Positions 1 through 64,000 of a DNA stretch of 64,000 nt are shown here, piece after piece. The notes beneath the pieces were generated by a model. That model was not told where the DNA came from and ran no database searches. It saw only the letters and a list, made by a program, of their open reading frames with translations. The position numbers and the translations under genes were made by a program. How positions within the stretch are numbered: position 1 is the stretch's first letter; every line of letters begins with the position of its first letter. The stretch is from Arthrobacter sunyaminii (lineage in GTDB: Bacteria; Actinomycetota; Actinomycetes; Actinomycetales; Micrococcaceae). The DNA lies in contig NZ_CP076456.1 in NCBI RefSeq assembly GCF_018866305.1, positions 124,001 through 188,000 of the forward strand, written 5' to 3'.

Positions 1-179
1 ACAAGTTCGCCGTCGGGAGTGATGATTTCAAAGTCTCCGCGCACCAGCAGCGGCCCGTTGGGATAGGTGACCACGGAGGCCGCTGCGGGCCGTTTCCCGG
101 ATTCCGCAGCTTCGGACTGTGGATGTTCATCGTTGCCGGGACACCCGGCACACCCGTGTCCAGCGGGGGTTTCGCTCAC
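1..179 (-). CDS. CDGSH iron-sulfur domain protein, N-terminal part (runs off window)
   Basis: The start is GTG at 179, and its first bases overlap the TGA of the upstream redox-enzyme gene (GTGA, 176-179), which implies translational coupling. The visible 59 residues begin with a Cys-x-x-Cys-containing leader followed by a stretch of the type TYPNGPLLVRGDFEI, typical of the N-terminal strand of bacterial CDGSH (mitoNEET-like) 2Fe-2S proteins. The cluster-binding C-x-C...H motif itself lies beyond the window edge. It forms an operon with the heme-oxygenase-fold iron enzyme, a pairing consistent with an iron or redox role. The family call is good; the substrate is unknown. Confidence 0.8.
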   Translation of the reverse strand, partial: MSETPAGHGCAGCPGNDEHPQSEAAESGKRPAAASVVTYPNGPLLVRGDFEIITPDGEL

Positions 180-1258
180 GGGGCCACTCCGGACGCCAGG
201 GCAACCCCGTCCAGGGCTGCTGTTGCAGCTCCGGAGGGCTGCACGCGCAGGGCGGTTCGGCCTTCCTTCCAGGCCGTGAGCTGATCCCCACCCATCATGG
301 CATCCAGGGCCAGAACCGTTGCGGCGCCGAACATCACATCAGCCAGCAGGGAAGGTTCAGCCTCCACCAGTCCTCCGGCCAGGTCCCGTGCAGCAATCTG
401 TTCGTGAACGGCGTCGGCCTCCACATGCTCATCGAAGTAGTAGGTGACGGTGTCATCGAACCCGAGCCGGCGAAAGCCCCGTGCATAGAAGGAGTTCGGG
501 ATCGAGGAGGTCATTTCAAAGGCGGCCAGGTGGCCCGCGATAGCCCCGCGCAGGCGGCGGTTCAGGCCGAACAGGGACATGGCGTTTGATGAGGCAAGGG
601 TCAGGGCAGGGACGGCGTCGAGGTACCAGCCGTACTCGGTCTCCAGGTCCAGGCCTTTCATGGTGACCGCAAAGAGATGGGAATGCATGCGTTCGGGACG
701 TCCGCCGCCGTATTCGTCCGCCTGGATTTCGATCAGGGCCGCCTTGGCGCGGCCCACCGGCAGCCGGGGAATGGCCCAGCTGTGGGGGTCGGCTTCCTTC
801 AGCTGGTAGACGGAACGGAGGATCAGGAACTCCTCCAGCTGCTCACGGGTTGCCTTGGCGGCGACGAAGCGGGAAACGCTGGGTCCGTCGTCGTCGGCGG
901 CCATCCGGAACAGCTCCGCAGCAACTGCTTCCGAGGTGGGTTCGGGGAGCGCAGGAACAGGAACCGTGCGGCGAAGGGCCGCCTCGAAAGTCTTCTCGAG
1001 GTCCAGGCGAAGGCCCACGAGGCCGGGATGCCACTCCAGCGTGTCCGGCACCGTGTCCAGCCCGCTGTAGTGCAGCTCGTACAGGCAAAACAAAGCCAGC
1101 TGGAGGTCGTCGTCGCGGAGGATGTCGGCAGTGCCATGGCAGGCACGGCGGACGGCTTCGGCCAGATCCGTAAGCGCGCCGGCGGACGGGGCCTCCGGGG
1201 CCGTGAGCAGGTCAAGAAGGGCGGCACTGACTGGTCCGCGGGGTGCGGGGATTCTCAT
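176..1258 (-). CDS. Iron-containing redox enzyme family protein (heme-oxygenase-like fold)
   Basis: A 360-residue soluble protein. The C-terminal two thirds resemble the heme-oxygenase-like Haem_oxygenas_2 family: a conserved segment with EIQADEYGGG and MHSHLF near residues 177-196, then the helical stretch NSFYARGFRRLGF and an acidic/His segment TYYFDEHVEADAVHEQ. These Glu, Asp and His residues are the expected di-iron ligands of this superfamily, which includes HDO-type oxygenases. The start at 1258 has a Shine-Dalgarno AAAGGA that lies inside the last codons of the small upstream ORF. It is followed by the overlapping CDGSH gene. The reaction cannot be named from sequence; an oxidative, iron-dependent activity is inferred from the fold. 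Confidence 0.85.
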   Translation of the reverse strand: MRIPAPRGPVSAALLDLLTAPEAPSAGALTDLAEAVRRACHGTADILRDDDLQLALFCLYELHYSGLDTVPDTLEWHPGLVGLRLDLEKTFEAALRRTVPVPALPEPTSEAVAAELFRMAADDDGPSVSRFVAAKATREQLEEFLILRSVYQLKEADPHSWAIPRLPVGRAKAALIEIQADEYGGGRPERMHSHLFAVTMKGLDLETEYGWYLDAVPALTLASSNAMSLFGLNRRLRGAIAGHLAAFEMTSSIPNSFYARGFRRLGFDDTVTYYFDEHVEADAVHEQIAARDLAGGLVEAEPSLLADVMFGAATVLALDAMMGGDQLTAWKEGRTALRVQPSGAATAALDGVALASGVAP

Positions 1259-1260
1259 TC

Positions 1261-1407
1261 TTATCCTTTGTACTCCGGGTCAAGGGTCCCAGGAAGACGC
1301 CGTGGGCGGGACAGCAAATCAAAGACATCAGCATACTTGGTAAACCGTTTGGGCCGGAATTCGTCCCGCCCGCGGCCGGCTGCGCGGACATTGACCTTTC
1401 CGCTCAT
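1261..1407 (-). CDS. Small basic protein, 48 residues, first gene of the redox operon
   Basis: An open frame starting at ATG 1407 (alternative ATG 1443) encodes a 48-residue, Arg/Lys-rich peptide with no membrane segment or known domain. Its stop codon ends two bases before the redox-enzyme start, and the Shine-Dalgarno of that gene lies within its last two codons, so translation of this frame would be coupled to the enzyme. The start has no strong Shine-Dalgarno. It could be a genuine small protein or a leader peptide; I do not recognise the family. Confidence 0.45.
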   Translation of the reverse strand: MSGKVNVRAAGRGRDEFRPKRFTKYADVFDLLSRPRRLPGTLDPEYKG

Positions 1408-1500
1408 CCGGCGTGAGATGGAAGCGTACGGTGGGCTGTGCATGAAAATGATCACCCGCCTGTGCGGAAGACTACGATGGCTGCGGAAAAGAGGAAACCC

Positions 1501-2097
1501 ATGCCGCTGATTGACGCAGGAGGTTCAATGCTCGTTCCGGCACTGCTGCTGATGATTGCGGCCATGATTCTGACCGCAGCCCGGATTGATGCGGCGCTTG
1601 CACGCGGGGACGGCGAGAAACTGTTCTGGGTGGGTCTGACGGGGTCTCTGACAGCCCTGCTGGCCGTGGCCTGGGCGGTTGCCGGCAGTCCCGGCAGTGG
1701 ACCGTGGGTGGGTTTGGCTGCCGTGGGCGGGGCAGCCGGTGCTGTCCGTTGGGTGCAGGTGCGCCACCGGCAGCGTAAAGCGGCCCGGCAACAGGACGCC
1801 CGCCGGCAGCAGATTGCAGCTCTGGAGCGCCGCCACGATGCCGTGCTGAAGAGCTGGAGTTCTTATGAGCTGGACGGCTGGAAGGCTCTGGAAAAACCGG
1901 GACTCACAGACGCGGCCAGGCCCGAGACCAAAAACCTGATGCGTGCCATGAAGAGCGCTGCTGCGCTCCGGCCGCCGGTGGAAGGTTCCGGTGCGGTGGA
2001 TGATGAGAACATCAGGGACTACGGAACGGCCGTTGCCGGTCTGGAAAATGCGTGGGTCAGCGCAGAGAGCTCAGCCGGAGGCGGCCACGCGGCCTAG
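1501..2097 (+). CDS. Membrane protein of unknown function
   Basis: About 198 residues. Two hydrophobic helices lie near the N terminus (residues about 10-30 and 42-75), followed by a very basic linker (VRHRQRKAARQQ) and a soluble helical C-terminal domain of about 90 residues that may form a coiled coil. The start at 1501 is chosen for an AGAGGA motif five bases upstream. ATG 1528 with AGGAGG four bases upstream is an almost equal alternative and would place the first membrane helix directly at the N terminus. It is divergent from the redox operon. No family is recognised. Confidence 0.6.
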   Translation: MPLIDAGGSMLVPALLLMIAAMILTAARIDAALARGDGEKLFWVGLTGSLTALLAVAWAVAGSPGSGPWVGLAAVGGAAGAVRWVQVRHRQRKAARQQDARRQQIAALERRHDAVLKSWSSYELDGWKALEKPGLTDAARPETKNLMRAMKSAAALRPPVEGSGAVDDENIRDYGTAVAGLENAWVSAESSAGGGHAA

Positions 2098-2145
2098 CCT
2101 TCCGGGGTCTGGACGAAACGCAGCTTCGATGTCAGGCTCAGGGGC

Positions 2146-2460
2146 ATGAGCGGGCACATAAGGGATGACATTGTGGTCTCCCGAAACGACGACCATGACC
2201 GGTACGAGCTTCGCGTGGGCGGTGAACTGGCAGGCACGGCGGAGTACGAGGACGCCCCGGATGCAGTGGCCCTGACTCACACGGTGGTCCGGGAGGAATT
2301 CCGGCACCGGGGTTATTCATCCATGCTGGTGAAGTTCGCGGCGGAAGACATTATTGCGTCGGGGCGGCGAATAAAGCCGTATTGCTCCTACGCGGCGTCA
2401 TATCTCGGCAAGCATCGTGAGCTGAGCCATCACGTTTCATGGCCGCAGCAGGCGCGCTAA
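2146..2460 (+). CDS. GNAT-family N-acetyltransferase, small YjdJ-type
   Basis: A 104-residue single-domain protein. The core carries a GELAGTAEYED strand, a VALTHTVV strand and the acetyl-CoA pyrophosphate-binding loop VREEFRHRGYSSMLV, followed by a helix and RIKPYCSYAASYL near the C terminus. This is the layout of the short GNAT (GNAT_C/YjdJ) family, which is about 90-110 residues long. The acceptor substrate is unknown in most members. The gene stands alone between a membrane-protein gene and the HTH/membrane pair. Confidence 0.85.
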   Translation: MSGHIRDDIVVSRNDDHDRYELRVGGELAGTAEYEDAPDAVALTHTVVREEFRHRGYSSMLVKFAAEDIIASGRRIKPYCSYAASYLGKHRELSHHVSWPQQAR

Positions 2461-2528
2461 TCGCGTGGCCGCCCAAATAAGCGGCTGATCCAATGATGAG
2501 GGTTGGCTTGAATCACCCTTAATTGAAG

Positions 2529-2575
2529 CTGGCTCCCCGCTCTGCATATGGGGGGAACGCAGAAGGGGGAGCCAG
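2529..2575. promoter_or_regulatory. Long inverted repeat upstream of the HTH/membrane gene pair
   Basis: Outer arms are a perfect 10-bp inverted repeat (CTGGCTCCCC at 2529-2538 and its complement at 2566-2575). Inner arms TCTGC and GCAGA (2541-2545, 2559-2563) extend the pairing. The apical loop carries ATGGGGGGAACGC, nearly repeated as TTGGGGGGAACCGC just before the start codon of the next gene (about 2612-2625). An AT-rich TAGTAT/TATAGT at 2582-2590 could be a -10 box, which would put the repeat at the -35 region as an operator. Alternatively it could be a transcribed hairpin. Confidence 0.5.
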
Positions 2576-2628
2576 TGAAAATAGTATAGTGGCATCAGTC
2601 CGGAGAAACCAATTGGGGGGAACCGCCT

Positions 2629-3360
2629 GTGGCTGTGTCTGCCAAAGCTTTCCAGAACTGGCGATCCATGACTGCCCCGTGGGAGTCCACGGCTGATCTT
2701 TGCCGTATGGCCGGCATAAAACGCTCTACCCTGGCGCAGCAGCTGGTCCGCGGGAAGGTGTCTGAGGCCACGGTTGTCCGTGTAGCCCGGGCCTGTGATC
2801 AGAACCCGGTTGAAGCTCTGTCCTTCTTCGAGGAGTACCGGGATCTCTTGGCGGGCTCCCGACCGCCCACAGCCAGCGAGCTCATCAGCCAGGTGACGTA
2901 TGTCTGCGTCCTGCAGCTGCTGGTGGCGCGGAGCCTGCACCCCAATCCGTCGCCCGCAGATCTTCCGGGCCTGGGGCCCTTTCCGCACCGGAACTCCGTG
3001 CGCGCCTGGTTTGAGGCGGTTGATCCGGGGGACCTGCGCCAGCGTCTGAGTGCCGTAAGCGGCGTGGCACCCCAAAACCTCTCAGCGCAGCTCACGGCCG
3101 GCCGGCTCGCCCCGGAGCTAGCCGTTCAGGCCGCCAGGATTGCAGGAGTGTCCCTGACCGGCGGGCTGGTGGCCACCGGACTTCTGACTCCGGATGAGTG
3201 CGGGTGGCCCATAGGCGGCCGCGAACGTGCGCTCTCACAGCTTTCCGACACTGACCTGGTGTTCCTTGCGAGGAACCGGCTGGACACCTTGGGCAAGGTG
3301 CTGAGAAAACTTGAAACCGACGAGAAAAACAACTCTTCATTTTTGGAGGAATTGGGATGA
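2629..3360 (+). CDS. Helix-turn-helix protein with two lambda-repressor-like segments
   Basis: 243 residues, GTG start at 2629 behind a GGGGGGAA ribosome-binding site. Residues about 18-55 (TADLCRMAGIKRSTLAQQL...) read as an XRE/lambda-repressor-like helix-turn-helix. A second, similar segment occurs at about 130-170 (LRQRLSAVSGVAPQNLSAQL), so the protein looks like an internal duplication of a DNA-binding module. The tail is charged and Asn-rich. Its last bases overlap the next gene (ATGA, 3357-3360), which encodes a polytopic membrane protein. This architecture suggests a regulator paired with a membrane partner. The family is not recognised with certainty. Confidence 0.7.
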   Translation: MAVSAKAFQNWRSMTAPWESTADLCRMAGIKRSTLAQQLVRGKVSEATVVRVARACDQNPVEALSFFEEYRDLLAGSRPPTASELISQVTYVCVLQLLVARSLHPNPSPADLPGLGPFPHRNSVRAWFEAVDPGDLRQRLSAVSGVAPQNLSAQLTAGRLAPELAVQAARIAGVSLTGGLVATGLLTPDECGWPIGGRERALSQLSDTDLVFLARNRLDTLGKVLRKLETDEKNNSSFLEELG

Positions 3361-4091
3361 CATTGCAATGGGTGGTCCTTGGGACCACTGCTTTCCTGGC
3401 CCTTCAGCGTCTTCCCTCAGCAATCCGGGGTGAGAACCGCGGGATGTTCTGGGCGATGGCCACGATTACGCTGGCAGTGGCGCTAAGCATCCCATTCTTT
3501 TACCTGCAGGTTGATTCGCTGTTGGGCGGAAGGAACATCGCCAACCTTTTGCTGCGGTTCTCAGTGTTCGCTACCTTCCTCATCCTCGGCGTAAAGGTTA
3601 CATCAGCCTTTACGGCACCCCGCGCGCAGCGTTTAATTTCCGGACCCGTGGGATTTATTGTCCTGGGAATGGTTGTGGCGGCGGTGACCGTACTCTTTGC
3701 CCTGAGCGACGTCCCCGAGTCCTCCACGGCACTGCGCGCCTATGCGGATCAAGGCACAGTGGCCGCCTACGGAGACACCGCCAGGCTTTATCAGATGTAT
3801 GTTGCTGCCTGCCTGGCCCCGGCCTTGTTTCTGTGTGCGGTGGACTCACGGCGCCGCCGGGACATCCGTATCAGTGCCGGCCTCATGTCGCTGGGGATGT
3901 CCTCCGTTGTGCTTCATGCCTTACTGAGCCTGGCAGCATGGAATCTGCCGCGGGGTGCCTGGGACCGCATACTGCCGTATTCGGCAGTCCTGGTCATTTC
4001 AATTGCGCTGGCCATGATGTGGAACGCACGCAGGACTGAGAAAAAGAGGCCAAAATCAAATCTGCTCGCGGAAGCCTACGGCACTAGGTAA
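3357..4091 (+). CDS. Seven-helix membrane protein paired with HTH protein
   Basis: 244 residues with about seven hydrophobic segments (approximately 4-15, 29-50, 61-80, 95-115, 140-158, 170-195 and 205-222) and a basic Lys/Arg C-terminal tail in the cytoplasm. Length and topology are reminiscent of the MAB_1171c-like integral membrane proteins that sit beside XRE-type regulators in actinobacteria, but I see no diagnostic motif. The start overlaps the HTH gene stop by four bases, so the two are co-translated. A signal-receptor or transporter role coupled to the HTH protein is inference only. Confidence 0.65.
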   Translation: MTLQWVVLGTTAFLALQRLPSAIRGENRGMFWAMATITLAVALSIPFFYLQVDSLLGGRNIANLLLRFSVFATFLILGVKVTSAFTAPRAQRLISGPVGFIVLGMVVAAVTVLFALSDVPESSTALRAYADQGTVAAYGDTARLYQMYVAACLAPALFLCAVDSRRRRDIRISAGLMSLGMSSVVLHALLSLAAWNLPRGAWDRILPYSAVLVISIALAMMWNARRTEKKRPKSNLLAEAYGTR

Positions 4092-4189
4092 AGAATCGGT
4101 ATCGCTCGTTCACAATTTCATGATCATGTGCCAGAATAATGATTATGTAACATCCGCTGCCTGTGGGGGGTCAGCGTGACGTTACGACC

Positions 4190-4217
4190 GAAGCCAGCGG
4201 ATAACTCCGCTGGCTTC
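4190..4217. terminator. Hairpin between convergent operons
   Basis: Perfect 12-bp stem (GAAGCCAGCGGA / TCCGCTGGCTTC) with a 4-base TAAC loop. It lies between the plus-strand membrane gene and the minus-strand ptsH, so it can serve both. There is no clear T-run on either side. Confidence 0.7.
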
Positions 4218-4237
4218 GCTGTATCCGGATTTCCCTA

Positions 4238-4513
4238 TTAGGCGTCGAGATCCGTTTCCAGGATTTTTACCAGGGCATCGAGGGCCTCGTCGGCCCCATC
4301 ACCCTCGGCCCGCAGCACCACGACGTCGCCGTTGGAAGCACCCAAACTCATGAGCGACAGCATGCTGGCGGCGTCCATTGCCTCCTCGGCGGGTTCCCCC
4401 TCCATTGCAATGGTTACGTCGACGGGCTGGGCCGCAGCTGCCTCGGCGAAGATGGAGGCGGGACGGGCGTGCAGGCCAACTCTGCTGGCGATTGTGGCTT
4501 TACGTTCTGGCAT
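4238..4513 (-). CDS. ptsH: Phosphocarrier protein HPr of the phosphotransferase system
   Basis: 91 residues, the usual HPr length. The phosphorylated histidine is H15 within GLHARPA. The segment AASMLSLMSLG carries Ser50 at the position of the regulatory Ser46 of Firmicute HPr. HPr takes phosphate from EI and passes it to EIIA domains. It is the last gene of the fruK-fruA-ptsI-ptsH operon, 59 bases after ptsI, so general PTS capacity here is tied to fructose genes. Confidence 0.96.
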   Translation of the reverse strand: MPERKATIASRVGLHARPASIFAEAAAAQPVDVTIAMEGEPAEEAMDAASMLSLMSLGASNGDVVVLRAEGDGADEALDALVKILETDLDA

Positions 4514-4572
4514 GGTGTGTGTTTCCTTCCGTTTCTACTCTCAGTACGCGTGGTGGATGACTCAGGGTGAGG

Positions 4573-6285
4573 CTACAGTCCCAGCTCCTCGAGGACGGGA
4601 AGACGGCTGCGGACCGCGGAACGTGCCTCTGCTGCAGTGTGCGCACTCAGGGCGACTGACGCCAGATCCTGCGCCTCAGCGAGGGACACGGTGGCCAGGA
4701 CTGCTCCCACGGAGGCGAGTGCCCGCGGGGTCATGGACAGCGTGTTGACTCCCAGCCCTGTCAGCACGACGGCGAGGGCAGGGTCTGCCGCCGCTTCACC
4801 GCAGACGCCCACATTCTTGATTGCGGCAGTGGCCTGGCCCGGCTCAGCCGCTGTTTCCGCCGCGCGCGCTCCTTCAACCGTTCGCCCGATCAGCTGCAGC
4901 ACCGCCGGTTGCCAGGGATCATTCAGGGTGGCCAGGGTGCCGAGCTGCCGGTCCGCTGCCATGGTGTACTGCGTGAGGTCGTTAGTGCCCAGCGAAGCGA
5001 AACGGACCCGGGAAAGGACGGCCTCAGCCATGAGTGCGGCTGCCGGGACCTCGATCATCACTCCGGGCATCGCGAGTCCTGCGCCGGTGCACTGAACCGC
5101 AAAATCCGCAGCCTCCTCGGCGGTGGAAATCATCGGAGCCATGACCCATACATCGGCTTCGTGTGCGCCGGCCGCAATGGCAATCGCTTCCAGCTGGCGG
5201 CCGAGGACGCCGGGGGAGGACCTGTCGGTACGGAATCCCCGAACGCCCAGGGCAGGATTGGGTTCGGTGGCATCAGTCAGGAACGGCAAGGGCTTGTCCG
5301 CACCGGCATCCAAGGTGCGGACCACCACTTTCCGTCCGGGGAAAGCCTCAAAAACGGCACCGTAAGCCGTGACCTGTTCCTCTTGGGTAGGCTCCGAATC
5401 GCGGCCAAGGAAGCAGAATTCGGTGCGCAGCAAACCGATGCCTTCCGCACCGGCCGCCGCCGCAGCCTTCGCGTCCTTGCCGGAACCCACGTTGGCGAGG
5501 AGGGGAACACGGTGACCGTCCGACGTCGTTCCCGTACCGCTGAAGGGGGGCAGGGACACCCGTGAGGCGTACTTGGAAGCGGCTTCCCGTTCCGAAGCGC
5601 CTGGCTCCGCCACCACGGTTCCGGTGGCCCCGTCGACGTAGAGCTCGGTGCCGTCGCTGAGTGAATCGGCGTCTGGGGCTCCCACCACAGCCGGCAGCCC
5701 CAGGGCACGTGCCAGGATGGCGGTGTGGGATTGTGGTCCGCCGCCGGAGGTGACCAGGCCAATAACCTTCGCCGGGTCCAGGGTGGCCGTGTCAGCGGGG
5801 GCCAGTTCCTCGGCGACCAGGATGAACGGGGTGTCGGACGCGGGAATCCCCGGCGCCGGGAGCCCGTCCAGTTCAGCCACGATGCGCGCCCGGACGTCCA
5901 GGACGTCCTGTGTGCGCTCAGCCATGTAGCCGCCCAAGCTCTGCAGCATGGCGGCAACCTCCAGCCCCGCCTCCCAAATGGCCCGGTCGGCGGCCATGCC
6001 GGCATTAATGTGTTTGCCGGCAGCCTTGAGCAGCATGGGGTCTGTGGCCATCATGGCTGTTGCGTCCAGTACGGCCTTGGCATCTCCGCTGGCCGTTTCA
6101 GCCCGGTGGCGGAGGTCTGCCCGGACTTCTTCGGCTGCGTCCTTCAGCCGGGCCTTCTCTCCGTCCACCGTGCTGTCTGCCCCGAATCTGGCATCAGCTT
6201 CGGGCTCGGGCACCGGAGGCGGCATCCGCAGCGATGGGCCAAGCACCCGCCCGGCGCTGACTCCGATTCCCTTGATGGTCCGCAT
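4573..6285 (-). CDS. ptsI: Phosphoenolpyruvate-protein phosphotransferase (PTS enzyme I)
   Basis: 570 residues, near the typical 570-575. Domains in order: an N-terminal HPr-binding and phosphohistidine domain with the active histidine H187 in GGGPQSHTAILARALG, then a C-terminal PEP-binding TIM barrel with LLRTEFCFLGR, the TLDAGADKPLPF segment, SLGTNDLTQYTMAADR and GVCGEAAADP carrying the catalytic cysteine. It transfers phosphate from PEP to HPr in the cytoplasm. It lies 33 bases downstream of fruA in the same operon and is followed by ptsH. Confidence 0.97.
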   Translation of the reverse strand: MRTIKGIGVSAGRVLGPSLRMPPPVPEPEADARFGADSTVDGEKARLKDAAEEVRADLRHRAETASGDAKAVLDATAMMATDPMLLKAAGKHINAGMAADRAIWEAGLEVAAMLQSLGGYMAERTQDVLDVRARIVAELDGLPAPGIPASDTPFILVAEELAPADTATLDPAKVIGLVTSGGGPQSHTAILARALGLPAVVGAPDADSLSDGTELYVDGATGTVVAEPGASEREAASKYASRVSLPPFSGTGTTSDGHRVPLLANVGSGKDAKAAAAAGAEGIGLLRTEFCFLGRDSEPTQEEQVTAYGAVFEAFPGRKVVVRTLDAGADKPLPFLTDATEPNPALGVRGFRTDRSSPGVLGRQLEAIAIAAGAHEADVWVMAPMISTAEEAADFAVQCTGAGLAMPGVMIEVPAAALMAEAVLSRVRFASLGTNDLTQYTMAADRQLGTLATLNDPWQPAVLQLIGRTVEGARAAETAAEPGQATAAIKNVGVCGEAAADPALAVVLTGLGVNTLSMTPRALASVGAVLATVSLAEAQDLASVALSAHTAAEARSAVRSRLPVLEELGL

Positions 6286-6318
6286 CAGTGTGCCTCTCTG
6301 TGTGTGGGTAGTGGGCTG

Positions 6319-8481
6319 CTAGGCAATGACGGGTTCCTCCACGCGTTTGGGGGCCGTCCAGCGTTTGAGCGCCACATAGATCAATCCTGAGGCCACCATT
6401 CCCGCGAGGATAGCCACAATGAACATCAGGATGTTGCCGATGGCGAAGAACACGAAGATTCCGCCGTGCGGTGCCTGGGACGTCACGCCGGTGCCCATGC
6501 AGATGGCGCCGGCAACGGCTCCGCCAACCATGCAGGACGGAATGACACGGAAGGGGTCTGCCGCGGCAAAGGGAATGGCGCCTTCGGAGATGAAGGCGGC
6601 ACCGAGCAGCCAGGCGGCCTTGCCGTTCTCCCGCAGAGCCATCGTGAACTGCTGTTTGTCCAGCACGGTTGCCAGGGCCATGCCCAGCGGAGGAACCATG
6701 CCGGCGGCCATGACCGCGGCCATGATTTGCCAGGGTGCCTGGTTCTCGAAGCTTCCTTCGCCGAGTCCCGCCACTGCAAACGCGTACGCCACCTTGTTGA
6801 TGGGGCCGCCGAGGTCCGAGCCCATCATGAGTCCCAGAATGATGCCCAGCACAATGGCGGTCACTCCGCCGAGGCCGTACAGCCAGTCATTCAGGGCCTG
6901 TGTCAGGGCGGCTATGGGACCGCCCAGGACAAGGATCATCAGCCCGGAGGCTATCAGTGAGCTGATGAGCGGAATGATCACCACGGGCATCAGACCCCGC
7001 AGCCACGAGGGTACCGACCAGCTGCCGACCCACCGCGCAACGTAGCCGGCCAGCAGGCCGCCGACGAGTCCGCCAAGGAAGCCGGCGTCCATGAACAGGG
7101 CCACTGCACCGGCAGTGAACCCCGGAGCGATGCCCGGCCGGTCAGCCAGGGCGTAGGCAATGTACCCGGCCAGGGCAGGCACCAGGAATCCCAGGGACAG
7201 GTTGCCGATCTTCCAGAAGACTGCTCCAAGATAGGTCAGCAGGCCCTGATCGCCCGGGTTGAAGAGGGTGCCGCCGTCCAGGATGATGTCACCGGTCAGG
7301 TCGCCGTCGTCGTTGGACAGCGACAGCTCATAACCTCCGAGGAGGAAGCCCAGGGCGATGAGCAGGCCGCCGCCGGCAACAAACGGAATCATGTAGCTGA
7401 CGCCGGTGAGCAGAGCCCGCTTCAGCTGTCCGCCGAATCCCTCACCGCCGCCGCTGCTTTGCGGATCGCGCTCCTCGCCGCCTCCTCCGCCGCCCGCAAC
7501 ACGCCGGGCATTGGGATCCTTGGCGGCGGCAAGCGCTTCATCGATCATGACGCCGGGTTCGTCGATGCCCCGCTTGACCGGACCGGCCACCACGGGAAGG
7601 CCGGCAAACCGGCCCTTGTCCCGGACATCGACGTCGGTGGCGAAGATGACAGCCTCCGCGTTGCGGATGACCGAGGGGTCCAAGGGGGTTGACCCGGCGG
7701 ATCCCTGTGTTTCCACCTGCAGGTCAATACCCCGTTCGGCGGCCACCGCAGCCAGGGAATCCGCCGCCATATAGGTGTGGGCAATGCCTGTGGGGCAGGC
7801 GGTGACAGCGACCAGATGGTGGGTTTCTCCGCCGTCGCCGGCTGCGCCTGTATCGCCGTTGTCCGCGGTGGGCTCCGATGCCGGAGCTCCTGCCGCATGG
7901 GCGCCCTCCGGACTCCCGGACGCGGTTTCAGCACCTGCGTTGCCGGCGCCTGCCGCCGTGGCCCCGGTGACCGGAGCCTGGTTCGCGGCCCCCGAAGCCG
8001 TTCCTCCGGATTGTGACTCCGGGACCGGCCCCAGGCCCAGTGCTCCGTCCACCAGCTCAACTATTTCCTGGGGGGAGGCGGCTGTCCGCAGCGCACTGGT
8101 GAAGTTTTTCTTAATCAGCGAACGTGCCAGCTTGGAGAGCAGCTGCAGGTGTTCCTGGTCCGCGCCTTCCGGTGCGGCAATGAAGAATACGATGTCCGCC
8201 GGGCCATCCTTGGCTCCCCAGTCCACCGGTGGCTGGATCCGGGCCATGGCCAGCGTGGCCTTGGTGACTGCTGAGGAGCGGCAGTGGGGAATGGCTATTC
8301 CGCCGGGAACCCCCGTTGCTGTCTTGGATTCCCGGGCCATGGCATCTGAGTACAGCCCGTCAAAGCCGGTGGCGCGTCCCGCTGAGACCACCTGCTGGAC
8401 CAGGTGGCGGATCACCTCGGACCGTTCGGTTCCCAGATTCTGGTCAAGGGTGACCAACTCCGGTGTGATGAGATCCGACAT
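6319..8481 (-). CDS. fruA: Fructose-specific PTS enzyme IIABC
   Basis: 720 residues with three fused domains. IIA occupies about 1-150, with phosphorylated H66 in GIAIPHCRSS. An Ala/Gly/Ser-rich linker spans about 155-220. IIB spans about 222-320, with phosphocysteine C229 in AVTACPTGIAHTYMAA. The polytopic IIC fructose permease starts near 365 (GVSYMIPFVAGGGLL) and runs to the C terminus. The protein imports fructose and releases fructose-1-phosphate. Its ATG overlaps the fruK TAA by one base (TAATG) and has an AGGAGG-type ribosome-binding site. The tail after the last helix is basic. Confidence 0.96.
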   Translation of the reverse strand: MSDLITPELVTLDQNLGTERSEVIRHLVQQVVSAGRATGFDGLYSDAMARESKTATGVPGGIAIPHCRSSAVTKATLAMARIQPPVDWGAKDGPADIVFFIAAPEGADQEHLQLLSKLARSLIKKNFTSALRTAASPQEIVELVDGALGLGPVPESQSGGTASGAANQAPVTGATAAGAGNAGAETASGSPEGAHAAGAPASEPTADNGDTGAAGDGGETHHLVAVTACPTGIAHTYMAADSLAAVAAERGIDLQVETQGSAGSTPLDPSVIRNAEAVIFATDVDVRDKGRFAGLPVVAGPVKRGIDEPGVMIDEALAAAKDPNARRVAGGGGGGEERDPQSSGGGEGFGGQLKRALLTGVSYMIPFVAGGGLLIALGFLLGGYELSLSNDDGDLTGDIILDGGTLFNPGDQGLLTYLGAVFWKIGNLSLGFLVPALAGYIAYALADRPGIAPGFTAGAVALFMDAGFLGGLVGGLLAGYVARWVGSWSVPSWLRGLMPVVIIPLISSLIASGLMILVLGGPIAALTQALNDWLYGLGGVTAIVLGIILGLMMGSDLGGPINKVAYAFAVAGLGEGSFENQAPWQIMAAVMAAGMVPPLGMALATVLDKQQFTMALRENGKAAWLLGAAFISEGAIPFAAADPFRVIPSCMVGGAVAGAICMGTGVTSQAPHGGIFVFFAIGNILMFIVAILAGMVASGLIYVALKRWTAPKRVEEPVIA

Positions 8482-9509
8482 TAGTTTTCCTCCTTAGATG
8501 CCGCCTGAGCGGTTGCGGAGCCGGGGGTGTTAGCGGGGAGGGGTATCTCCGTCACGGTCACCGCGGCGGGATCAGTCTGCGCAAGCGTGGGGACAGTGGT
8601 GCCCGGAAGGGATGCGGCTGCGGCGCCGTGTGCCACGGCCTGGCGCAGACAGTCGCCCGGCGGGGCGCCGGCGACGTCGGCGAGCAAGTACCCGGCCAGG
8701 GAGGAGTCGCCGGCGCCTACGGTGGACCGGGCCGCGACCGGCGGGCGGGTGGCCTGCCAGGCCCCCTCAGCCGTGATGAGCAGGGCGCCTTTGGCGCCCA
8801 GAGTTGCCAGGACGGCTCCGACGCCCCGGGCGATAAGGGTCCGTGCCGCCTGCACGGCCAAAAGCGGATCTGCTTCGAGTTCGTCTTCGCTTCCAACGCC
8901 GGTCACTTCGGCCAGCTCCTCTGCGTTGGGCTTAAGCAGGTCCGGTGTGGCGCCGTGCATCAGCGCACCAAGGAGCGGCGGGCCTGAGGAATCAACGGCG
9001 ATTCGCGGTGCGGCGTCGCCAAACTGCCTGCGGACGGCATGTGCCACCAGTGCATACAGGTCCGGGGACGCCCCGGGAGGCAACGACCCGGCAAGCACCA
9101 GCCACGACGCAGCAATGCCGTTCCCGCCGGCAGCACAGGTGTCCACCAGCAGGCTGATGAGGGCTTCCTGGTCGGAAGGGTCCAGTGCAGGGCCCGGGAC
9201 GTTGATCTTGGTGGTGGTTCCATCCGGTTCCGTCAGGGTGATGTTGCTGCGGAGCGCGGATCGGATGGGCAGGTTTGCGTAGCTGACGCCGGCGCTGCGC
9301 AGGGCGGAAAGCACAGGGTCATTGTCGCCGCCGGGCAGGACGGCTATTGACTGCAGCCCGGATGCGGTGAGGGCGCGGGATACGTTGACTCCTTTGCCTC
9401 CGGGATCCCCGCTGATGGCGGCAGCGCGCTGGACAGCCCCGCGGACCAGCGGTCCCGGCAACTCGATGGTCCGGTCCAAACTGGGATTGACGGTGAGGGT
9501 GACGATCAT
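8481..9509 (-). CDS. fruK: 1-phosphofructokinase (PfkB family)
   Basis: About 342 residues from ATG 9509. The family signature MIVTLTVNPSLDRTIEL begins right at this codon; ATG 9524 is possible, and the frame remains open further upstream to 9587. The C-terminal PfkB signature GAGDSSLAGYLLADV contains the catalytic aspartate. It phosphorylates fructose-1-phosphate to fructose-1,6-bisphosphate. It is the first gene of the operon. No DeoR-type fruR precedes it here, unlike many fru operons. A perfect 20-bp palindrome sits 43-62 bases upstream of the start. Confidence 0.93.
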   Translation of the reverse strand: MIVTLTVNPSLDRTIELPGPLVRGAVQRAAAISGDPGGKGVNVSRALTASGLQSIAVLPGGDNDPVLSALRSAGVSYANLPIRSALRSNITLTEPDGTTTKINVPGPALDPSDQEALISLLVDTCAAGGNGIAASWLVLAGSLPPGASPDLYALVAHAVRRQFGDAAPRIAVDSSGPPLLGALMHGATPDLLKPNAEELAEVTGVGSEDELEADPLLAVQAARTLIARGVGAVLATLGAKGALLITAEGAWQATRPPVAARSTVGAGDSSLAGYLLADVAGAPPGDCLRQAVAHGAAAASLPGTTVPTLAQTDPAAVTVTEIPLPANTPGSATAQAASKEEN

Positions 9510-9551
9510 TGATGGTTTCGGCATGGACACCCGCAATCTGCGCCACCTCAT

Positions 9552-9571
9552 GACGTGGCGTACGCCACGTC
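9552..9571. promoter_or_regulatory. Perfect 20-bp palindrome upstream of fruK (probable operator)
   Basis: GACGTGGCGT / ACGCCACGTC is fully self-complementary over 20 bases. It lies just upstream of the preferred fruK start and about 107 bases from the divergent esterase start. Its position and symmetry fit an operator for a dimeric repressor of the fruK-fruA-ptsI-ptsH operon. The regulator is not encoded in the window as far as I can tell. Confidence 0.6.
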
Positions 9572-9677
9572 CGGTGTGCTGAACCAACGCTATTTAGGTT
9601 GACCAGCGATTGCAATGGGAGGCGTTTGCAGCGGTCTCCCGAAGCCCAAACGGGTCTGTCCGGAATAGGGTGGGTGC

Positions 9678-10334
9678 ATGCGCAACGTCCTCTGGTCCGC
9701 CCCTGCCGACGCCCGCCGCGGCACCCACCTCCTCGTGATGCTGCATGGCTACGGAACGGATGAACACAGCTTGGCAAGGTTGTTTCCGTCAATTCCCGCG
9801 GGCATTACGGCTGCTGCGCTGCGAGGCACCTTTCCAGTGGGGGACTCGCACGGCTGGTTCCTGCTGGATCCGTATCTGCAGTCCGACACCGCCGAGGTGC
9901 TGGAGGCCGCGGCAGCGGTTTTCACCTGGCTGGACCGGACCATGGCAGGGGGATCCTTCACCGGGGTTTCGCTGCTGGGTTTTTCCCAGGGCATGGCGAT
10001 GGCCACCACCCTGCTCCGTCTGCGGCCCGGAAGGTTTGAGTCCGTTGTGGGACTGTCCGGGTTCGTGGCTGAGAACGAACTGCTGGCCATGGCAGAACCG
10101 CTTCCGGAGCCCGTCCCCTACTTCTGGGGGCGGGACCGGGATGACTGGGTGATCAATGAAGACGCGGTTCTCGGGACGCAGGATTGGCTGGAAAAAAATA
10201 CCGCGCTGACCGCCCGCACATACCCCGGGATGGGGCACAACATTGGTGCCGACGAGCTTCGTGACGTGAGTCTCTTCCTGAGGCGTTATGTAGTGGCCCA
10301 GCCCCGCCCTGACGGGGAAGACAAACGGAGCTAA
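9678..10334 (+). CDS. Phospholipase/carboxylesterase-type alpha/beta hydrolase
   Basis: 218 residues, typical for the Abhydrolase_2 family. The oxyanion region VMLHGYGTDEHSL lies near residues 20-32. The nucleophile elbow is GFSQGMAMA (Ser about residue 107), the acid lies in the DRDDWVINED segment, and the histidine in YPGMGHNI near the C terminus. It is predicted to be a cytoplasmic esterase of unknown substrate. It is transcribed divergently from fruK. Confidence 0.85.
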   Translation: MRNVLWSAPADARRGTHLLVMLHGYGTDEHSLARLFPSIPAGITAAALRGTFPVGDSHGWFLLDPYLQSDTAEVLEAAAAVFTWLDRTMAGGSFTGVSLLGFSQGMAMATTLLRLRPGRFESVVGLSGFVAENELLAMAEPLPEPVPYFWGRDRDDWVINEDAVLGTQDWLEKNTALTARTYPGMGHNIGADELRDVSLFLRRYVVAQPRPDGEDKRS

Positions 10335-10375
10335 CATCTATCGGCAAGGAACCAAAATCGCTTTCAACTACTACC

Positions 10376-10387
10376 TAAGCATGCTTA
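10376..10387. promoter_or_regulatory. 12-bp palindrome in the upstream region of the GlsB-type gene
   Basis: TAAGCATGCTTA is perfectly palindromic and lies 89-100 bases before the GlsB-type start codon in an AT-richer intergenic region. It may be a regulator-binding site. No -35/-10 pair is unambiguous here. Confidence 0.35.
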
Positions 10388-10475
10388 TGAAGTACAGTGG
10401 AGGAAAGCGCGGCCCACAGGTCGCTCGGCAAAACAACGAAATCATCACTCGTTCACACAGCAAGGAGTAATCATC

Positions 10476-10742
10476 ATGGGTTTCATTGCTTTCCTTATTC
10501 TTGGTCTTATCGCAGGTGCTATCGCTAAGGCAATCCTTCCGGGTCGCCAGGGCGGCGGCTGGATCGCTACTCTGGTCCTCGGCGTCATCGGCGCCCTGCT
10601 CGGTGGCTGGATTGGCGGCGCCATCTTCGGTGTCGAGTTGGAAGAATTCTTCTCCATCCAGACGTGGCTTGTTGCCATCATCGGCTCCATCATCGTTCTC
10701 GCGATCTACGGCTTCGTTACTCGCAAGAGCAGCCGCGCCTAG
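10476..10742 (+). CDS. GlsB/YeaQ/YmgE family stress-response membrane protein
   Basis: 88 residues with three hydrophobic helices and the glycine-rich family pattern: ILGLIAGAIAKAILPG at the N terminus, GGWIATLVLGVIGALLGGWIG in the middle, and a C-terminal helix ending in a basic tail. The ribosome-binding site AAGGAG is well placed. The 5' codons end in T far more often than in neighbouring genes (GCT, GGT, ATT, CTT), a pattern seen in highly expressed genes of this group. The role is in the membrane and stress-linked; the molecular function is unknown. It is monocistronic, with its own terminator. Confidence 0.9.
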   Translation: MGFIAFLILGLIAGAIAKAILPGRQGGGWIATLVLGVIGALLGGWIGGAIFGVELEEFFSIQTWLVAIIGSIIVLAIYGFVTRKSSRA

Positions 10743-10792
10743 TTCGTGAGTCTGCGCTCCGGCGCAGAGTTCTGCAGCAGACTGCAGATAGA

Positions 10793-10831
10793 AAGCGGGA
10801 CCGGCGGATTATTCCGCCGGCCCCGCTTTTT
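10793..10831 (+). terminator. Intrinsic terminator after the GlsB-type gene
   Basis: GC-rich hairpin (AAGCGGG-CCGGCGGA arm, TTAT loop, TCCGCCGG-CCCGCTT arm, one mismatch) followed by a T5 run. This is one of the clearest intrinsic terminators in the window. Confidence 0.9.
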
Positions 10832-10904
10832 ACGTACCTGCCTCACGTAGGCTTAAACGGGCTGGTGCCCTGCACCGGAACATGTGTCGAGAAGGAGCGT
10901 TGCC

Positions 10905-11651
10905 GTGGGATTTTTATCCAACCGTGCCATGAAGGCTGCCGGGGGAACCGTCTTTGAAAAGGACGGGACACCCAAAGCTTCGGTGCTCCGGGCAATGGAG
11001 CGGGCCGTGGAGGTCCAGCGCCCCCTGGTGCTCGCAAATATCAGACGGCTGCAGCGCAAGCATCCTCAGGCGACACCGGCGGAACTGGTGTCGATCGTGG
11101 AGAAGCATTACCTGAACACCGTGACCGGAGGCGGAGCCGCGGTGGGCGCGACCGCCGTCGTGCCCGCCATCGGCACTGCCGCAGCTTTGGGGCTCTCAGC
11201 GGCGGCAACGGTGGGTTTCCTTGAGGCAACGGCGCTCTACGCGCAGTCAGTCGCCGAACTGCACGGGGTGCACCTCTCAGATCCGGAGCGTTCGCGGACC
11301 ATGGTCATGGCCATCATGCTTGGCGAAGAGGGAACCGCCATGATGCAGTCCGTTGCCGGGCGTGGAGGCAAACCCTGGGCCAGCTCGCTGGGCAAAATGC
11401 CGTCCGGCGTGATGGGATCCGTTGGATCATCCATTCGAAAGCAGTTCATGAAACGCGTTATTGCCCGGCAGGGAACGGCTCTGCTTGGCCGCGCGCTGCC
11501 CCTGGGGATCGGGGCGGTTGTGGGCGGAGCGGGCAACCACGCCATGGGCAAGGGTGTCATCAAGGCCGCCCGGCGTGCGTTTGGCCCGGTACCGGAAACA
11601 ATCAGCGGCGAACTGGCCGAGGATCTGCGGCAGACGCCGGACACGCCCTAG
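10905..11651 (+). CDS. EcsC-like protein of unknown function
   Basis: About 248 residues from GTG 10905, which has GAAGGAG seven bases upstream; the open frame begins earlier at 10884 without a good ribosome-binding site. The middle (residues about 70-105) is a Gly/Ala-rich hydrophobic stretch (GGGAAVGATAVVPAIGTAAALGLS), followed by a helical segment with MVMAIMLGEEGTAMMQS and a second Gly-rich stretch near 195-215. This helical, glycine-rich layout resembles EcsC-family proteins, whose function is poorly known. The name is tentative. Confidence 0.65.
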   Translation: MGFLSNRAMKAAGGTVFEKDGTPKASVLRAMERAVEVQRPLVLANIRRLQRKHPQATPAELVSIVEKHYLNTVTGGGAAVGATAVVPAIGTAAALGLSAAATVGFLEATALYAQSVAELHGVHLSDPERSRTMVMAIMLGEEGTAMMQSVAGRGGKPWASSLGKMPSGVMGSVGSSIRKQFMKRVIARQGTALLGRALPLGIGAVVGGAGNHAMGKGVIKAARRAFGPVPETISGELAEDLRQTPDTP

Positions 11652-11665
11652 CGAAACAGGCCGGG

Positions 11666-11681
11666 CGGGCGTGTGCGCCCG
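11666..11681. terminator. Short GC hairpin between convergent genes
   Basis: CGGGCG-TGTG-CGCCCG between the EcsC-like gene (plus) and the DUF445 gene (minus). There is no T-run, so the assignment rests on position only. Confidence 0.4.
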
Positions 11682-11690
11682 CTGCCCGCC

Positions 11691-12947
11691 CTAGCCGAAG
11701 ACCGCGTGCGCGACGGTGAAGATGGCCAGCCCCGCCAGGGACCCCACCACGGTGCCGTTGATTCGAATAAACTGCAGGTCCTTGCCCACCTGAAGCTCGA
11801 TCTTCTCGGACGTCTCCTGCGCGTCCCAGTGCTCGACCGTTTCAGTGATCACGCCGGCTATGTCGCTGCTGTAGGTCTTCACCAGGTATCCGGCGGCATC
11901 GGCGATCCAGGTATTCACCTTTGCGGCGAGCTCGGGATCGGTGGCGAGCCGGTGACCGAAGTCCTGCACTGCAGCCTTGAAGTTCTGCGTCAGCTCGCTG
12001 TCCGGGTCATCCACGGCGGTGGTCAGGGCATTCTTGATGGTGGCCCACGTTTGGGTGATGAGCTGCTGGACCCGGGGATCATCCAGCACCTGTTCCTTGA
12101 TCGCGTCGGCTTTGGCCATGACGGCGGGATCCTCCTGCAGGTCCCGGGCCAGTCCCTTGAGGTAGTTGTCCAGGGCACGGCGCATCTCATGGTTCTGATC
12201 TTCCTGCACGGCCCGCAGGAAGCGTCCCACTTCCACCTGCACACGGTCGCCCACCAAGTCATCCACAAACGAGGGCACCCAGGACGGGGACCGCTGGGCC
12301 ACCAGTTCGGAGATGACATCCGGGTTCGCTTCCACCCAGTCATTGATGCTGTCCACCACCAGATTCACGAGCTGGTGATGGTGCCCCTCTTCGAAGACCC
12401 GTTCCGCCACCCGGCCCATGGGCGGGCCCCACGGCGGATCCACCACGTGCCGGCGGAACATGGACTCCAAAACCGTTTTGACGGCGTCGTCGTCCAGGAC
12501 CCGCAGGATTCCGCGGATGGCGGCGGACCCCTCGGTGGCTACGCGGGCGGCGCTTTCCGGGCGTTCCAGCCAGGCGCCGGCCTTCTGCGCCAGCTGCATG
12601 GAGCCCAGCTTTTGGGTGATGACCTCTTCGGAGAGGAAGTTGCTCTCCACGAACTGGCCGAGGGAGGCGCCGATCTGATCCTTCTTGCGCGGAATGATCG
12701 CCGTGTGCGGAATCTTCACCCCCATGGGGTGCTTGAAAAGCGCGGTGACTGCAAACCAGTCCGCCAAGGCGCCCACCATGCCGCCCTCGGCGGCAGCCCG
12801 AACATACTGCAGCCAGGGATAGCGCTCCTGCAGGGCAAAGGAGATGACGAAGATGACGGCGAGCACCACCAGCAGTCCGGTCGCCACCATTTTCATTCGG
12901 CGCAGGCCGGCCGCCCGCTGGGTATCGTCCAGTACCGGAAGGCTCAT
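11691..12947 (-). CDS. DUF445 (YjiN-type) membrane-anchored protein
   Basis: 418 residues, usual for the family. It has an N-terminal membrane helix (about 20-42, VATGLLVVLAVIFVISFAL), then the conserved GMVGALADWFAVTALFKHPMGVKIPHTAIIP motif region around 62-92, a long helical domain, and a C-terminal hydrophobic segment (GSLAGLAIFTVAHAVFG). DUF445 proteins are conserved but of unknown function. It is monocistronic and convergent with the EcsC-like gene. Confidence 0.92.
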   Translation of the reverse strand: MSLPVLDDTQRAAGLRRMKMVATGLLVVLAVIFVISFALQERYPWLQYVRAAAEGGMVGALADWFAVTALFKHPMGVKIPHTAIIPRKKDQIGASLGQFVESNFLSEEVITQKLGSMQLAQKAGAWLERPESAARVATEGSAAIRGILRVLDDDAVKTVLESMFRRHVVDPPWGPPMGRVAERVFEEGHHHQLVNLVVDSINDWVEANPDVISELVAQRSPSWVPSFVDDLVGDRVQVEVGRFLRAVQEDQNHEMRRALDNYLKGLARDLQEDPAVMAKADAIKEQVLDDPRVQQLITQTWATIKNALTTAVDDPDSELTQNFKAAVQDFGHRLATDPELAAKVNTWIADAAGYLVKTYSSDIAGVITETVEHWDAQETSEKIELQVGKDLQFIRINGTVVGSLAGLAIFTVAHAVFG

Positions 12948-12975
12948 GCCGACGCTCCGTTTCCGTCGTTACGAA

Positions 12976-12995
12976 GGTTCCCCGGCCGGGGAACC
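12976..12995. repeat. Perfect 20-bp GC palindrome between DUF445 and GH15 genes
   Basis: GGTTCCCCGG / CCGGGGAACC lies 29 bases upstream of the DUF445 start in the divergent region of 243 bases shared with the GH15 gene. It could be an operator for one or both genes. There is nothing else recognisable in this intergenic stretch. Confidence 0.4.
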
Positions 12996-13190
12996 GAAGA
13001 TGAAATCGAAGACAAAAGCAAAACCGCTCCTCGTGCTTGTGCCGGTTCGTGTGCCGCGGGCCGGTCGGATGCCGCGGCAGGAACCGTCCAGCCAATGTAA
13101 TCAGTCTGCTGTGCAAGGTACCGTGTCGGCAAACGCCGTCCCCGGGGGACATGCTGGGAGCGGCGCCGGCCGTGTGGTTGAGTGGGGCTC

Positions 13191-15029
13191 ATGGCTTCCC
13201 CGATTGAGGATTATGCGCTGGTTTCAGACCTGCACACCGGTGCCCTGATTTCCCGGCGGGGAAGCATCGACTGGCTGTGCCTGCCGCGGTTCGACTCGCC
13301 GTCGGTCTTTGGCGCATTGCTGGGAACCGAGAACCATGGCCGGTGGCTGCTGGCTCCGGAGGGAGATGCCGCCGTCGTGAGCCGAAGCTATCTTGGACCC
13401 ACCTTTATCCTGCAGACACACTGGGCAACTGACACCGGCGCTGCGCTGGTCACTGAGTTCATGCCGGTGGGTGACGGCCGGGCTTCGATTGTGCGCCGGG
13501 TGGAGGGAATCAGCGGAACCGTGGATATGCGCCAGGAGCTGGAAGTGCGCTTCAACTACGGAACCGTCCTGCCGTGGATGCGCCGTGACCCCGATCCCCA
13601 CGGCGAGCGGCTGCTGGCGATAGCTGGACCGAATGCACTGGTGCTGCGCGGGGACAACCTGCCCCGGGCGGTGGACCACCAGCACGTAGGGCGCTTCACT
13701 GTGGGTGCCGGCGAGCGCGTGGACATGGAACTGACCTGGCATCTCTCCCACCATGAAGTGCCTCCGCTGACGGACATCGACACCGCGCTGGCGTCCACCA
13801 CCGACTATTGGGAAAGATGGGCGGACCACTGCGATCCCGCGCAGCAGTATGTTGGACCCGTCCAGCGCTCGCTGCTGGTACTGCGCGCGCTGACGCATGA
13901 GTCCACCGGCGGCATTGTGGCGGCTCCCACCACCTCGCTTCCGGAGATTGCGGGCGGGGAACGCAACTGGGATTACCGCTACTGCTGGCTCCGGGATGCG
14001 GCGCTGACCCTCGAAGCCATGCTGGGTCACGGCTACGCGGATGAGGCACTGCGCTGGCGCAACTGGCTGCTGCGTGCCGTGGCCGGTGACCCGGAGGACC
14101 TGCAGATCATGTACGCGGTGGACGGTGCCCGTGAACTTCCCGAACGCATCCTGCCCCAGTTCACCGGGTATGGAGGATCCGTTCCGGTGCGCGTGGGGAA
14201 CGGGGCGGTTTCCCAGTACCAGGCCGACGTCGTCGGTGAAGTGATGGTTGCCCTGGCCAAGCTTCGGGATGCGGGCGTGGCGGAGGATCATTTCTCCTGG
14301 CCCCTGCAGCGGGCTCTGATGACCTTCCTGGAACGCCACCTCGAGGATAAGGACCACGGAATCTGGGAAATGCGGGGAGAGCCCCAGCACTTCACCCATT
14401 CTCGGGTCATGATGTGGGCGGCGTTTGACCGGGCGGCCGCCGCCGTCCGGTCCCATGGCCTGGACGGTCCGGTGGAGCTGTGGGACGCCCTGCGGGACGG
14501 ACTGCGTGAGGAGATCCTGAACCGGGGCTTCAACGAAGAATTGAATACCTTCACGCAGTATTACGGCAGCAGGGAAGTGGATGCGGCTCTCCTGCAGCTT
14601 CCTCAAGTGGGCTTCCTGGCCTACGACGACGAACGCATGCTGGGCACGGTGGCCCGGCTTGAGCAGGACCTGCGCACCGATTCCGGCCTGCTGCTGCGCT
14701 ACGCCACGCACAGCGGGATTGACGGCCTGGAGCCCGGCGAGAACCCCTTCCTGGCCTGCAGTTTCTGGCTCGTCGAGCAGTATGCCGCCACCGGGCGGTC
14801 CGGGGAGGCACGCGCCCTCATGGACCAATTGGTGGCATACTCCAACGAGCTGGGCCTGCTCAGCGAGGAATATGATCCGGTGCACAATACGATGGCCGGA
14901 AACTTTCCGCAGGCTTTTTCCCACCTTGCCCTGGTCCGAGCCGCGGACGCGCTGAACACCGCGGCGCCGCTGACGGATGCTCCTGCCGGACCTTCCGTTA
15001 TCTTCCACCCCACCGAAAGAAGCACATGA
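13191..15029 (+). CDS. Glycoside hydrolase family 15 protein (glucoamylase or trehalase type)
   Basis: 612 residues from ATG 13191 (the frame is open to 13182). It begins with SPIEDYALVSDLHTGALISRRGSIDWLCLPRFDSPSVFGALLG, the standard N-terminal beta-domain opening of actinobacterial GH15 proteins. The (alpha/alpha)6 catalytic domain follows, with the GGERNWDYRYCWLRDAALTLEAML region near 253-276 and the late acidic patch of the family (LLSEEYDPVHNTMAGNFPQAFSHLAL) near 570-590. Actinobacterial members of this length are mostly trehalases or glucoamylases acting on alpha-glucosidic links in the cytoplasm. The exact substrate cannot be read. The stop overlaps the next gene (ATGA). Confidence 0.92.
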   Translation: MASPIEDYALVSDLHTGALISRRGSIDWLCLPRFDSPSVFGALLGTENHGRWLLAPEGDAAVVSRSYLGPTFILQTHWATDTGAALVTEFMPVGDGRASIVRRVEGISGTVDMRQELEVRFNYGTVLPWMRRDPDPHGERLLAIAGPNALVLRGDNLPRAVDHQHVGRFTVGAGERVDMELTWHLSHHEVPPLTDIDTALASTTDYWERWADHCDPAQQYVGPVQRSLLVLRALTHESTGGIVAAPTTSLPEIAGGERNWDYRYCWLRDAALTLEAMLGHGYADEALRWRNWLLRAVAGDPEDLQIMYAVDGARELPERILPQFTGYGGSVPVRVGNGAVSQYQADVVGEVMVALAKLRDAGVAEDHFSWPLQRALMTFLERHLEDKDHGIWEMRGEPQHFTHSRVMMWAAFDRAAAAVRSHGLDGPVELWDALRDGLREEILNRGFNEELNTFTQYYGSREVDAALLQLPQVGFLAYDDERMLGTVARLEQDLRTDSGLLLRYATHSGIDGLEPGENPFLACSFWLVEQYAATGRSGEARALMDQLVAYSNELGLLSEEYDPVHNTMAGNFPQAFSHLALVRAADALNTAAPLTDAPAGPSVIFHPTERST

Positions 15030-15421
15030 ACCGCCAAAGTTCCTCAGCGGCCGCCATGGCGGCGCTGCTGTCCGTCAGCGCCGTCAATCATTTCCGCAAC
15101 CCGAAGTTCTACAACGCGGTGGTTCCCCGCAGCATCAGCACGGACACGGACGGGCAGTTCGGTGTGCTGACCCGCCGGCAGTGGACCCACCTGAGCGGGG
15201 TGCTGGAGTTTGCCGCCGCGGCGGGTCTGCTGCTGCCGGCCACCCGCCGGGCGGCCGCCACGGGAACCACGCTGATGTACATCGCCTTCATCGCCGGACA
15301 CCTCAGTGCGCTGCAGCGTGCCTTCGGTCCCCGCGGATCGGACCGGGAGAAGGCCATCCACCTGGCCCGGCTGCCCCTGCAGCTGCCCCTGATCCGCTGG
15401 GCCTGGAGTCTGCGCGGCTAG
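15026..15421 (+). CDS. DoxX-like small membrane protein
   Basis: 131 residues, overlapping the GH15 stop by four bases. Hydrophobic segments at about 10-20, 60-75 and 82-98 and the charged loop FGPRGSDREKAIHLARLPLQLPLIRWAW near the C terminus resemble small DoxX-family proteins of actinobacteria. Function is unknown. It is probably co-expressed with the GH15 gene and the phosphoesterase that follows after 10 bases. Confidence 0.75.
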   Translation: MNRQSSSAAAMAALLSVSAVNHFRNPKFYNAVVPRSISTDTDGQFGVLTRRQWTHLSGVLEFAAAAGLLLPATRRAAATGTTLMYIAFIAGHLSALQRAFGPRGSDREKAIHLARLPLQLPLIRWAWSLRG

Positions 15422-15431
15422 GAAGCGGGAC

Positions 15432-15941
15432 ATGGCAACGAATTTGCTGGTGCTGTCGGACACCCATCTGCCCAAGCGGGCGCGGGAGCTGCCCGCGCAG
15501 CTGTGGGCGGAGATTGAGGCAGCTGATGCCGTGGTCCACGCCGGTGACTGGGTCAACGAAGACGCACTGGATGAAATGCTGCAGCGCTCGCGAAAACTGA
15601 TTGCCTGCTACGGCAATAACGACGGCGGTGCGCTGCCGTCCCGGCTGCCTTTGGTTGCCACGGCCACGGTTGAGCAGGTGCGGCTGGCCGTCATCCACGA
15701 AACAGGTCCTGCCGCAGGGCGGGAAAAACGCCTGGATGAGCAGTTTCCGGACACGGATCTACTGATCTTTGGGCACAGCCACATTCCGTGGGACACCGTG
15801 ACCCCGGCCGGAATGCGGCTGCTGAATCCCGGGTCGCCCACGGACCGCAGGCGCCAGCCCTTCTGCACCTACATGCGCCTCACAGTAGAGGGGGAAGCCG
15901 TCACCGTGGAGCTGGTGCGGCTTCCCCCTCGAAAGGCTTAG
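15432..15941 (+). CDS. Metallophosphoesterase, YfcE/MJ0936 type
   Basis: 169 residues. Calcineurin-like metal-binding motifs occur in order: LSDTHLP (D-x-H), VVHAGDWV (GD), CYGNND (GNND), a VIHETG segment at the usual GH(D/G) position, and IFGHSHIP (GHSH). The fold and length fit the small YfcE-like phosphodiesterase group. The GNH-region glutamate variant HETG is slightly atypical. It is the last gene of the GH15 operon. A 13-bp inverted repeat overlaps its 3' end. Confidence 0.92.
   Translation: MATNLLVLSDTHLPKRARELPAQLWAEIEAADAVVHAGDWVNEDALDEMLQRSRKLIACYGNNDGGALPSRLPLVATATVEQVRLAVIHETGPAAGREKRLDEQFPDTDLLIFGHSHIPWDTVTPAGMRLLNPGSPTDRRRQPFCTYMRLTVEGEAVTVELVRLPPRKA
15888..15930. terminator. 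13-bp inverted repeat overlapping the end of the phosphoesterase gene
   Basis: GAGGGGGAAGCCG (15888-15900) and its perfect complement (15918-15930) form a strong hairpin with a 17-base loop inside the last codons. It lies between convergent genes, so it probably acts as a bidirectional transcription barrier. There is no T-run. Confidence 0.5.
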
Positions 15942-15952
15942 CTGCTGCCGGC

Positions 15953-17137
15953 TTAGTTGGCGCCGGGCGTGAAGACGACCTTGATGCAGCCGTCATCCTT
16001 CTTCTGGAACTTCTTGTACAGGTCCGGTGCTTCCTCCAGTCCGGCACGGTGGGTGGTCAGGTCCATGACGCCCAGCGGATCGGAGGGATCTTCGACCAGC
16101 GGAATCAGGTCATCCACCCAGCGCTTGACGTTGGCCTGGCCCATGCGCATGTTGATCTGCTTGTCGAACATCTCCATCAGCGGCATCGGGCTGGCCATGC
16201 CGCCGTACACGCCGCTCAGGGACACCGTGCCGCCGCGGCGCACAGCGTCAATGGAGCCGTGCAGGGCGGAGAGCCGGTCGGTTCCGGCTGTTTCCATGGC
16301 CTTCTGTGCCAGCTTGTCGGGCAGGAAGCCGACGGCGGTTTGGGCGATGGCGCCCACCGGCGAACCATGGGCTTCCATGCCCACGGCATCGACCACGGAG
16401 TCCGGTCCGCGGCCGTCCGTCATCTCGCGCAGTTCATCGGCAACGTCCTTGGTCAGGTCCAGCACCTCTGCGCCGTGCTTGGCGGCCAGCGCCCGCCGTT
16501 CAGCCACCGGCTCCACCGCGATGACGCGGTAGCCGAGGTGGGTGCCGATCCGGGCTGCGAACTGTCCCACCGGGCCGAGGCCGTACACGGCCAGCGTTCC
16601 GCCGTCGGGCACATTGGCGTACTGGACGCCCTGCCAGGCGGTGGGAAGGATGTCGGACAGGAACAGGTAGCGCTCGTCCGGCAGTTCGGAACCGACCTTG
16701 ATGGGGCCGTAGTCCGCGTGCGGCACGCGCAGGTATTCGGCCTGAGCTCCGGGTACGGAGCCGTAGAGCTCGGAGTAGCCGAAGAGCGGAGCGCCGGATC
16801 CCTTCTCCCGGACCTGGGTGACTTCACACTGGGTCTGCAGGCCGCGGCGGCACATGAAACAGGAGCCGCAGGCAATCTGGAAGGGAATCACCACGCGGTC
16901 ACCGCGCTTGAGGTTGGTGACGCCGGGGCCGACCTCTTCGACGATGCCCATCGGTTCGTGGCCGATGATGTCGCCCTGGTTCATGTACGGGCCCAGGACC
17001 TCATACAGGTGCAGGTCAGATCCGCACAGGGCCGTGGACGTGATGCGGATGATCGCATCGGTGGGTTCCTGGATCACCGGATCCGGTACCTCGATGACAC
17101 TGACGTTCCGCTTTCCCTGCCAAGTTACTGCCTTCAT
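15953..17137 (-). CDS. Zinc-dependent alcohol dehydrogenase (formaldehyde-dehydrogenase-like)
   Basis: 394 residues from ATG 17137, which has AGGAGG eight bases upstream; longer in-frame starts have no support. MDR superfamily features: catalytic zinc ligand in TALCGSDLHLY, HEPMGIVEEVG, a structural-zinc cysteine cluster CGSCFMCRRGLQTQCE, and the NAD-binding YGLGPVGQFAARIGTHLGYRVIAVE. The length and CGSDLHLYEV segment fit the glutathione-independent formaldehyde-dehydrogenase-like group of actinobacteria. Substrate is not determined. On the minus strand TTGTCA and CACAAT with 17-base spacing (about 17190-17218) could be its promoter. Confidence 0.9.
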   Translation of the reverse strand: MKAVTWQGKRNVSVIEVPDPVIQEPTDAIIRITSTALCGSDLHLYEVLGPYMNQGDIIGHEPMGIVEEVGPGVTNLKRGDRVVIPFQIACGSCFMCRRGLQTQCEVTQVREKGSGAPLFGYSELYGSVPGAQAEYLRVPHADYGPIKVGSELPDERYLFLSDILPTAWQGVQYANVPDGGTLAVYGLGPVGQFAARIGTHLGYRVIAVEPVAERRALAAKHGAEVLDLTKDVADELREMTDGRGPDSVVDAVGMEAHGSPVGAIAQTAVGFLPDKLAQKAMETAGTDRLSALHGSIDAVRRGGTVSLSGVYGGMASPMPLMEMFDKQINMRMGQANVKRWVDDLIPLVEDPSDPLGVMDLTTHRAGLEEAPDLYKKFQKKDDGCIKVVFTPGAN

Positions 17138-17326
17138 GTGCAAACCTCCTGCTGATTGCGTTGGATGCTTTGAAAGTGCGTGGAACCCATTGTGGCAAAT
17201 AGTAAGGGTGCTGACAAAATACTGTCCACGGCGCGCCGCATCCAATGCTCGAAGTGGGGGCACCTATGCGCAGCGGATATCGGCAGTCGCATCTCGAATC
17301 AGCGGCGGGCCTTAGCCCCAGCAGAC

Positions 17327-17839
17327 CTAGGGGGTGCTCCGGGGCGGGACCTTGCGAGGGGATGCCGGTGTCGCGAGGACTCGGGGGTCCCGGCGGAGAA
17401 AGGCCATTTCCAGGGCTTCCTCGTTGGTTAGTGCACGACCTGAGGGCAATGAACGCGATGCCGGCGATTCCGGACCCAATCGGCACACTGGAAGGGCGGA
17501 CGGAACAATGATTTCCACCGGCTGGACAGCCGTATAACCCGCCCCTGGCCGCCCCCCGTCGGCAGGACCGGACCGGATGCCGGCATCCACGGCGGCATCA
17601 GCGCCCGCGCGCAACTGCGTCAAAGCGTCCCTTTCCACGTGTTCGGCCCTGGCGAGATTCACCCGGACCGCGGCGCCCAGGGATCCGGTATGGGTAAGAA
17701 TGTTCACCAGTGTTGCGTAGGTGGAAGCGGTAAGGCAGCCCCGGACCTCTAAGCAGGCCAGGCGCAGCTGTGTATCGATTCGCACCAGGACCCGAAGCCC
17801 GTGGCCGTTTGAGGACTGGTCCCGTGATTCACTGAGCAT
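17327..17839 (-). CDS. STAS-like protein with low-complexity C terminus
   Basis: 170 residues. ATG 17839 has GGAGG seven bases upstream. Residues about 15-85 (VRIDTQLRLACLEVRGCLTASTYATLVNIL...VRVNLARAEHVERDAL) follow the alternating strand-helix pattern of STAS domains found in anti-sigma-factor antagonists. The Ser normally phosphorylated in antagonists is not evident; HVERDAL occupies that place. The last 85 residues are Pro/Arg/Ser-rich and unlike any domain I know. It is a standalone gene. It may be a divergent antagonist or a regulatory remnant. Confidence 0.6.
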   Translation of the reverse strand: MLSESRDQSSNGHGLRVLVRIDTQLRLACLEVRGCLTASTYATLVNILTHTGSLGAAVRVNLARAEHVERDALTQLRAGADAAVDAGIRSGPADGGRPGAGYTAVQPVEIIVPSALPVCRLGPESPASRSLPSGRALTNEEALEMAFLRRDPRVLATPASPRKVPPRSTP

Positions 17840-17950
17840 CGAATCCTCCGCACACTTGTATTAGGCGGCGTCTGCTTAACCGGGTAACCGACGTTATCCC
17901 ACGTGAGACCGTCTGTCTGCCCCTGGGAGTGGTTACTGGCCCGGCACCTG

Positions 17951-19108
17951 CTAACTGGGCGCCGCACCCGCGGGCGAGGCGCTGTTCCGGGCCACGGTTT
18001 CAGCTGTAGCTTCGGCGATTGCTTCCTCTTCATCGGTGGGCACCACCAGGACAGGAATGGCAGACGCGGCACTGCTGATCAGCCGCGCCCCCGATTCGCG
18101 CCGCCGGTTTGCATCCTGGTCCAGCTCGACCCCCAGGGCGCCGAGCTTGTCCACGGTCAGCTCGCGGAAGTCCCAGGAGTTCTCTCCGATGCCCGCAGTG
18201 AACACCACCGCCTGCGCGCCTCCCACAGCCACATGGTAGGCGCCGATGTACTTGGCGAGCCGGTACGCGGCAATGTCCAGGGCCGTGGCGGCGGTTGTGT
18301 TCCCGGCTGCCGCCGCCTCCTCCAGAGTCCGCATATCCGAGGCACCACCCAGGGCCAAAAGACCCGACTCCCGGTTCAAGAGATCATCAAGGGTCTTCGC
18401 GTCATACCCTTCCCGGAGCAGGAACACCAGGATGGACGGATCAACGTCACCGCTGCGGGTGCCCATCACCAGTCCCTCCAGCGGGGTGAACCCCATGGAG
18501 GTGTCGATGCTCCGGCCGTCCTTGATGGCCGCCACCGAGGCCCCGTTGCCGAGGTGGGCGATAACGGCGTCGAACTCCTCAGGGTTGATCCCCAAAAAAC
18601 GTGCCGCAGCCGGAGCCACAAAACCGTAGCTGGTCCCGTGGAAGCCGTACCTGCGGATGCCGTACTTGCGGTAGAGGCTGTTGGGGAGGGCGTAGCGCCA
18701 GGCGTGCTCGGGCAGGGTGCGGTGGAACGCGGTGTCGAAAACTGCCACCTGGGGAGTGTCCGGCCATTTGTCATGCACGGCGCGGATGCCGCGGGCGCTG
18801 GCCGGATTGTGCAGGGGTGCCAGCGGGCTAAGGCGCTCAATGGAGCGGACAATTTCATTGTCAATCAGGACCGGCTCGCTGAAGCGCTCGCCGCCGTGCA
18901 CCACCCGGTGTCCGACGGCGTCAATGTCCCGACCGCCGAGAGCTTCGGGCAGGCGGCGGGCCAGCTCCTCCAGTGCAGCGCCGTGGTCCGGCACCGCCTC
19001 TTCGCCGATCCGGTCGATGATGCCCTTGACCAGGAGCTCACCGGTTGCGGTGTCCCGCACCTGGTATTTCAGCGACGAGGATCCGGAATTGATGACAAGT
19101 ACCAGCAT
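17951..19108 (-). CDS. ackA: Acetate kinase
   Basis: 385 residues, close to the usual 395-400. It begins MLVLVINSGSSSLKYQV, the canonical ATP-phosphate signature with NSGSSSLK. The second signature is RYGFHGTSYGFVA, with the catalytic RYGFHG motif. HLGNGASVAAI and MGFTPLEGLVMGTRSGDVDP bind substrate and nucleotide, and FTAGIGENSWDFRE lies near the C terminus. It interconverts acetyl-phosphate plus ADP with acetate plus ATP. Its ATG shares one base with the pta TGA (TGATG), so it is translationally coupled. Confidence 0.97.
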   Translation of the reverse strand: MLVLVINSGSSSLKYQVRDTATGELLVKGIIDRIGEEAVPDHGAALEELARRLPEALGGRDIDAVGHRVVHGGERFSEPVLIDNEIVRSIERLSPLAPLHNPASARGIRAVHDKWPDTPQVAVFDTAFHRTLPEHAWRYALPNSLYRKYGIRRYGFHGTSYGFVAPAAARFLGINPEEFDAVIAHLGNGASVAAIKDGRSIDTSMGFTPLEGLVMGTRSGDVDPSILVFLLREGYDAKTLDDLLNRESGLLALGGASDMRTLEEAAAAGNTTAATALDIAAYRLAKYIGAYHVAVGGAQAVVFTAGIGENSWDFRELTVDKLGALGVELDQDANRRRESGARLISSAASAIPVLVVPTDEEEAIAEATAETVARNSASPAGAAPS

Positions 19109-21180
19109 CAGCCCTCCTGGGCCTGGACCGCGGTGATGGCCACGGTGTTGACAATGTCTTCAACGGTGCAGCCGCGGGAAAGGTCATTGACCGGTTTCCG
19201 CAGTCCCTGCAGGATTGGCCCGACGGCCACCGCTCCGGCCGACTGCTGCACCGCCTTGTAGGTGTTGTTGCCGGTGTTGAGGTCGGGAAAAATGAAGACG
19301 GTGGCCTGCCCGGCCACGCTGGAACCGGGCAGTTTCGAGGCGGCAGTGGAGGCGTCCACTGCGGCGTCGTACTGGATGGGTCCTTCCACCGGCAGGTCCG
19401 GCCGGCGGCTGCGGACCAGTTCGGTGGCCTCGCGGACCATTTCAACCGATTCACCGTGTCCCGAAGCTCCGGTGGAATAGGACAGCATGGCCACCCGGGG
19501 CGTCACGCCGAACCGGGCGGCAGTGTCCGCGGAGGCCAGGGCAATGTCCGCCAGCTGCTTGGCATCCGGCTCCGGGTTGACAGCGCAGTCCCCATATACC
19601 AGCACCCGGTCCTCCAGCAGCATGAGGAAGACCGAGGAGACGATCTCCACCCCTTCCTTGGTGCGGATGAATTCCAGTGCCGGCCGGATGGTGTTGGCAG
19701 TGGTGTGGGCCGCTCCGGAGACCATCCCGTCCACCCGTCCCAGCTGGACCATCATGGTGCCAAAGTATGCCCCGTGGAGCATACGTTCGCGGGCGTCCTC
19801 CAGGGTCACGCCCTTCTTGGCCCGCAGGGCCGCGTATTCGCGGGCAAAGTCGTCCCGCAGTCCACTGGTTGCCGGGTTGATGATGGTGGTGCCGCTGAGG
19901 TCAACGCCTTCGCTGGCCGCCAGTTCCCTCACCTGGCCTTCGGGCCCCAGGATGGTTAGGGCGCACACGTCCCGGCGCTGCAGGATTTCGGCGGCGCGGA
20001 GCACCCGTGCGTCCAGGCCCTCCGGCAGGACAATGTGCTTGCGCTGCGCCCGGGCACGCACGATCAGCTGGTTCAGGAACCGCAGCGGCGTGGTTTTCTC
20101 CGGGCGGGGCAGCTCCAGTCGCTCCAGGAGCTCATGCTCGTCCACGTGCCGGGTCCAGACGCCGAGGGCGGCCGCCACCTTCCGGCGCTGGCCCGAGGCA
20201 ATCTCGCCGCGCACCCGGCTGACTTTCCGCGCGGCCGTGTACGTGTCGTCGTCGACGGCGAACACGGGAAACGGTGCCTGCGACAGCAGGGCCAGGATGC
20301 CCGCATCAATGGGCAGGCCGCCGGTCAGCACCATGCCGCTGGGAACCGGAAACTCGGGCGAAACGGCGGAGGCCAGCGCAGCCACCATGACGTCCGCCCG
20401 GTCGCTGGGGGCGATGACCAGATTGCCGTGGTCCAGCTGGGAAATAAAGTTCCCCACCGTCATGGCAGCGACCTTGATGCCGACGACGTCGCGTTCCAAG
20501 GATGCGCTGCCGGCCACCTGGCGCGCGTGCAGAGCCCTGGCGACCTCGGACATGGAGGGTTGGGAAATCTCGTTCAGTTCGGGCATCACGTACACCGGCC
20601 GGCCGGAGGCTCCCGGGCGTACGGCGGCCCTGACTTCATCCACGGCGTCCGGCTCCGCCCGGTTCACCATCATGGCGAGGAGGTCACAGTGTGCGTCGTG
20701 CAGCTCCCGCCTGGCCACGTCCACCGCATCGGCCGTTTCCGGCACCGTCATCTCCCGCGCGTTGACAACCGCCAGCACCACAGCGCCCAGGTTGTTCGCG
20801 AGGCGGGCGTTCAGGACAAACTCAAGGGCGACGTCGTGCCCGGACAGGTCGGTGCCCTCGATGATCACCACGTCGCAGTGGGCTGCGACTTCGTTGTAGA
20901 TCGTCAGGCACCGGGAATCCACTTCACCGCGTTCGCCGGCCACAAGCAGGGAGCGGACCTCGCGGCGGGTGAGCCCGCCCCGGCTTGTCTCGGCGGTCAG
21001 GTTGAAGTTGCGCTGCATCAGCCGCACCATGGGATCCTGTGCCGGTTCGGAGCCTTCCACGATCGGCCGGAAGAACCCTACGCGGTCGGCATGGCGCAGC
21101 AGCATGTCGGCAAGGCCGAGGGTGACAAGGGACTTGCCGGACCCCGGGGTCATGGCACTGACATAGATTCCGAGGGCCAT
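19108..21180 (-). CDS. pta: Phosphate acetyltransferase, long form
   Basis: 690 residues from ATG 21180. It is the long class II enzyme: an N-terminal P-loop, DtbS/BioD-like domain (GIYVSAMTPGSGKSLVTLGLADML), a central DRTGG domain (about 210-320), and a C-terminal PTA_PTB catalytic domain from about 370 (VRARAQRKHIVLPEGLD...). In that domain lie the SGAAHTTANTIRPALEFI segment and the YSTGASGHGESVEMVREA and FIFPDLNTGNNTYKAVQQ signatures. It makes acetyl-phosphate from acetyl-CoA. It is the first gene of the pta-ackA operon. Confidence 0.96.
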   Translation of the reverse strand: MALGIYVSAMTPGSGKSLVTLGLADMLLRHADRVGFFRPIVEGSEPAQDPMVRLMQRNFNLTAETSRGGLTRREVRSLLVAGERGEVDSRCLTIYNEVAAHCDVVIIEGTDLSGHDVALEFVLNARLANNLGAVVLAVVNAREMTVPETADAVDVARRELHDAHCDLLAMMVNRAEPDAVDEVRAAVRPGASGRPVYVMPELNEISQPSMSEVARALHARQVAGSASLERDVVGIKVAAMTVGNFISQLDHGNLVIAPSDRADVMVAALASAVSPEFPVPSGMVLTGGLPIDAGILALLSQAPFPVFAVDDDTYTAARKVSRVRGEIASGQRRKVAAALGVWTRHVDEHELLERLELPRPEKTTPLRFLNQLIVRARAQRKHIVLPEGLDARVLRAAEILQRRDVCALTILGPEGQVRELAASEGVDLSGTTIINPATSGLRDDFAREYAALRAKKGVTLEDARERMLHGAYFGTMMVQLGRVDGMVSGAAHTTANTIRPALEFIRTKEGVEIVSSVFLMLLEDRVLVYGDCAVNPEPDAKQLADIALASADTAARFGVTPRVAMLSYSTGASGHGESVEMVREATELVRSRRPDLPVEGPIQYDAAVDASTAASKLPGSSVAGQATVFIFPDLNTGNNTYKAVQQSAGAVAVGPILQGLRKPVNDLSRGCTVEDIVNTVAITAVQAQEG

Positions 21181-21446
21181 GGTGGTTGTCCGATCTGTGG
21201 GCTTCAGGGCCGTGCCGCTTCGTTGACACCGGAAGCGCACAAGGTGTGACCGGCGACACTGTTCCATCTTCCCAAAAGCACCGGGCAGTGGCTAGCAGGC
21301 AGGCCGCCGGAGCCCGCCGCGTACCGTTTCCCCCGTCCTGGCTGGACTGTAACGTCTCAGCATGTGGGATTAAACTGGAGAGCGCCGGTCTGCGGCCTAC
21401 GATTGATCGGTCAGTTTTACCGAATACCTCGAGTACAAGGACCACC

Positions 21447-22997
21447 GTGAGTCTCTTCCGAACCAAACCCATTGAGGATTCCCTAGCGGATGCCGACGAA
21501 CCCGGACGGCGGCTAAAACGCTCCCTGACCACCTGGGATCTCATGATTATGGGGGTGGCCGTGGCCGTGGGTGCCGGGATTTTCTCGGTGGGCGCCAAGG
21601 CGGCAGCCGATTTCTCCGGTCCGGCGGTGACCCTGTCCTTTGTCCTGGCTGCGCTCACCTGTGCGCTGGCCATCATGTGTTACGCCGAGTTCGCCACCGC
21701 CATTCCGGTGGCCGGCTCCGCCTACGTCTTCACCTACGCCACCATGGGCGAACTTGTGGCCTGGATTATCGGCTGGAACCTGATCCTGGAACTGTTCACT
21801 GCCGCGGCCGTGATCGCCAAGTACTGGGGCATCTACCTCAGTGAGGTGTTCCGGCTGATCGGCTGGGACGTTCCGGCCACCATCGACCTCGGTCCGGTGG
21901 ACCTGACCTGGGGCCCGCTCCTGATCGTCGCGGTCTTCACCGTACTGCTGGTGATGGGCACGAAGCTGTCCGCCCAGGTCAGCAACGTCTTCACGCTGAT
22001 CAAGATCGGCGTGGTGCTGTTTGTCATCGTCGCCGGCTTCTTCTACGTCAAGGCCGAGAACTACACGCCCTTCATTCCGGATTCCGTACCCACCGGAGGC
22101 ACCGGCGCCGAAAGCGTTATGCAGCAGTCGCTGTTCTCCTTCCTGACCGGTGCGGCGCCGGCCCAGTACGGTGCACTCGGCGTGTTTGCCGGTGCCGCCA
22201 TCGTTTTCTTCGCCTTTATCGGATTCGACGTCGTGGCGACGTCCGCCGAAGAAGTGAAGGACCCGGGCAAAACCCTTCCCCGGGGCATCTTCGCCGGACT
22301 GGCAGTGGTCACCCTGCTCTACATCGGCGTATCCCTGGCCCTGACCGGCATGGTTTCCTACACCGATCTCGCTGCCGCCGAAGCGCCCAACCTCGCCACT
22401 GCCTTCAGCCTGGTGGGCAACACCTGGGCGGCGCAGGTCATAGCCATTGGCTCACTGATTGGCCTCACCACCGTGATCATGGTGCTCCTCATGGGCCTGG
22501 CCCGCGTGGTGCTGGCCATGAGCCGCGACGGCCTGCTGCCCCGCTCCCTCTCCCGCACCAGCGACAAGCACGCCACCCCGGCCCGCCTGCAGATCCTGTG
22601 CGGCACCCTGGTGGCACTGGTAGCCGGCTTCACGCAGGTTGATGTGCTGGAAGAGATGATCAACATCGGCACGCTGTCCGCGTTTGTGGTGGTCAGCCTC
22701 GGTGTCCTCGTACTGCGCCGCAAGCGCCCGGACCTCAAGCCTTCCTTCCGGGTGCCTTTTGGACCCGTGCTGCCCGTGCTTTCAGCGCTGCTGTGCCTGT
22801 ACCTGATGGCCAACCTGGCCGTGGAAACGTGGATCTACTTCGCCGGCTGGCTCCTCATCGGATTCCTGGTGTACTTCGCCTACGGCCAGCGGAATTCGCG
22901 CATGAATGAGAAGTTTGCCGAGGTCCGGCAGGCGGAGCGGGATGAACGCGCGGACCGGCTGGCCCGCGAACAGGGCTCTTCCGCAACGGAGGCCTGA
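21447..22997 (+). CDS. APC-family amino acid permease
   Basis: 516 residues from GTG 21447 (AAGGA nearby upstream; the frame is open back to 21186 but that stretch is not protein-like). Twelve or so membrane helices begin with the APC consensus LTTWDLMIMGVAVAVGAGIFSVGAKAA. The VVFFAFIGFDVVATSAEEVKDPGKTLPRGI motif of the cationic-amino-acid-transporter-like group lies near residues 250-280. The C-terminal tail is charged and helical (RQAERDERADRLAREQ). It imports amino acids, possibly cationic ones, across the cell membrane. The 266 bases separating it from divergent pta hold no other gene. Confidence 0.92.
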   Translation: MSLFRTKPIEDSLADADEPGRRLKRSLTTWDLMIMGVAVAVGAGIFSVGAKAAADFSGPAVTLSFVLAALTCALAIMCYAEFATAIPVAGSAYVFTYATMGELVAWIIGWNLILELFTAAAVIAKYWGIYLSEVFRLIGWDVPATIDLGPVDLTWGPLLIVAVFTVLLVMGTKLSAQVSNVFTLIKIGVVLFVIVAGFFYVKAENYTPFIPDSVPTGGTGAESVMQQSLFSFLTGAAPAQYGALGVFAGAAIVFFAFIGFDVVATSAEEVKDPGKTLPRGIFAGLAVVTLLYIGVSLALTGMVSYTDLAAAEAPNLATAFSLVGNTWAAQVIAIGSLIGLTTVIMVLLMGLARVVLAMSRDGLLPRSLSRTSDKHATPARLQILCGTLVALVAGFTQVDVLEEMINIGTLSAFVVVSLGVLVLRRKRPDLKPSFRVPFGPVLPVLSALLCLYLMANLAVETWIYFAGWLLIGFLVYFAYGQRNSRMNEKFAEVRQAERDERADRLAREQGSSATEA

Positions 22998-23087
22998 GCG
23001 CGTCCGGCTCGCCTGCGGGTTGGACCCGTGGGCGGGCCGGCGGCCGGCGGGGTTGCTTTCGGAGGCGCCGGTGGCAGACTGGGCCTC

Positions 23088-23453
23088 ATGCTAGTTGCCT
23101 TTTCAGTAGCCCCGTCCGGCGTTGGTCCGGACACTCCCGCGGGTCCCGCGGCGGCTGACGCGTCAGTGCACGACGCCGTCGCCGCGGCAGTCCGGATTGT
23201 GCGCGAGTCCGGCCTGCCCAACCGCACCGATTCCATGTTCACCACCCTTGAGGGGGAGTGGGACGAGGTGATGGAGGTGATCCGCCGTGCCACGGAAGCG
23301 GTGGGCCGTTACGGCAGCCGCGTGTCCCTGGTGCTCAAAGCCGACATCCGGCCCGGCCACACCGGTGAAATAGAAGGCAAGGTCCAGCGGCTTGAAGCGG
23401 CGCTGGAACGGACCCGGGAAGCGGATTCCGGGAGCGGCAGCACCCGTTCCTGA
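23088..23453 (+). CDS. Thiamine-binding-like protein (MTH1187/YkoF, DUF77)
   Basis: 121 residues from ATG 23088 (the frame extends to 23028 without support). The pattern MLVAFSVAPSGVG, then VHDAVAAAVRIVRESGLPNRTDSMFTTLEGEWDEVMEVIRRATEAV, and VSLVLKADIRPGHTGEIEGKVQRLE is characteristic of the YkoF/MTH1187 fold, which binds hydroxymethylpyrimidine or thiamine in some members. It is soluble and has no riboswitch upstream. The ligand is inferred from the family name only. Confidence 0.9.
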   Translation: MLVAFSVAPSGVGPDTPAGPAAADASVHDAVAAAVRIVRESGLPNRTDSMFTTLEGEWDEVMEVIRRATEAVGRYGSRVSLVLKADIRPGHTGEIEGKVQRLEAALERTREADSGSGSTRS

Positions 23454-23504
23454 AGTCTCGTTCCCGCCGCGGGCGGCACCGCTGCAGGCGCTTAAACTGG
23501 AAGC

Positions 23505-23579
23505 ATGACCCTTACTCCCTGCGCGACGACGCCGACCGGCTGCCTCCGGACCATTCCGGTTCTCCGGATGGCTGCCTGA
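23505..23579 (+). CDS. Possible 24-codon upstream ORF overlapping the methyltransferase-like gene
   Basis: ATG at 23505 opens a 24-codon frame whose TGA shares its A with the next ATG (TGATG at 23577-23581). The next gene has no good ribosome-binding site of its own, so re-initiation after this frame is plausible. The peptide contains no recognisable motif. It could equally be chance. Confidence 0.3.
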   Translation: MTLTPCATTPTGCLRTIPVLRMAA

Positions 23580-24448
23580 TGGGCCGGCAGCGGCCCGGAA
23601 AGAATCCGGCTCACTCTGCGGATACAGGAGATGCGCCCTCGGGTGGGCCGGTGGCCGGAACCTATCCGGTGGACACCGGAACCTGTGAACTGATCCCGGA
23701 CCAGTTCAACCCCCACGGCTGGATCCTGAAGGTCAACGGAGTGCACAGCTCCCACATCGACGTCGCCGATCCGCGCCTGCTGGACTTTGAATACATGCGC
23801 TGGATCGCTGCGCTTGTGGACACACACTGGGAAGCCGACGCGAAGCTGCGCGCCCTGCACCTTGGTGGCGCCGCCTGCTCCATGGCCCGCTACTTTGCCG
23901 CCGGTTTTCCCAATGCCCGCCAGGTGGTGGTGGAACTGGACGGCCGCCTCGCCGAGCTGGTGCGTGCCTGGTTTGACCTGCCGCGTGCACCCCTGATGCG
24001 GCTGCGCGTGGGGGAAGCCCGCGAGGTCACCGAAACCCTGCACGACGACAGCCGCGACCTGGTGATCCGTGATGTCTTCGCCGGTGCCAAAACTCCGGAG
24101 CGCCTCACCACCCTCGAATTCACCGCCCAGGCGGCGCGGGTACTGGCACCCGGCGGGCTCTACATCATCAACTGCGGCGACACCCCGGATCTGCGCGGAG
24201 CACGCCGCGAAGCCGCCGCGGTGAGCCGGGTGTTTGCGCACACCGCCGTCGTCGCGGATCCCGCGATGCTCAAGGGCCGGCGCTACGGCAATATGATCAT
24301 TGCCGGCAGTGACGCACCGTTTGCCGGGCACCCGTCCCTGCCGCGGACCCTGCTGGGCGGCGGCGTTCCTGCCCATCTGTGGGATGACGCCCAGGTGCGC
24401 GCCTTTGCCGCGGGCACGCGTCCGCTGACGGACGAAGAGGCGTCCTGA
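23579..24448 (+). CDS. Spermidine-synthase-like (SAM-dependent methyltransferase fold) protein
   Basis: 289 residues, with an N-terminal disordered Pro/Gly-rich stretch of about 30. The core carries RALHLGGAACSMARYFAAGFPNARQVVVELD (glycine-rich nucleotide loop and acidic residue), VGEAREVTETLHDDSRDLVIRDVFAGAKTP and the AARVLAPGGLYIINCGD strand. These are the Rossmann motifs of spermidine-synthase-like proteins. The catalytic Asp region is VIRDVFAG rather than IIVDSTDP, so true aminopropyltransferase activity is doubtful. Such proteins in actinobacteria are usually annotated as spermidine-synthase-like with no proven function. Confidence 0.82.
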   Translation: MGRQRPGKNPAHSADTGDAPSGGPVAGTYPVDTGTCELIPDQFNPHGWILKVNGVHSSHIDVADPRLLDFEYMRWIAALVDTHWEADAKLRALHLGGAACSMARYFAAGFPNARQVVVELDGRLAELVRAWFDLPRAPLMRLRVGEAREVTETLHDDSRDLVIRDVFAGAKTPERLTTLEFTAQAARVLAPGGLYIINCGDTPDLRGARREAAAVSRVFAHTAVVADPAMLKGRRYGNMIIAGSDAPFAGHPSLPRTLLGGGVPAHLWDDAQVRAFAAGTRPLTDEEAS

Positions 24449-24463
24449 CGGATTTCTGGCAGC

Positions 24464-24508
24464 AAAAAGACCGTCCGTGATGCACAGTGCACCACGGACG
24501 GCCTTTTT
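24464..24508. terminator. Bidirectional intrinsic terminator
   Basis: A5 run, 9-bp stem CCGTCCGTG / CACGGACGG plus flanking AAAAAG/CTTTTT pairing, and T5 run. It is placed between the convergent methyltransferase-like and purine-permease genes and works on both strands. Confidence 0.92.
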
Positions 24509-24549
24509 CTTCATGCCCTTCGAAACCCGACTGCTTCGGGTACGGGGAC

Positions 24550-25980
24550 TTAGACCCCGAGGGCTGAGGAAATTGCCCCCACGGAGAAGAACACCACGAA
24601 GGCTGCGGCCACCACATACATCAGCGGGTGGACTTCCTTGCCGCGGCCCTGGAAGAGGCGGATCACGGCGAAAGTCACGAACCCGGCACCCAGGCCGGTG
24701 GCGATGGAGTACGTGAACGGCATCAGGACAATCGTCAGGAACGAGGGAATGGCCAACCCAATGTCGCTCCAGTCGATCTTGCCAACCTGGGAAACCATGA
24801 GAAAACCCACCACCACCAGTGCGGGGGCGACAGCCTCAAACGGCACCAGATAAATCAGCGGCGTCAGGAACATGGCGACAATGAAGAGCAGGCCGGTCAC
24901 CACGGAGGCCAGCCCGGTGCGGGCGCCTTCAGCGATGCCGGAGCCGGATTCCACGAAGATCTGATTGGAGGAAACACCCGCGGCACCGCCTGCGACTGCA
25001 CCGGCTGCATCGACCAGGAGGACGCGGTCCACGTTCGGGATGTTACCGTCTTTGTCGACGGATCCGGCGGCGGACGCCAGGCCCACCATGGTGCCCATCG
25101 CGTCAAAGAAGATGCTCAGCAGGATCACGAAGGTCAGCAGGGACGCAGCGACGACACCAAGCGTCTGGAAGGAACCAAAGACGCTGACTTCGCCCAGCAG
25201 GGAAAGATCCGGGGCCGCCCACTGCGGCATGCTCGGGGTGACCAGCGACCAGCCGGTTTCGATGCCGGCGCCCTGGGAGCCGGGGGCAGCGACCATCTCG
25301 ATGATCACGGCGAGGACGGTGGAGGACACGATGCCAATGAGGATGGCGCCCCTGACGTTGCGGGACATCAGGACGATCGTCACGAGCAGGCCAAAGACGA
25401 AGACCAGGCTCGGCCAGCCCAGCAACTGGCCCCCGGTCCCCAATTCCAGCGGAACGGTGGTGCCGGCCGCGTCGGGGATGCGGCGGACAAAGCCCGCGTT
25501 CACAAAGCCCAACAGTGCAATGAACATGCCGATGCCGACGACGATCGCCGTTTTCAGGCTGGCCGGAACGGCCCTGAAGACCGCGGTCCGGAAACCGGTC
25601 AGGACCAGGATGAACATGGTCACGCCGGAAAGCAGGACCAGGCCCATGACGTCGGGCCAGGTCAGGCCCGGATTGGTTGCCACCGTTGCGGCGACGAAGG
25701 CGTTGACGCCCAGCCCGGTAGCGAGCGCAAACGGATGCTTGGCCCAGGCACCCATGATGATGGTCAGCACGCCGGCCACGAGGGCGGTGGCAGCAGCGAC
25801 AGCAGGCCCGGACAGTGTGTTGCCTACGCCGTCCTGGCCGCCGAGGATCAGCGGGTTAAGGACCACGATGTAGCTCATGGCGAAAAATGTGGCCAAACCA
25901 CCCCGGACTTCGCGGGAGACGGACGAACCCCGTTTGGAGATCTCGAAATACCGGTCCAGCTTTGAACCTTGTTTGAGCAT
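24550..25980 (-). CDS. NCS2-family purine permease (AzgA/GhxP type)
   Basis: 476 residues with about 12-14 membrane segments. The N terminus LDRYFEISKRGSSVSREVRGGLATFFAMSYIVVLNPLIL and the ATALVAGVLTIIMGAWAKHPFALATGLGVNAFVA motif match the AzgA subgroup (guanine, hypoxanthine or adenine:proton symporters). FFDAMGTMVGLASAAG and GVSSNQIFVESGSGIAEGARTG correspond to the substrate-binding TM8/TM10 region. It imports purine bases. It is monocistronic on the minus strand, and nothing like a purine riboswitch is seen upstream. Confidence 0.93.
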   Translation of the reverse strand: MLKQGSKLDRYFEISKRGSSVSREVRGGLATFFAMSYIVVLNPLILGGQDGVGNTLSGPAVAAATALVAGVLTIIMGAWAKHPFALATGLGVNAFVAATVATNPGLTWPDVMGLVLLSGVTMFILVLTGFRTAVFRAVPASLKTAIVVGIGMFIALLGFVNAGFVRRIPDAAGTTVPLELGTGGQLLGWPSLVFVFGLLVTIVLMSRNVRGAILIGIVSSTVLAVIIEMVAAPGSQGAGIETGWSLVTPSMPQWAAPDLSLLGEVSVFGSFQTLGVVAASLLTFVILLSIFFDAMGTMVGLASAAGSVDKDGNIPNVDRVLLVDAAGAVAGGAAGVSSNQIFVESGSGIAEGARTGLASVVTGLLFIVAMFLTPLIYLVPFEAVAPALVVVGFLMVSQVGKIDWSDIGLAIPSFLTIVLMPFTYSIATGLGAGFVTFAVIRLFQGRGKEVHPLMYVVAAAFVVFFSVGAISSALGV

Positions 25981-26123
25981 GACGCTTCCTCTGAATGGGT
26001 CTTGGCGTGTGAGGGGAATCCCGCCATTCGATCTTATCGCGCGCCTTTGGTCGCATTACCGGGAGGACATATAAGGGTGGAGAGCCCGTAACGTGAGATT
26101 CATCGCGTCCGTCCGCGCCGGAA

Positions 26124-26777
26124 CTAAGCGCTGCCGGTCCAAACCCCGGAACCAGAGTCGAAAGCCGCGCCGCGCTGAGCCACTTCCTGTCCCGCGCGCT
26201 TGGCCTGACGGACCAGTTCGCGGGTGGACGAAGTAACTGCTTCCCCCGCACCCACAACGTAGAGGCCCGCACTGCGCAGGGACTTGCGCCGTTCCGCTCC
26301 GGCAGTGAATCCGAGTGAGCGGAGCAGCTTTAGCACTGCCGGGCGCCCGCATCCGGCCAGCACCACGGCATCGGCCAGCAGCAGGCCCTCGGGGGTGCGG
26401 ACCGCCCACTTGACGGCTGTCCGAGTCACCGGTGCGGGAATCTTGGAACCCCGCAGCAGGCCCACTGCCTGGACGGCAGTGCCGCGGCGGATATCCAAGG
26501 AGTGGCCCGTCGCGTAACCGTGCAGCAGGCGGAGCAGTTCGGCCCGTCCCGGCAGGCCGGCGGAATCCGTAACCGGCACATGGGTCGGTTGGCTGTCATG
26601 CGCAAGGCCGTCCAGGACAACGGACTCCACGCCCCGGCGGTTCAGTTCACTCACTACTGCCAGGCCGGTCAGCCCGCTGCCAATGACGACGGCGCTGGTC
26701 ACTTCCGTGTGGATTCCCGCCGCCGGGGGTACTGCTTTTGCCGTGCCGTTAACCTTGCGGGTCACTGTTCTAACCAC
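26124..26777 (-). CDS. FAD/NAD(P)-dependent oxidoreductase-like protein, short
   Basis: About 217 residues from GTG 26777 (AGGGGG upstream; GTG 26765 is also possible; the frame is open to 26966 but that part is Arg-rich and unlikely). The N terminus has a dinucleotide-binding loop SAVVIGSGLTGLAVVSELNRRGVESVVLD (G-x-G-x-x-G followed by an acidic residue). Near the C terminus comes RSAGLYVVGAGEAVTSSTRELVRQAKRAGQEVA, like the second glycine motif of pyridine-nucleotide-disulfide oxidoreductases. It lacks a redox-active CxxC and is about 100 residues shorter than thioredoxin reductases. A partial or specialised member; function unknown. Confidence 0.6.
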   Translation of the reverse strand: MVRTVTRKVNGTAKAVPPAAGIHTEVTSAVVIGSGLTGLAVVSELNRRGVESVVLDGLAHDSQPTHVPVTDSAGLPGRAELLRLLHGYATGHSLDIRRGTAVQAVGLLRGSKIPAPVTRTAVKWAVRTPEGLLLADAVVLAGCGRPAVLKLLRSLGFTAGAERRKSLRSAGLYVVGAGEAVTSSTRELVRQAKRAGQEVAQRGAAFDSGSGVWTGSA

Positions 26778-27062
26778 CGAGGCAACCCCCTGACGTAGAT
26801 CAAGGCTGCGGGGCCGGCGCCTCTTCCGGTTCCGCAGATGCCCGCCCCGGACGGATGCGGGCAGGTTTTCCGGTTGTGATGCCCCGAAGCATATCCGCCT
26901 TTCGCGGTGCCGTGTAGTGCCTCTTTCGGTGTGTTCCGGAAGCCGTCTCTCTCCGGGGCGAGGCACTGTAGGCTACCCACTAGAGCGGTGTTTGGCGGCG
27001 TTCCTCCGGGACGCCGGCGGCCGTGGGCGGAGCGAGAGGGGTGCGGAACTGTGGGTAGTTCA

Positions 27063-28055
27063 ATGTGGAGCGAAGACAGTGGGCTGGAGGCATCGACGGG
27101 CATCGTGGTGGGTGTGGACGGCTCCGACCAAAGCCTGTGTGCCCTCGTGTGGGCAGCGAAGGAGGCTCAGCGGCGCAGAAGCCCGCTGCATGTCGTCACC
27201 GCATATACCGTGCCCATCTTTGCGGCCTCGTCCATGGACGCCGGCTACTCGACCATGGATGACGCCATCATCCGTGAGGGTGCACAGTCCGTCCTGGACA
27301 AGGCCCTGGAGCGCATCAGCCGGTACAACATTGAGGTTTTTCCGCGGGTCGAAACCGGAGATGCGTCCGCCGTCCTGCTGGAGCTGTCCGAGGAAGCGGA
27401 GCTGATGGTGGTGGGGTCCAGGGGCCGCGGCGGCTTCGTGGGGCGCCTGCTGGGGTCGGTCTCGAGCGCCCTGCCGGCGCATGCCAAATGCCCCACGGTG
27501 GTGGTTCCCCTGCGAACGGCGGGACGGCTCCCCGAAGCCGGGGTTCGGCCGCCGTCCGGATCACCCACTACGCAGACCGTTGAGGACGTGGTGGTGGTGG
27601 GCGTGGACGGCTCCGAACAGGGGCGTGCGGCGTCCCTCGTTGCCGCTGAGCAGGCCATGAGCCGAGGACTGCCGCTGCAGATCCTCTGCGCACTGCCGCC
27701 CTTCAGCGGCTCCCTTGCCTGGGTTCCCGCCCCGCTGGACCTTGAAGCCCTGCACGAGGAAATCTCCGAGCAGCTGCGGGCAGGCCAGGCCTGGCTGCAA
27801 AGCCACTTCCCGGACCTGCCGATGTCCGTGCAGCTGCTCGACGGTCCTCCCGCCGAGATCATGATCGACCGGACGGCGGACGTGGAACTGCTCGTCATGG
27901 GCACGCGCGGGCGCGGAGGGTTCGCCGGCATGCTGATGGGCTCCACCAGCCAAAGCGTGCTGCATCATGCCAAGGGTCCTGTAATGGTGGTTCCCGATCA
28001 CGAGGATCCGCGGCTGGCGGACCGGGCGAACTTCGGTTCCCTTCCGGAGGAATAG
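27063..28055 (+). CDS. Universal stress protein with two USP domains
   Basis: 330 residues from ATG 27063 (GTG 27051 is possible). Two tandem UspA domains: residues about 12-155 beginning GIVVGVDGSDQSLCALVWAA and ending in the ATP-binding GSRGRGGFVGRLLGSVSSALPAHAKCPTVVVP, and about 175-320 beginning VVVVGVDGSEQGRAASLVAA and ending GTRGRGGFAGMLMGSTSQSVLHHAKGPVMVVP. The G-x2-G-x9-G(S/T) nucleotide motif is intact in both. The protein is cytoplasmic and likely binds ATP. The 285 bases before it are shared with the divergent oxidoreductase and contain no other feature I can support. Confidence 0.94.
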   Translation: MWSEDSGLEASTGIVVGVDGSDQSLCALVWAAKEAQRRRSPLHVVTAYTVPIFAASSMDAGYSTMDDAIIREGAQSVLDKALERISRYNIEVFPRVETGDASAVLLELSEEAELMVVGSRGRGGFVGRLLGSVSSALPAHAKCPTVVVPLRTAGRLPEAGVRPPSGSPTTQTVEDVVVVGVDGSEQGRAASLVAAEQAMSRGLPLQILCALPPFSGSLAWVPAPLDLEALHEEISEQLRAGQAWLQSHFPDLPMSVQLLDGPPAEIMIDRTADVELLVMGTRGRGGFAGMLMGSTSQSVLHHAKGPVMVVPDHEDPRLADRANFGSLPEE

Positions 28056-28076
28056 CCCGGACCGGGATGCCCGGGG

Positions 28077-29006
28077 TCAGGCGTGCTGCTGTCCCTCGTG
28101 CACGGCGTGCGTGGCCGGCTCCAGCTGGAACGTGCAGTGCTCGGTGTCAAAGTGCTCGCTGAGGCAAGTGGTCAGCCGGTCCAGCAGCTGGTCCATCCGC
28201 TCGGAGGTGAGATGGTCGTCGTCGACCACCACGTGTGCAGAGAACACCGGAACACCCGAGGTGATGGTCCAGATGTGGATGTCATGCGCATCGGAGATGC
28301 CGTCCACCCGCACAATGTGGTCCCGGATCATTTCGGTGTCCACGCCCTGCGGAGTGGCTTCGAGCAGGACATCGATGACTTCCTTCAGCAGCGACCACGC
28401 CCGCGGCAGGATCATCAGGGCAATCAGGATGGATGCCCAGGTGTCCGCCTGCTGGTAACCCGTGAGCATGATGACGACGGCGGATACCACCACGGCGGCC
28501 GACCCCAGCAGGTCGCCCAAGACCTCCAGATAGGCGCCGCGCACGTTCAGGCTCTCCTTGCGGCCGCTTTGCAGGACCAGCAGGGACGCGAGGTTGGCCA
28601 GCCCGCCCACAATCGCGGCACCGAGCATGAGGCCGGTGTGCACTTCGGGTTCCGATCCGAAGCGGCGGATCGCCTCCACGAAAATGACGGTGGCAATGAC
28701 GATCAGCAGCACGGCGTTGGCCAGGGCGGCCAGGACTTCCGCGCGCTGGTAACCGTAGGTGCGGCGCTTGGTGGCGGGCCGGGTGGCAATCCAGGCTGCC
28801 AGCAGCGCGATTGAAACACCGGCGGCGTCTGAGAGCATGTGGCCGGCGTCGGCAAGCAAAGCCAGTGAGCCGGAGAGCAGGGCACCCACTACTTGGAGGA
28901 AAACAACGCTGATGGTGATCAGGAAAACGATCAGCAGTTTGCGGCGGTGCCGTCCGGTGGCGGTTCCTGCGGGCAGTCCGTGACTGTGGCCGTGATGATC
29001 TCCCAT
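28077..29006 (-). CDS. Cation diffusion facilitator (zinc/cobalt/cadmium exporter, CzcD-like)
   Basis: 309 residues. The His-rich N terminus (DHHGHSHG) is followed by six membrane helices. Metal-binding D/H residues are in ADAGHMLSDAAGVS (TM2, H-x3-D) and the GDLLGSAAVVVSAVVI segment (TM5, with Asp). The C-terminal cytoplasmic ferredoxin-like domain contains DAHDIHIWTITSGVPVFSAHVVV. It exports divalent metal by proton antiport. It is followed at 29020 by the zincin gene on the same strand (upstream in transcription). Confidence 0.95.
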   Translation of the reverse strand: MGDHHGHSHGLPAGTATGRHRRKLLIVFLITISVVFLQVVGALLSGSLALLADAGHMLSDAAGVSIALLAAWIATRPATKRRTYGYQRAEVLAALANAVLLIVIATVIFVEAIRRFGSEPEVHTGLMLGAAIVGGLANLASLLVLQSGRKESLNVRGAYLEVLGDLLGSAAVVVSAVVIMLTGYQQADTWASILIALMILPRAWSLLKEVIDVLLEATPQGVDTEMIRDHIVRVDGISDAHDIHIWTITSGVPVFSAHVVVDDDHLTSERMDQLLDRLTTCLSEHFDTEHCTFQLEPATHAVHEGQQHA

Positions 29007-29019
29007 GCCTTAAGGCTAA

Positions 29020-29391
29020 CTACCCCCAGCCAAGTTCGTGCAGGCGCTCGTCGTCGATCCCGAAATGATGGGCGACCTCGTGGATAACCGTGATGCGGAT
29101 TTCATCGACCAACTCATCCCTGGAGGAACACATCCGCATCAGTGGCCCGCGAAAAATGACGATGCGGTCCGGAAGGGAACCGGCATCCCACCACGAATCC
29201 CGTTCCGTCAGGGGGGTGCCTTCGTACAGGCCCAGCAGCTCGGTTGCGGGGTCCTCTCCGGGGTCCGGGATGTACTCGTCCTCGATGAAGATCGCGACGT
29301 TGTTCATGGCGGCGGCCAGGTCCGCGGGGATGGTATCGATGGCGTCATCCACTGCGGTCTCGAAGTCTTCGGGAAGCATCTCTATGGGCAC
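29020..29391 (-). CDS. Metallopeptidase family protein (minimal zincin, DUF1025)
   Basis: 123 residues. The HExxH zinc motif is in ITVIHEVAHHFGIDDERLHELGW, with the third ligand region typical of the MpgA-like/DUF1025 family. IFRGPLMRMCSSRDELVDEI just upstream is also conserved in the family. It is small and cytoplasmic. The substrate is unknown, and several members are thought to have lost proteolysis. It is transcribed ahead of the CDF gene with a 13-base gap. Confidence 0.92.
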   Translation of the reverse strand: MPIEMLPEDFETAVDDAIDTIPADLAAAMNNVAIFIEDEYIPDPGEDPATELLGLYEGTPLTERDSWWDAGSLPDRIVIFRGPLMRMCSSRDELVDEIRITVIHEVAHHFGIDDERLHELGWG

Positions 29392-29537
29392 CTAAGCCAC
29401 TTTAGCGGGGCGGCCTCCGGCCCGGTTACGGCGGCCGTTTTGCTGTTTGCCCAAACAGGCCCTATAGTTTTATGAGTCCACAGGGGCGCAAACGAACGGA
29501 AACTTCCGCTTCCAAGCGTTCCCTGTGTGTTCTAAAG

Positions 29538-29610
29538 GCCCCCATCGTCTAGCGGCCTAGGACACCGCCCTTTCACGGCGGCGGCACGGGTTCGAATCCC
29601 GTTGGGGGTA
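29538..29610 (+). tRNA. tRNA-Glu (UUC)
   Basis: 73-nt cloverleaf. The acceptor GCCCCCA pairs with TGGGGGT, the anticodon loop is CTTTCAC with anticodon TTC, and the T arm is CGGGTTCGAATCCCG. The 3' CCA is not encoded. Confidence 0.97.
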
Positions 29611-29669
29611 CTCAGGAGTGGTAATCGGACCGGCAAAATGCTGGTAGAGTTTACACTCGTGAAAAGCAA

Positions 29670-29743
29670 GGCCCTGTAGCGCAGTTGGTTAGCGCGCCGC
29701 CCTGTCACGGCGGAGGTCGCGGGTTCGAGTCCCGTCAGGGTCG
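29670..29743 (+). tRNA. tRNA-Asp (GUC)
   Basis: 74-nt cloverleaf. The acceptor GGCCCTG pairs with CAGGGTC, the anticodon loop is CTGTCAC with anticodon GTC, the T loop is TTCGAGT, and the discriminator is G. The 3' CCA is not encoded. Confidence 0.97.
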
Positions 29744-29779
29744 CTCAGATTTTCTGAAGCGATTTGGAAGATCTCGGTG

Positions 29780-29797
29780 ATCATCGGTTGCGATGAT
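29780..29797 (+). other. Small hairpin between tRNA-Asp and tRNA-Phe
   Basis: ATCATCG-GTTG-CGATGAT forms a perfect 7-bp stem in the 58-base spacer, ending four bases before tRNA-Phe. It may guide processing of the tRNA precursor or act as a weak terminator. Confidence 0.5.
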
Positions 29798-29801
29798 GCC
29801 C

Positions 29802-29877
29802 GGCTCTGTAGCTCAGTTGGTAGAGCGTTCGACTGAAAATCGAAAGGTCACCGGATCGACGCCGGTCGGAGCCACCA
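29802..29877 (+). tRNA. tRNA-Phe (GAA)
   Basis: 76 nt including an encoded CCA. The acceptor GGCTCTG pairs with CGGAGCC, and the anticodon loop is CTGAAAA with anticodon GAA. The T loop reads ATCGACG, with A in place of the usual T54. It is the only one of the three tRNAs with a genomically encoded CCA. Confidence 0.96.
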
Positions 29878-29880
29878 GCT

Positions 29881-29916
29881 AAAACCCCGGACTTACGAGT
29901 CCGGGGTTTTTCTTTT
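29881..29916 (+). terminator. Intrinsic terminator of the tRNA cluster
   Basis: 12-bp perfect stem AAAACCCCGGAC / GTCCGGGGTTTT with a 6-base loop, followed by TCTTTT. It starts three bases after the tRNA-Phe CCA. Confidence 0.93.
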
Positions 29917-30074
29917 AACTGTCCGCCGCTGCCGGCGGCGTCTTTAATTTCGGCTGCGGCACCCCCGGCGTCGCAACAGAACCCACACCCTATAACCGGA
30001 AAAACCCGGAGCTTCTCTTCCCAAAATCTGCGGGTTCCCGCTTGAATGGTCCCGAATCTACTTCGGAGGCAATG

Positions 30075-30521
30075 ATGGCGACGGAAGATACACAGGCTTT
30101 TGTGTGGGAAACTGCTGCAACCCACCAGAGTGAGGACCTGACGGAAGCGCAGTGCTGGACGCTGTTGGCGGGCACGGGAACCGGGCGGGTTGCCTACCAG
30201 GACAACGGCCGGGTGCTGGTGTTCCCGGTCAACTACGTGGTCCACGACCAAGGCGTGTATTTCCGAACAGCGCGGGACGGCGTGCTGGGAGGTGGACCGG
30301 AGCACCAAAACGCATCGTTCCAGATTGACCACCATGATTCCGGGCGCATGGAAGGCTGGTCGGTTCTGCTCAGCGGCCGTGCCGAGCCGGTCACGGACGC
30401 GGACCTGCTGACCGAACTCTGGGGCCGCCGCATGGATGAGCCCTGGGGCGGCGGTCAGCGGGATGTTTTCATCGGCATTGAGCCGGGGCTCCTGACCGGG
30501 CGCAGGGTGGGGCGGCGATGA
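30075..30521 (+). CDS. Pyridoxamine 5'-phosphate oxidase family (flavin-binding) protein
   Basis: 148 residues from ATG 30075; GGAGG lies five bases upstream of this ATG but only two from the ATG at 30072. Family features: LTEAQCWTLLAGTGTGRVAYQDNGRVLVFPVNYVVHDQGVYFRTARDG, an FMN-barrel opening, then ASFQIDHHD and GWSVLLSGRAEPV strands. This is the short split-barrel type common in actinobacteria, often binding F420, FMN or heme. The cofactor is not determinable here. It is monocistronic after the tRNA terminator. Confidence 0.88.
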   Translation: MATEDTQAFVWETAATHQSEDLTEAQCWTLLAGTGTGRVAYQDNGRVLVFPVNYVVHDQGVYFRTARDGVLGGGPEHQNASFQIDHHDSGRMEGWSVLLSGRAEPVTDADLLTELWGRRMDEPWGGGQRDVFIGIEPGLLTGRRVGRR

Positions 30522-30578
30522 CGGCCGCCCGTGGCCCTGCCTGCCCAAAGTGCGGACCTGCAGGATACGCTTTGCAGC

Positions 30579-31133
30579 ATGGATGATGCCCAGAACCAGA
30601 ACATGTCCGCGGCCCAGGCCGGCCTGGCCGGGCAGGGATCCGCGGATGCCGCCGCCCATCGGGCCCCCGTGCACGCACCTGCTCCGGACCGCACGGTAAA
30701 TCCGGCCCCCGCATCGGTTCCCGATGCGGTTCCGCCAACCGCGGTCGGCGGCAAGACGGCCATCAGTGAGCAGGCAGTGGCCAAAGTTGCTGCCATTGCC
30801 GCCCGGTCCGTGGCAGGAGTTTACGCACTGGGCACCGGTTCCGGACGTGCGCTGGGCGCCGTCCGCGATGCAGTGGGTGCGTCCAGCGCCACTCAAGGGG
30901 TCCACGTTGATGTGGGTGAGACTGAAGTTGCGGTTGACGTGACCCTCGTGGCTGTTTACGGAACCCCGCTGACCCGGATTGCCGACAATGTCCGTACCGC
31001 CGTTTATTCTGCGGTGGAATCGCTGGTGGGACTGCGGGTGGTGGAAGTGAACGTTGACGTGAATGATGTCCAGATTCCAGGTGCGGCCGAAGGCCGGTCC
31101 GACAAGCCGGGCTCAGGGTCCGAGTCCGCTTAG
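30579..31133 (+). CDS. Asp23/Gls24 family envelope stress response protein
   Basis: 184 residues from ATG 30579 (the open frame starts at 30531). The N-terminal 60 residues are Ala/Pro-rich and probably disordered. The Asp23 core follows: KTAISEQAVAKVAAIAARSVAGVYALG, GVHVDVGETEVAVDVTLVAVYGTPLTRIADNVRTAVYSAVESLVGLRVVEVNVDVNDV. In Staphylococcus, Asp23 is held at the membrane by AmaP, and this operon ends with an AmaP-type protein. It is predicted to be a membrane-peripheral stress protein. Confidence 0.93.
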   Translation: MDDAQNQNMSAAQAGLAGQGSADAAAHRAPVHAPAPDRTVNPAPASVPDAVPPTAVGGKTAISEQAVAKVAAIAARSVAGVYALGTGSGRALGAVRDAVGASSATQGVHVDVGETEVAVDVTLVAVYGTPLTRIADNVRTAVYSAVESLVGLRVVEVNVDVNDVQIPGAAEGRSDKPGSGSESA

Positions 31134-31204
31134 CGGAAGGGCTGCGGCAGTATCCGTTATAGGGTCGAAGAAGAGTTCGGGATCACCGTCATGAGGCAGG
31201 AACA

Positions 31205-31396
31205 ATGAAACCAACCGTTACAGGCATGGCGATCGGAGCCGTTCTCGCCTTCACCGCACTGATTTTCGATTTTTGGGGCTTCCTGCTGATGGCACTGTTC
31301 ATTGCAGCAGGGGCTTTGTGCGGGCGCGCCGCCGAGGGCAAAGTGGATTTCCGCACTGTCCGTGACGCGCTGACCGGACGCCGTTCTTCCTCGTGA
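31205..31396 (+). CDS. DUF2273 small membrane protein of the Asp23 operon
   Basis: 63 residues with a strong AGGAA ribosome-binding site. Two hydrophobic stretches (GMAIGAVLAFTALIFDFWGFLLMALFIAAGALCG) are followed by a basic tail, the layout of DUF2273 proteins that accompany Asp23/AmaP. Its end overlaps the next GTG by four bases. Confidence 0.88.
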   Translation: MKPTVTGMAIGAVLAFTALIFDFWGFLLMALFIAAGALCGRAAEGKVDFRTVRDALTGRRSSS

Positions 31397-31788
31397 GCTC
31401 CGCAGTCCTGCCCGCAGTTCCGGCCGCTGAACGCCAAGCAGGTCTCGCCGGACACAACCGGATCAGCACCCAGGCGCTGACCTCCACGGCCAAAGCCGCG
31501 GCAGCCGAGTTCTTTCGGGTTCCGCCGGCGCAGATCAGGGTCACTTGGTCCGATGACCAGGGCATGCTCGCCATGTCTCTTGCCCTGCCGGTTGCTCTTC
31601 CGCCCCTGAACCGCATCGCGGCTGATCCGAATCTTGTAAGCCGGGCCGGCGGATCCGTCTGGGACCGCGCCCATGAGGCCAAACCCCTGCTCAGGGACAG
31701 GGTTACCGAACTGACCGGCTCGCTCGTTTCCCGCGTGGACATACGCATTACCGGGGTCCACCTCGAGGAAGGAAGCAGGGTCCGGTGA
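31393..31788 (+). CDS. Small Asp23/Gls24-like protein
   Basis: 131 residues, GTG start overlapping the DUF2273 stop (GTGA). The segment RISTQALTSTAKAAAAEFF followed by IRVTWSDDQGMLAMSLALPV and LVSRVDIRITGVHLEE follows the Asp23 strand-helix-strand plan in divergent form. It is probably a second Asp23-like subunit of the same membrane complex. The end overlaps the next start by four bases. Confidence 0.75.
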   Translation: MSSAVLPAVPAAERQAGLAGHNRISTQALTSTAKAAAAEFFRVPPAQIRVTWSDDQGMLAMSLALPVALPPLNRIAADPNLVSRAGGSVWDRAHEAKPLLRDRVTELTGSLVSRVDIRITGVHLEEGSRVR

Positions 31789-32369
31789 GCAGCAACGACG
31801 TTCGCACGCGGCAGATCGTACGCCGTGAAACCCACGCCAGCCGGGCAGCCGCTTCCATAGTGCTGGTCATCCTGGCCATTATTTTCTGCCTATACGTCCT
31901 GCTGGAAGCAACGCTCCAGGCCCTCGGCCAGGACGCCTGGCTCACAGACCCTGCCGCCCTGGGCGCCTGGCTTTCCCGCCTTCCCGAGAACGCAGACTCC
32001 GCCATACTGGGACTCAGCGGACTGCTGATCCTGCTGGCGGGCCTGGTGTTCTTCCTGCAGGCGGTCCTGCCGGGCAGGCGTCCGCGCTACTCATTGCCCA
32101 ACCCGCGCGCCGCCGTCGTGGTGGACGCTGAAGTGCTGGCCTCTTCGCTGGCGCGCCGGACCCGCCTCACTGCCGGCGTCACTGCCGAGCAGGTGCTGGT
32201 GACGGTGGGCCGCACCCGTATTGACGTCCGCATCCGGCCGACGTCGGGCATCCCGGTCGATGAAGAGGCGGTGCGCGCGGCCGTGACCGAAGAGTTGGAG
32301 CTGACCGGCCTGGCGCCCCGCCCCGAGGTTCGCGTGCAGGTGTCTTCCGTGGGGGTGATCGGCCAGTGA
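31785..32369 (+). CDS. DUF6286-type membrane protein of the Asp23 operon
   Basis: 194 residues, GTG start with 4-base overlap. It has two membrane helices (about 23-45 ASIVLVILAIIFCLYVLLEA and 68-90 GLSGLLILLAGLVFFLQAVL), then a cytoplasmic domain with AVVVDAEVLASSLARRTRLTAGVTAEQVLVTVGRTRIDVRI, which resembles the Asp23-like C-terminal domain of DUF6286 proteins. It is co-translated with its neighbours. Function in envelope stress is inferred from context. Confidence 0.82.
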   Translation: MSSNDVRTRQIVRRETHASRAAASIVLVILAIIFCLYVLLEATLQALGQDAWLTDPAALGAWLSRLPENADSAILGLSGLLILLAGLVFFLQAVLPGRRPRYSLPNPRAAVVVDAEVLASSLARRTRLTAGVTAEQVLVTVGRTRIDVRIRPTSGIPVDEEAVRAAVTEELELTGLAPRPEVRVQVSSVGVIGQ

Positions 32370-32977
32370 ACCGCACACCCCGGGCACTGAACCGCATCCT
32401 GCTGGGGCTGATCGGCCTGATCCTCATCGGGATCGGCGGCGGCCTGCTCTGGCTCACCCTCGACAGCGGTGCCGCCGGCAGCTGGCAGCGCTTCGCGCCT
32501 AACATGCTGGAGCGGATCCAGGCTTTCGGGGCGGACACCGCCCTCCCAGGGCAGTCACAGAGCTGGATCTGGGTGCTGCTGGCCGTAGCCATGCTCGTGG
32601 CGATTGTGCTTCTGGTCCTCTGGGCCGCCGCGCAGGGCCGCGGCCGAACCGGAACCCTGGTGTCAGAATACGACGACGACGGCGCACCGGGCCGGGTGGC
32701 GATCAGCGGCGCGATGGCGGAGCAGGCCCTGCGCTCGGCACTGCAGGAAGATCCCGATGTGGCGGCTGCCGCCGTCAGCACCTATGACGTGCGGGGCAGC
32801 TCGGCCCTGCGGATTCGCATCAATCCCCGGCAAGGTGCGGCACCCCACCTGATCGCCGCCGACGCCACGCGCCTAGTTGAGGCGCTGGACGCCGCACTGG
32901 GCCGGGAGCCGGCGGTACTGATCAGTATCGATGCGGGCCGCAAGCTGCGCTTCAACCGCGAGGACCGCGTCCGCTAG
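32366..32977 (+). CDS. amaP: Alkaline shock response membrane anchor protein AmaP
   Basis: 203 residues, GTG start overlapping the previous gene by four bases. It has two membrane helices (about 11-34 LLGLIGLILIGIGGGLLWLTL and 68-92 WVLLAVAMLVAIVLLVLWAAA) and a cytoplasmic domain with VAISGAMAEQALRSALQEDPDVAAAAVSTYDVRGSSALRIRI, the AmaP arrangement. AmaP anchors Asp23 to the inner membrane face in Staphylococcus. This is the last of five genes, three consecutive junctions being 4-base overlaps, so stoichiometry is probably set by translational coupling. Confidence 0.88.
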   Translation: MNRTPRALNRILLGLIGLILIGIGGGLLWLTLDSGAAGSWQRFAPNMLERIQAFGADTALPGQSQSWIWVLLAVAMLVAIVLLVLWAAAQGRGRTGTLVSEYDDDGAPGRVAISGAMAEQALRSALQEDPDVAAAAVSTYDVRGSSALRIRINPRQGAAPHLIAADATRLVEALDAALGREPAVLISIDAGRKLRFNREDRVR

Positions 32978-33054
32978 GGGCGACAGGCAGTGCATTGACT
33001 GTTGGTGCTGAAAGCAGGCAACCACGTGGTCCAGGCAACCGCGTCCGGCCTGCG

Positions 33055-34224
33055 TCAGCTTTCGGTCCCGGTCCAAATACTCTCGTGTGACGCGCTGCGT
33101 TCCACTCCGCCGAGGACTCTTTGCACCTGCAGTCCGTCGGCGAAGGAGGGTTCCGGTTGGCGCCCCTCGGATATGGCTTCCACGAAGTCTTTTACCTGGT
33201 GTGAAAAACCGTGCTCATAGCCCAGCATGTGTCCGGCGGGCCACCAGGCTGATATGTACGGGTGTTCAGGTTCGGTGACCATGATGTCGGTGAATCCCTG
33301 GCGGGTGGCAGGGGCCGTTGCGTCATAAAAACCCAGCGAGTTCATCTTTTCCAAATCGAAGCTAATAGTTCCCCGCGAGCCGGCGACTTCAATCCGGAGC
33401 GCGTTCTTCCGGCCGGTGGACATGCGGGTCGCTTCGAAGGAGCCGACTGCGCCGCCGTCGAACCGGCTGTTAAAGAGGGCAAGATCGTCTACCGTGACAG
33501 TGCCTCTTTCTGCGGTTGCGGTCCCGGCCAGCCCCGAACCGTGGCCAAGAAGGGGCCGTTCGTGGACAAAGGTATTGAGGGTGCCGCTGACGGCAGTGAT
33601 CTTCTGGCCCGTGATGAATTGCGCGAGGTCGACGGCGTGGGCCCCCAAGTCACCCAAGGCACCGGAACCTGCAAGGTCCTTCTGGAGGCGCCAGGTCAGG
33701 GGAGCCTCGGGGTCAACCAGCCAATCCTGGAGGTAAACGGCGCGTACCTGCCGGATCTCTCCAACGGCACCGGACTGAACGAGGTCCCTGGCGAACGCTG
33801 CCGCCGGCACCCGGCGGTAGGTGAAGCCAACCATGGCGCTGCCGACCGCGCCCTCCGCTGCCGCCGTCATGGCTTCGGCCTCTTCAAGGCTGTTGGCAAG
33901 CGGTTTCTCGCACAGCACGTGCTTGCCCGCTTCCAGGGCTGCTATGGCGATCTCGGCGTGGGAAGCACCAGGTGTGACAATATCGATGACATCGACGTCG
34001 TCACGGGCTATGGCACCCCGCCAATCGGTCTCCGTCTGCTCCCATCCCCATTTCTGCGCAGCCGCTTCCGTTCGCCCGGCGTTCCGGCCAACAAGCAAGG
34101 TCATTTCCGGACGGGCAGGAAGGTCAAAAAACCGCGGCGCAACCCGCCATCCCTGTGAATGGGCAGCACCCATGAATCCGTGGCCGATCATGGCAACTCG
34201 CAGGGGTGATACGTCGTTCAGCAT
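33055..34224 (-). CDS. Gfo/Idh/MocA family NAD(P)-dependent dehydrogenase
   Basis: 389 residues from ATG 34224 (AGAGGA six bases upstream; the frame opens at 34254). The N-terminal Rossmann loop is VAMIGHGFMGAAHSQGW. The conserved VDVIDIVTPGASHAEIAIAALEAGKHVLCEKPLANSLEEAEAM includes the EKP lysine. The C-terminal substrate domain follows, with GDLGAHAVDLAQFITG (His-containing). Such enzymes oxidise or reduce sugars, inositols and sugar acids. It lies downstream of the importer's binding-protein gene on the same strand, so the imported substrate is the likely target. No particular sugar can be named. Confidence 0.93.
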   Translation of the reverse strand: MLNDVSPLRVAMIGHGFMGAAHSQGWRVAPRFFDLPARPEMTLLVGRNAGRTEAAAQKWGWEQTETDWRGAIARDDVDVIDIVTPGASHAEIAIAALEAGKHVLCEKPLANSLEEAEAMTAAAEGAVGSAMVGFTYRRVPAAAFARDLVQSGAVGEIRQVRAVYLQDWLVDPEAPLTWRLQKDLAGSGALGDLGAHAVDLAQFITGQKITAVSGTLNTFVHERPLLGHGSGLAGTATAERGTVTVDDLALFNSRFDGGAVGSFEATRMSTGRKNALRIEVAGSRGTISFDLEKMNSLGFYDATAPATRQGFTDIMVTEPEHPYISAWWPAGHMLGYEHGFSHQVKDFVEAISEGRQPEPSFADGLQVQRVLGGVERSASHESIWTGTES

Positions 34225-34257
34225 GGTTCCTCTTCCGGCTGTTGGAAAACTCAACGG

Positions 34258-34306
34258 CCGCGGGACGCCCAGACCCGGGGCGTCCCGCGGGGGGGGGGGG
34301 GGGGGG
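34258..34306. repeat. 13-bp hairpin next to an 18-base G tract (C tract on the coding strand)
   Basis: CCGCGGGACGCCC (34258-34270) and its perfect complement (34278-34290) form a 13-bp stem with a 7-base loop. The run of G from 34289 to 34306 is 18 bases long and directly abuts the stop codon of the binding-protein gene. On the minus strand the order is stop codon, C18, hairpin, then the dehydrogenase gene. The hairpin may stabilise the binding-protein mRNA or limit read-through. The length of the homopolymer may be unreliable. Confidence 0.8.
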
Positions 34307-35350
34307 CTAGGACTCGAAGGCGGTCGGCAGATACTGCTCGACGTTCTCCTGAGTGACTACCGGGGCATTCAGGACAATGCGCTTCGGGACCTCTACCTCT
34401 ACCAAGTCACTCATTGCCTTATCCTGCGCGATCAGCCGGGCCAGGCGGATTCCGTCCGCTGCCTGGGTGGAGGGGTAGATCACCGTAGCTTCCAGGACGC
34501 TTTCACCGGACTGGATCTCCCGCATGGCGTTTGCCGATCCGGCGCCGCCGACCATGAAGAACTCATCCCGGCCGGCGTTGTCGATTGCCGCCAGGACGCC
34601 GATGCCCTGATCGTCATCGTGGTTCCAGATGGCATCGATCTTCGGGGCTGCGGAGAGCAGCTGTGACGTGGTCGCTTCTCCGCCCGCAATCGTGAAGTCC
34701 GCAGCCACTCGGTTGTCCACGTCCAATCCGCAGGATTCGAGGGCGTCCGCAAAGCCCCGGCTGCGATCCTGCGTCAGCGGCAGCGAGTCGACACCGGCTA
34801 TTTCGGCAACAACGGCGTCGTTATTCCCGCCGAGCTTCTCGCAGATATAGTTTCCTGCGCTGACACCCATGCCATAGTTATCTCCCAGCACGGTGGCCCG
34901 GGCTGCAGAGGGGCTGGAGAACTCCCGGTCAACGTTGATCACGGGGATTCCGGCCTCGGTCGCCTGGGTCGCCACCTGGGTCAGCGCAGCGCCGTCCGTC
35001 GGCAGCAGCACAATGGCATCAACGCCGTCGTTGATGAACTGTTCAACCTGGCTGATCTGGAGGTTGGCGTCATTGGTGCCTTCCGCGACCCGCAACTCCA
35101 CGTCCGGAAGATCCTCCGCTGCGGCGAGGGCGGCACTGTTAATGGCACCGAGCCAGCCATGATCTGCTGCCGGCCCCGAAAAGCCGATGACAACCGTGTC
35201 CCCCTCGGCCTCGTTGCCCTCAACCGAAGCATTGGTGGGCTGGCTGTCTCCGCCCTCATCCCCGGGCGTGCACCCCGTGACCAGGGCGCCAACAGCAAGG
35301 AAGGCACCGACGGGGATGAGCATTTTCCGTTTCTTGAGAACTGCAGGCAT
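34307..35350 (-). CDS. Sugar/polyol ABC transporter substrate-binding lipoprotein
   Basis: 347 residues from ATG 35350 (GAGGAGAGACAG precedes; the frame is open to 35413). A signal peptide ends in the lipobox VGALVTGC (Cys about residue 27), so it is a lipoprotein. The mature part is a periplasmic-binding-protein type 1 fold of the ribose/galactofuranose (RbsB/YtfQ) group: VVIGFSGPAADHGWLGAINSAAL, QVEQFINDGVDAIVLLPTDGAAL, GIPVINVDREF and AIWNHDDDQGIGVLAAI. It delivers the substrate to the permease/ATPase encoded divergently. The ligand is unknown. Confidence 0.94.
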   Translation of the reverse strand: MPAVLKKRKMLIPVGAFLAVGALVTGCTPGDEGGDSQPTNASVEGNEAEGDTVVIGFSGPAADHGWLGAINSAALAAAEDLPDVELRVAEGTNDANLQISQVEQFINDGVDAIVLLPTDGAALTQVATQATEAGIPVINVDREFSSPSAARATVLGDNYGMGVSAGNYICEKLGGNNDAVVAEIAGVDSLPLTQDRSRGFADALESCGLDVDNRVAADFTIAGGEATTSQLLSAAPKIDAIWNHDDDQGIGVLAAIDNAGRDEFFMVGGAGSANAMREIQSGESVLEATVIYPSTQAADGIRLARLIAQDKAMSDLVEVEVPKRIVLNAPVVTQENVEQYLPTAFES

Positions 35351-35418
35351 CTGTCTCTCCTCATTGAGTAAGTGCGTCTTCGCCAGGAACATGACCACCA
35401 CTGAAAGCCGCAACTTTG

Positions 35419-35434
35419 CGTGATTCGCATCACA
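35419..35434. promoter_or_regulatory. CRP/GlxR-like palindrome in the divergent ABC-transporter promoter
   Basis: CGTGA-TTCGCA-TCACA closely matches the CRP-family pattern TGTGA-N6-TCACA. It lies 68 bases before the ATPase gene start and 69 bases before the binding-protein start, the middle of the divergent intergenic region. It would allow cAMP-dependent control of both transporter arms. Confidence 0.55.
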
Positions 35435-35502
35435 ATAACAGAAGAACGAAAATGATCGACGACCTTATACCGACCGCCGACATAATGTGTTAGGTTCCTC
35501 AC

Positions 35503-37020
35503 ATGTTCGATGAAGATCAGCTCCCACTGCTCGAGGTGCGCGGCCTCTCGAAGCAGTTCGGTGGTGTCCAGGTACTCAAGGGTGTGGACCTGCAAGTGCG
35601 GTCCGGAGAGGTCCATTGCGTGATGGGCCAAAACGGCGCCGGCAAGTCCACCCTGATCAAGACCCTCTCCGGGGTGTACGAGCCGGACGGCGGGGTGATC
35701 CTCTGGGAGGGCCAGGAAGTCTCCCTCCCCCATCCCACTGAAGCACTGGGCCTGGGCATCGCGACCATGTACCAGGAGCTGGATGTCGTGGACGGCCTGA
35801 CGGTGACGGAGAACATCTTCCTGGGACACGAGAACGCAAGCGGAGGGATACTGCGTGTCAGGGAGGCCAACGCACTGACACGGGAGCTGCTGAAGCGGCT
35901 CGGGCACAGTCGGCTCTCACCCTCGGCCGAGGTCGGATCGCTGTCCGCTGCCAACAAGCAGATTGTCAGCCTGGCGCGGGCTCTGTCCCGCGACACGAAG
36001 CTCATCATCATGGACGAGCCCAGCGCCATCCTCGATTCCGGTGAAGTGGCGAATCTTTTCCGCGTCATCCGGGAGCTCACCGCGCAGGGCATCGCCGTGG
36101 TCTACATCTCCCACCGACTCGAGGAGATACGCCAGATTGGTGACCGGATTTCCGTACTTAAGGACGGCAAGAGCACCGCCAGCGGCCTCCAGGTTGCGGA
36201 AACTTCACGATCGGAGCTGGTTCGGCTGATGACCGGACGGGACGTCGAGAATGTCTTCCCGCCACGGCATCCCCCTTCCCCGGATGCCCCGGTAGTACTC
36301 GACGTGGAAGACCTCGAGCTGCAGGGAGAGTTCCGGAAAGTCAGTTTCCACATCAAGGCGGGAGAGATCCTGGGCTTCGCGGGACTGGTCGGATCCAAGC
36401 GTTCGGAGATCTTGGAAACCATCTGCGGAGTACGGAAACCTACCTCCGGCAGGATCTCAGTCAACGGCAAACGACTCCGCCCCGGTTCAGTGCCCGCCGC
36501 CGTCAAGGCGGGAATCGGGCTCTCCCCGGAAGAACGGAAAAGCCAGGGACTCATCCTGGATGAGCCGGTTTTCAAGAACGTCACGCTGTCCACCTTCGAA
36601 CGGTTTGCGCGCGGCGGGTACCTCAATGAAAAAGCCGAACGGGATGCCGCACGGGACCAGATCACCGCCCTGGAACTGCGGCCGGCCGATCCGGACCGTC
36701 CCACCCGCACCCTTTCGGGCGGCAACCAGCAGAAGATCCTGTTGGCCCGCTGGGTTGTCCACGGCACCCCTGTCCTGCTGCTCGACGAACCGACCAGGGG
36801 TGTCGACGTCGGCGCCCGCGCGGAAATCTACACCCTGATTCGCCGGCTCGCGGCAGACGGAGCAGCCATCATCGTCGTCTCCAGCGAGATCGAAGAGGTG
36901 CTGGGACTCGCTGACAAAGTACTCGTCATCGATGACGGCAACGTCCTGGTCGAAACCAACCCAAGCGACATTGACGAGCATGGCGTGCTCGATCTCATCA
37001 TGAAGGGAAGTGCCGCGTGA
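35503..37020 (+). CDS. Sugar ABC transporter ATP-binding protein, fused double domain (RbsA type)
   Basis: 505 residues with two ABC domains. The first has Walker A GQNGAGKSTLIKTLSG, a variant signature LSAANKQIVSLARAL and Walker B LIIMDEPSAIL. The second has a degenerate Walker A (GLVGSKRSEILETICG), a normal signature LSGGNQQKILLARWV and Walker B VLLLDEPTRGVD, as is normal for RbsA/XylG/YtfR proteins. It powers import of a monosaccharide or polyol. Its stop overlaps the permease GTG by four bases. Confidence 0.95.
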   Translation: MFDEDQLPLLEVRGLSKQFGGVQVLKGVDLQVRSGEVHCVMGQNGAGKSTLIKTLSGVYEPDGGVILWEGQEVSLPHPTEALGLGIATMYQELDVVDGLTVTENIFLGHENASGGILRVREANALTRELLKRLGHSRLSPSAEVGSLSAANKQIVSLARALSRDTKLIIMDEPSAILDSGEVANLFRVIRELTAQGIAVVYISHRLEEIRQIGDRISVLKDGKSTASGLQVAETSRSELVRLMTGRDVENVFPPRHPPSPDAPVVLDVEDLELQGEFRKVSFHIKAGEILGFAGLVGSKRSEILETICGVRKPTSGRISVNGKRLRPGSVPAAVKAGIGLSPEERKSQGLILDEPVFKNVTLSTFERFARGGYLNEKAERDAARDQITALELRPADPDRPTRTLSGGNQQKILLARWVVHGTPVLLLDEPTRGVDVGARAEIYTLIRRLAADGAAIIVVSSEIEEVLGLADKVLVIDDGNVLVETNPSDIDEHGVLDLIMKGSAA

Positions 37021-38066
37021 GCGAGCCCAACACCACGGTCGCTGATCCGACCAACACCCCGCCCGGGGGCAGCGGCGCCAGGAACAACCCGGTGAAAAAT
37101 GCCCTGGGCGGTTCAGCGGGACGCAGCCTCGGCCTGGTCCTCGCGCTGGGCCTGCTCTTCGCCGTGGGCGCCATCACGAGCGGTGACCGGTTCCTGAACG
37201 TGGAGAACCTGCTCACCATCCTGAGGTACGCCTCCATCATTGGCGTCATCAGCATCGGCGTCACCTTTGTCATTACAGCCGGCGGAATCGACCTTTCCGT
37301 GGGTTCGGTCATGGGCCTGGCCACGGTGGTTGCCAGCCTGACGAGTATCCAGCTCGCAGCGACCCAGTCATCTTGGCTGCTCATGGTCCTGGTGGCCCTG
37401 GCCGTCGGTGCGGGAGTCGGCCTGCTCAACGGCGTGGTGATCGCCTACGGAAACGTCGTTGCGTTCATCGCCACGCTTGCCACGCTGGTGGGTGCGCGGG
37501 GGCTGGCCGAACTGATCTCCGGCCGCAGCACGCAGATCGTCACCAACCGGGACTTCCTCAAGGTCATGCGAGGAGAATTCCTCGGCATTCCCGTTCTAGT
37601 GTGGATCTTCATCCTGGCCGCAGCCGTGGGTTGGTTCTTGCTGAACCGCACCACGTTCGGCCGCAGGACCGTAGCCATTGGCGGGAACCGGGAAGCATCC
37701 CGGCTGGCAGGCATCAAGGTCAAGCGGCATCTGGTGGCACTGTACGTCCTGTCCGGGTTTTCCGCCGGCATCGCCGCAGTCATGATGCTCGGCCGGACAA
37801 CGGCCGGCACCTCGACCCACGGCCTGCTCTACGAACTCGACGCGATTGCCGCCGTCGTTGTGGGCGGAACCCTGCTGGCGGGCGGCCGCGGCACCATCAT
37901 GGGCACAGTCCTGGGTGTGCTCATCTTCGCCACCCTGACCAATATCTTCACGCAGAACAACCTAGACACTTCCGTCCAAGCCATCGTCAAAGGCATGATC
38001 ATCGTCGTCGCGGTCCTGCTGCAGCAGCGCTTCGCTTCCGCGCGGCCGTCTAAACGGGGCGGCTAA
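37017..38066 (+). CDS. Sugar ABC transporter permease (RbsC/YtfT type)
   Basis: 349 residues, GTG start overlapping the ATPase stop. A 40-residue polar N terminus precedes about 9-10 membrane helices. The segment VTFVITAGGIDLSVGSVMGLATVVAS and the later TTFGRRTVAIGGNREASRLAGIKVKRHLVALYVLSGFSAGIAAVMMLGRT, including the EAA-like cytoplasmic loop, are diagnostic of the BPD_transp_2 family. It forms the membrane channel with the adjacent fused ATPase. A prenyl-synthase gene follows after 57 bases. Confidence 0.95.
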   Translation: MSEPNTTVADPTNTPPGGSGARNNPVKNALGGSAGRSLGLVLALGLLFAVGAITSGDRFLNVENLLTILRYASIIGVISIGVTFVITAGGIDLSVGSVMGLATVVASLTSIQLAATQSSWLLMVLVALAVGAGVGLLNGVVIAYGNVVAFIATLATLVGARGLAELISGRSTQIVTNRDFLKVMRGEFLGIPVLVWIFILAAAVGWFLLNRTTFGRRTVAIGGNREASRLAGIKVKRHLVALYVLSGFSAGIAAVMMLGRTTAGTSTHGLLYELDAIAAVVVGGTLLAGGRGTIMGTVLGVLIFATLTNIFTQNNLDTSVQAIVKGMIIVVAVLLQQRFASARPSKRGG

Positions 38067-38123
38067 CCTCCCCAGGCAGCGGCAGGCACGGCCAGGCATC
38101 ACTGACGAAGCAGAGGGCGCATA

Positions 38124-39203
38124 GTGAAATTCCTTGACGCGGAGTACACCTTGGAAACCGATGCTGAGCTGGGACTGGTCGAAGAGGTGCTGGACCAGTT
38201 CTTTACGGATGCCAAGCTCCGGGCTGTCTCCCTCCATCCGGCCTACCTCAGCCTGTGGGAAGCGATCGAACGGAACGCAGCCGGCGGAAAACGCTTTCGT
38301 CCGCGCCTGCTCATGCTCGCTTACCGCCAGCTGGGAGGATCCGACCCCACCGCAGCGGCCAAACTCGGCGCGGTCTATGAACTCCTCCACAACGCGTTCC
38401 TCATTCACGACGATGTAATTGACCGGGACCCCACGAGGCGTGGGGTCCCTAATGTGTCGGGGCACTACGCCAATAAGGCCAGGCGTGCGGGCGCATCCGC
38501 GGAGGCTGCACAGCACGCCGGCATGGCTGCCGGGCTGCTGGCTGGGGACCTTTCCCTGGCAGGGGCCTACCGCCTCCACGAAGCGGTTGAAGCGAGCGGG
38601 GAGGTGCGGCAGCGGCTGAACGGCATCCTGGACTACGCCGTGTTCTCTTCCATCGGAGGCGAACTCCTCGATGCTGAGTTCGCCCTGGCGGTTCAAATGC
38701 CCTCCCCCGAGGAGGTTCGGACTGTGGCCCGCCGTAAGACCGCTGTCTATTCCTTTGAGGCACCGCTTCAAGCCGGCGCCTTGCTGGCAGGGGCCCCAGC
38801 CTCCGTTGCCGGAAGGCTCGCCGACTTCGGACGGGATGCCGGAATTGCCTACCAGATTGCCGATGACGTTCGCGGGACGTTCGGCGATGAAGAGGACACT
38901 GGAAAGTCGAACATCGGAGACCTCCGGGAGGGCAAACGGACCGTCCTGCTCTCCTATGCAGCCACTAAGCCGCAGTGGAAAGAGATTTCACAGCTCGTAG
39001 GATCAGGGGAACTGACGGCCGCAGGGGCTGGGCGGATCCGTGACCTGTTGACGGAGTGCGGGGCACGGGAGCACGCTGTCCATCTGGCATCCGAACACGC
39101 ACACGCCGCAGTGAAACAACTTGGGGAAGAGATTCCCGCTGGGCTTGCCGGGAGCTTGGAAAGACTCTTGTTTTCCCTCCTTGCGGAGCTCCATTCCCTC
39201 TGA
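38124..39203 (+). CDS. Polyprenyl diphosphate synthase
   Basis: 359 residues, GTG start with an AGAGGGCG element upstream. Trans-prenyltransferase motifs: GGKRFRPRLLMLAYRQ (diphosphate-binding GKR), the first Asp-rich motif LIHDDVIDRDPTRRG, and the second Asp-rich motif YQIADDVRGTFGDEEDTGKSNIGDLREGKRTVLL. The chain length of the product cannot be fixed; residues before the first Asp motif (LLHNAFL) include no obvious bulky block close to it, fitting a geranylgeranyl or longer product. It is placed between a sugar importer and ROK regulator, about 9 kb from the UbiA-type prenyltransferase, so it could supply its donor. Confidence 0.92.
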   Translation: MKFLDAEYTLETDAELGLVEEVLDQFFTDAKLRAVSLHPAYLSLWEAIERNAAGGKRFRPRLLMLAYRQLGGSDPTAAAKLGAVYELLHNAFLIHDDVIDRDPTRRGVPNVSGHYANKARRAGASAEAAQHAGMAAGLLAGDLSLAGAYRLHEAVEASGEVRQRLNGILDYAVFSSIGGELLDAEFALAVQMPSPEEVRTVARRKTAVYSFEAPLQAGALLAGAPASVAGRLADFGRDAGIAYQIADDVRGTFGDEEDTGKSNIGDLREGKRTVLLSYAATKPQWKEISQLVGSGELTAAGAGRIRDLLTECGAREHAVHLASEHAHAAVKQLGEEIPAGLAGSLERLLFSLLAELHSL

Positions 39204-39301
39204 TCCTGCTTTCCGCAGGTGATGCCCCAGAGCACGTTTACTATGGGAAACTAGTCCGGTTCTGGCCCGTCCGCCAGAAGGACCTATTACGGGGGAAGAA
39301 T

Positions 39302-40519
39302 ATGTTTGCCACCGCCCGCACGCATCCGGGCAGCAACCGGGATTCGAGCCGCCAGCACAACCTCTCCACCGTCCTGCGGCTAGTGCACTCCACTGCTGGC
39401 ATATCCCGTGCCCAGCTCACCCGGACAACCGGGCTCAACCGTTCCACGATCGCAGTCCTTGTCGCCGAGCTATCCCAGCTGGGCCTGGCAGTGGAGAGCG
39501 ACTTGGATACAGCACAGCTGCACGGCCGTCCGAGCATCAAGATCGATCCCAGCCCCGCCGCTCTAGCGCTGGTTGTCAACCCTGATGTCGACGTCGTAAG
39601 CGTGGCCCTGGTCTCCCTGGGCGGCCACATAGTCAACACTGTCCGGTTCCATACGGTCCGGGCACCGTCCGGCGTTGAGGTGGTCAACATCGTGACAGCC
39701 GTCTATTCGGGGATGCGCACTTCCCTGCCCGCAGGCCACCGGGTCATGGGCGTGGGACTGGCAATCCCCGGGCTCGTGCGGACCGACGACGGAACGGTCA
39801 TCGAAGCGCCCCACCTGGGCTGGCAGGACGAGCCGCTGAGCTCCCGCCTTGGGGAAGCGCTGGGACTGCCGGTGTTCACAGCGAATGATGCCGTTGTGGG
39901 GGCCCGCGCCCAGGCGGCGTTTGGTGCCGGACGGGGCGTGGCCGACCTGCTTTATCTCTACGGCGGTGCCAGCGGCATCGGCGGGGGCGTCATCAGCGAC
40001 GGACGCCTGATCCGGGGAGCGGCAGGGTTTGCCGGGCAGCTGGGCCACACGCACGTACGTACCGGCGGCACCGCCTGTACCTGCGGCTCCTCCGGCTGCC
40101 TGGAAGCCGAGGTCACCAGGGCTGCCCTGATCGAGGCAGTTGGCCTGCCCTCCGGGGAAATCGAAAACCTTGAGGAAGCCCTTCTGGAGAAGCTTCAGGA
40201 CGGGTCCTCCAACGATGAGCTGTGCGCCGTCATCTCTCACCAGATCGGATTGCTGGCCGTGGGCTTGAAAACGGTGATGAGCCTCCTGAACCCCTCAGCT
40301 ATTGTCCTAGGCGGGTTCCTTCGCATCCTGGTGCGTGCGGCGCCCGGCGCTTTGGAGGAAGCCCTCGCCGGCTGCGGACCCCGCAGACCCTGGGAAAACG
40401 TGAGAATCGAGCTCGCCCCGCTCGGGGAAGACCAGATCCTGATAGGTGCAGCGGAGCTGGTTTTCGAACCTCTGCTGGCTGACCCGGCAGGCTACCTGCA
40501 AGGGCTGGCAGGAGAGTGA
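39302..40519 (+). CDS. ROK family transcriptional regulator
   Basis: 405 residues from ATG 39302 (GGGGGAAG upstream). An N-terminal MarR-like winged helix (SRQHNLSTVLRLVHSTAGISRAQLTRTTGLNRSTIAVLVAEL) joins a C-terminal ROK kinase-like domain. That domain carries GVGLAIPGLV, FTANDAVVGARAQAAFG, a LYLYGGASGIGGGVI variant and the zinc motif HTHVRTGGTACTCGSSGCLEAE, where the CxCGxxGCxE cysteines are intact. It is likely a repressor that senses a sugar or sugar phosphate, controlling the transporter and prenyl-synthase genes upstream. A strong terminator follows. Confidence 0.94.
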   Translation: MFATARTHPGSNRDSSRQHNLSTVLRLVHSTAGISRAQLTRTTGLNRSTIAVLVAELSQLGLAVESDLDTAQLHGRPSIKIDPSPAALALVVNPDVDVVSVALVSLGGHIVNTVRFHTVRAPSGVEVVNIVTAVYSGMRTSLPAGHRVMGVGLAIPGLVRTDDGTVIEAPHLGWQDEPLSSRLGEALGLPVFTANDAVVGARAQAAFGAGRGVADLLYLYGGASGIGGGVISDGRLIRGAAGFAGQLGHTHVRTGGTACTCGSSGCLEAEVTRAALIEAVGLPSGEIENLEEALLEKLQDGSSNDELCAVISHQIGLLAVGLKTVMSLLNPSAIVLGGFLRILVRAAPGALEEALAGCGPRRPWENVRIELAPLGEDQILIGAAELVFEPLLADPAGYLQGLAGE

Positions 40520-40532
40520 AGGGATTCACGCA

Positions 40533-40567
40533 AAGGGACCCTGTGCCGGCCCGGCACAGGGTCCCTT
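40533..40567. terminator. Strong bidirectional hairpin after the ROK gene
   Basis: AAGGGACCCTGTGCC and its complement GGCACAGGGTCCCTT form a stem of at least 15 bp with a short GC loop. It separates the plus-strand ROK gene from the convergent minus-strand propeller gene. Confidence 0.85.
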
Positions 40568-40619
40568 CCCGGTTTCGCTCCTTATCTATGGAATCTCGTC
40601 CGTCTGCCCCGCTTCAGCG

Positions 40620-42824
40620 TTATGGGGACGGGACCAGTGCAACTTCGGCAGTTCCGGTCAGCGGACCCGTGCCGCCATCGCCTGCATCGGTGTAGGAAGC
40701 ACTGAATACGCCCGATAGGTTGTCGACTGCGGGATCATGTCCCTCAGGCACGGTGGTGGTGATGGATCCGGTGCAGCCCGTGGTGCTTGTCTGCGGGTGA
40801 CCGTGGCTGTCATGGCCCAGAATGTAGGTGATCTGGACACGTGAGCAGTCAACAGGCTGGTCATCCGTCACGCGGACTTCGTAGCTCACGGTGTCTCCGA
40901 ACTGGAAACTCTGGCCGGCAACGGGAGTCACGAACTCCACTACCGGGGCCTGGTTGCCTACTTCAATAAAGACCTCCGCGGAGGAGTATTTGCCCCTATG
41001 CTTGCCGCCTCGGTCGGTCACCTGAAGGTTAGCCGTGTACGTCCCGATTTCCTGATAGGTGTACGTGGGGTTGGGTTGCCGTGAGTCCACCACTCCGTCG
41101 GAGTTAAAGTCCCAGGCGTAGCGCAGCCTGTCGCCGTCGGCGTCGGTTGTACCTGCACTGGAGAACTGCACGGTCAGGGGTGCCATGCCCACTGTGGGAG
41201 TGCCGGCGGCCACCGCTACCGGAGTATGGTTCCCGCCCTGTCCGATGTAATCGATGCGGGAGAGCTGGGCATCCGGGTTCTCGCCAAAGTACCCATCACC
41301 GTATTCGAGTACGTAGAGCGCACCGTTGGGACCGAACTCCATGTCCATGGGGTTGTCCACGATGATCGAATCAACAACATTTTCAATGGAGGCGAGCTCT
41401 CCTCCGTAACTCATGGTCATGGCTTTGATGTAGTCACGGGTCCACTCGTACAGGAAGGATTTGCCGTCATAGTACTTTGGCCAGGCTACGGGCGCTTGTC
41501 CCTTGGTTGCCTTCTTGTCGAAGTTGTAGACCGGACCCGCCATCGGGGCGATTCCTCCGGTCTCGAGCTCCGGGAATTCATCCGATAGGTCGTAGGAGTA
41601 CCAAACCTCGGGCTGAGCCACCGGGGGCAGCTCGCGCAGGCCCGTGTTGTTGGGTGACTCATTGACGGGCGCCGCACAGTTGAAGGTCTCACCTGAGGTC
41701 CCGGTGGCGAAGTCATAGTCTACGTACGGCAGTTCGGCCGTGGCGCAGTAAGGCCATCCGTAGTTTGACGGCTCGGTGATGACTGCCCACTTGCCTGTCC
41801 CAGCCGGGCCCCTGAGCGGATCTGCGGTGCCCGCGTCGGGAGAGTAGTCCGCGATGAAGAGCTCGCCGGTCTTCCGGTTCAACTCAATGCGGAACGGGTT
41901 GCGGAGCCCCATCACGTAGATTTCAGGGCGGGTGAGGGGCGTCCCCGGCTTGAAGAGGTTACCTCGGGGAATGGTGTAGCCACCGTTTCTGGTGGGGGTT
42001 ATTCGAAGCACCTTTCCGCGAAGGTCGTTTGTGTTGGCGGAGGAGCGTTGTGCATCGAATACCGGATTGCTTTCGGGGCGTTCGTCGAGGGGGCTGTAGC
42101 CGCCGGAGGAGAAGGGATTGGTGTCGTCACCCGTGGACAGGTAAAGGTTCCCCTGGGCGTCGAAGACGATGTCTCCTCCGACGTGGCAGCAGCTTCCGCG
42201 GTCCACGGGTACCTGCAGCATCCGTTGTTCACTGTTCATATCGACAGTGCTTCCATCGAATTTGAACCGTGAGAGCTGCAGGTAACCCTTAAAGGGCTCA
42301 AAGTCTGCGGCTGTTCCAGTGGTCGGAGCATCGCCCTCGTTGACGTCGGGCGTAGCCGGGTCATCAACGGGCGTATCCAAGGGCGGAGAATAATACATGT
42401 AGACCCAGTTACTGCCCCTTTTGCCGAAGTTCGGATCAATAGCGATGCTTTGCAGGCCTTCTTCGTCGTGCTCGTAGACGTCGACGGTTGCCGCCAGGGT
42501 GTTCAGTCCGGTTTCCGCATCATTTAGCCATACCTCGCCCTGACGGGTCGTGTGCAGCACGTCGCTGTTGGGCAGCACGGCAAGGTCAACCGGTTCGCCC
42601 GGGTTGTCGTTCAGAGTTACCTTTTGGAAAGCCGAGTCCGGCGGAGCGGTTGCGGGGACACCGGGCTTCGGTCTCGCCTGCGCCGGCACTGCCGCAAGGG
42701 ATACGCCCATCAGCGCGGCCAGGGCTAGGGCTGTGCTGGCCCGCCGTATACGTTTTGCCGAGGTTTTGCTGGCATCCGCCTGATGCCCGGGTGATTGCGC
42801 CAACCCGCGTCTTGTGACTGTCAT
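40620..42824 (-). CDS. Secreted PQQ-type sugar dehydrogenase-like beta-propeller with PKD domain
   Basis: About 734 residues from ATG 42824 (ATGs at 42830 and 42845 are in frame). It has a basic N terminus and a hydrophobic signal sequence (STALALAALMGVSLAAVPAQA). Residues about 60-540 are a glucose/sorbosone-dehydrogenase-like six-bladed propeller with GEPVDLAVLPNSDVLHTTRQGEVWL, EEGLQSIAIDPNF, GDIVFDAQGNLYLSTGDDTNPF and ELFIADYSPDAGT. A PKD domain follows (GMAPLTVQFSSAGTTDADGD...YTYQEIGTYTANLQVTD), then a C-terminal beta domain (about 630-735). It is probably extracellular, oxidising or binding a sugar derivative. Whether PQQ is bound is unknown. Confidence 0.88.
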   Translation of the reverse strand: MTVTRRGLAQSPGHQADASKTSAKRIRRASTALALAALMGVSLAAVPAQARPKPGVPATAPPDSAFQKVTLNDNPGEPVDLAVLPNSDVLHTTRQGEVWLNDAETGLNTLAATVDVYEHDEEGLQSIAIDPNFGKRGSNWVYMYYSPPLDTPVDDPATPDVNEGDAPTTGTAADFEPFKGYLQLSRFKFDGSTVDMNSEQRMLQVPVDRGSCCHVGGDIVFDAQGNLYLSTGDDTNPFSSGGYSPLDERPESNPVFDAQRSSANTNDLRGKVLRITPTRNGGYTIPRGNLFKPGTPLTRPEIYVMGLRNPFRIELNRKTGELFIADYSPDAGTADPLRGPAGTGKWAVITEPSNYGWPYCATAELPYVDYDFATGTSGETFNCAAPVNESPNNTGLRELPPVAQPEVWYSYDLSDEFPELETGGIAPMAGPVYNFDKKATKGQAPVAWPKYYDGKSFLYEWTRDYIKAMTMSYGGELASIENVVDSIIVDNPMDMEFGPNGALYVLEYGDGYFGENPDAQLSRIDYIGQGGNHTPVAVAAGTPTVGMAPLTVQFSSAGTTDADGDRLRYAWDFNSDGVVDSRQPNPTYTYQEIGTYTANLQVTDRGGKHRGKYSSAEVFIEVGNQAPVVEFVTPVAGQSFQFGDTVSYEVRVTDDQPVDCSRVQITYILGHDSHGHPQTSTTGCTGSITTTVPEGHDPAVDNLSGVFSASYTDAGDGGTGPLTGTAEVALVPSP

Positions 42825-42965
42825 CGCCATCTCTCTTCTCGCCATTGAGGACCCGGACCAGCCGGAGTCAGGTCAGGTAGAACGCTAATGGAGGCTTTCT
42901 TGAAGCGCTAGTGGTTTGAAAAAACAAATTCTTTTCTTCTACAAAATTTCCCAATTCCTTGGAAA

Positions 42966-42990
42966 CGCAGGCGCAACACTGCCGCCTGCG
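42966..42990 (-). terminator. Hairpin downstream of the ebo-like operon
   Basis: CGCAGGCG / CGCCTGCG, an 8-bp perfect stem about 60 bases past the EboF-like stop on the minus strand, followed by TTTCC. The adjoining AT-rich stretch (about 42905-42960) is a likely promoter region for the propeller gene. Confidence 0.55.
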
Positions 42991-43048
42991 ATGTAACCCT
43001 TGGCCACACGTGCAGTTTGTTGCACAAAGAACATAAGTCAGTGTTCGG

Positions 43049-44449
43049 TCATTCAGGCAGCCCTTGAGTCTGGAGGACAAGGGATTTCACCGCTGCAGCA
43101 GGGATAGGTTTGCCCGAACGCATCAGTTCTTCGACAAAAGGCGGCAGCTGCTCTTCAGAGGAAATCACCAGTGGCGTGCTTTCCCGGAATGCGGGAAGCC
43201 GCCCGTGGGTCCCGCGTACATGGCGGGGGTCCAACGGCACGGTGCTCATGGCATAGCGCAGCCCCGCTTTTTTCTTGACCAGGTTCAGGCCCGCCTTGGC
43301 CTTGGCCAGTTTGTCTGCCGGGTTGAAGAAGAGTTCGCTCGGGTCATACCCCGGCTTCCTGTGGATATCCACACCGCGTGCATACTCGGGTGCATGGGCA
43401 TCGTCCAGCCAGAAATAGTAAGTGAACCAGGCGCCCGGCTCCGCAATGACGACGAGTTCACCGGAGCGCTGATGGTCCAGGCCGAACCTCGCCTGGGCGT
43501 TCCGGTCCATGACTTCATCGATCCCCCTGGTTCCCTTCAGAATGTCCGCTGTCCGTGCCACGTCGCCGGGGTCCGGAACGTAGACGTGTGCCACTTGGTG
43601 GTCGGCAACGGCAAAGGCACGGGATGCCCACGTATCCAGCTGCTCTTTCCCGTCCTGCACATAAACCTCCAGCAGGCCTTCCTTGCGCAGGACACGGTTG
43701 ATGTCTACGGGCAGATGCGCCTCTTCTATTCCGTACTCCGAGACAGCGATGACCGCGTACCCGCGTGATTCAGCTTCGTCCAGCAGGGGAGCCAGCGCGG
43801 CATCAAGTTCGGCGGCCGCCTTGACTGCTTGAGGATGGTTGGGCCCAAAACGCTGAAGGTCGTAATCGAGGTGCGGCAGATAGGCCATGAGGAGTTCCGG
43901 CGCCTGGGTTCGCATGACATGTCTGGTCGACTCGGCAATCCACTGTGTCGACGCAATGCCTGCGGTCGGCCCCCAATACTGGAACAGTGGGAATTTGCCG
44001 TACCGGGAAACCAATTCGTCGTGAAGCGCCGGGGGGCGAATGTATGCGTCAGGCGATTTCCGCCCGTCCGCGTGATAGATCGGGCGGGGAGTCACGGTCA
44101 CGTCCGTTGACATGCCCATGGCGTACCACCAGCAAATGTTTGCCGCGCGGTAATCAGGTTCCTTGCGGCGGGCACTTTCCCAGATCTTTTCTCCGGTGAC
44201 CAGTTTGTTGTGCTGGCGCCACAGGAATACCTCGCCAAGCTCACGGAAATACCAGCCGTTGCCAACAATCCCGTGCTCGGACGGCGGCAGGCCGGTGAGC
44301 ATAGTCGATTGAACTGTGCAGGTGACTGCAGGAAGGACTGTAGCCAGTTCGGAGGACCAGCCCGCAGCCGCGAGTTTGGATAAACGGGGCATATCCCGCA
44401 GTGACTGCTCAGTGAGTCCCACGATGTCGAGCAGCAGTACCGGTTTCAA
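43049..44449 (-). CDS. EboF-like alkaline phosphatase superfamily protein (nucleotide pyrophosphatase/phosphodiesterase fold)
   Basis: 466 residues, no signal peptide. The N terminus MKPVLLLDIVGL carries the metal-binding Asp. LPAVTCTVQSTMLTGLPPSEHGIVGNGWYF holds the nucleophilic Thr and the metal/substrate loop. MAYLPHLDYDLQRFGPNH gives further metal ligands (Asp/His), and AVIAVSEYGIEEAHLP corresponds to the SDHG-like motif but with Glu-Tyr-Gly in place of Asp-His-Gly. The same family encodes EboF in cyanobacterial and other ebo clusters. It is the last gene of the minus-strand operon, 40 bases after the EboE-like gene. Substrate unknown. Confidence 0.85.
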   Translation of the reverse strand: MKPVLLLDIVGLTEQSLRDMPRLSKLAAAGWSSELATVLPAVTCTVQSTMLTGLPPSEHGIVGNGWYFRELGEVFLWRQHNKLVTGEKIWESARRKEPDYRAANICWWYAMGMSTDVTVTPRPIYHADGRKSPDAYIRPPALHDELVSRYGKFPLFQYWGPTAGIASTQWIAESTRHVMRTQAPELLMAYLPHLDYDLQRFGPNHPQAVKAAAELDAALAPLLDEAESRGYAVIAVSEYGIEEAHLPVDINRVLRKEGLLEVYVQDGKEQLDTWASRAFAVADHQVAHVYVPDPGDVARTADILKGTRGIDEVMDRNAQARFGLDHQRSGELVVIAEPGAWFTYYFWLDDAHAPEYARGVDIHRKPGYDPSELFFNPADKLAKAKAGLNLVKKKAGLRYAMSTVPLDPRHVRGTHGRLPAFRESTPLVISSEEQLPPFVEELMRSGKPIPAAAVKSLVLQTQGLPE

Positions 44450-44489
44450 GGGTTCTCCTTAGTGTTTAGGTGAGTGCCGCGCGCTGGCA

Positions 44490-45614
44490 TCAGGACGGCG
44501 CCGGAGCCAGCAGATGGTTCTCCGCCCACGCGATTTCCCCTGCTATGCCTTCGACAAGATCAACTTGTTTCCCGGGCAGAACACTCCACGTGTAGGTTTC
44601 TATATCCAGATGCACTTGCTGCCCGTACGGCAGGCTGCTGACTTCATCCACAGTCGTTTCCAGCACCTTGGCGGTCGTCTCCAGCGGAAGCATCGGCACC
44701 ACGTGGAGGGGCATATGGAAATGAACCCTCCATGGACCTCTCCCCGGCAGTTCAGCCAGTGCCTGCGGCAGGTCATCTGCCATCAGGACGTTTCCGTCAC
44801 GTCCCAGCTCCCTGACCTGGTGCAGGTACCGCGGTTCCGCGAACGCTACAAGCGCGCTGCGGGCAGCCTCTTCTGAGGGTGCAGCCACGTGCAGTGCGGC
44901 GGAAGCCTGAACCTTTACGACGCGCAGGCCGGCTGCCCCGACGCCACGAACTGCCGCCACGGGGTCGGCAAAAGACACCGCCAGATGGCATGTGTCTATG
45001 CACAGGCCGATGTAATCGGAGTCGATGCCTCTGGGGATTCCCGCTGCCAGCCATGCTGTGACATCCGAAACCGTGTCGAGTACGCATCCCGGTTCCGGTT
45101 CCACCGCTATCCGGACTGTCTTTCCGGTGCGCTCCTTCAGCGTTCTCAGGCCTTCGGACAACTCCACGAACGCCGTGGTAGCGGACTCGTTGTCGTCGCC
45201 AGTCCAGGGATCACGCCAAGCTAGAGGCAGCGTGGAGATGGATCCCGGCATCCCTTCGGGAAGCAGGGCCGCAAGGACGTTTGCACACTCCAGGGTGTAC
45301 TGCAGTCGCTCCCGCTGTGCCCAGGTGGGCTGATAGACGTCTCTCTTCACTACCTCGTTGTGGAAGCCCCCGTAGGGAAAAGCGTTCAGGGTATGGATTT
45401 GCAGTCCCTGCTCGGAGAGCACCTCACGAAGCAATGTCACATCAGCGGCGCTTCCCGCCAGACGGCTGGCCAGCCCTGCCGGCAGCCACAGCCCGACGCC
45501 GAGAACGTCCAGCCCCGCCCTGCGGCGGATAGGACCGGCATATTCACGGAGCTGACGGATTACCCCATCAAGGTCCTCGGCCGGATGCACGTTGGTGCAG
45601 TAGGAAAGCTGCAT
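44490..45614 (-). CDS. eboE: EboE-like TIM-barrel protein (metabolite traffic protein EboE)
   Basis: 374 residues. The xylose-isomerase-like TIM barrel begins MQLSYCTNVHPAEDLDGVIRQL, then LDVLGVGLWLPAGLASRL, the characteristic TLNAFPYGGFHNEVVKRDVYQPTW and RIAVEPEPGCVLDT. Toward the end come SDYIGLCIDTCHLAVSF and MPLHVVPMLPLETT, all typical of EboE. In cyanobacteria the ebo genes are needed to deliver a scytonemin precursor to the periplasm; the enzymology of EboE is unsolved. Its start shares one base with the TatD gene stop (TGATG). Confidence 0.88.
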   Translation of the reverse strand: MQLSYCTNVHPAEDLDGVIRQLREYAGPIRRRAGLDVLGVGLWLPAGLASRLAGSAADVTLLREVLSEQGLQIHTLNAFPYGGFHNEVVKRDVYQPTWAQRERLQYTLECANVLAALLPEGMPGSISTLPLAWRDPWTGDDNESATTAFVELSEGLRTLKERTGKTVRIAVEPEPGCVLDTVSDVTAWLAAGIPRGIDSDYIGLCIDTCHLAVSFADPVAAVRGVGAAGLRVVKVQASAALHVAAPSEEAARSALVAFAEPRYLHQVRELGRDGNVLMADDLPQALAELPGRGPWRVHFHMPLHVVPMLPLETTAKVLETTVDEVSSLPYGQQVHLDIETYTWSVLPGKQVDLVEGIAGEIAWAENHLLAPAPS

Positions 45615-46492
45615 CAGGCGCGGACTCCCCGCAGGAGTGAGTTGCCTTCGAACGTCTCCCCGGCTCCCCCGAGTTCCGCTCCGTCAAAACCGGGGATCGG
45701 ATCGAGGATCAGCGCACCGCTTTGGCCGTAGAACTCGACCGGGTTTTGCCAAAGGACGCGGTCGACGTCGTCCTCCGAGAACCCGCCGGCGAGCATGGCT
45801 TTCGCTGTGCTCGCTGTCTTGAGCGGGTCGGATTTTCCCCAGTCCGCGGCAGAGTTAATCAACACCTTCTCGGTGCCGTACTCGTGGAGGATTGCGACCA
45901 GGCGTTCCTCATCCATCTTGGTGTCCGGATAGATGGAGAAACCCATCCAAGCTCCGGAGTCCTTCACCATGTGCACGTTGGTTTCATTAAGGTGGTCAAC
46001 AACGACCATCGAGGGATCAACCTTCGACTCGCGGACTAGGTCGAGTGTCCGCTGGGTGCCCCGGAGCTTCTCCCGATGCGGGGTGTGCACCAGCGCAGGG
46101 AGGGAGAACTCGCTGGCCAGCTCCAGCTGGCGGCTGAACGCCTCATCCTCGGCCGGAGTCATGGAATCAAAACCGATCTCTCCGACCGCAACGACCCCCT
46201 CTTTGGCCAGGTACCGGGGAATCTCCTCCAAGACCGGCACGCATCTGGGATCGTTGGCTTCCTTGGGATTCAGGGCGATCGTGGCGTGGTGCCGGATGCC
46301 GTACTGGGCGGCCCGGAACCGTTCCCAGCCCAGCAGGGAATCAAAGTAGTCGATGAAGGATCCGACGCTGGTTCTTGGCTGTCCCAACCAGAAGGCGGGC
46401 TCAACCAGTGCCCGTACTCCGCTGTCATACATAGCGGCGTAATCGTCGGTCGTGCGGCTTGTCATGTGGATATGCGGGTCAAAGATGCGCAT
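45614..46492 (-). CDS. eboB: EboB-like TatD-family metal-dependent hydrolase
   Basis: 292 residues. The amidohydrolase-like TIM barrel starts with the HxH metal motif MRIFDPHIHMTSRTTDDYAAMYDSGVRALVEPAFWLGQP. GVVAVGEIGFDSMTP supplies the bridging Glu, LPALVHTPHREK and VVDHLNETNVHM further His ligands, and VLINSAADWGKSDPLKTASTAKAMLAGG the final Asp. This TatD subgroup accompanies EboA/C/E/F. It is separated from the TIM-EboA fusion by two bases and overlaps the EboE-like gene. Confidence 0.88.
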   Translation of the reverse strand: MRIFDPHIHMTSRTTDDYAAMYDSGVRALVEPAFWLGQPRTSVGSFIDYFDSLLGWERFRAAQYGIRHHATIALNPKEANDPRCVPVLEEIPRYLAKEGVVAVGEIGFDSMTPAEDEAFSRQLELASEFSLPALVHTPHREKLRGTQRTLDLVRESKVDPSMVVVDHLNETNVHMVKDSGAWMGFSIYPDTKMDEERLVAILHEYGTEKVLINSAADWGKSDPLKTASTAKAMLAGGFSEDDVDRVLWQNPVEFYGQSGALILDPIPGFDGAELGGAGETFEGNSLLRGVRA

Positions 46493-46494
46493 GG

Positions 46495-48000
46495 CTAGGA
46501 CTCCTTACGGGAGATGGAGGGACTGGCGGCAAGGCCCAGCAGGAGACCGACGTCGTCCGGTACCGGGCGTCCCGCTGCTTGCCGTTCGGCGGCGAAATCG
46601 GTGGCCATGCGCGCCAGTTCGTCATCCGCCCGCTCATCGAGGTCGGTTACGGCGGCAATGCTGACGCCCATGAAGATGAGCTTTAGGACCGCGTGGCGCC
46701 AGTTGTGCTGGTCAAGGTAGGCGGCGGCGAAGGGGCCGACGGCGGCCGCGACCAGCCCGGTCTCGTTCGTTCGAAGTGCCTCGGCGGTCAGCCGCAGGCC
46801 CGCTGCGATGACGGGAACGGGCAGATCCGGCTCATAAACGGCCAATGACCCCAGCCCCCTCAAGACGCCGCGCCGTTCCGAGGAGTCTCCCCTGCTGTAC
46901 AGCGAAAGGAGAGCCTCGGCCAGATCTTCGGGAGGGCGGAACTCCCACAGGCGCCGAATGAGCTCGCCGCGGGCGTAGTCGCTGTTGCTGCCATGGAGGA
47001 CCGCCGTGGGATCGATGGCCGGCTGGAGAGGACTGCGGCCAACCCTTCGGCTGGCTGCGGCGAAAACTGCTGGCAACGCACCGGGATCTGCCGCGATTCG
47101 GGCCACGCTTTCCTGTAGCCATTCTTCCGCCGCTTTGCCTGCCTGGGCTTCCTGCCAGGCGGCCTGCAGGGCGGCCATGCTTCGGGTGGCCAAGCCTGGT
47201 GCATCAAAGGAGTGCCGGGGCAGCTCGACGGCGGCCACCCCTCGGTAATCCAGTTCTGCGAGCGTTGCCAGGGCAAGCGCGACGTTGACCTCCCCTTCAC
47301 CGAACGGAAGATGCTCATGGGCAACGGACCGCATGTCGTCGAGCTGGACGTTCGCCAAAAGTGCTCCGGCTTCCATCAGTGCACCGCGCACTCCGCCGGG
47401 CTCAACCACTACACAGTGTCCTATGTCCACGGTCAGCCTGAGTCCTTGCGGGTTGCCGAGGCGGGTTCGAAGCTCAAGGGCATCAGCGACGGTCTCCACC
47501 AGCATTCCGGGCTCCGGTTCAATGGCGAGCAGGACCCCTTTCTCGGCAGCATGCCCAAGTACGTCAGCAACCCGGGTTTCCAGCCGCTTCCAACCGGACT
47601 CTGGGCTGGTTTCGGGAGGCAGGATCCCCGAGAAGAAAGAGACACATTCGGCGTTCAGTACCGCGGCGATGTCTATTGCCCGGCGAAGGAAATCGACCCG
47701 GGTTGCGGCGTCTTCGTCGACAAGGGTTGGCCGATGTTTCTCCCGCCGGTTGAGCAGGAAACGCGTACCGGTCTCTATGACAATCCGAAGGTCCAGGTCC
47801 TCGAGGCGGCTGCGCAGGCACTTGAGCCGGGCTTCCAAGTCTGGGGCGAAAGGGTCCAGATGAGGATGGCCGAGAGTCAGGGCCACAGCTCCGTAACCGA
47901 GTTCGTACAGCATCTCCAGTACGTCCGGAAGCGGATGGTCTGTGAAACCATTGGTGCCATACCCGATGCTGAATGGTGGGGAAGATGGCGTGGTGGTCAT
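46495..48000 (-). CDS. Fusion of a sugar-phosphate-isomerase-like TIM barrel with an EboA-like domain
   Basis: 501 residues in two parts. Residues about 8-290 form a xylose-isomerase/IolE-like TIM barrel: IGYGTNGFTDHPLPDVLEMLYELGYGAVALTL, AIEPEPGMLVETVADAL, LRLTVDIGHCVVVEPGG, NVQLDDMRS and LPFGEGEVNVALAL. Residues about 340-500 are an alpha-helical EboA-like domain (RRLWEFRPPEDLAEALLSLY, then AAYLDQHNWRHAVLKLIFMGVSIAAVTDLDERADDELARMA). EboA is normally an independent small protein. The gene overlaps the prenyltransferase stop by four bases and is followed by the TatD gene after two. The fused barrel may be the sugar-handling partner of EboA. Confidence 0.85.
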   Translation of the reverse strand: MTTTPSSPPFSIGYGTNGFTDHPLPDVLEMLYELGYGAVALTLGHPHLDPFAPDLEARLKCLRSRLEDLDLRIVIETGTRFLLNRREKHRPTLVDEDAATRVDFLRRAIDIAAVLNAECVSFFSGILPPETSPESGWKRLETRVADVLGHAAEKGVLLAIEPEPGMLVETVADALELRTRLGNPQGLRLTVDIGHCVVVEPGGVRGALMEAGALLANVQLDDMRSVAHEHLPFGEGEVNVALALATLAELDYRGVAAVELPRHSFDAPGLATRSMAALQAAWQEAQAGKAAEEWLQESVARIAADPGALPAVFAAASRRVGRSPLQPAIDPTAVLHGSNSDYARGELIRRLWEFRPPEDLAEALLSLYSRGDSSERRGVLRGLGSLAVYEPDLPVPVIAAGLRLTAEALRTNETGLVAAAVGPFAAAYLDQHNWRHAVLKLIFMGVSIAAVTDLDERADDELARMATDFAAERQAAGRPVPDDVGLLLGLAASPSISRKES

Positions 48001-48878
48001 GACTCGCTCACTTTCCTGCCCCCGGGACGGGAACGGATGATCCTGCCCAAGACGTCCACCCCAATCAGCGCACCTGCACCCAGCAGGTGTCCGTGCCGTA
48101 CCGCGAGCGCTGCCTGAAGTGGAACCATCGCGCGGATGCCCGCCTTGGTCGCATTCAGGGCGTTAATTGCCGCAGGGTCCCGCGCCGCCCTGATTTGGGC
48201 AGGTCCACATCTCAGGGCATAGGCAGCCGTGGCTGTGAGAACGGCGAGCGTTTTGATCGGCGGTCCAGCGGATCCGGCCACGACTGATGCGGCCAGCAGC
48301 CCGGTCGCTGCTGCGACACCGGAGGCGGTGGCAGCGTCTGTTCCATCGACTTCACCACGGGAAAGGAAAGTCACGGCGACAGTATGGCCACCCATGATGC
48401 CCGCAGCCCCAAGTGCCGGCCTGACATGGCCTGCTCCCGCACCCATCAGGACGTCAAGGGCCCGGCAGGTGCCCATCGAGACGGCTCCAGCTAGCGCATG
48501 CTCCTTAGTCACCAGGTCATAAGTCCAAATCGACACCGCAAGCGGAATCCCCACAGCCAAGGAGCTCCAGCCGCCGGCCACAGCACACAGCCCCAGTCCG
48601 GCGGCTGTGAGGGCAGATGCGGCGGCCAGGGCACTCCGGGGGCTGACCCTTCCGGAAGGAATGGGCCGCTTTGGACGTTCGCTGGCATCGATGTCCCGGT
48701 CTGCGTAATCGTTGAGGGCCATTCCGCCGGCATAGAGGCACGCGCTCGCCACCGGCATCCACACGCGCCGTCCGGTGAGGGGCCGTCCAGCAGCAGCCCC
48801 GCCTGCCACGGAATCCCCCAGGACAGTAAGGACAGCGGGAGCCCTAACCAATTCCAGGTAATCGCCGAGCCTGGTCAC
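47997..48878 (-). CDS. eboC: EboC-like UbiA-family prenyltransferase (SCO3242-type)
   Basis: 293 residues with about eight membrane helices. The first Asp-rich motif is MALNDYADRDIDASERPKRPIPSGRVSP (N-D-x-x-D-x-x-x-D plus RP), typical for UbiA enzymes that transfer a prenyl chain using magnesium. The second motif region (SIWTYDLVTKEHALAGAVSMG) aligns with the D-x-x-K loop. It is an integral membrane enzyme. The acceptor could be the cyclised sugar or inositol product of the preceding gene. Both ends overlap neighbouring genes by four bases (ATGA). Confidence 0.9.
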   Translation of the reverse strand: MTRLGDYLELVRAPAVLTVLGDSVAGGAAAGRPLTGRRVWMPVASACLYAGGMALNDYADRDIDASERPKRPIPSGRVSPRSALAAASALTAAGLGLCAVAGGWSSLAVGIPLAVSIWTYDLVTKEHALAGAVSMGTCRALDVLMGAGAGHVRPALGAAGIMGGHTVAVTFLSRGEVDGTDAATASGVAAATGLLAASVVAGSAGPPIKTLAVLTATAAYALRCGPAQIRAARDPAAINALNATKAGIRAMVPLQAALAVRHGHLLGAGALIGVDVLGRIIRSRPGGRKVSES

Positions 48879-50140
48879 AGTTGTTCACGTCCCGTGTCCG
48901 AGAGGAGGCGGCCACTGGCAACGAGCGCCCACTCCGCAAGGTTATGTGTCTGCTGTGCGAAGGAATGCTCTTCACTGCCCCAGGGATCCTTGAAGAAGAA
49001 GCCAAAGGCCCCAACATGCCCGGTTTCTCCTGCCGCGTCTGCAAGCGTCATGAGGCGGGCGAGGTCGAGGATCATCGGAGCTGCCAGCATGGAATCGTAG
49101 GCGCTCCACGTTGTTTGGATCGTCAGGCGGGAGCCCAGGAATCCTTCCACGTGGATGTGATCCCACGCGACTTTGGTCTCGCCCAAGTCCGGCACGTTGT
49201 CAATGTGCAGCGGGATGACAGCGCCTCCTGTGAGCTCGTGCAATCCGCGGTTCTTCGACAGCAGCTTTGCGGAAACAGCGCGGCTGTCCGCAAGCGTGGC
49301 TCCGTCCCCGCCGCCCAGCAAATTGGTCCCGGCCCAGGACAGGACCTCCAGCCCGCGTGCGGCAAGCGCCGGAGCCAGTACCGAGCGCAGCCAGGTCTGG
49401 CCCGTTTTGCCGTCCTGGCCTGCGGTGGGAACCCGGAAGGCGCCAGCAAGCTCATACAGAGCAGGAACGTTCAGGGCCGTTGACGGCGTGAAACATATGT
49501 ATGGAGAGCCAGCCAGAACGGCTGCGTAGGCCGCTACCGAGCTGGCGGGCAACACAGACCGTGCCGGATCCTCGAGCGCCGACTTCAGGAGATCGATGTC
49601 GTGGTACTCGGCGAGCTGGTCCAGCGGTGCCTCTGTGGAGGCGACGTCCAAGACGATGACCCGCCGCAGCCCGTTTGTTTCTTTGAACGCAACGATGTCG
49701 CTGGACAGGCGGCTTGCGGCATCGGCCTGCGACTCTGCGGTGCCAGCGGGATCGTATCCAGAACACACCCGGCCGTCCGCTTCAAGGAGCTGGGCTCTGA
49801 CTGATTCAACGAGATGGCCGGGGACCATGCCTGCATCAGCAAGTTTCTCCGCCCGCTTGACCATGGAAACGCCGCTGATGTCATGGCCACCCACCACGAA
49901 GTCTGCGTAGTCCGGGAGGCACGCGCCGTGGAAGGTGTCCTGTTCCGTCACGCATCCCACGGGTTTCACCAGCCGGGAGGCGATGGCTGCCAGGCCGATC
50001 ACTGCTGTTGTTGCCACCGACCCCCGTGCGCCGATGAGCCAGATTCCTGTCCGGCCGTAGTCCCAGTCCTCCGGCGCGGTACCGAGTACCGATTCTTCGT
50101 CCGCCTTGACTGACATGCCCTTGTGGGTGTCCCTGATCAA
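48875..50140 (-). CDS. Inositol-3-phosphate synthase family protein, first gene of the ebo-like operon
   Basis: About 421 residues from TTG 50140, which has AGGAGG four bases upstream; ATG 50161 and ATG 50116 are in-frame alternatives. The Rossmann loop is GIWLIGARGSVATTAVIGL. Cyclase-type motifs follow: YICFTPSTALNVPALYEL, GQDGKTGQTWLRSVLAPAL, WAGTNLLGGGDGATLADSRAVSAKLLSK, the IDNVPDLGETKVAWDHIHVEGFLG block and WSAYDSMLAAPMILDLARL, matching NAD-binding and catalytic blocks of inositol-phosphate synthases. It should cyclise glucose-6-phosphate or a related sugar phosphate. In other ebo clusters an EboD sugar-phosphate cyclase of the 3-dehydroquinate-synthase type holds this place. Confidence 0.88.
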   Translation of the reverse strand: MIRDTHKGMSVKADEESVLGTAPEDWDYGRTGIWLIGARGSVATTAVIGLAAIASRLVKPVGCVTEQDTFHGACLPDYADFVVGGHDISGVSMVKRAEKLADAGMVPGHLVESVRAQLLEADGRVCSGYDPAGTAESQADAASRLSSDIVAFKETNGLRRVIVLDVASTEAPLDQLAEYHDIDLLKSALEDPARSVLPASSVAAYAAVLAGSPYICFTPSTALNVPALYELAGAFRVPTAGQDGKTGQTWLRSVLAPALAARGLEVLSWAGTNLLGGGDGATLADSRAVSAKLLSKNRGLHELTGGAVIPLHIDNVPDLGETKVAWDHIHVEGFLGSRLTIQTTWSAYDSMLAAPMILDLARLMTLADAAGETGHVGAFGFFFKDPWGSEEHSFAQQTHNLAEWALVASGRLLSDTGREQL

Positions 50141-50182
50141 ACTTCCTCCTAGAAGCTTCATGTACCGCCGGCGTGCCCACGC

Positions 50183-50211
50183 CTCATTCAGAATCAGAAT
50201 CCGTGAATGAG
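50183..50211. promoter_or_regulatory. Inverted repeat upstream of the ebo-like operon (possible ROK operator)
   Basis: CTCATTCA (50183-50190) and TGAATGAG (50204-50211) are perfect inverted 8-bp arms with centres 21 bases (two helical turns) apart. They lie in the 311-base divergent region between the inositol-phosphate-synthase-like gene and the second ROK regulator. The direct repeat GGTCACA follows at 50217-50223 and 50248-50254. The rest of the region (50255-50451) is AT-richer and holds no further feature I can name. Confidence 0.45.
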
Positions 50212-50451
50212 ACGCTGGTCACAGGGAACCTAGCATAGGTAATGTCAGGTCACAACGTACTTATGAGGTATTCCGATATATCTGCGCTTGGCGTTGCCAT
50301 CATTTCGTCGAATGCCGGCGGGCAATAGGGGGATTTGTGATGATCAACTGCTCCCCGGCCACTTAGGGCGGATCAATTCAAACTAGTAGACCCATGTCCT
50401 GCGAAGATACCCAAGTAAATAGTTCCGTCGGCTTTATGCTGTAATGAGTCG

Positions 50452-51654
50452 GTGAGTGACATAAGTAGCGTTGGCGGCCTTGCATCGTCCGGAGCGAGCG
50501 AGCTCTTCCAGATCCTTCGCGACGGGAAACCTCGGACCCGGTCCGAGCTGGCCGAACAAATGGGACTGGCCCGCTCAACAGTCACCCTCCGGATCGAAGC
50601 ACTTATGGATCTGGGGCTCGTAGGGTTCGTTGAGGACGCCGTCTCCACCGGGGGCCGCCCGTCCTCCCGCATCGCACTCAAGGCAGGCAGCCGGGTTGTG
50701 CTCGGAGTGGACATCGGGGCATCCCACCTCCAAGTGGCGGTCACGGACCTCACCGGGCACCTGCTTTCCCAATCTGCCCGGGCACTGGAAATCACTCGGG
50801 GTCCAGATGCGGTCCTCGAAGCGGTTGTTGAACTCGGCACGGAATTGCTCAACGGGACCGGACGGTCATTGGAAGACCTCCTGGCCGTTGGTATCGGGCT
50901 GCCTGGTCCCGTGGAGCACCGCACCGGACGGCCCATCAATCCGCCCATCATGCCCGGATGGAACGGCTACGACGTGCCTGGATACCTTCAGGCACGATTC
51001 CATGTTCCTGTCCTGGTCGACAATGACGTCAACATCATGGCCCTGGGCGAACGCAATATGTCCTGGCCACAGGTGGACAATCTGCTGTTCGTTAAAGTTG
51101 CCACCGGGATCGGTTCAGGCATTGTCTCAAGTGGGATGCTTCAGCGGGGGGCGGACGGAGTCGCCGGCGACATCGGGCATATTCGCGTGCACGGCGGGAC
51201 CGGAGTCCCCTGTCACTGCGGCAATACTGACTGTCTGGAAGCCATAGCATCCGGGCCGGCCATTGCCTCAAAGCTGCGCCAGCTGGGCATTGAGGCCAGC
51301 GGCAGTGAGGACATCGTGGCACTGGTGAGCGCCGGAAACACGGAAGCCATCCACGCAGTCAGGCAGGCCGGACGAGACGTTGGGGACATCCTTTCGGCAT
51401 GTATTAGTCTCATCAATCCTTCGGTAATAGTCATAGGGGGATCCATGGCCCTTACTGGCGAACACTTCATTGCCGGCATCCGGGAGACGGTGTACTCGCG
51501 CACCATCCCGCTTGCCACACAGCATCTGCAGATTGTCCATTCCGGCTCCGGCCTCGACGCCGGTGTGCTGGGTGCCAGCATGCTGGCGATTCACCACGCC
51601 ATGTCTCCCCAGCGCATCGACGCCATGGTCTCCGGACTAAGCATCGCCGACTGA
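50452..51654 (+). CDS. ROK family transcriptional regulator, divergent from the ebo-like operon
   Basis: 400 residues, GTG start with a weak ribosome-binding site. Winged helix at about 15-70 (SELFQILRDGKPRTRSELAEQMGLARSTVTLRIEALMDLG). The ROK domain has VLGVDIGASHLQVAVTDL (phosphate loop), VGIGLPGPVEH, PVLVDNDVNIMALGERN, FVKVATGIGSGIVSSG and the zinc motif HIRVHGGTGVPCHCGNTDCLEAIAS. DVDIGA-like residues are intact, so sugar binding is plausible. Its position suggests autoregulation and control of the ebo-like operon. Confidence 0.94.
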   Translation: MSDISSVGGLASSGASELFQILRDGKPRTRSELAEQMGLARSTVTLRIEALMDLGLVGFVEDAVSTGGRPSSRIALKAGSRVVLGVDIGASHLQVAVTDLTGHLLSQSARALEITRGPDAVLEAVVELGTELLNGTGRSLEDLLAVGIGLPGPVEHRTGRPINPPIMPGWNGYDVPGYLQARFHVPVLVDNDVNIMALGERNMSWPQVDNLLFVKVATGIGSGIVSSGMLQRGADGVAGDIGHIRVHGGTGVPCHCGNTDCLEAIASGPAIASKLRQLGIEASGSEDIVALVSAGNTEAIHAVRQAGRDVGDILSACISLINPSVIVIGGSMALTGEHFIAGIRETVYSRTIPLATQHLQIVHSGSGLDAGVLGASMLAIHHAMSPQRIDAMVSGLSIAD

Positions 51655-51683
51655 GCCAACCGCCCTTGGTCGGCGACTTTTGC

Positions 51684-51713
51684 TTGACAGACACCAAAAG
51701 CCCGCCATAGCCT
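51684..51713 (+). promoter_or_regulatory. Candidate promoter in a 363-base gene-free stretch
   Basis: TTGACA at 51684-51689 and TAGCCT at 51708-51713 with an 18-base spacer. The gap 51655-52017 between the ROK gene and the Tat-exported TIM-barrel gene otherwise contains no ORF, RNA or repeat I can support. This promoter would give a leader of about 300 bases. Confidence 0.35.
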
Positions 51714-52017
51714 CATGCGACGAACTCATTTCCAGTCACCGCTCTTGTTCCACACTCGTCACCTTGCATAGGACGCGACGGATAGCAGGCATGCTTTTCC
51801 GACCTCACCCTAAGGTGCACCCCAAGCGCCTGGCAGTGGTTTCAGAAAACAAAACGGACATATCTACCTGGTGCTGGTGCTGAATCAGTTCGGATAGCTC
51901 GCCGGCGACGATGAGCCATCGATATCAGTCCAGTGAATTCCCCAGTGACCCCGCGCGCATTTCCGCCAGTGCCAATGAAGGCGGCGGAAGGCGTCCAACT
52001 GTCAGGAAGGCAACAGC

Positions 52018-52992
52018 ATGTGCTTCGGATTTGACGCAAAAGGTTCGCTGAATCGATCTCTTGAAAAGAAGGGGGTTGACCGGCGCAATTTTATCCGCGG
52101 GGCATTGGCCGCTGGCGCGGGTGTGGGCCTCGCCAGCATCGGTGCGGCTCCTGCGGTGGCCCACCCTGATCACAAGGGCAAGCCCGGCCACCATGGAAAA
52201 CCCGGACACAAGGGCAACCGGCCGGTTCCCCCCGGACAGATCAGCATTCAGATGTATACCCTGCGGTCTATTATGACCGGCGAAAACATCGACGCGAATT
52301 TTACGAAGCTTGCCCGGTACGGATACGACCGGGTCGAACTGGCGGGGCTGTACGGACGCACTGCTAAAGATATGCGGAGAACACTGAACCGCTTGGGGAT
52401 TCGTGCCTCTTCCAGCCATGAGGGGATCAGCGCCACTCCGGCGGACCTGCAGACTAAGATCTCCAACGCCCTGACGCTCTGCCAGACCTACATGAACGTT
52501 CCTTATCTGGCCTCGGATAACGCAGACGACTGGTACAGGTGGGCGGACCAGATGAATGCAGAAGCGGCCGTCGCGCGCGGGGCCGGCATCAAATACGGTT
52601 ACCACAACCATGCTCACGAGTTCACGACGGACCTCGGCGGCGGGCTCACGCCGTGGGACATCTTCACCAGCCGTCTTGACCCGAAGCTCGTCCACCTGGA
52701 AGTTGACTTGTATTGGGTGGTTACCGGCGGCGTCGGGGTTGGTGCCGCCGACCCGGTCCAGTTCGCCATCGACACAATCAAACAGGCTCCACAGAAGGTC
52801 CTGCAGTATCACGTGAAGGATCGGGATGCCGCTGGAGATTTCGCTGACTTGGGCACCGGAACCATCGATTTCTCCCGTATCTTCAAGGCGCACCAGGCGA
52901 AGGAGTACATCGTCGAAAATGATCAGCCGGATGTAACTCCCCTGCAGACCGCAGAGGTGGGCTACCGGTATCTCCGCAACGTGCGCTTCTAA
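52018..52992 (+). CDS. Tat-exported sugar phosphate isomerase/epimerase-like TIM-barrel protein
   Basis: 324 residues. The twin-arginine signal is DRRNFIRGALAAGAGVGLASIG, cleaved near AVAHP. Next comes a His/Gly/Lys/Pro-rich linker with tandem HKGKPGH and HHGKPGHKG units (about 48-65). The xylose-isomerase-like barrel follows: ISIQMYTLRSIM, YGYDRVELAGLYG, IKYGYHNHAHEF, VHLEVDLYWVVTGG, VLQYHVKDRD and EYIVENDQ, with intact Glu/His/Asp metal ligands. It is predicted to act outside the membrane on a sugar derivative. The His-rich linker may bind metal. Confidence 0.92.
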   Translation: MCFGFDAKGSLNRSLEKKGVDRRNFIRGALAAGAGVGLASIGAAPAVAHPDHKGKPGHHGKPGHKGNRPVPPGQISIQMYTLRSIMTGENIDANFTKLARYGYDRVELAGLYGRTAKDMRRTLNRLGIRASSSHEGISATPADLQTKISNALTLCQTYMNVPYLASDNADDWYRWADQMNAEAAVARGAGIKYGYHNHAHEFTTDLGGGLTPWDIFTSRLDPKLVHLEVDLYWVVTGGVGVGAADPVQFAIDTIKQAPQKVLQYHVKDRDAAGDFADLGTGTIDFSRIFKAHQAKEYIVENDQPDVTPLQTAEVGYRYLRNVRF

Positions 52993-53138
52993 AACCGCAC
53001 GCAATCCGGTGGTGGCGGGGCCGTCCCTCACCAGGGCTGGCCCCGCTGCCTGTATCGATTCCGGAGAGCCCCGCCTGACTGACTTTTGCCACGCCGTTCA
53101 CAACGTCCGTGAGAGTTACAACTAAGGGGCCGGTGCGC

Positions 53139-53969
53139 CTAGCTGGCGCGGGCCAGCTGGCGGATCGGAATCCAGCGGTTGGCCAGCCTCCGGTAAGAGG
53201 CGGCGGCTCCTGTCATGTCACCGTCTGCGAGGGATTCGATGCCCAGGCGGACGTCCGAGGGCGAATCGTCGGGGAACACCAGGTCCGCCACCGAGCCGTA
53301 GTCCAGTTCCAGCACTGCGTCCTCGGAGAAGATTTCCAGCCAGTTCGTCAGCTCGTCCAGCTCATCGAGCAGATCCAGTTCGGGTGCGGCGAGCGCCAGG
53401 GACGCAGTGGCGGCGCGTGCCCGCTCCAGGCACTGGGTTACGGGTGCTGCGAGCCGGACGGTCTGCACCTTGCCGTCGTCCTCCACCACCTCGCTGTGGT
53501 CATCCTCGTGGAGCAGCACAAACCAGCCGAACGGAACACCCCATGTGGCGGATCGGGTGTGCAGGCGGGCCAGGGAGTCCGCAAAGGAGTCGGGATCAAT
53601 TCGGGCGGCGTGCGCTTCGCGGGCCACCTCCGGTACCAGGACATCGACCAGGGGTCCGCGGATGCTCTCGCCCAGCGACTCGGCGGCCAGCGAAGCCCGG
53701 ACGGCCAGCTGGTTGGGGCAGTACAGCCGGCGCGTTGAGCCCTGATGGTCCGGATAATGCAGCACCCGCACCAGATCAGTGGAACTGTGAGGAAAAGGAT
53801 CCGACACGGCACGGACCAAACGCCGCACGGCGTCGCTGCGTTCCAGGACCTCGGTCTCGTGGCGTCCCCGTGCCCGCTGCTCGAGGATGGCCAGCTGCTG
53901 GTCATCGTCAAACACGTCCAGCGGCTCATAGACACGCAGATGCGACACGTAGGGGAACGTGTGGTGCAT
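53139..53969 (-). CDS. Conserved protein of unknown function, downstream of xth
   Basis: About 276 residues from ATG 53969 (GGAG six bases upstream); ATG 53993, two bases after the xth stop, is an alternative giving 284. It is acidic and soluble with no membrane segment. It contains RRLYCPNQLAVRASLAAESLGESIRGPLVDVLVPEVAREAHAARIDPDSFADSLARLHTRSATWGVPFGWFVLLHEDDH, which looks like a globular domain, and an acidic C-terminal half. I do not recognise the family. It is probably co-transcribed with xth. Confidence 0.75.
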   Translation of the reverse strand: MHHTFPYVSHLRVYEPLDVFDDDQQLAILEQRARGRHETEVLERSDAVRRLVRAVSDPFPHSSTDLVRVLHYPDHQGSTRRLYCPNQLAVRASLAAESLGESIRGPLVDVLVPEVAREAHAARIDPDSFADSLARLHTRSATWGVPFGWFVLLHEDDHSEVVEDDGKVQTVRLAAPVTQCLERARAATASLALAAPELDLLDELDELTNWLEIFSEDAVLELDYGSVADLVFPDDSPSDVRLGIESLADGDMTGAAASYRRLANRWIPIRQLARAS

Positions 53970-53995
53970 GGGATCTCCGGGCCGCGGACTCATGG

Positions 53996-54799
53996 TCAGT
54001 CCAGCTCCACGATGACGGGGGCGTGGTCCGATGCGCCCTTGCCCTTGCGTTCCTCGCGGTCAATGGATGCGCCGGTGACCCGGGCGGCAAGCGCGGGGGA
54101 GGCTAGAACGAAGTCGATGCGCATGCCTTCCTTCTTGGGGAACCGCAGCTGGGTGTAATCCCAGTACGTGTACACGCCGGGTCCCGGAGTGTAGGGCCGG
54201 ACGACGTCGGTGAATCCGGCGTCCAGGAAAGCCTGAAATGCTGCCCGCTCGGGCTCCGTGACGTGGGTGGCGTTCTGGGCGCGGAACCAGTCGATGTCCC
54301 ACACATCGTCATCCTGCGGGGCGATGTTCCAGTCGCCCATCAGCGCCAGGGGCAGGTCCGGGTTGTCCTTCACCCAGCCTGCGGCCTGGTCCTTCAGGAT
54401 GTCCAGCCACTGCAGCTTGTACGGCATGTGGGGGTCTCCCACGGCCCGGCCGTTGGGAACATACAGGCTCCACACCCGCACGCCGTTGCAGGTTGCTCCG
54501 ATAGCGCGCGCCTCGGTGGCGGTGGTGGCTTCGGTTTTGCCGAAGGCTGGCTGTCCCGGGAAGGTGCGCTCGACGTCGTCGAGCCCCACCCGGGAGGCGA
54601 TGGCCACGCCGTTCCACTGGTTCACACCGAAATGCGCCACTTCGTAATCGTTGTTCTCAAAAATCTCCCAGGGGAAATTCTCGTCCTTGGCCTTGGTTTC
54701 CTGAATCGCCAGGACGTCGACGTCGGAGCGCTGCAGCCACGCTTCAACGCGGTCTGCACGGGCACGGATGGAGTTCACGTTCCAGGTAGCAATCTTCAC
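53996..54799 (-). CDS. xth: Exodeoxyribonuclease III
   Basis: 267 residues, standard for the family. AP-endonuclease motifs in order: IATWNVNSIRAR, DVLAIQETKAKD (catalytic Glu), GVAIASRVG, LMGDWNIAP (Asp/Asn), RIDFVLAS and GASDHAPVIVELD (catalytic His). It removes abasic sites and 3' blocking groups and degrades duplex DNA 3' to 5'. It is followed by the unknown gene at 53969. Confidence 0.96.
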   Translation of the reverse strand: MKIATWNVNSIRARADRVEAWLQRSDVDVLAIQETKAKDENFPWEIFENNDYEVAHFGVNQWNGVAIASRVGLDDVERTFPGQPAFGKTEATTATEARAIGATCNGVRVWSLYVPNGRAVGDPHMPYKLQWLDILKDQAAGWVKDNPDLPLALMGDWNIAPQDDDVWDIDWFRAQNATHVTEPERAAFQAFLDAGFTDVVRPYTPGPGVYTYWDYTQLRFPKKEGMRIDFVLASPALAARVTGASIDREERKGKGASDHAPVIVELD

Positions 54800-54841
54800 C
54801 CTTGCTACGTTACCGAATCCGGCGCCGGTTCAGGGCATGCC

Positions 54842-55666
54842 TCAGGGCTTCCACCACGTGTCCAGAATGCTGACGGGCACGGTGCGCTTGTGCCGGGTCA
54901 TCAGGAAGCGGCGTTCAATCTTCTCCGCAGCCTCCTCCGGAACATCGCGGCCTTCCAGATAGTCATCGATGGTGTCGTAGGAAATACCCAGTTCGGTCTC
55001 ATCGGTCTGGCCGGGGGCGTCATCCAGCAGGTCCGCGGTGGGAGCCTTGCGGATCAGGGCGTCCGGAGCCCCGAGCTCGGCCAGCAGCTGCCGGTTCTGG
55101 CGCTTGTTCAGGCCGAACAGCGGCAGGACATCGGCGCCGCCGTCACCGTACTTGGTGAAGAAACCGGTGACGGATTCGGCACCGTGGTCCGTGCCGATGA
55201 CCAGCAGGTTGTGCTGGCCAGCCACCGCATACTGCGCCGTCATCCGGGCGCGGGCCTTGATGTTGCCCTTGTTGAAGTCACTGATCCGCTCGCCGGTCAT
55301 TTTGACGTACTCGTCTTCATAGCCGTCCACGGCGGGCGCCACGTTGTAGACCCAGGAGAGGGCGGGCTGGATGAATTCCAGGGCGGCCTGGGCGTCAGCT
55401 TCGTCATGCTGGACCTGGTAAGGCAGGCGCAGGGCGATGAACTGTGCCTCGGTGCCCCCGGCGTTGAGTTCGTCCACGGCCAGCTGGGCCAGCCGGCCGG
55501 CGAGGGTGGAGTCGATGCCGCCGCTGATTCCCAGGACAAAACCGCCGGTGTGTGAGGCGGCCATGTAGGCCTTGAGGAAATCCACCCGACGGCGGATCTC
55601 AGCAGCGGGTTCAATGGTGGGCTGCACGCCCATTTCCGTGATGATTTCAGCTTGTAGTTGGCGCAT
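54842..55666 (-). CDS. nadE: NAD synthetase, ammonia-dependent
   Basis: 274 residues from ATG 55666 (the open frame reaches 55816 but its extra part is not conserved-looking). The PP-loop motif is [77 protein letters not shown] is the adenine/metal region. The C-terminal [33 protein letters not shown] completes the family pattern. No glutaminase domain, so ammonia is the nitrogen donor. It catalyses the last step of NAD synthesis. Confidence 0.96.
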
Positions 55667-55733
55667 GTGTTCCAGCCTATATCTCCCGTCACATCTGCGT
55701 CCGGGAAAGGGGTGCTCGGCTAGGATGGAGGCC

Positions 55734-56303
55734 ATGACTGCGCCCGTTTCGCCTGCTGCCCGTGCCCGCCTCCTGGATCTGATCGGTGAGCTGGCGGTGG
55801 TCCGCGGAAAGGTCACGCTGTCCTCAGGCGCCGAGGCTGATTACTACATTGATTTGCGCCGCGTCACCCTGCACCATGAGGCCTCCCAGCTGGTGGGCGA
55901 GGTAATGCTGGACCTGATCGACGCGGCAGGCATTTCCTTTGAGAGCGCCGGCGGACTGACCATGGGTGCTGATCCGGTGGCCACGGCGGTGATGAATGCC
56001 GGAGCCCGCGCCGGCCGTCCCATCGACGCCTTCGTGGTGCGCAAGGCACAGAAGTCCTACGGCATGGGCCGCCAGGTTGAGGGCCCCGACGTTGCCGGAC
56101 GCAACGTGGTGGTCCTGGAGGACACCTCCACCACCGGCGGGTCGGCGCTCACCGCGGTGGAGGGCGTCCGCCGTGCCGGCGGAAACGTGGTTGCCGTTGC
56201 CGTCATCGTGGACCGGGACACAGGATCGAAGGAGCGCATTGAAGCCGAAGCCGGCGTGCCCTACCTGTATGCCTTCGGCAAGGATGAACTGGGCCTGGAG
56301 TAA
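55734..56303 (+). CDS. pyrE: Orotate phosphoribosyltransferase
   Basis: 189 residues from ATG 55734 (GGAGG upstream). [19 protein letters not shown] (substrate binding), [19 protein letters not shown] segment, [18 protein letters not shown] (catalytic Lys loop) and the PRPP-binding [25 protein letters not shown] identify it. It makes OMP from orotate and PRPP in pyrimidine synthesis. It is divergent from nadE, with 67 bases between the two starts. Confidence 0.96.
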
Positions 56304-56357
56304 GGCCGCGGCCACCACGGCTAGATACGCAGTGCCGGGCACGGGGACCGGACTGCC

Positions 56358-57359
56358 GTGAGCGGGGATCCGGCAGAGTTCCTGCGGTCCGCCGAAGACC
56401 TCAAGCGGTTCTCCCGGCGCCGTTTTTTGGCCGGAAGCGCACTGGGGCTGACCCTGGCCGCGGATCTGTTGATCACCCAGCGGATCCAGCGCTACCGGGA
56501 GGATCTGGAAATCCTCCGGGTCCGGGACGAGACCGCGGAACGGCGGTTTCCCGCGGCCTCCTGGTTCCTGTTTCCCGGGTACAAGACCAGCTGGGAAGAA
56601 ACGGTCTGGATCCTGAACTCCCTGCGCCCCGTGCTGGCCTCCCGCGGGCAGCTGGCCGGCGTCGGCTACTCCAACCGGGGGCTGGACGTCGATGACATTG
56701 TGGCGGCCGTCTACCGCTACATCCGCAACCATCAGCTGCGGCGCATCTACTTTTACGGCCACAGCTTCGGCGGCATGCTCGCCGTCCAGGTGGCGGCCCG
56801 GCTGCTTGAGCGCGGAGTCGCCGTCGAGCTTGTCATCCTGGACTCCAGCCCGGCCGGACCGCAGGACGTCCTGGACCGTGCCATGTTCGAAGGAGTGGTG
56901 GCCCTGTACGACGCCGGCTACCGGATTCCCAGCGTGGTCCGCGGCGGCTACGAACTGGGCGAGCGGGTCCTGCACAAGGACGAGCGGACGTGGCGGACCG
57001 TCGTGGATCAGACTCTGGAGCAGCTCTCGCCGCTGGCGCCGTCCACCACGCTGATCCAGTCCGAGGCGTCCTACATCTTCCACTACGACGCCCGGCGCTA
57101 CGCAGGCGCTCTGGGCGGAACCTCGCTGGCGTTCATCGGCAATCCGGATGACAGGACGGTCAACTACTTCGGCGCCAAGTATGAATGGGCGGCGGTGTTC
57201 CCGCGCAACCTGGTGTCCAATGATCTGGTGACCGAAGGAGCCAGCCCGGCGCATGCCAGCCCGCAGTGGAATCCCGTGGTTTATCAGCGGGTGGTGCGCG
57301 AGGTGCTCCGGCAGTACTCGCCGCCGGAACAGGGAGGCGGCCTGAAATCGGTGTTTTGA
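56358..57359 (+). CDS. Alpha/beta hydrolase with Tat-like signal sequence
   Basis: 333 residues, GTG start. Residues 18-45 (KRFSRRRFLAGSALGLTLAADLLI) are a twin-arginine-type signal/anchor. The catalytic domain holds the nucleophile elbow IYFYGHSFGGMLAVQ (Ser about residue 138), VILDSSPAGPQ and the late AFIGNPDDRTVNYFGA (Asp region). The catalytic His is less certain. It resembles secreted lipase/thioesterase-like hydrolases; substrate unknown. It follows pyrE by 54 bases. Confidence 0.85.
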   Translation: MSGDPAEFLRSAEDLKRFSRRRFLAGSALGLTLAADLLITQRIQRYREDLEILRVRDETAERRFPAASWFLFPGYKTSWEETVWILNSLRPVLASRGQLAGVGYSNRGLDVDDIVAAVYRYIRNHQLRRIYFYGHSFGGMLAVQVAARLLERGVAVELVILDSSPAGPQDVLDRAMFEGVVALYDAGYRIPSVVRGGYELGERVLHKDERTWRTVVDQTLEQLSPLAPSTTLIQSEASYIFHYDARRYAGALGGTSLAFIGNPDDRTVNYFGAKYEWAAVFPRNLVSNDLVTEGASPAHASPQWNPVVYQRVVREVLRQYSPPEQGGGLKSVF

Positions 57360-57388
57360 GGTTGCATGCCGGCCTGCCCGCCGGCGGG

Positions 57389-58180
57389 TCAGACGGTGCT
57401 GATCAGGTCCGAGACTGAGTTGACGATCTGGGTGGGCCGGAACGGATAGCTGTTGATGTCCTCGCGCTGCGTGATGCCGCTGAGCACCAGGACCGTGGTC
57501 AGGCCTGCTTCGATGCCCGCAATGATGTCGGTGTCCATCCGATCCCCGATCATGGCTGTCGATTCCGAATGCGCGTCGATCTTGCGCATTGCGGAACGGA
57601 ACATCATGGGGTTGGGCTTGCCGACAATATAGGGCTTCATGTTGGTGGCCGCCGTAATCAGGGCCGCGATCGCGCCGGTGGCGGGCAGCGGCCCCTCCGG
57701 TGAAGGCCCGGTGACGTCCGGGTTGGTAGCAATGAAGCGTGCGCCGCCCATGATCAGCCGGATGGCCTTGGTGATGGTGCCGAAGGAGTAGGTGCGGGTT
57801 TCGCCCAGCACCACGTAATCCGGATTGGTGTCCGTAAGGATCATTCCGGCCTCGTGCAGCGCCGTCGTCAGCCCTGCCTCACCCACCACAAAGCAGCGGC
57901 CCGGCACCCCGGCGTTCTTGACCTGGTCCTTCAGGAATTCGGCCGTGGCCAGGGCGGAAGTCCACAGGTTTTCTTCGGGAACCTCCAGTCCCGACGCGTG
58001 CAGCCGTGCAGCGAGATCCCGCGGAGTGTAGATCGAGTTGTTGGTCAGGACGAGGAACCGCTTGGACGTCGCCACCCAGCGGTCAATGAGCTCGGCTGCG
58101 CCCGGAATGGGATTATTCTCGTGAACCAGGACACCGTCCATGTCCGTCAGCCAGCACTCAATGTTCTCGTTTTCGCCCAC
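57389..58180 (-). CDS. HAD-superfamily IIA phosphatase (NagD-like)
   Basis: 263 residues. HAD motif I is CWLTDMDGVLVHENNPIPGA (D-x-D), motif II FLVLTNNSIYTPRDLAARL, the substrate-cap region GRCFVVGEAGLTTALHEAG, and motifs III/IV are YIVGKPNPMMFRSAM (Lys) and TAMIGDRMDTDIIAGIEAGLTTVLVLSGIT. It dephosphorylates small sugar phosphates or nucleotides. It is convergent with the hydrolase gene; a short GCCGGC hairpin (57368-57385) lies between. Confidence 0.94.
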   Translation of the reverse strand: MGENENIECWLTDMDGVLVHENNPIPGAAELIDRWVATSKRFLVLTNNSIYTPRDLAARLHASGLEVPEENLWTSALATAEFLKDQVKNAGVPGRCFVVGEAGLTTALHEAGMILTDTNPDYVVLGETRTYSFGTITKAIRLIMGGARFIATNPDVTGPSPEGPLPATGAIAALITAATNMKPYIVGKPNPMMFRSAMRKIDAHSESTAMIGDRMDTDIIAGIEAGLTTVLVLSGITQREDINSYPFRPTQIVNSVSDLISTV

Positions 58181-58276
58181 GCTGTCCCTTTTCTTGCCGT
58201 GCGGGTCCGGCTGTGCACGCCGTGCTGCCGGTGACCCGTGATCGTCCGTCCCAGTCTTTCACCTTAGGCTTGTTGG

Positions 58277-58951
58277 GTGAAAGACAGCGCTGAACAATTG
58301 CCGGACCTGCCCGTTGAAACACCCGACACTGCCCCCACGCACCAGGTGGGCGTAGGACCGTGGGAAGGCCCGCTGCCGGAAGGGGATCACTGGGACCCGG
58401 AGCTCCTGGCCAACGGTGATGCCCGCAATGTCGTGGATGAGTACCGCTACTGGAAACATGACGCCATCGTGGCGGACCTGGACACCAAGCGGCATCCGTT
58501 CCATGTGGCGATTGAGAACTGGCAGCATGACTTCAACATCGGCACGGTGGTCCGCACAGCCAACGCGTTCATGGCCAAGGAAGTGCACATCATCGGCCGG
58601 CGCCGCTGGAACCGCCGGGGCGCCATGGTCACCGACCGCTACCAGCATGTGCGCCACCACCCCACGGTGGAGGACTTCGTGCAGTGGGCGCACAGCGAGG
58701 GCCTGCGCATCATCGGAATCGATAACTTTCCGGATTCGGTGCCGCTGGAAACCTACGAACTGCCGCAAAACTGTGTCCTGGTGTTCGGTCAGGAAGGACC
58801 CGGGCTCAGTGCCGAGGTGCACGCCGCCGCCGACGCCACCCTGTCCATTGCCCAGTTCGGGTCCACCCGGTCCATCAACGCGGGCTCCGCTGCGGCCATC
58901 GCCATGCACGGCTGGATCCGGCGGCATGTCTTCGGCCAGACGGTGAACTGA
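58277..58951 (+). CDS. TrmH/SpoU-family RNA 2'-O-methyltransferase
   Basis: 224 residues, GTG start. A 60-residue N-terminal extension precedes the SPOUT domain. Motif 1 is NWQHDFNIGTVVRTANAFMAKEVHIIG, motif 2 LVFGQEGPGLSAEV, and motif 3 IAQFGSTRSINAGSAAAIAMHGWIRR, which form the trefoil knot binding SAM. The target (tRNA or rRNA nucleotide) is not evident. It is a single gene with its own terminator. Confidence 0.95.
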   Translation: MKDSAEQLPDLPVETPDTAPTHQVGVGPWEGPLPEGDHWDPELLANGDARNVVDEYRYWKHDAIVADLDTKRHPFHVAIENWQHDFNIGTVVRTANAFMAKEVHIIGRRRWNRRGAMVTDRYQHVRHHPTVEDFVQWAHSEGLRIIGIDNFPDSVPLETYELPQNCVLVFGQEGPGLSAEVHAAADATLSIAQFGSTRSINAGSAAAIAMHGWIRRHVFGQTVN

Positions 58952-58953
58952 GC

Positions 58954-58977
58954 AGGGACCGGCTCCGCTCGGTCCCT
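58954..58977 (+). terminator. Hairpin after the TrmH-type gene
   Basis: AGGGACCG / CGGTCCCT, an 8-bp perfect stem beginning three bases after the stop codon, followed by TTGT. Confidence 0.7.
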
Positions 58978-59010
58978 TGTAGGCCCCGGCGCCCGTCCGC
59001 AGTCCGTTGT

Positions 59011-59023
59011 GCCGTGACACGGC
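59011..59023. promoter_or_regulatory. 13-bp palindrome upstream of the aldolase gene
   Basis: GCCGTG-A-CACGGC is perfectly symmetric around its central base. A TAGGAT hexamer at 59049-59054 could be the fba -10 box, which would put the palindrome at or above the -35 region. Confidence 0.35.
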
Positions 59024-59113
59024 GCACTGCCGGAAGGATACTTATGGCTAGGATGTAGGAAGCCAATGAGGGCCCTGGCCCTGCCGTAGATCGACCTTTC
59101 ACGAGGAGTCAGC

Positions 59114-60133
59114 ATGCCTATTGCAACCCCTGAGATTTATGCCGAGATGATCGACCGCGCAAAGGCCGGGGGATTCGCATATCCGGCAGTGAACGTCACC
59201 TCGTCCCAGACGCTGAACGCCGCCCTTGCAGGGTTCGCCGAGGCCGGATCGGACGGCATTGTCCAGGTGTCCACCGGCGGTGCGGCGTACTGGTCCGGTG
59301 CCAAGATCAAGAACATGGTCACCGGCTCACTGGCCTTCGCAGCCTATGCCCGCGAAGTGGCGAAGAGCTACAACGTCAACATTGCCCTGCACACGGACCA
59401 CTGCCCCAAGGACAAGCTGGACGACTTTGTGCTGCCCCTCCTGGCGGCCTCCGAAGCTGCGGTCAAGCGCGGCGAAGACCCCATCTTCAACTCCCACATG
59501 TGGGACGGCTCGGCGGAAACCCTGGAAGACAACCTGCGGATCGCCCAGGAACTGCTGGCCCGCACCCACGCTGCCAAGATGATCCTCGAGGTGGAGATCG
59601 GCACCGTGGGCGGCGAGGAAGACGGCGTGGAGAACGCCATCAACGAGAAGCTCTACACCACGGTTGCGGACGGTATGAAGACCATTGAGGCACTCGGCGC
59701 CGGCGACAAGGGCCGCTACCTCACCGCTCTCACCTTCGGCAACGTGCACGGCGTCTACAAGCCCGGCGGCGTAAAGCTGCGCCCCGAAATCCTCAAGGAC
59801 ATCCAGGACGCGGTGGGTGAATCCATTGGCCGGGAACGTCCCTTTGACCTGGTCTTCCACGGCGGCTCCGGCTCCTCCGCACAGGAAATCGCCGACGCGG
59901 TGTCCTACGGCGTCGTGAAGATGAACATCGATACCGACACCCAGTACGCATACACCCGCCCCGTGGTGGACCACATGTTCCGGAATTATGACGGCGTGCT
60001 GAAGGTTGACGGAGAAGTTGGGAACAAGAAGCAGTATGACCCGCGCGTGTGGGGCGCCTCGGCGGAAGCCGGGATGTCCGCGCGCGTAGTTGAAGCAGCA
60101 CAGAACCTAGGATCGGCAGGCAAGTCCCTCTAA
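59114..60133 (+). CDS. fbaA: Fructose-bisphosphate aldolase, class II
   Basis: 339 residues, AGGAG ribosome-binding site. The zinc ligands and active site lie in NIALHTDHCPKDKLDDF and ILEVEIGTVGGEEDGVENAI. The GNVHGVYKPGGVKLRPEIL loop, FHGGSGSSAQEIADAV and VVKMNIDTDTQYAYTRPV match the FbaA type. It cleaves fructose-1,6-bisphosphate in glycolysis and gluconeogenesis, the product of fruK earlier in the window. Its TAA shares a base with the next ATG (TAATG). Confidence 0.97.
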   Translation: MPIATPEIYAEMIDRAKAGGFAYPAVNVTSSQTLNAALAGFAEAGSDGIVQVSTGGAAYWSGAKIKNMVTGSLAFAAYAREVAKSYNVNIALHTDHCPKDKLDDFVLPLLAASEAAVKRGEDPIFNSHMWDGSAETLEDNLRIAQELLARTHAAKMILEVEIGTVGGEEDGVENAINEKLYTTVADGMKTIEALGAGDKGRYLTALTFGNVHGVYKPGGVKLRPEILKDIQDAVGESIGRERPFDLVFHGGSGSSAQEIADAVSYGVVKMNIDTDTQYAYTRPVVDHMFRNYDGVLKVDGEVGNKKQYDPRVWGASAEAGMSARVVEAAQNLGSAGKSL

Positions 60134-60561
60134 TGTCAGATGAATTCCGCAAGAACCTGCTCGGCCCCGAGCCCACGTACCTGCCCGAGGAGTCCGACGT
60201 CGTCGCGCGCCTTGAGGCCGGAGACGAAGCCGTGGACCTGGCCGCGAAGCACCCCACCTCGTCCCAGGTTTGGGCCATTCTGGCCGACGAGGCCTTCGAT
60301 GAGGGACGGACCATTGAGTCCTACGCCTATGCGCGGGTTGGCTACCACCGCGGTCTGGATGCCCTGAGGCGTTCGGGCTGGCGCGGTGCCGGTCCCATCC
60401 CTTGGGAGCATGTGCCGAACCAGGGGTTCCTGCGTTCGCTGTACGCCCTGGGCCGGGCGGCAGCGGCCATTGGAGAGGCCGAGGAAGTAGACCGGATCAC
60501 CAAGTTCCTGAACGAGTCGGATCCGCAGGCGAAGATCGCCATTGAAGGGCGCGAGTCCTGA
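60133..60561 (+). CDS. DUF3151 family protein
   Basis: 142 residues, start overlapping the aldolase stop. FRKNLLGPEPTYLPEESDVVARLEAGD, VWAILADEAFDEGRTIESYAYARVGYHRGLDALRRSGWRGAGPIPWEHVPNQGFLRSLYALGRAAAAIGE and the short acidic tail match the actinobacterial DUF3151 family, helical and TPR-like in look, typically next to fba. Function unknown. Confidence 0.93.
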   Translation: MSDEFRKNLLGPEPTYLPEESDVVARLEAGDEAVDLAAKHPTSSQVWAILADEAFDEGRTIESYAYARVGYHRGLDALRRSGWRGAGPIPWEHVPNQGFLRSLYALGRAAAAIGEAEEVDRITKFLNESDPQAKIAIEGRES

Positions 60562-60582
60562 TTCCCCGCTGATCCGTGCCAG

Positions 60583-60620
60583 AGGCCGGGTGCCCGACTT
60601 CGGTTGGGTGCCCGGCCTTT
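60583..60620 (+). terminator. Terminator after the DUF3151 gene
   Basis: AGGCCGGG...CCCGGCCTTT with an internal TG/TG mismatch and inner CCC/GGG pairing, ending in a short T-run. Confidence 0.75.
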
Positions 60621-60650
60621 GGCCTGTCCGGGCCGCGCGGGTTATCGCTG

Positions 60651-61154
60651 TTACCAGCCGCCGGTGCCCGGCGCCCCCTTGAAAGGTCCCGTGATGCGCC
60701 CGGTAATCCAGCCGCCGTAGAAGTCGCCGTCCTGTGGACGGACCTCTTCTCCATCCACAGTGCAGCGGTCCATCCTTCCGGGATACACCGCCGCCCGGCT
60801 CGCCAGCGGCGCATAGCCGGTCACGGGATCGGGATAGGTCCACGCCGCATGGGCGGCCCGCTCGTTTCCCCCGACGACGTCGAAGTACGCCGCCTTTCCC
60901 TTGTACTCACACCAGGTGGATCCGGGGGCAGGAACCAGCGCATCCGGCGCGAAGTCCTCCAGCGGAATGTAGTAGACCGGCGGGTGGCTGGTTTCCAGGA
61001 CCCGGACGGCTGACGTGGTGTCCGCTATCAGCTTTCCGCCGAGAAACACCTGCACATGCTCCGACGTCGGCTCCAGCCGCGGCGGGCGGGGGTAGTCCCA
61101 GACGGATTCGGCGGCGCGTTCCTGTTCCGGATGCAGAGGAAGTTGTTCCATCAT
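60651..61154 (-). CDS. DUF427 domain protein
   Basis: 167 residues. ESVWDYPRPPRLEPTSEHVQVFLGGKLIADTTSAVRVLETSHPPVYYIPLEDF is the N-terminal strand set. STWCEYKGKAAYFDVVGG and AAHAAWTYPDPVTGYAPLASRAAVYPGRMDRCTVDGEEV are the classic DUF427 motifs. The fold is a small beta-sandwich, function unknown. It is transcribed toward the DUF3151 terminator. Confidence 0.93.
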   Translation of the reverse strand: MMEQLPLHPEQERAAESVWDYPRPPRLEPTSEHVQVFLGGKLIADTTSAVRVLETSHPPVYYIPLEDFAPDALVPAPGSTWCEYKGKAAYFDVVGGNERAAHAAWTYPDPVTGYAPLASRAAVYPGRMDRCTVDGEEVRPQDGDFYGGWITGRITGPFKGAPGTGGW

Positions 61155-61268
61155 CAGCCCTTTCGCCTGCCGGCCGCAGTCGGCTCCTCCCCGGGGTTTC
61201 GGATTCTCCGGGTTATGCCGTGCTTCGGAGCTGTGGATGTTCGGGATGGGTGCTTCGGGGAAGAAGCT

Positions 61269-61961
61269 CTAGGGGGCAATCCGTGCATAGACAACGTAGT
61301 TGTCACCGAAGGTTCCGGTCTGGGGATCGTAACCGTCGCAGGTGATCAGGCGGAGTTCCGGCCCGTCGGTGTTTCCGTAGACCTTCTCGGTGGGGAAGGT
61401 GTCCTTGGGATACTGCTCGCCGTACATCACTGTGAAGACCGCGGTGGAACCGTCCTCACGCTGCACCTGAATCTCATCATTTGGCTGCAGTTCGCGCAGG
61501 TTCGCGAAGACACCCGGTCCGCCGTCATCGGCGTTGACGTGCCCCAGAATCACTGCCGGTCCGGGGTCTCCGGGTTTTGGTGAATCTCTGTACCAGGCAG
61601 CGGGTGCTCCGGGGTTGCCGGGAGGCACTTCCAATGTGCCGTCTTCCCTCAGCCCCACCTGCATCAGGTCCGAACCTGCGGCAACGGACGGAAGCGTCAG
61701 GGTTCTGGGTGGTGCCGTGATCTCGCGGGCCGGCTCAGGGCTGGGTGTTTCTGTTGGCTCGGAGGTGACGGTGCTGCCGGTGGTCTGAGCGGGCGACGGC
61801 GGCAGCTGCCAGGACGACTCCGAGGGTTCCGGCGGCAACGCTTCAGCGCCAGGGCTGGTTCCGCATCCCGGGATCAGCAAGCTGGCTGTAATGAGCAGGC
61901 CGGCAGCGGCAGTTGCCCGAAGACTCCTGCCGCCGCCGGTCTCAGGTGTCAGTCGGCTCAT
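61269..61961 (-). CDS. Class F sortase
   Basis: 230 residues. An N-terminal signal ends in a lipobox-like LLIPGCGTS, then comes a Pro/Ser/Thr-rich linker (about 38-75). The sortase catalytic triad is visible: His in VILGHVNADDGGPGVFANL, Cys in LRLITCDGYDPQTGTFGDNYVVYARI, and Arg in that same stretch. Class F enzymes are the actinobacterial housekeeping-like sortases that anchor surface proteins. It lies directly downstream of an Excalibur-domain surface protein (43-base gap) on the same strand. Confidence 0.92.
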   Translation of the reverse strand: MSRLTPETGGGRSLRATAAAGLLITASLLIPGCGTSPGAEALPPEPSESSWQLPPSPAQTTGSTVTSEPTETPSPEPAREITAPPRTLTLPSVAAGSDLMQVGLREDGTLEVPPGNPGAPAAWYRDSPKPGDPGPAVILGHVNADDGGPGVFANLRELQPNDEIQVQREDGSTAVFTVMYGEQYPKDTFPTEKVYGNTDGPELRLITCDGYDPQTGTFGDNYVVYARIAP

Positions 61962-62003
61962 GAGTGATGGAACCTTAGTCCGGCTGATCCTGATCGCACG
62001 GAA

Positions 62004-62423
62004 CTAGGCATGGTTCCCGCTGCGGCGCCGGATGACGAACGTTCCGGCCCCGGCGGCCGCCAGCATGAATCCTCCGGCCAGGGCGACTGAACCGAAGTCC
62101 GTCCCCTTCTCCGCCGCCACACCGGCATCCACTCCGCCCTCGGGCATGGGCATCCCGGTGTCTGTCGGCGCCGGCGGCTGCGAGGGGTCCGTTGTGGGAG
62201 GATCGCTGGGAGTTGACTCGGAGTTTTCGCAGGCGATTCCGTCGCCGTCCCGATCCAGGTCGGGACTGTAAAGAGGATCGCCGGCGGGAATGTTGTACAC
62301 CCCGTCAGCTGCAGCGTCGCCACAGGTTGCGTAGGGCGTCGTCATAGCGAAAGCCGGCGTCGCGGATAGTGCCGAGAGTCCGGTTACGGTTGCGAGTGCG
62401 AGTCCTGCTGTGCGTTTCTTCAT
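62004..62423 (-). CDS. Excalibur calcium-binding surface protein with sorting-signal-like C terminus
   Basis: 139 residues from ATG 62423. Signal peptide KKRTAGLALATVTGLSALSATPAFA. The Excalibur domain is YATCGDAAADGVYNIPAGDPLYSPDLDRDGDGIACE (Cys pair and DxDxDGxxCE calcium loop). A Pro/Thr/Ser-rich spacer, a hydrophobic helix (GSVALAGGFMLAAAGAGTFVI) and the basic tail RRRSGNHA follow. This is the layout of a sortase substrate, yet no LPxTG-type pentapeptide is visible before the helix. The neighbouring class F sortase may recognise a variant, or the protein may be a simple membrane anchor. Confidence 0.88.
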   Translation of the reverse strand: MKKRTAGLALATVTGLSALSATPAFAMTTPYATCGDAAADGVYNIPAGDPLYSPDLDRDGDGIACENSESTPSDPPTTDPSQPPAPTDTGMPMPEGGVDAGVAAEKGTDFGSVALAGGFMLAAAGAGTFVIRRRSGNHA

Positions 62424-62560
62424 TGGGCTCTGCTTTCCATGTGGGGTCGTCATCCGAGTGACGGTGACAGGAAAGAGAGTATGGACACGGTAGTTTTGTC
62501 ACCCGGGTAGCCGCCGTTTATGCCTGTGCAGCATGCAGATTAAATCGGGCCAATAGCGGG

Positions 62561-63154
62561 TCAGGGAAGGATGCTGGTCGTCACAGCAACTATTTGCGGT
62601 TTCGGCGGCACTGAGCTGAAACCGAACCGAACCGGCGGATCTACAGGTGACAAACCACCCAAATCCCGGCCGTCCCAACTGGCCAGTGCCCCCGTGACGG
62701 AACGGATGGACCGGACCCCGTAGTACTCGCGCCGCCCGCCGCCCGCAGACCCCGACGTCCGGACACCGGGCACCAGCAGCCCGGCCAGGGGGCTGACGGC
62801 GGCCAGCCAGCGCGGATGCACAGCCACAGCGGGCGGAACACGCTCCAGCAGCTGCCCGAGGGCGGTGCGCGGACCCAGCTCGGCCCTGAGCCGCAGCGGT
62901 CCCGCGCTGACCAGGAGGCTGTCCGCCGTGAGCCGGGCATCGACGTCGAACACGTCCACCGCATCGAAGGAATAGGTACCGGACACGTAGTCCGCAACCT
63001 CGGAGCTGGGGGCCAGCAGCAGGCGTGACCCGGCGGCGTTCTCCGCCATGACATCCGTGAACGCGCCAAATGGCGACTCCAGCCAGTGGCCCACCACCAT
63101 CCGGGTGCCGGAGGCTGTTCCAATGCCGGCGATGTAGCCCACAAAACGGTCCAT
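62561..63154 (-). CDS. Protein of unknown function, divergent from purA
   Basis: 197 residues, ATG 63154. Strand-rich soluble protein with GTRMVVGHWLESPFGAFTDVMAENAAGSRLLLAPSSEVADYVSGTYSFDAVDVFDVDA, then LRLRAELGPRTALGQLLERVPPAVAVHPRWLAAVSPLAGLLVPGVRTSGSAGGGRREYYGVRSIRSV. It has no signal peptide or membrane helix. It looks like a conserved actinobacterial protein, but I cannot name a domain. Confidence 0.75.
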   Translation of the reverse strand: MDRFVGYIAGIGTASGTRMVVGHWLESPFGAFTDVMAENAAGSRLLLAPSSEVADYVSGTYSFDAVDVFDVDARLTADSLLVSAGPLRLRAELGPRTALGQLLERVPPAVAVHPRWLAAVSPLAGLLVPGVRTSGSAGGGRREYYGVRSIRSVTGALASWDGRDLGGLSPVDPPVRFGFSSVPPKPQIVAVTTSILP

Positions 63155-63250
63155 CCGGCCACGCTACCCGGGTAACACCGGGCGGAATACATCTTATGGC
63201 GCTTCCAAAAGAGCACAGGACCTACAATCGGCTAAACTTGACAGGTAAGA

Positions 63251-63354
63251 GCCCCGCGACTCCGGCCAGACCCGGCCCACAGCCATTTCCGGTCCGGCTT
63301 GGGAGTCTAGGGGCGTTCTCATGCACGGAAGCGGATCGCGCCGTCGGCGTTTTT
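63251..63354 (+). promoter_or_regulatory. Structured purA leader ending in a terminator-like hairpin
   Basis: Nested helices: GCCCC/GGGGC (63251-63255 with 63310-63314), GACTCC/GGAGTC (63258-63263 with 63302-63307), GCC/GGC (63265-63267 with 63296-63298) and GACC-c-GG/CCGGTC (63269-63275 with 63289-63294, one bulge). A second hairpin CGCC-GTC-GGCG (63339-63349) is followed at once by T5 (63350-63354), 31 bases before the purA ATG. A TACAAT at 63223-63228 could be the -10 box, so both elements would be transcribed. The layout resembles a cis-acting attenuator; no known riboswitch class is recognised. Confidence 0.55.
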
Positions 63355-63385
63355 CTCCCTTTCGTAACTAATGGGGGAGGATCCC

Positions 63386-64000
63386 ATGCCCGCAATTGTC
63401 ATCGTCGGCGCCCAGTGGGGCGACGAAGGTAAAGGTAAGGCCACTGACCTGCTCGGGGGCCGTGTCGACTACGTCGTCAAGCCCAACGGCGGAAACAACG
63501 CCGGCCACACCGTCGTCGTCGGCGGTGAAAAATACGAACTCAAGCTTCTGCCGGCAGGCATCCTGAGCCCCAACGCCATTCCGGTGATCGGCAACGGCTG
63601 CGTGGTGAACCTCGAGGCGCTCTTCACCGAAATTGACGGGCTGGAAGCACGCGGGGCTGACACCTCCAAGCTGCGCATCTCCGCCAACGCCCACCTCGTG
63701 GCCCCGTTCCACCAGGTCATGGACAAGGTCACCGAACGGTTCCTGGGCAAGCGCGCCATCGGCACCACCGGCCGCGGCATCGGCCCGGCCTACATGGACA
63801 AGGTGGCACGCCTGGGCATCCGCGTCCAGGACATCTTCGACGAGTCCATCCTGCGCCAGAAGGTTGAAGGCTCCCTGCGCCAGAAGAACCAGCTGCTGGT
63901 CAAGGTCTACAACCGCCGCGACGTGGACGTTGAAGAGGTCGTCGAATACTTCCTGTCCTACGCGGACCGGCTGCGCCCCATGGTCATTGACTCAACGTTT
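63386..64000 (+). CDS. purA: Adenylosuccinate synthetase, N-terminal part (runs off window)
   Basis: 205 residues of about 430, from ATG 63386 with GGGAGG upstream. The GTP-binding and catalytic N-terminal motif is [18 protein letters not shown] (catalytic Asp). [26 protein letters not shown] contains the catalytic His. [29 protein letters not shown] is the IMP-binding loop. It makes adenylosuccinate from IMP, aspartate and GTP, the first step of AMP synthesis. The leader is unusually structured. Confidence 0.97.

Follow-up and report, generated by a model that had tools for sequence, protein, structure and literature searches.

The locus and its gene products

The window (the whole stretch of 64,000 nucleotides of Arthrobacter sunyaminii analyzed here) carries at 43049..50140 six open reading frames, all on the minus strand and confirmed in our analysis. 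These and the adjoining features are as follows.

48875..50140, minus strand: M, MIPS-family sugar-phosphate cyclase of 421 aa in the slot of EboD (PF07994/PF01658, SD and TTG start, catalytic residues)
47997..48878, minus strand: C, UbiA-superfamily prenyltransferase of SCO3242/EboC type (NF045897, NF035940, NDYAD motif at residue 56)
46495..48000, minus strand: TA, TIM-barrel sugar isomerase/epimerase-like domain (T) fused to an EboA domain (A) (PF01261, NF035938)
45614..46492, minus strand: B, EboB, TatD-like metal-dependent hydrolase (PF01026; HIH, GEIG, HTPH and DH motifs)
44490..45614, minus strand: E, EboE (NF035939)
43049..44449, minus strand: F, EboF, PF01663 phosphodiesterase/pyrophosphatase family
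40620..42845, minus strand: probable associate, a probably secreted beta-propeller of glucose/sorbosone dehydrogenase type that also has a PKD domain (PF07995, PF18911)
50228..50240, no strand: operator-like palindrome ACCTA-N3-TAGGT between M and the divergent ROK gene (alignment read by eye)
50452..51654, plus strand: ROK-family regulator/kinase, divergent, candidate regulator (PF00480, 194 bits, and winged-helix matches)

The tight coupling of the six genes described in the initial annotation is borne out by the junctions. M and C overlap by 4 bases (48875-48878), as do C and TA (47997-48000), TA and B are separated by a 2-base gap (46493-46494), B and E share one base in a TGATG-type junction at 45614, and a 40-base gap (44450-44489) lies between E and F. 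The 5' end assigned there to the cyclase gene, 50140, is also preferable to the start of the longest ORF (50161), because AGGAGG at 50150-50145 lies four bases ahead of the TTG at 50140 and the first-listed homologues of M are 421 aa long.

Profile scores place TA (through its EboA domain), B, E and F in Ebo families, as had been proposed. TA, with T at about residues 1-300 and A at about 341-486, scores 116.6 bits with PF01261 and 139.7 bits with the EboA domain model NF035938 (cut-off 50), and E reaches 424.4 bits with NF035939 (cut-off 250). B scores 54.2 bits with PF01026 and F 209.7 bits with PF01663, the family to which EboF was assigned by Yurchenko 2016 (PMC5133447); the actinobacterial EboB and EboF profiles match EboB and EboF of Azospirillum at 447 and 618 bits, respectively. 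M scores 162.6 bits with PF07994 and 94.7 bits with PF01658, and both the NAD_binding_5 and Inos-1-P_synth domains are present. The earlier naming of C as EboC holds in part: C is a UbiA protein (PF01040, 80.5 bits) and EboC-like, but its 157.9 bits with the EboC model NF035940 fall under the curated cut-off of 250, and it is best described as a member of the NCBI SCO3242 family (NF045897, 309.5 bits, cut-off 260). No EboD (DHQ-synthase superfamily) is present in the cluster, and the sole PF01761 match of the genome lies 2.2 Mb off.

Conservation of the cluster and replacement of EboD

The order M-C-T-A-B-E-F, with all seven modules on one strand, is found in 66 of the 80 loci identified via M, ten of the remaining 14 ending at a contig boundary, and it is retained in 16 of the 18 loci identified via EboE. 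This conserved clustering is far beyond chance. Two outcomes had been set beforehand as refuting the assignment, i.e. proteins falling outside the Ebo families and genes not conserved together; neither occurred, because the profiles place the proteins in these families and the genes are kept together. T and A are fused in 23 of 85 loci and separate in the other 62. Ebo clusters are common: within the window's class, EboE exceeds the cut-off in 102 of 394 genomes, at least seven of these genes standing alone in the regions fetched.

The initial annotation also held that the cyclase is of the inositol-phosphate-synthase type instead of EboD, and this proves to extend across the phylum sample. 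Among 296 Actinobacteria, 17 genomes have EboE above the cut-off; M lies beside EboE in all 17 (PF01658 at 3.6-5.4 kb distance), and a DHQ-synthase gene near EboE in none. The class survey covered 80 of 90 new EboE genomes: EboE is not alone in 75, M is adjacent in 70 of these 75, and among the DHQ_synthase places listed none is within 60 kb of EboE. Actinobacterial ebo clusters therefore use M rather than a DHQ-synthase-type EboD. The M genes in these counts were recognized through Pfam, tblastn or annotation; bit scores from the M profile are not independent, since the profile was built from several of the relatives later scored with it.

In support of this replacement, M gives no match in five plasmid clusters of EboD type (L124, L125, L126, L128, L160), and T none above 25 bits. 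Other clusters speak against it. The ebo cluster of G315 is kept without M and T, and that of G244 has neither. In G420 the M match inside the cluster is short (79 bits), and the full M of this genome stands elsewhere with no T beside it. A second M stands without T in G376, and a second cluster copy has T without M in G123.

T has the metal-site motifs of sugar isomerases/epimerases. A profile of 88 actinobacterial T proteins, from which the planctomycete L079 protein was left out, scores 141-164 bits against the barrels of haloarchaeal clusters and 17-23 bits against EboE of the five plasmid EboD-type clusters; inclusion of the L079 row inflated the scores (haloarchaeal barrels 186-202 bits, L079 288). 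Bacterial T proteins outside ebo score 300-349 bits, i.e. they are closer to actinobacterial T than haloarchaeal T is. Natronococcus, Halocatena, Halobaculum and Gemmatirosa have ebo-like clusters that contain both M and T, and outside ebo the two genes are at most about 5 kb apart in L079, L135, L137, L138, L158, L161, L187, L189 and L190. Other observations run against such a tie. A Haladaptatus plasmid that carries no M has B, T, C, T and F, and of the 16 plasmid-borne MIPS genes not belonging to the actinobacterial ebo set, 8 lack T in the stretch read.

Parts of this picture are already on record. TIM-EboA hybrids in Actinobacteria are mentioned as 'data not shown' by Yurchenko 2016 (PMC5133447), and an S. 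coelicolor transcriptome paper (PMC3610822) lists SCO3242 (putative transferase) and SCO3243 (myo-inositol phosphate synthase) as CDA-cluster genes. What is new here is that M accompanies T, a distinct TIM-barrel family, both inside ebo-like clusters and outside ebo. Searches of the open-access PMC literature returned no prior description of the cyclase swap, and the word 'inositol' is absent from the main texts of PMC5133447, PMC6282210 and PMC9235831.

Residues and descent of the MIPS-type cyclase

The catalytic residues of A. fulgidus MIPS (K274, K278, K306, K367, D332, N255, D225 and D261) are kept in 98-99 of the 99 actinobacterial M proteins: K367 in 98, with one gap, and the others in all 99. 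The NxLGNxDG loop is altered by a clade-specific change, in which Gly-Gly replaces Asn-x in 99/99 actinobacterial M; the same position holds Asn in 14/14 relatives and 14/14 mycothiol-type enzymes, and Asp in A. fulgidus. Because the change lies in an active-site loop, the substrate of M may differ from glucose 6-phosphate. It is conceivable that M has switched to, for example, sedoheptulose 7-phosphate, proposed in PMC5133447 as the EboD substrate; the product would then remain a C7 cyclitol, the MIPS fold having merely converged on the EboD reaction. The fixation of Gly-Gly beside the catalytic Asp is consistent with such a switch, and a MIPS-family enzyme with another specificity is available in PDB 6k96, 'Five-membered-cyclitol-phosphate synthase'. 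Nevertheless, we regard it as unlikely, given that the catalytic lysines and aspartates are kept and that the cluster enzymes of haloarchaea and Gemmatirosa retain the canonical Asn.

As a full-length MIPS-family protein, M might also simply supply general myo-inositol phosphate for phosphatidylinositol or mycothiol, its place in the operon being accidental or owed to regulation. This seems very improbable, since M is tied to ebo phylum-wide and 16 of the 17 ebo genomes have a second PF01658 gene elsewhere. In addition, the tree places the mycothiol-type enzyme from five of these genomes as an outgroup far from M, by which the origin of M as a copy of the host mycothiol MIPS is rejected.

The tree tests reject a single clade of the 33 cluster-linked M rows (p-AU 4.5e-5). 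When the haloarchaeal gene L134, which is not part of ebo, is included, a single clade is not rejected (p 0.41; p 0.054 with Gemmatirosa added). The tests do not show that Actinobacteria and haloarchaea recruited MIPS independently. The planctomycete M genes (L079, L080) were rejected as ebo members: the stretches read contain no ebo genes, the M genes adjoin GT87 genes, and the EboE matches in these genomes are weak, about 31 bits.

Proposed pathway, neighbouring genes and known systems

Taken together, the locus is probably a MIPS-type ebo variant that makes a membrane isoprenoid-cyclitol for reactions outside the cytoplasm. Judging from the observed family and residues, M would convert a sugar phosphate into a cyclic, inositol-type phosphate by NAD-dependent oxidation, aldol reaction and reduction as in MIPS, with glucose 6-phosphate as the most likely substrate. 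The tie of T to M suggests that T then isomerizes or epimerizes the cyclitol or its keto form, and M and T would jointly take the slot held elsewhere by EboD. C may add a prenyl group to the cyclitol (phosphate) at the membrane, and EboE, EboB and EboF are presumed to trim the head group, with EboF removing a phosphate or pyrophosphate group; EboA, fused to T here, is a putative helper. The product, most likely a prenylated C6 cyclitol, would be used outside the cytoplasm, here probably by the adjacent secreted beta-propeller dehydrogenase.

The exchange of the ring-forming step in nature is good evidence for a cyclitol as the compound on which the remaining steps depend. It also names an assayable substrate and cofactor, is common to many actinobacteria and some archaea, and narrows the possible products. 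The literature searched contains no demonstration of the activity or product of the ebo pathway. Also counting against the cyclitol model, the one in vitro study of an ebo prenyltransferase in that literature (PMC9235831) reports that 8-HQA, an aromatic acceptor, is farnesylated.

The beta-propeller gene is on the same strand, 203 bases downstream of eboF, and scores 90.6 bits with PF07995 and 59.2 bits with PF18911; its N-terminus, read by eye, is signal-peptide-like. Neither this neighbour nor the tie of T to the cyclase is part of the initial annotation. Of 17 genomes, 12 have PF07995 (GSDH) no more than 11 kb from EboE, versus 0.32 expected. Against this association, only 31 of 98 loci have GSDH homologues in the flanks available for them. 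The dehydrogenase is not ScyE, also a beta-propeller protein, because it scores 19.4 bits against a cut-off of 80. Some ScyE match occurs in 14 of 18 genomes, none of the listed places being within 20 kb of EboE. Since 10 of the 12 genomes having a cluster-linked GSDH lack PqqC, we make no claim of home-made PQQ use. The tie to a probably secreted dehydrogenase offers a possible readout of the use of the product.

We tentatively suppose, with less than even confidence, that two non-homologous ring-formers (EboD, or the MIPS-type cyclase with T) supply the ebo carbocycle, and that the prenylated product serves secreted beta-propeller dehydrogenases (GSDH, ScyE-like, PQQ type). The ring would then be of C6 inositol type from glucose 6-phosphate, not the C7 ring proposed for EboD, because the haloarchaeal and gemmatimonad cluster enzymes keep the canonical MIPS loop. 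If true, a dehydrogenase-serving product would fit the observation that ebo and scyE mutants alike lose scytonemin; by itself it leaves unexplained the differing location of the monomer in ebo versus scyE mutants.

Alternatively, the cluster could be a small-molecule export or carrier system, as proposed for Nostoc, with the prenylated cyclitol as carrier rather than end product. Results on Nostoc in PMC6282210 point in this direction, but a scan of 14 neighbouring ORFs showed no gene of scytonemin type, in agreement with the initial annotation, and in 12 of 17 genomes the neighbour is a dehydrogenase-type gene. We consider this reading possible but somewhat doubtful.

Of 98 loci, 21 have ROK homologues in their flanks, and the polyprenyl synthetase at 38124-39203 was rejected as a fixed partner, being found in only 7 of 98. 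The arms of the palindrome upstream of M, which appears operator-like, are identical in L004 and L005 and have one change each in L003 and L014; none were seen in L006-L008. An inverted repeat, CTCATTCA...TGAATGAG, which also lies upstream of M, was discarded as a conserved element, as besides the window it is present only in L003 among 21 upstream stretches scanned.

Among known systems, the pair SCO3242/SCO3243 of S. coelicolor matches C and M by annotation, and C scores as SCO3242 family. A. fulgidus MIPS (1u1i) is of the same family as M (190.6 bits) and shares its catalytic residues; unlike it and other MIPS, M has Gly-Gly, not Asn/Asp-x, in the loop ahead of the catalytic Asp. The enzyme of PDB 6k96, like M, represents the MIPS family outside inositol lipid synthesis, although M is only distantly similar to it (29.6 bits). 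In the Nostoc punctiforme scytonemin ebo/scy cluster (PMC6282210), a likeness to the window is that the ebo genes are associated with genes for a periplasmic protein (ScyE); as differences, eboD of Nostoc lies nearby, outside the ebo cluster proper, and scyA-C were not seen among the scanned neighbours of the window. The eboABCDEF operon of eustigmatophyte plastids, Bacteroidetes and Cyanobacteria (PMC5133447) shares with the window EboA, EboB, an EboC-like UbiA, EboE and EboF in a tight operon; the window cluster differs in its gene order and in having, instead of EboD, a MIPS-family cyclase and the extra T.

Cluster content and conservation in Actinobacteria

All six minus-strand reading frames of the initial annotation, together with their junctions, were found as described, the first gene starting at TTG 50140 with AGGAGG ahead. 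Family searches place its product, the cyclase M, in the myo-inositol-phosphate synthase (MIPS) family (PF07994 and PF01658), and bear out a PF01261 TIM barrel (T) followed by an EboA domain (A) in one protein, a TatD-like EboB (B), an EboE (E) far over the EboE cut-off and a PF01663 protein (F), the family to which the ebo-naming paper assigns EboF (PMC5133447). The assignment of C as EboC stands in part: it is a UbiA prenyltransferase that passes the NCBI cut-off for the SCO3242 family but misses that for EboC. The genome (3.91 Mb, single contig) holds one second PF01658 gene, far from the cluster, and one DHQ-synthase match, 2.2 Mb off. Further features of the window are as follows:

29538-29877: consecutive tRNA genes for Glu, Asp and Phe
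38124-39203, plus strand: polyprenyl synthetase gene (PF00348), ~4 kb downstream of the cluster, which could feed EboC
39056-40519: a ROK gene
50228-50240: palindrome ACCTA-N3-TAGGT, which precedes M in close relatives, beside another, divergent ROK gene

Genes similar to the polyprenyl synthetase flank just 7 of 98 loci.

Gene content and order are conserved. Among 80 loci retrieved via M (78 from Actinobacteria, two from planctomycete bins), 66 have M-C-T-A-B-E-F in the same order on one strand by tblastn. Ten of the other 14 loci end at a contig edge (L018, L035, L051, L056, L064, L065, L067, L071, L072, L073); L057 is rearranged, C was not detected by tblastn in L081, and the planctomycete L079 and L080 have no ebo set. 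T and A are fused in 23 of 85 loci and are separate genes in 62.

Since loci retrieved via M cannot prove that ebo clusters have M, EboE served as the query in a survey of the phylum. It was over cut-off in 17 of 296 genomes, in all of which PF01658 lies 3.6-5.4 kb from EboE, with no DHQ_synthase match near it. Eighteen loci were fetched from the survey, and 16 hold the complete cluster in order. The other two are a second cluster copy with M missing (G123) and a cluster with a broken EboE, below cut-off, from which M and T are both missing (G244).

A class survey found EboE over cut-off in 102 of 394 genomes, 12 of which had already been examined; 80 of the 90 new genomes were checked. PF01658 lies within 8 kb of EboE in at least 65 of these 80 among the matches listed, other ebo genes having been sought only where the region was fetched, and M is present in the fetched region of five more (G455, G488, G557, G585, G619). 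In five genomes the EboE-like gene stands alone, the region giving no further ebo match (G317, G406, G483, G518, G574); without them, M is adjacent in 70 of 75. Three of the 75 are cut by contig ends (G342, G438, G530). In G420 the C-T-A-B-E-F set is accompanied by only a short M match (79 bits; L174 13925-14581), a full-length M lying on a different contig (L188). G315 has an ebo cluster without M and T. No DHQ_synthase was found within 60 kb of EboE among the matches listed, many lying on other contigs in fragmented genomes. Lone EboE-like genes score 247-283 bits with the actinobacterial profile in L169, L170, L171, L172, L175, L176 and L177, where the fetched region is otherwise free of ebo matches.

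The cyclase and its pairing with the TIM barrel

There is also an EboD type of ebo cluster. An EboB search gave 52 plasmid records, 40 of them listed, and five non-actinobacterial ones were opened. Those of Azospirillum, Mycetohabitans, Salipiger and Ketogulonicigenium hold an ebo cluster including a gene annotated as 3-dehydroquinate synthase, and in the Gloeothece stretch EboB alone accompanies such a gene; a sixth record, Aureibacter, came from an EboC search. In the five full clusters, profile searches gave no M match and T matches of at most 25 bits. The top model for the cyclases of L124, L125, L127, L128 and L160 is NCBI NF004852, named 3-dehydroquinate synthase.

Thirty actinobacterial cluster M proteins form a single clade (99/99 support), and mycothiol-type MIPS from five of the genomes stand as a distant outgroup. 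The M proteins of haloarchaeal clusters group with one haloarchaeal non-ebo MIPS; a quick tree nests them within a broad haloarchaeal MIPS set of unknown context. Catalytic residues were compared with those of A. fulgidus MIPS. In its numbering, K274, K278, K306, D332, N255, D225, K227 and D261 are retained in 99/99 actinobacterial M proteins and K367 in 98/99 (one gap). The Asp 259 position is Gly in all 99, followed by another Gly; Asn occupies it in 14/14 relatives, among them the cluster proteins of Gemmatirosa and of the three haloarchaea, as well as in 14 mycothiol-type enzymes. With its catalytic residues retained, M very probably works as a cyclase, and the Gly suggests a possible shift of specificity confined to the actinobacterial clade.

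M is also tied to T. With a profile built from 88 actinobacterial T proteins, both small TIM barrels in each of three haloarchaeal plasmid clusters (Natronococcus, Halocatena, Halobaculum), which also carry M, UbiA, TatD and PF01663 genes, score 141-164 bits; EboE of EboD-type clusters reaches just 17-23 bits, and three other TIM barrels tested gave no score. With our own EboE profile the haloarchaeal barrels do not exceed 45 bits, and the one tested with the NCBI EboE model reaches 28 bits; the haloarchaeal stretches have no EboA match. Gemmatirosa (L136) clusters E (459.9 bits), B, F, C, M and T, and the Haladaptatus locus (L159) comprises B, T, C, T and F, with M missing.

M and T are also neighbours at loci outside ebo, no more than ~5 kb apart. 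T scores 144 bits in Fimbriiglobus (L079) and 300-349 bits in the other eight, which are from Methylobacterium (L135, L161), Hymenobacter (L137), Roseomonas (L138) and a further four genomes, all actinobacterial (L158, L187, L189, L190); the scan of L135, L161, L187, L189 and L190 covered M and T only. Counter-cases are the extra M copies of G420 (L188) and G376 (L191), which have no adjoining T. For 16 plasmid MIPS genes beyond the actinobacterial ebo set, T is in the stretch read in eight and absent from it in eight. Among the latter are Bacteroidota operons that also carry a CDP-alcohol phosphatidyltransferase gene and probably serve ordinary inositol lipid synthesis.

A different M-T neighbourhood occurs in L137 (8593-17294) and L138 (8977-18289), annotated as MIPS-family cyclase, Gfo/Idh/MocA oxidoreductase, YcaO-like protein, T-family TIM barrel and PIG-L deacetylase; it looks like an undescribed cyclitol pathway. 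In L079 (7111-10182) and L080 (7617-10182), a MIPS gene lies directly 3' of a GT87 glycosyltransferase gene, with no ebo genes near it in the stretch read.

Neighbouring beta-propeller genes

Glucose/sorbosone-dehydrogenase-type beta-propeller genes (PF07995) are enriched beside the cluster: 12 of the 17 genomes have one no more than 11 kb from EboE, vs 0.32 expected from PF07995 gene number and genome sizes, and two of the other five (G153, G094) hit contig ends. The position varies, i.e. downstream of F in the window and upstream of M in L109, L112 and L113. Homologues of the window dehydrogenase occur in the examined flanks of 31 of 98 loci, which do not include most Cellulosimicrobium, Promicromonospora and Mycobacterium loci. 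Four Streptomyces plasmid clusters were opened: in two, M is immediately preceded by a ScyD/ScyE-family gene and the cluster is followed by a multicopper oxidase gene, and in the other two neither is annotated there. In Salipiger, EboB is followed by a PQQ dehydrogenase. Natronococcus has a glucose/sorbosone-dehydrogenase-like gene (45 bits), none being annotated in Halocatena or Halobaculum. A PqqC match (340 bits, one internal TGA reported) lies at 3315745-3316443 of contig C1 in the window's genome; such a match is absent from 15 of 18 ebo genomes searched. The link between ebo and beta-propellers is a correlation only, and it is from this recurrent neighbourhood that we propose a role with them.

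Proposed pathway and relation to known ebo systems

In the pathway we envisage, M would form an inositol-type phosphate, T would convert this product, C would add a prenyl group, and E, B and F may trim it; the final product might work with proteins outside the cytoplasm. In the Nostoc study, each of five ebo genes is required for scytonemin, the monomer remains cytoplasmic in ebo mutants, and a lipid carrier is the reading favoured by its authors (PMC6282210).

Several elements are already on record, namely the family names (by NCBI), TIM-EboA hybrids (PMC5133447), the absence of eboD from 2 of 3 Planctomycetes, and SCO3242/SCO3243 together among CDA-cluster genes (PMC3610822). A literature search of open-access PMC found no paper tying a MIPS-family cyclase to ebo. 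The product proposed by the ebo authors is an isoprenoid-cyclitol whose ring would likely come from sedoheptulose 7-phosphate (PMC5133447). A MIPS in place of EboD is consistent with a cyclitol and puts forward glucose 6-phosphate as the source of the ring.
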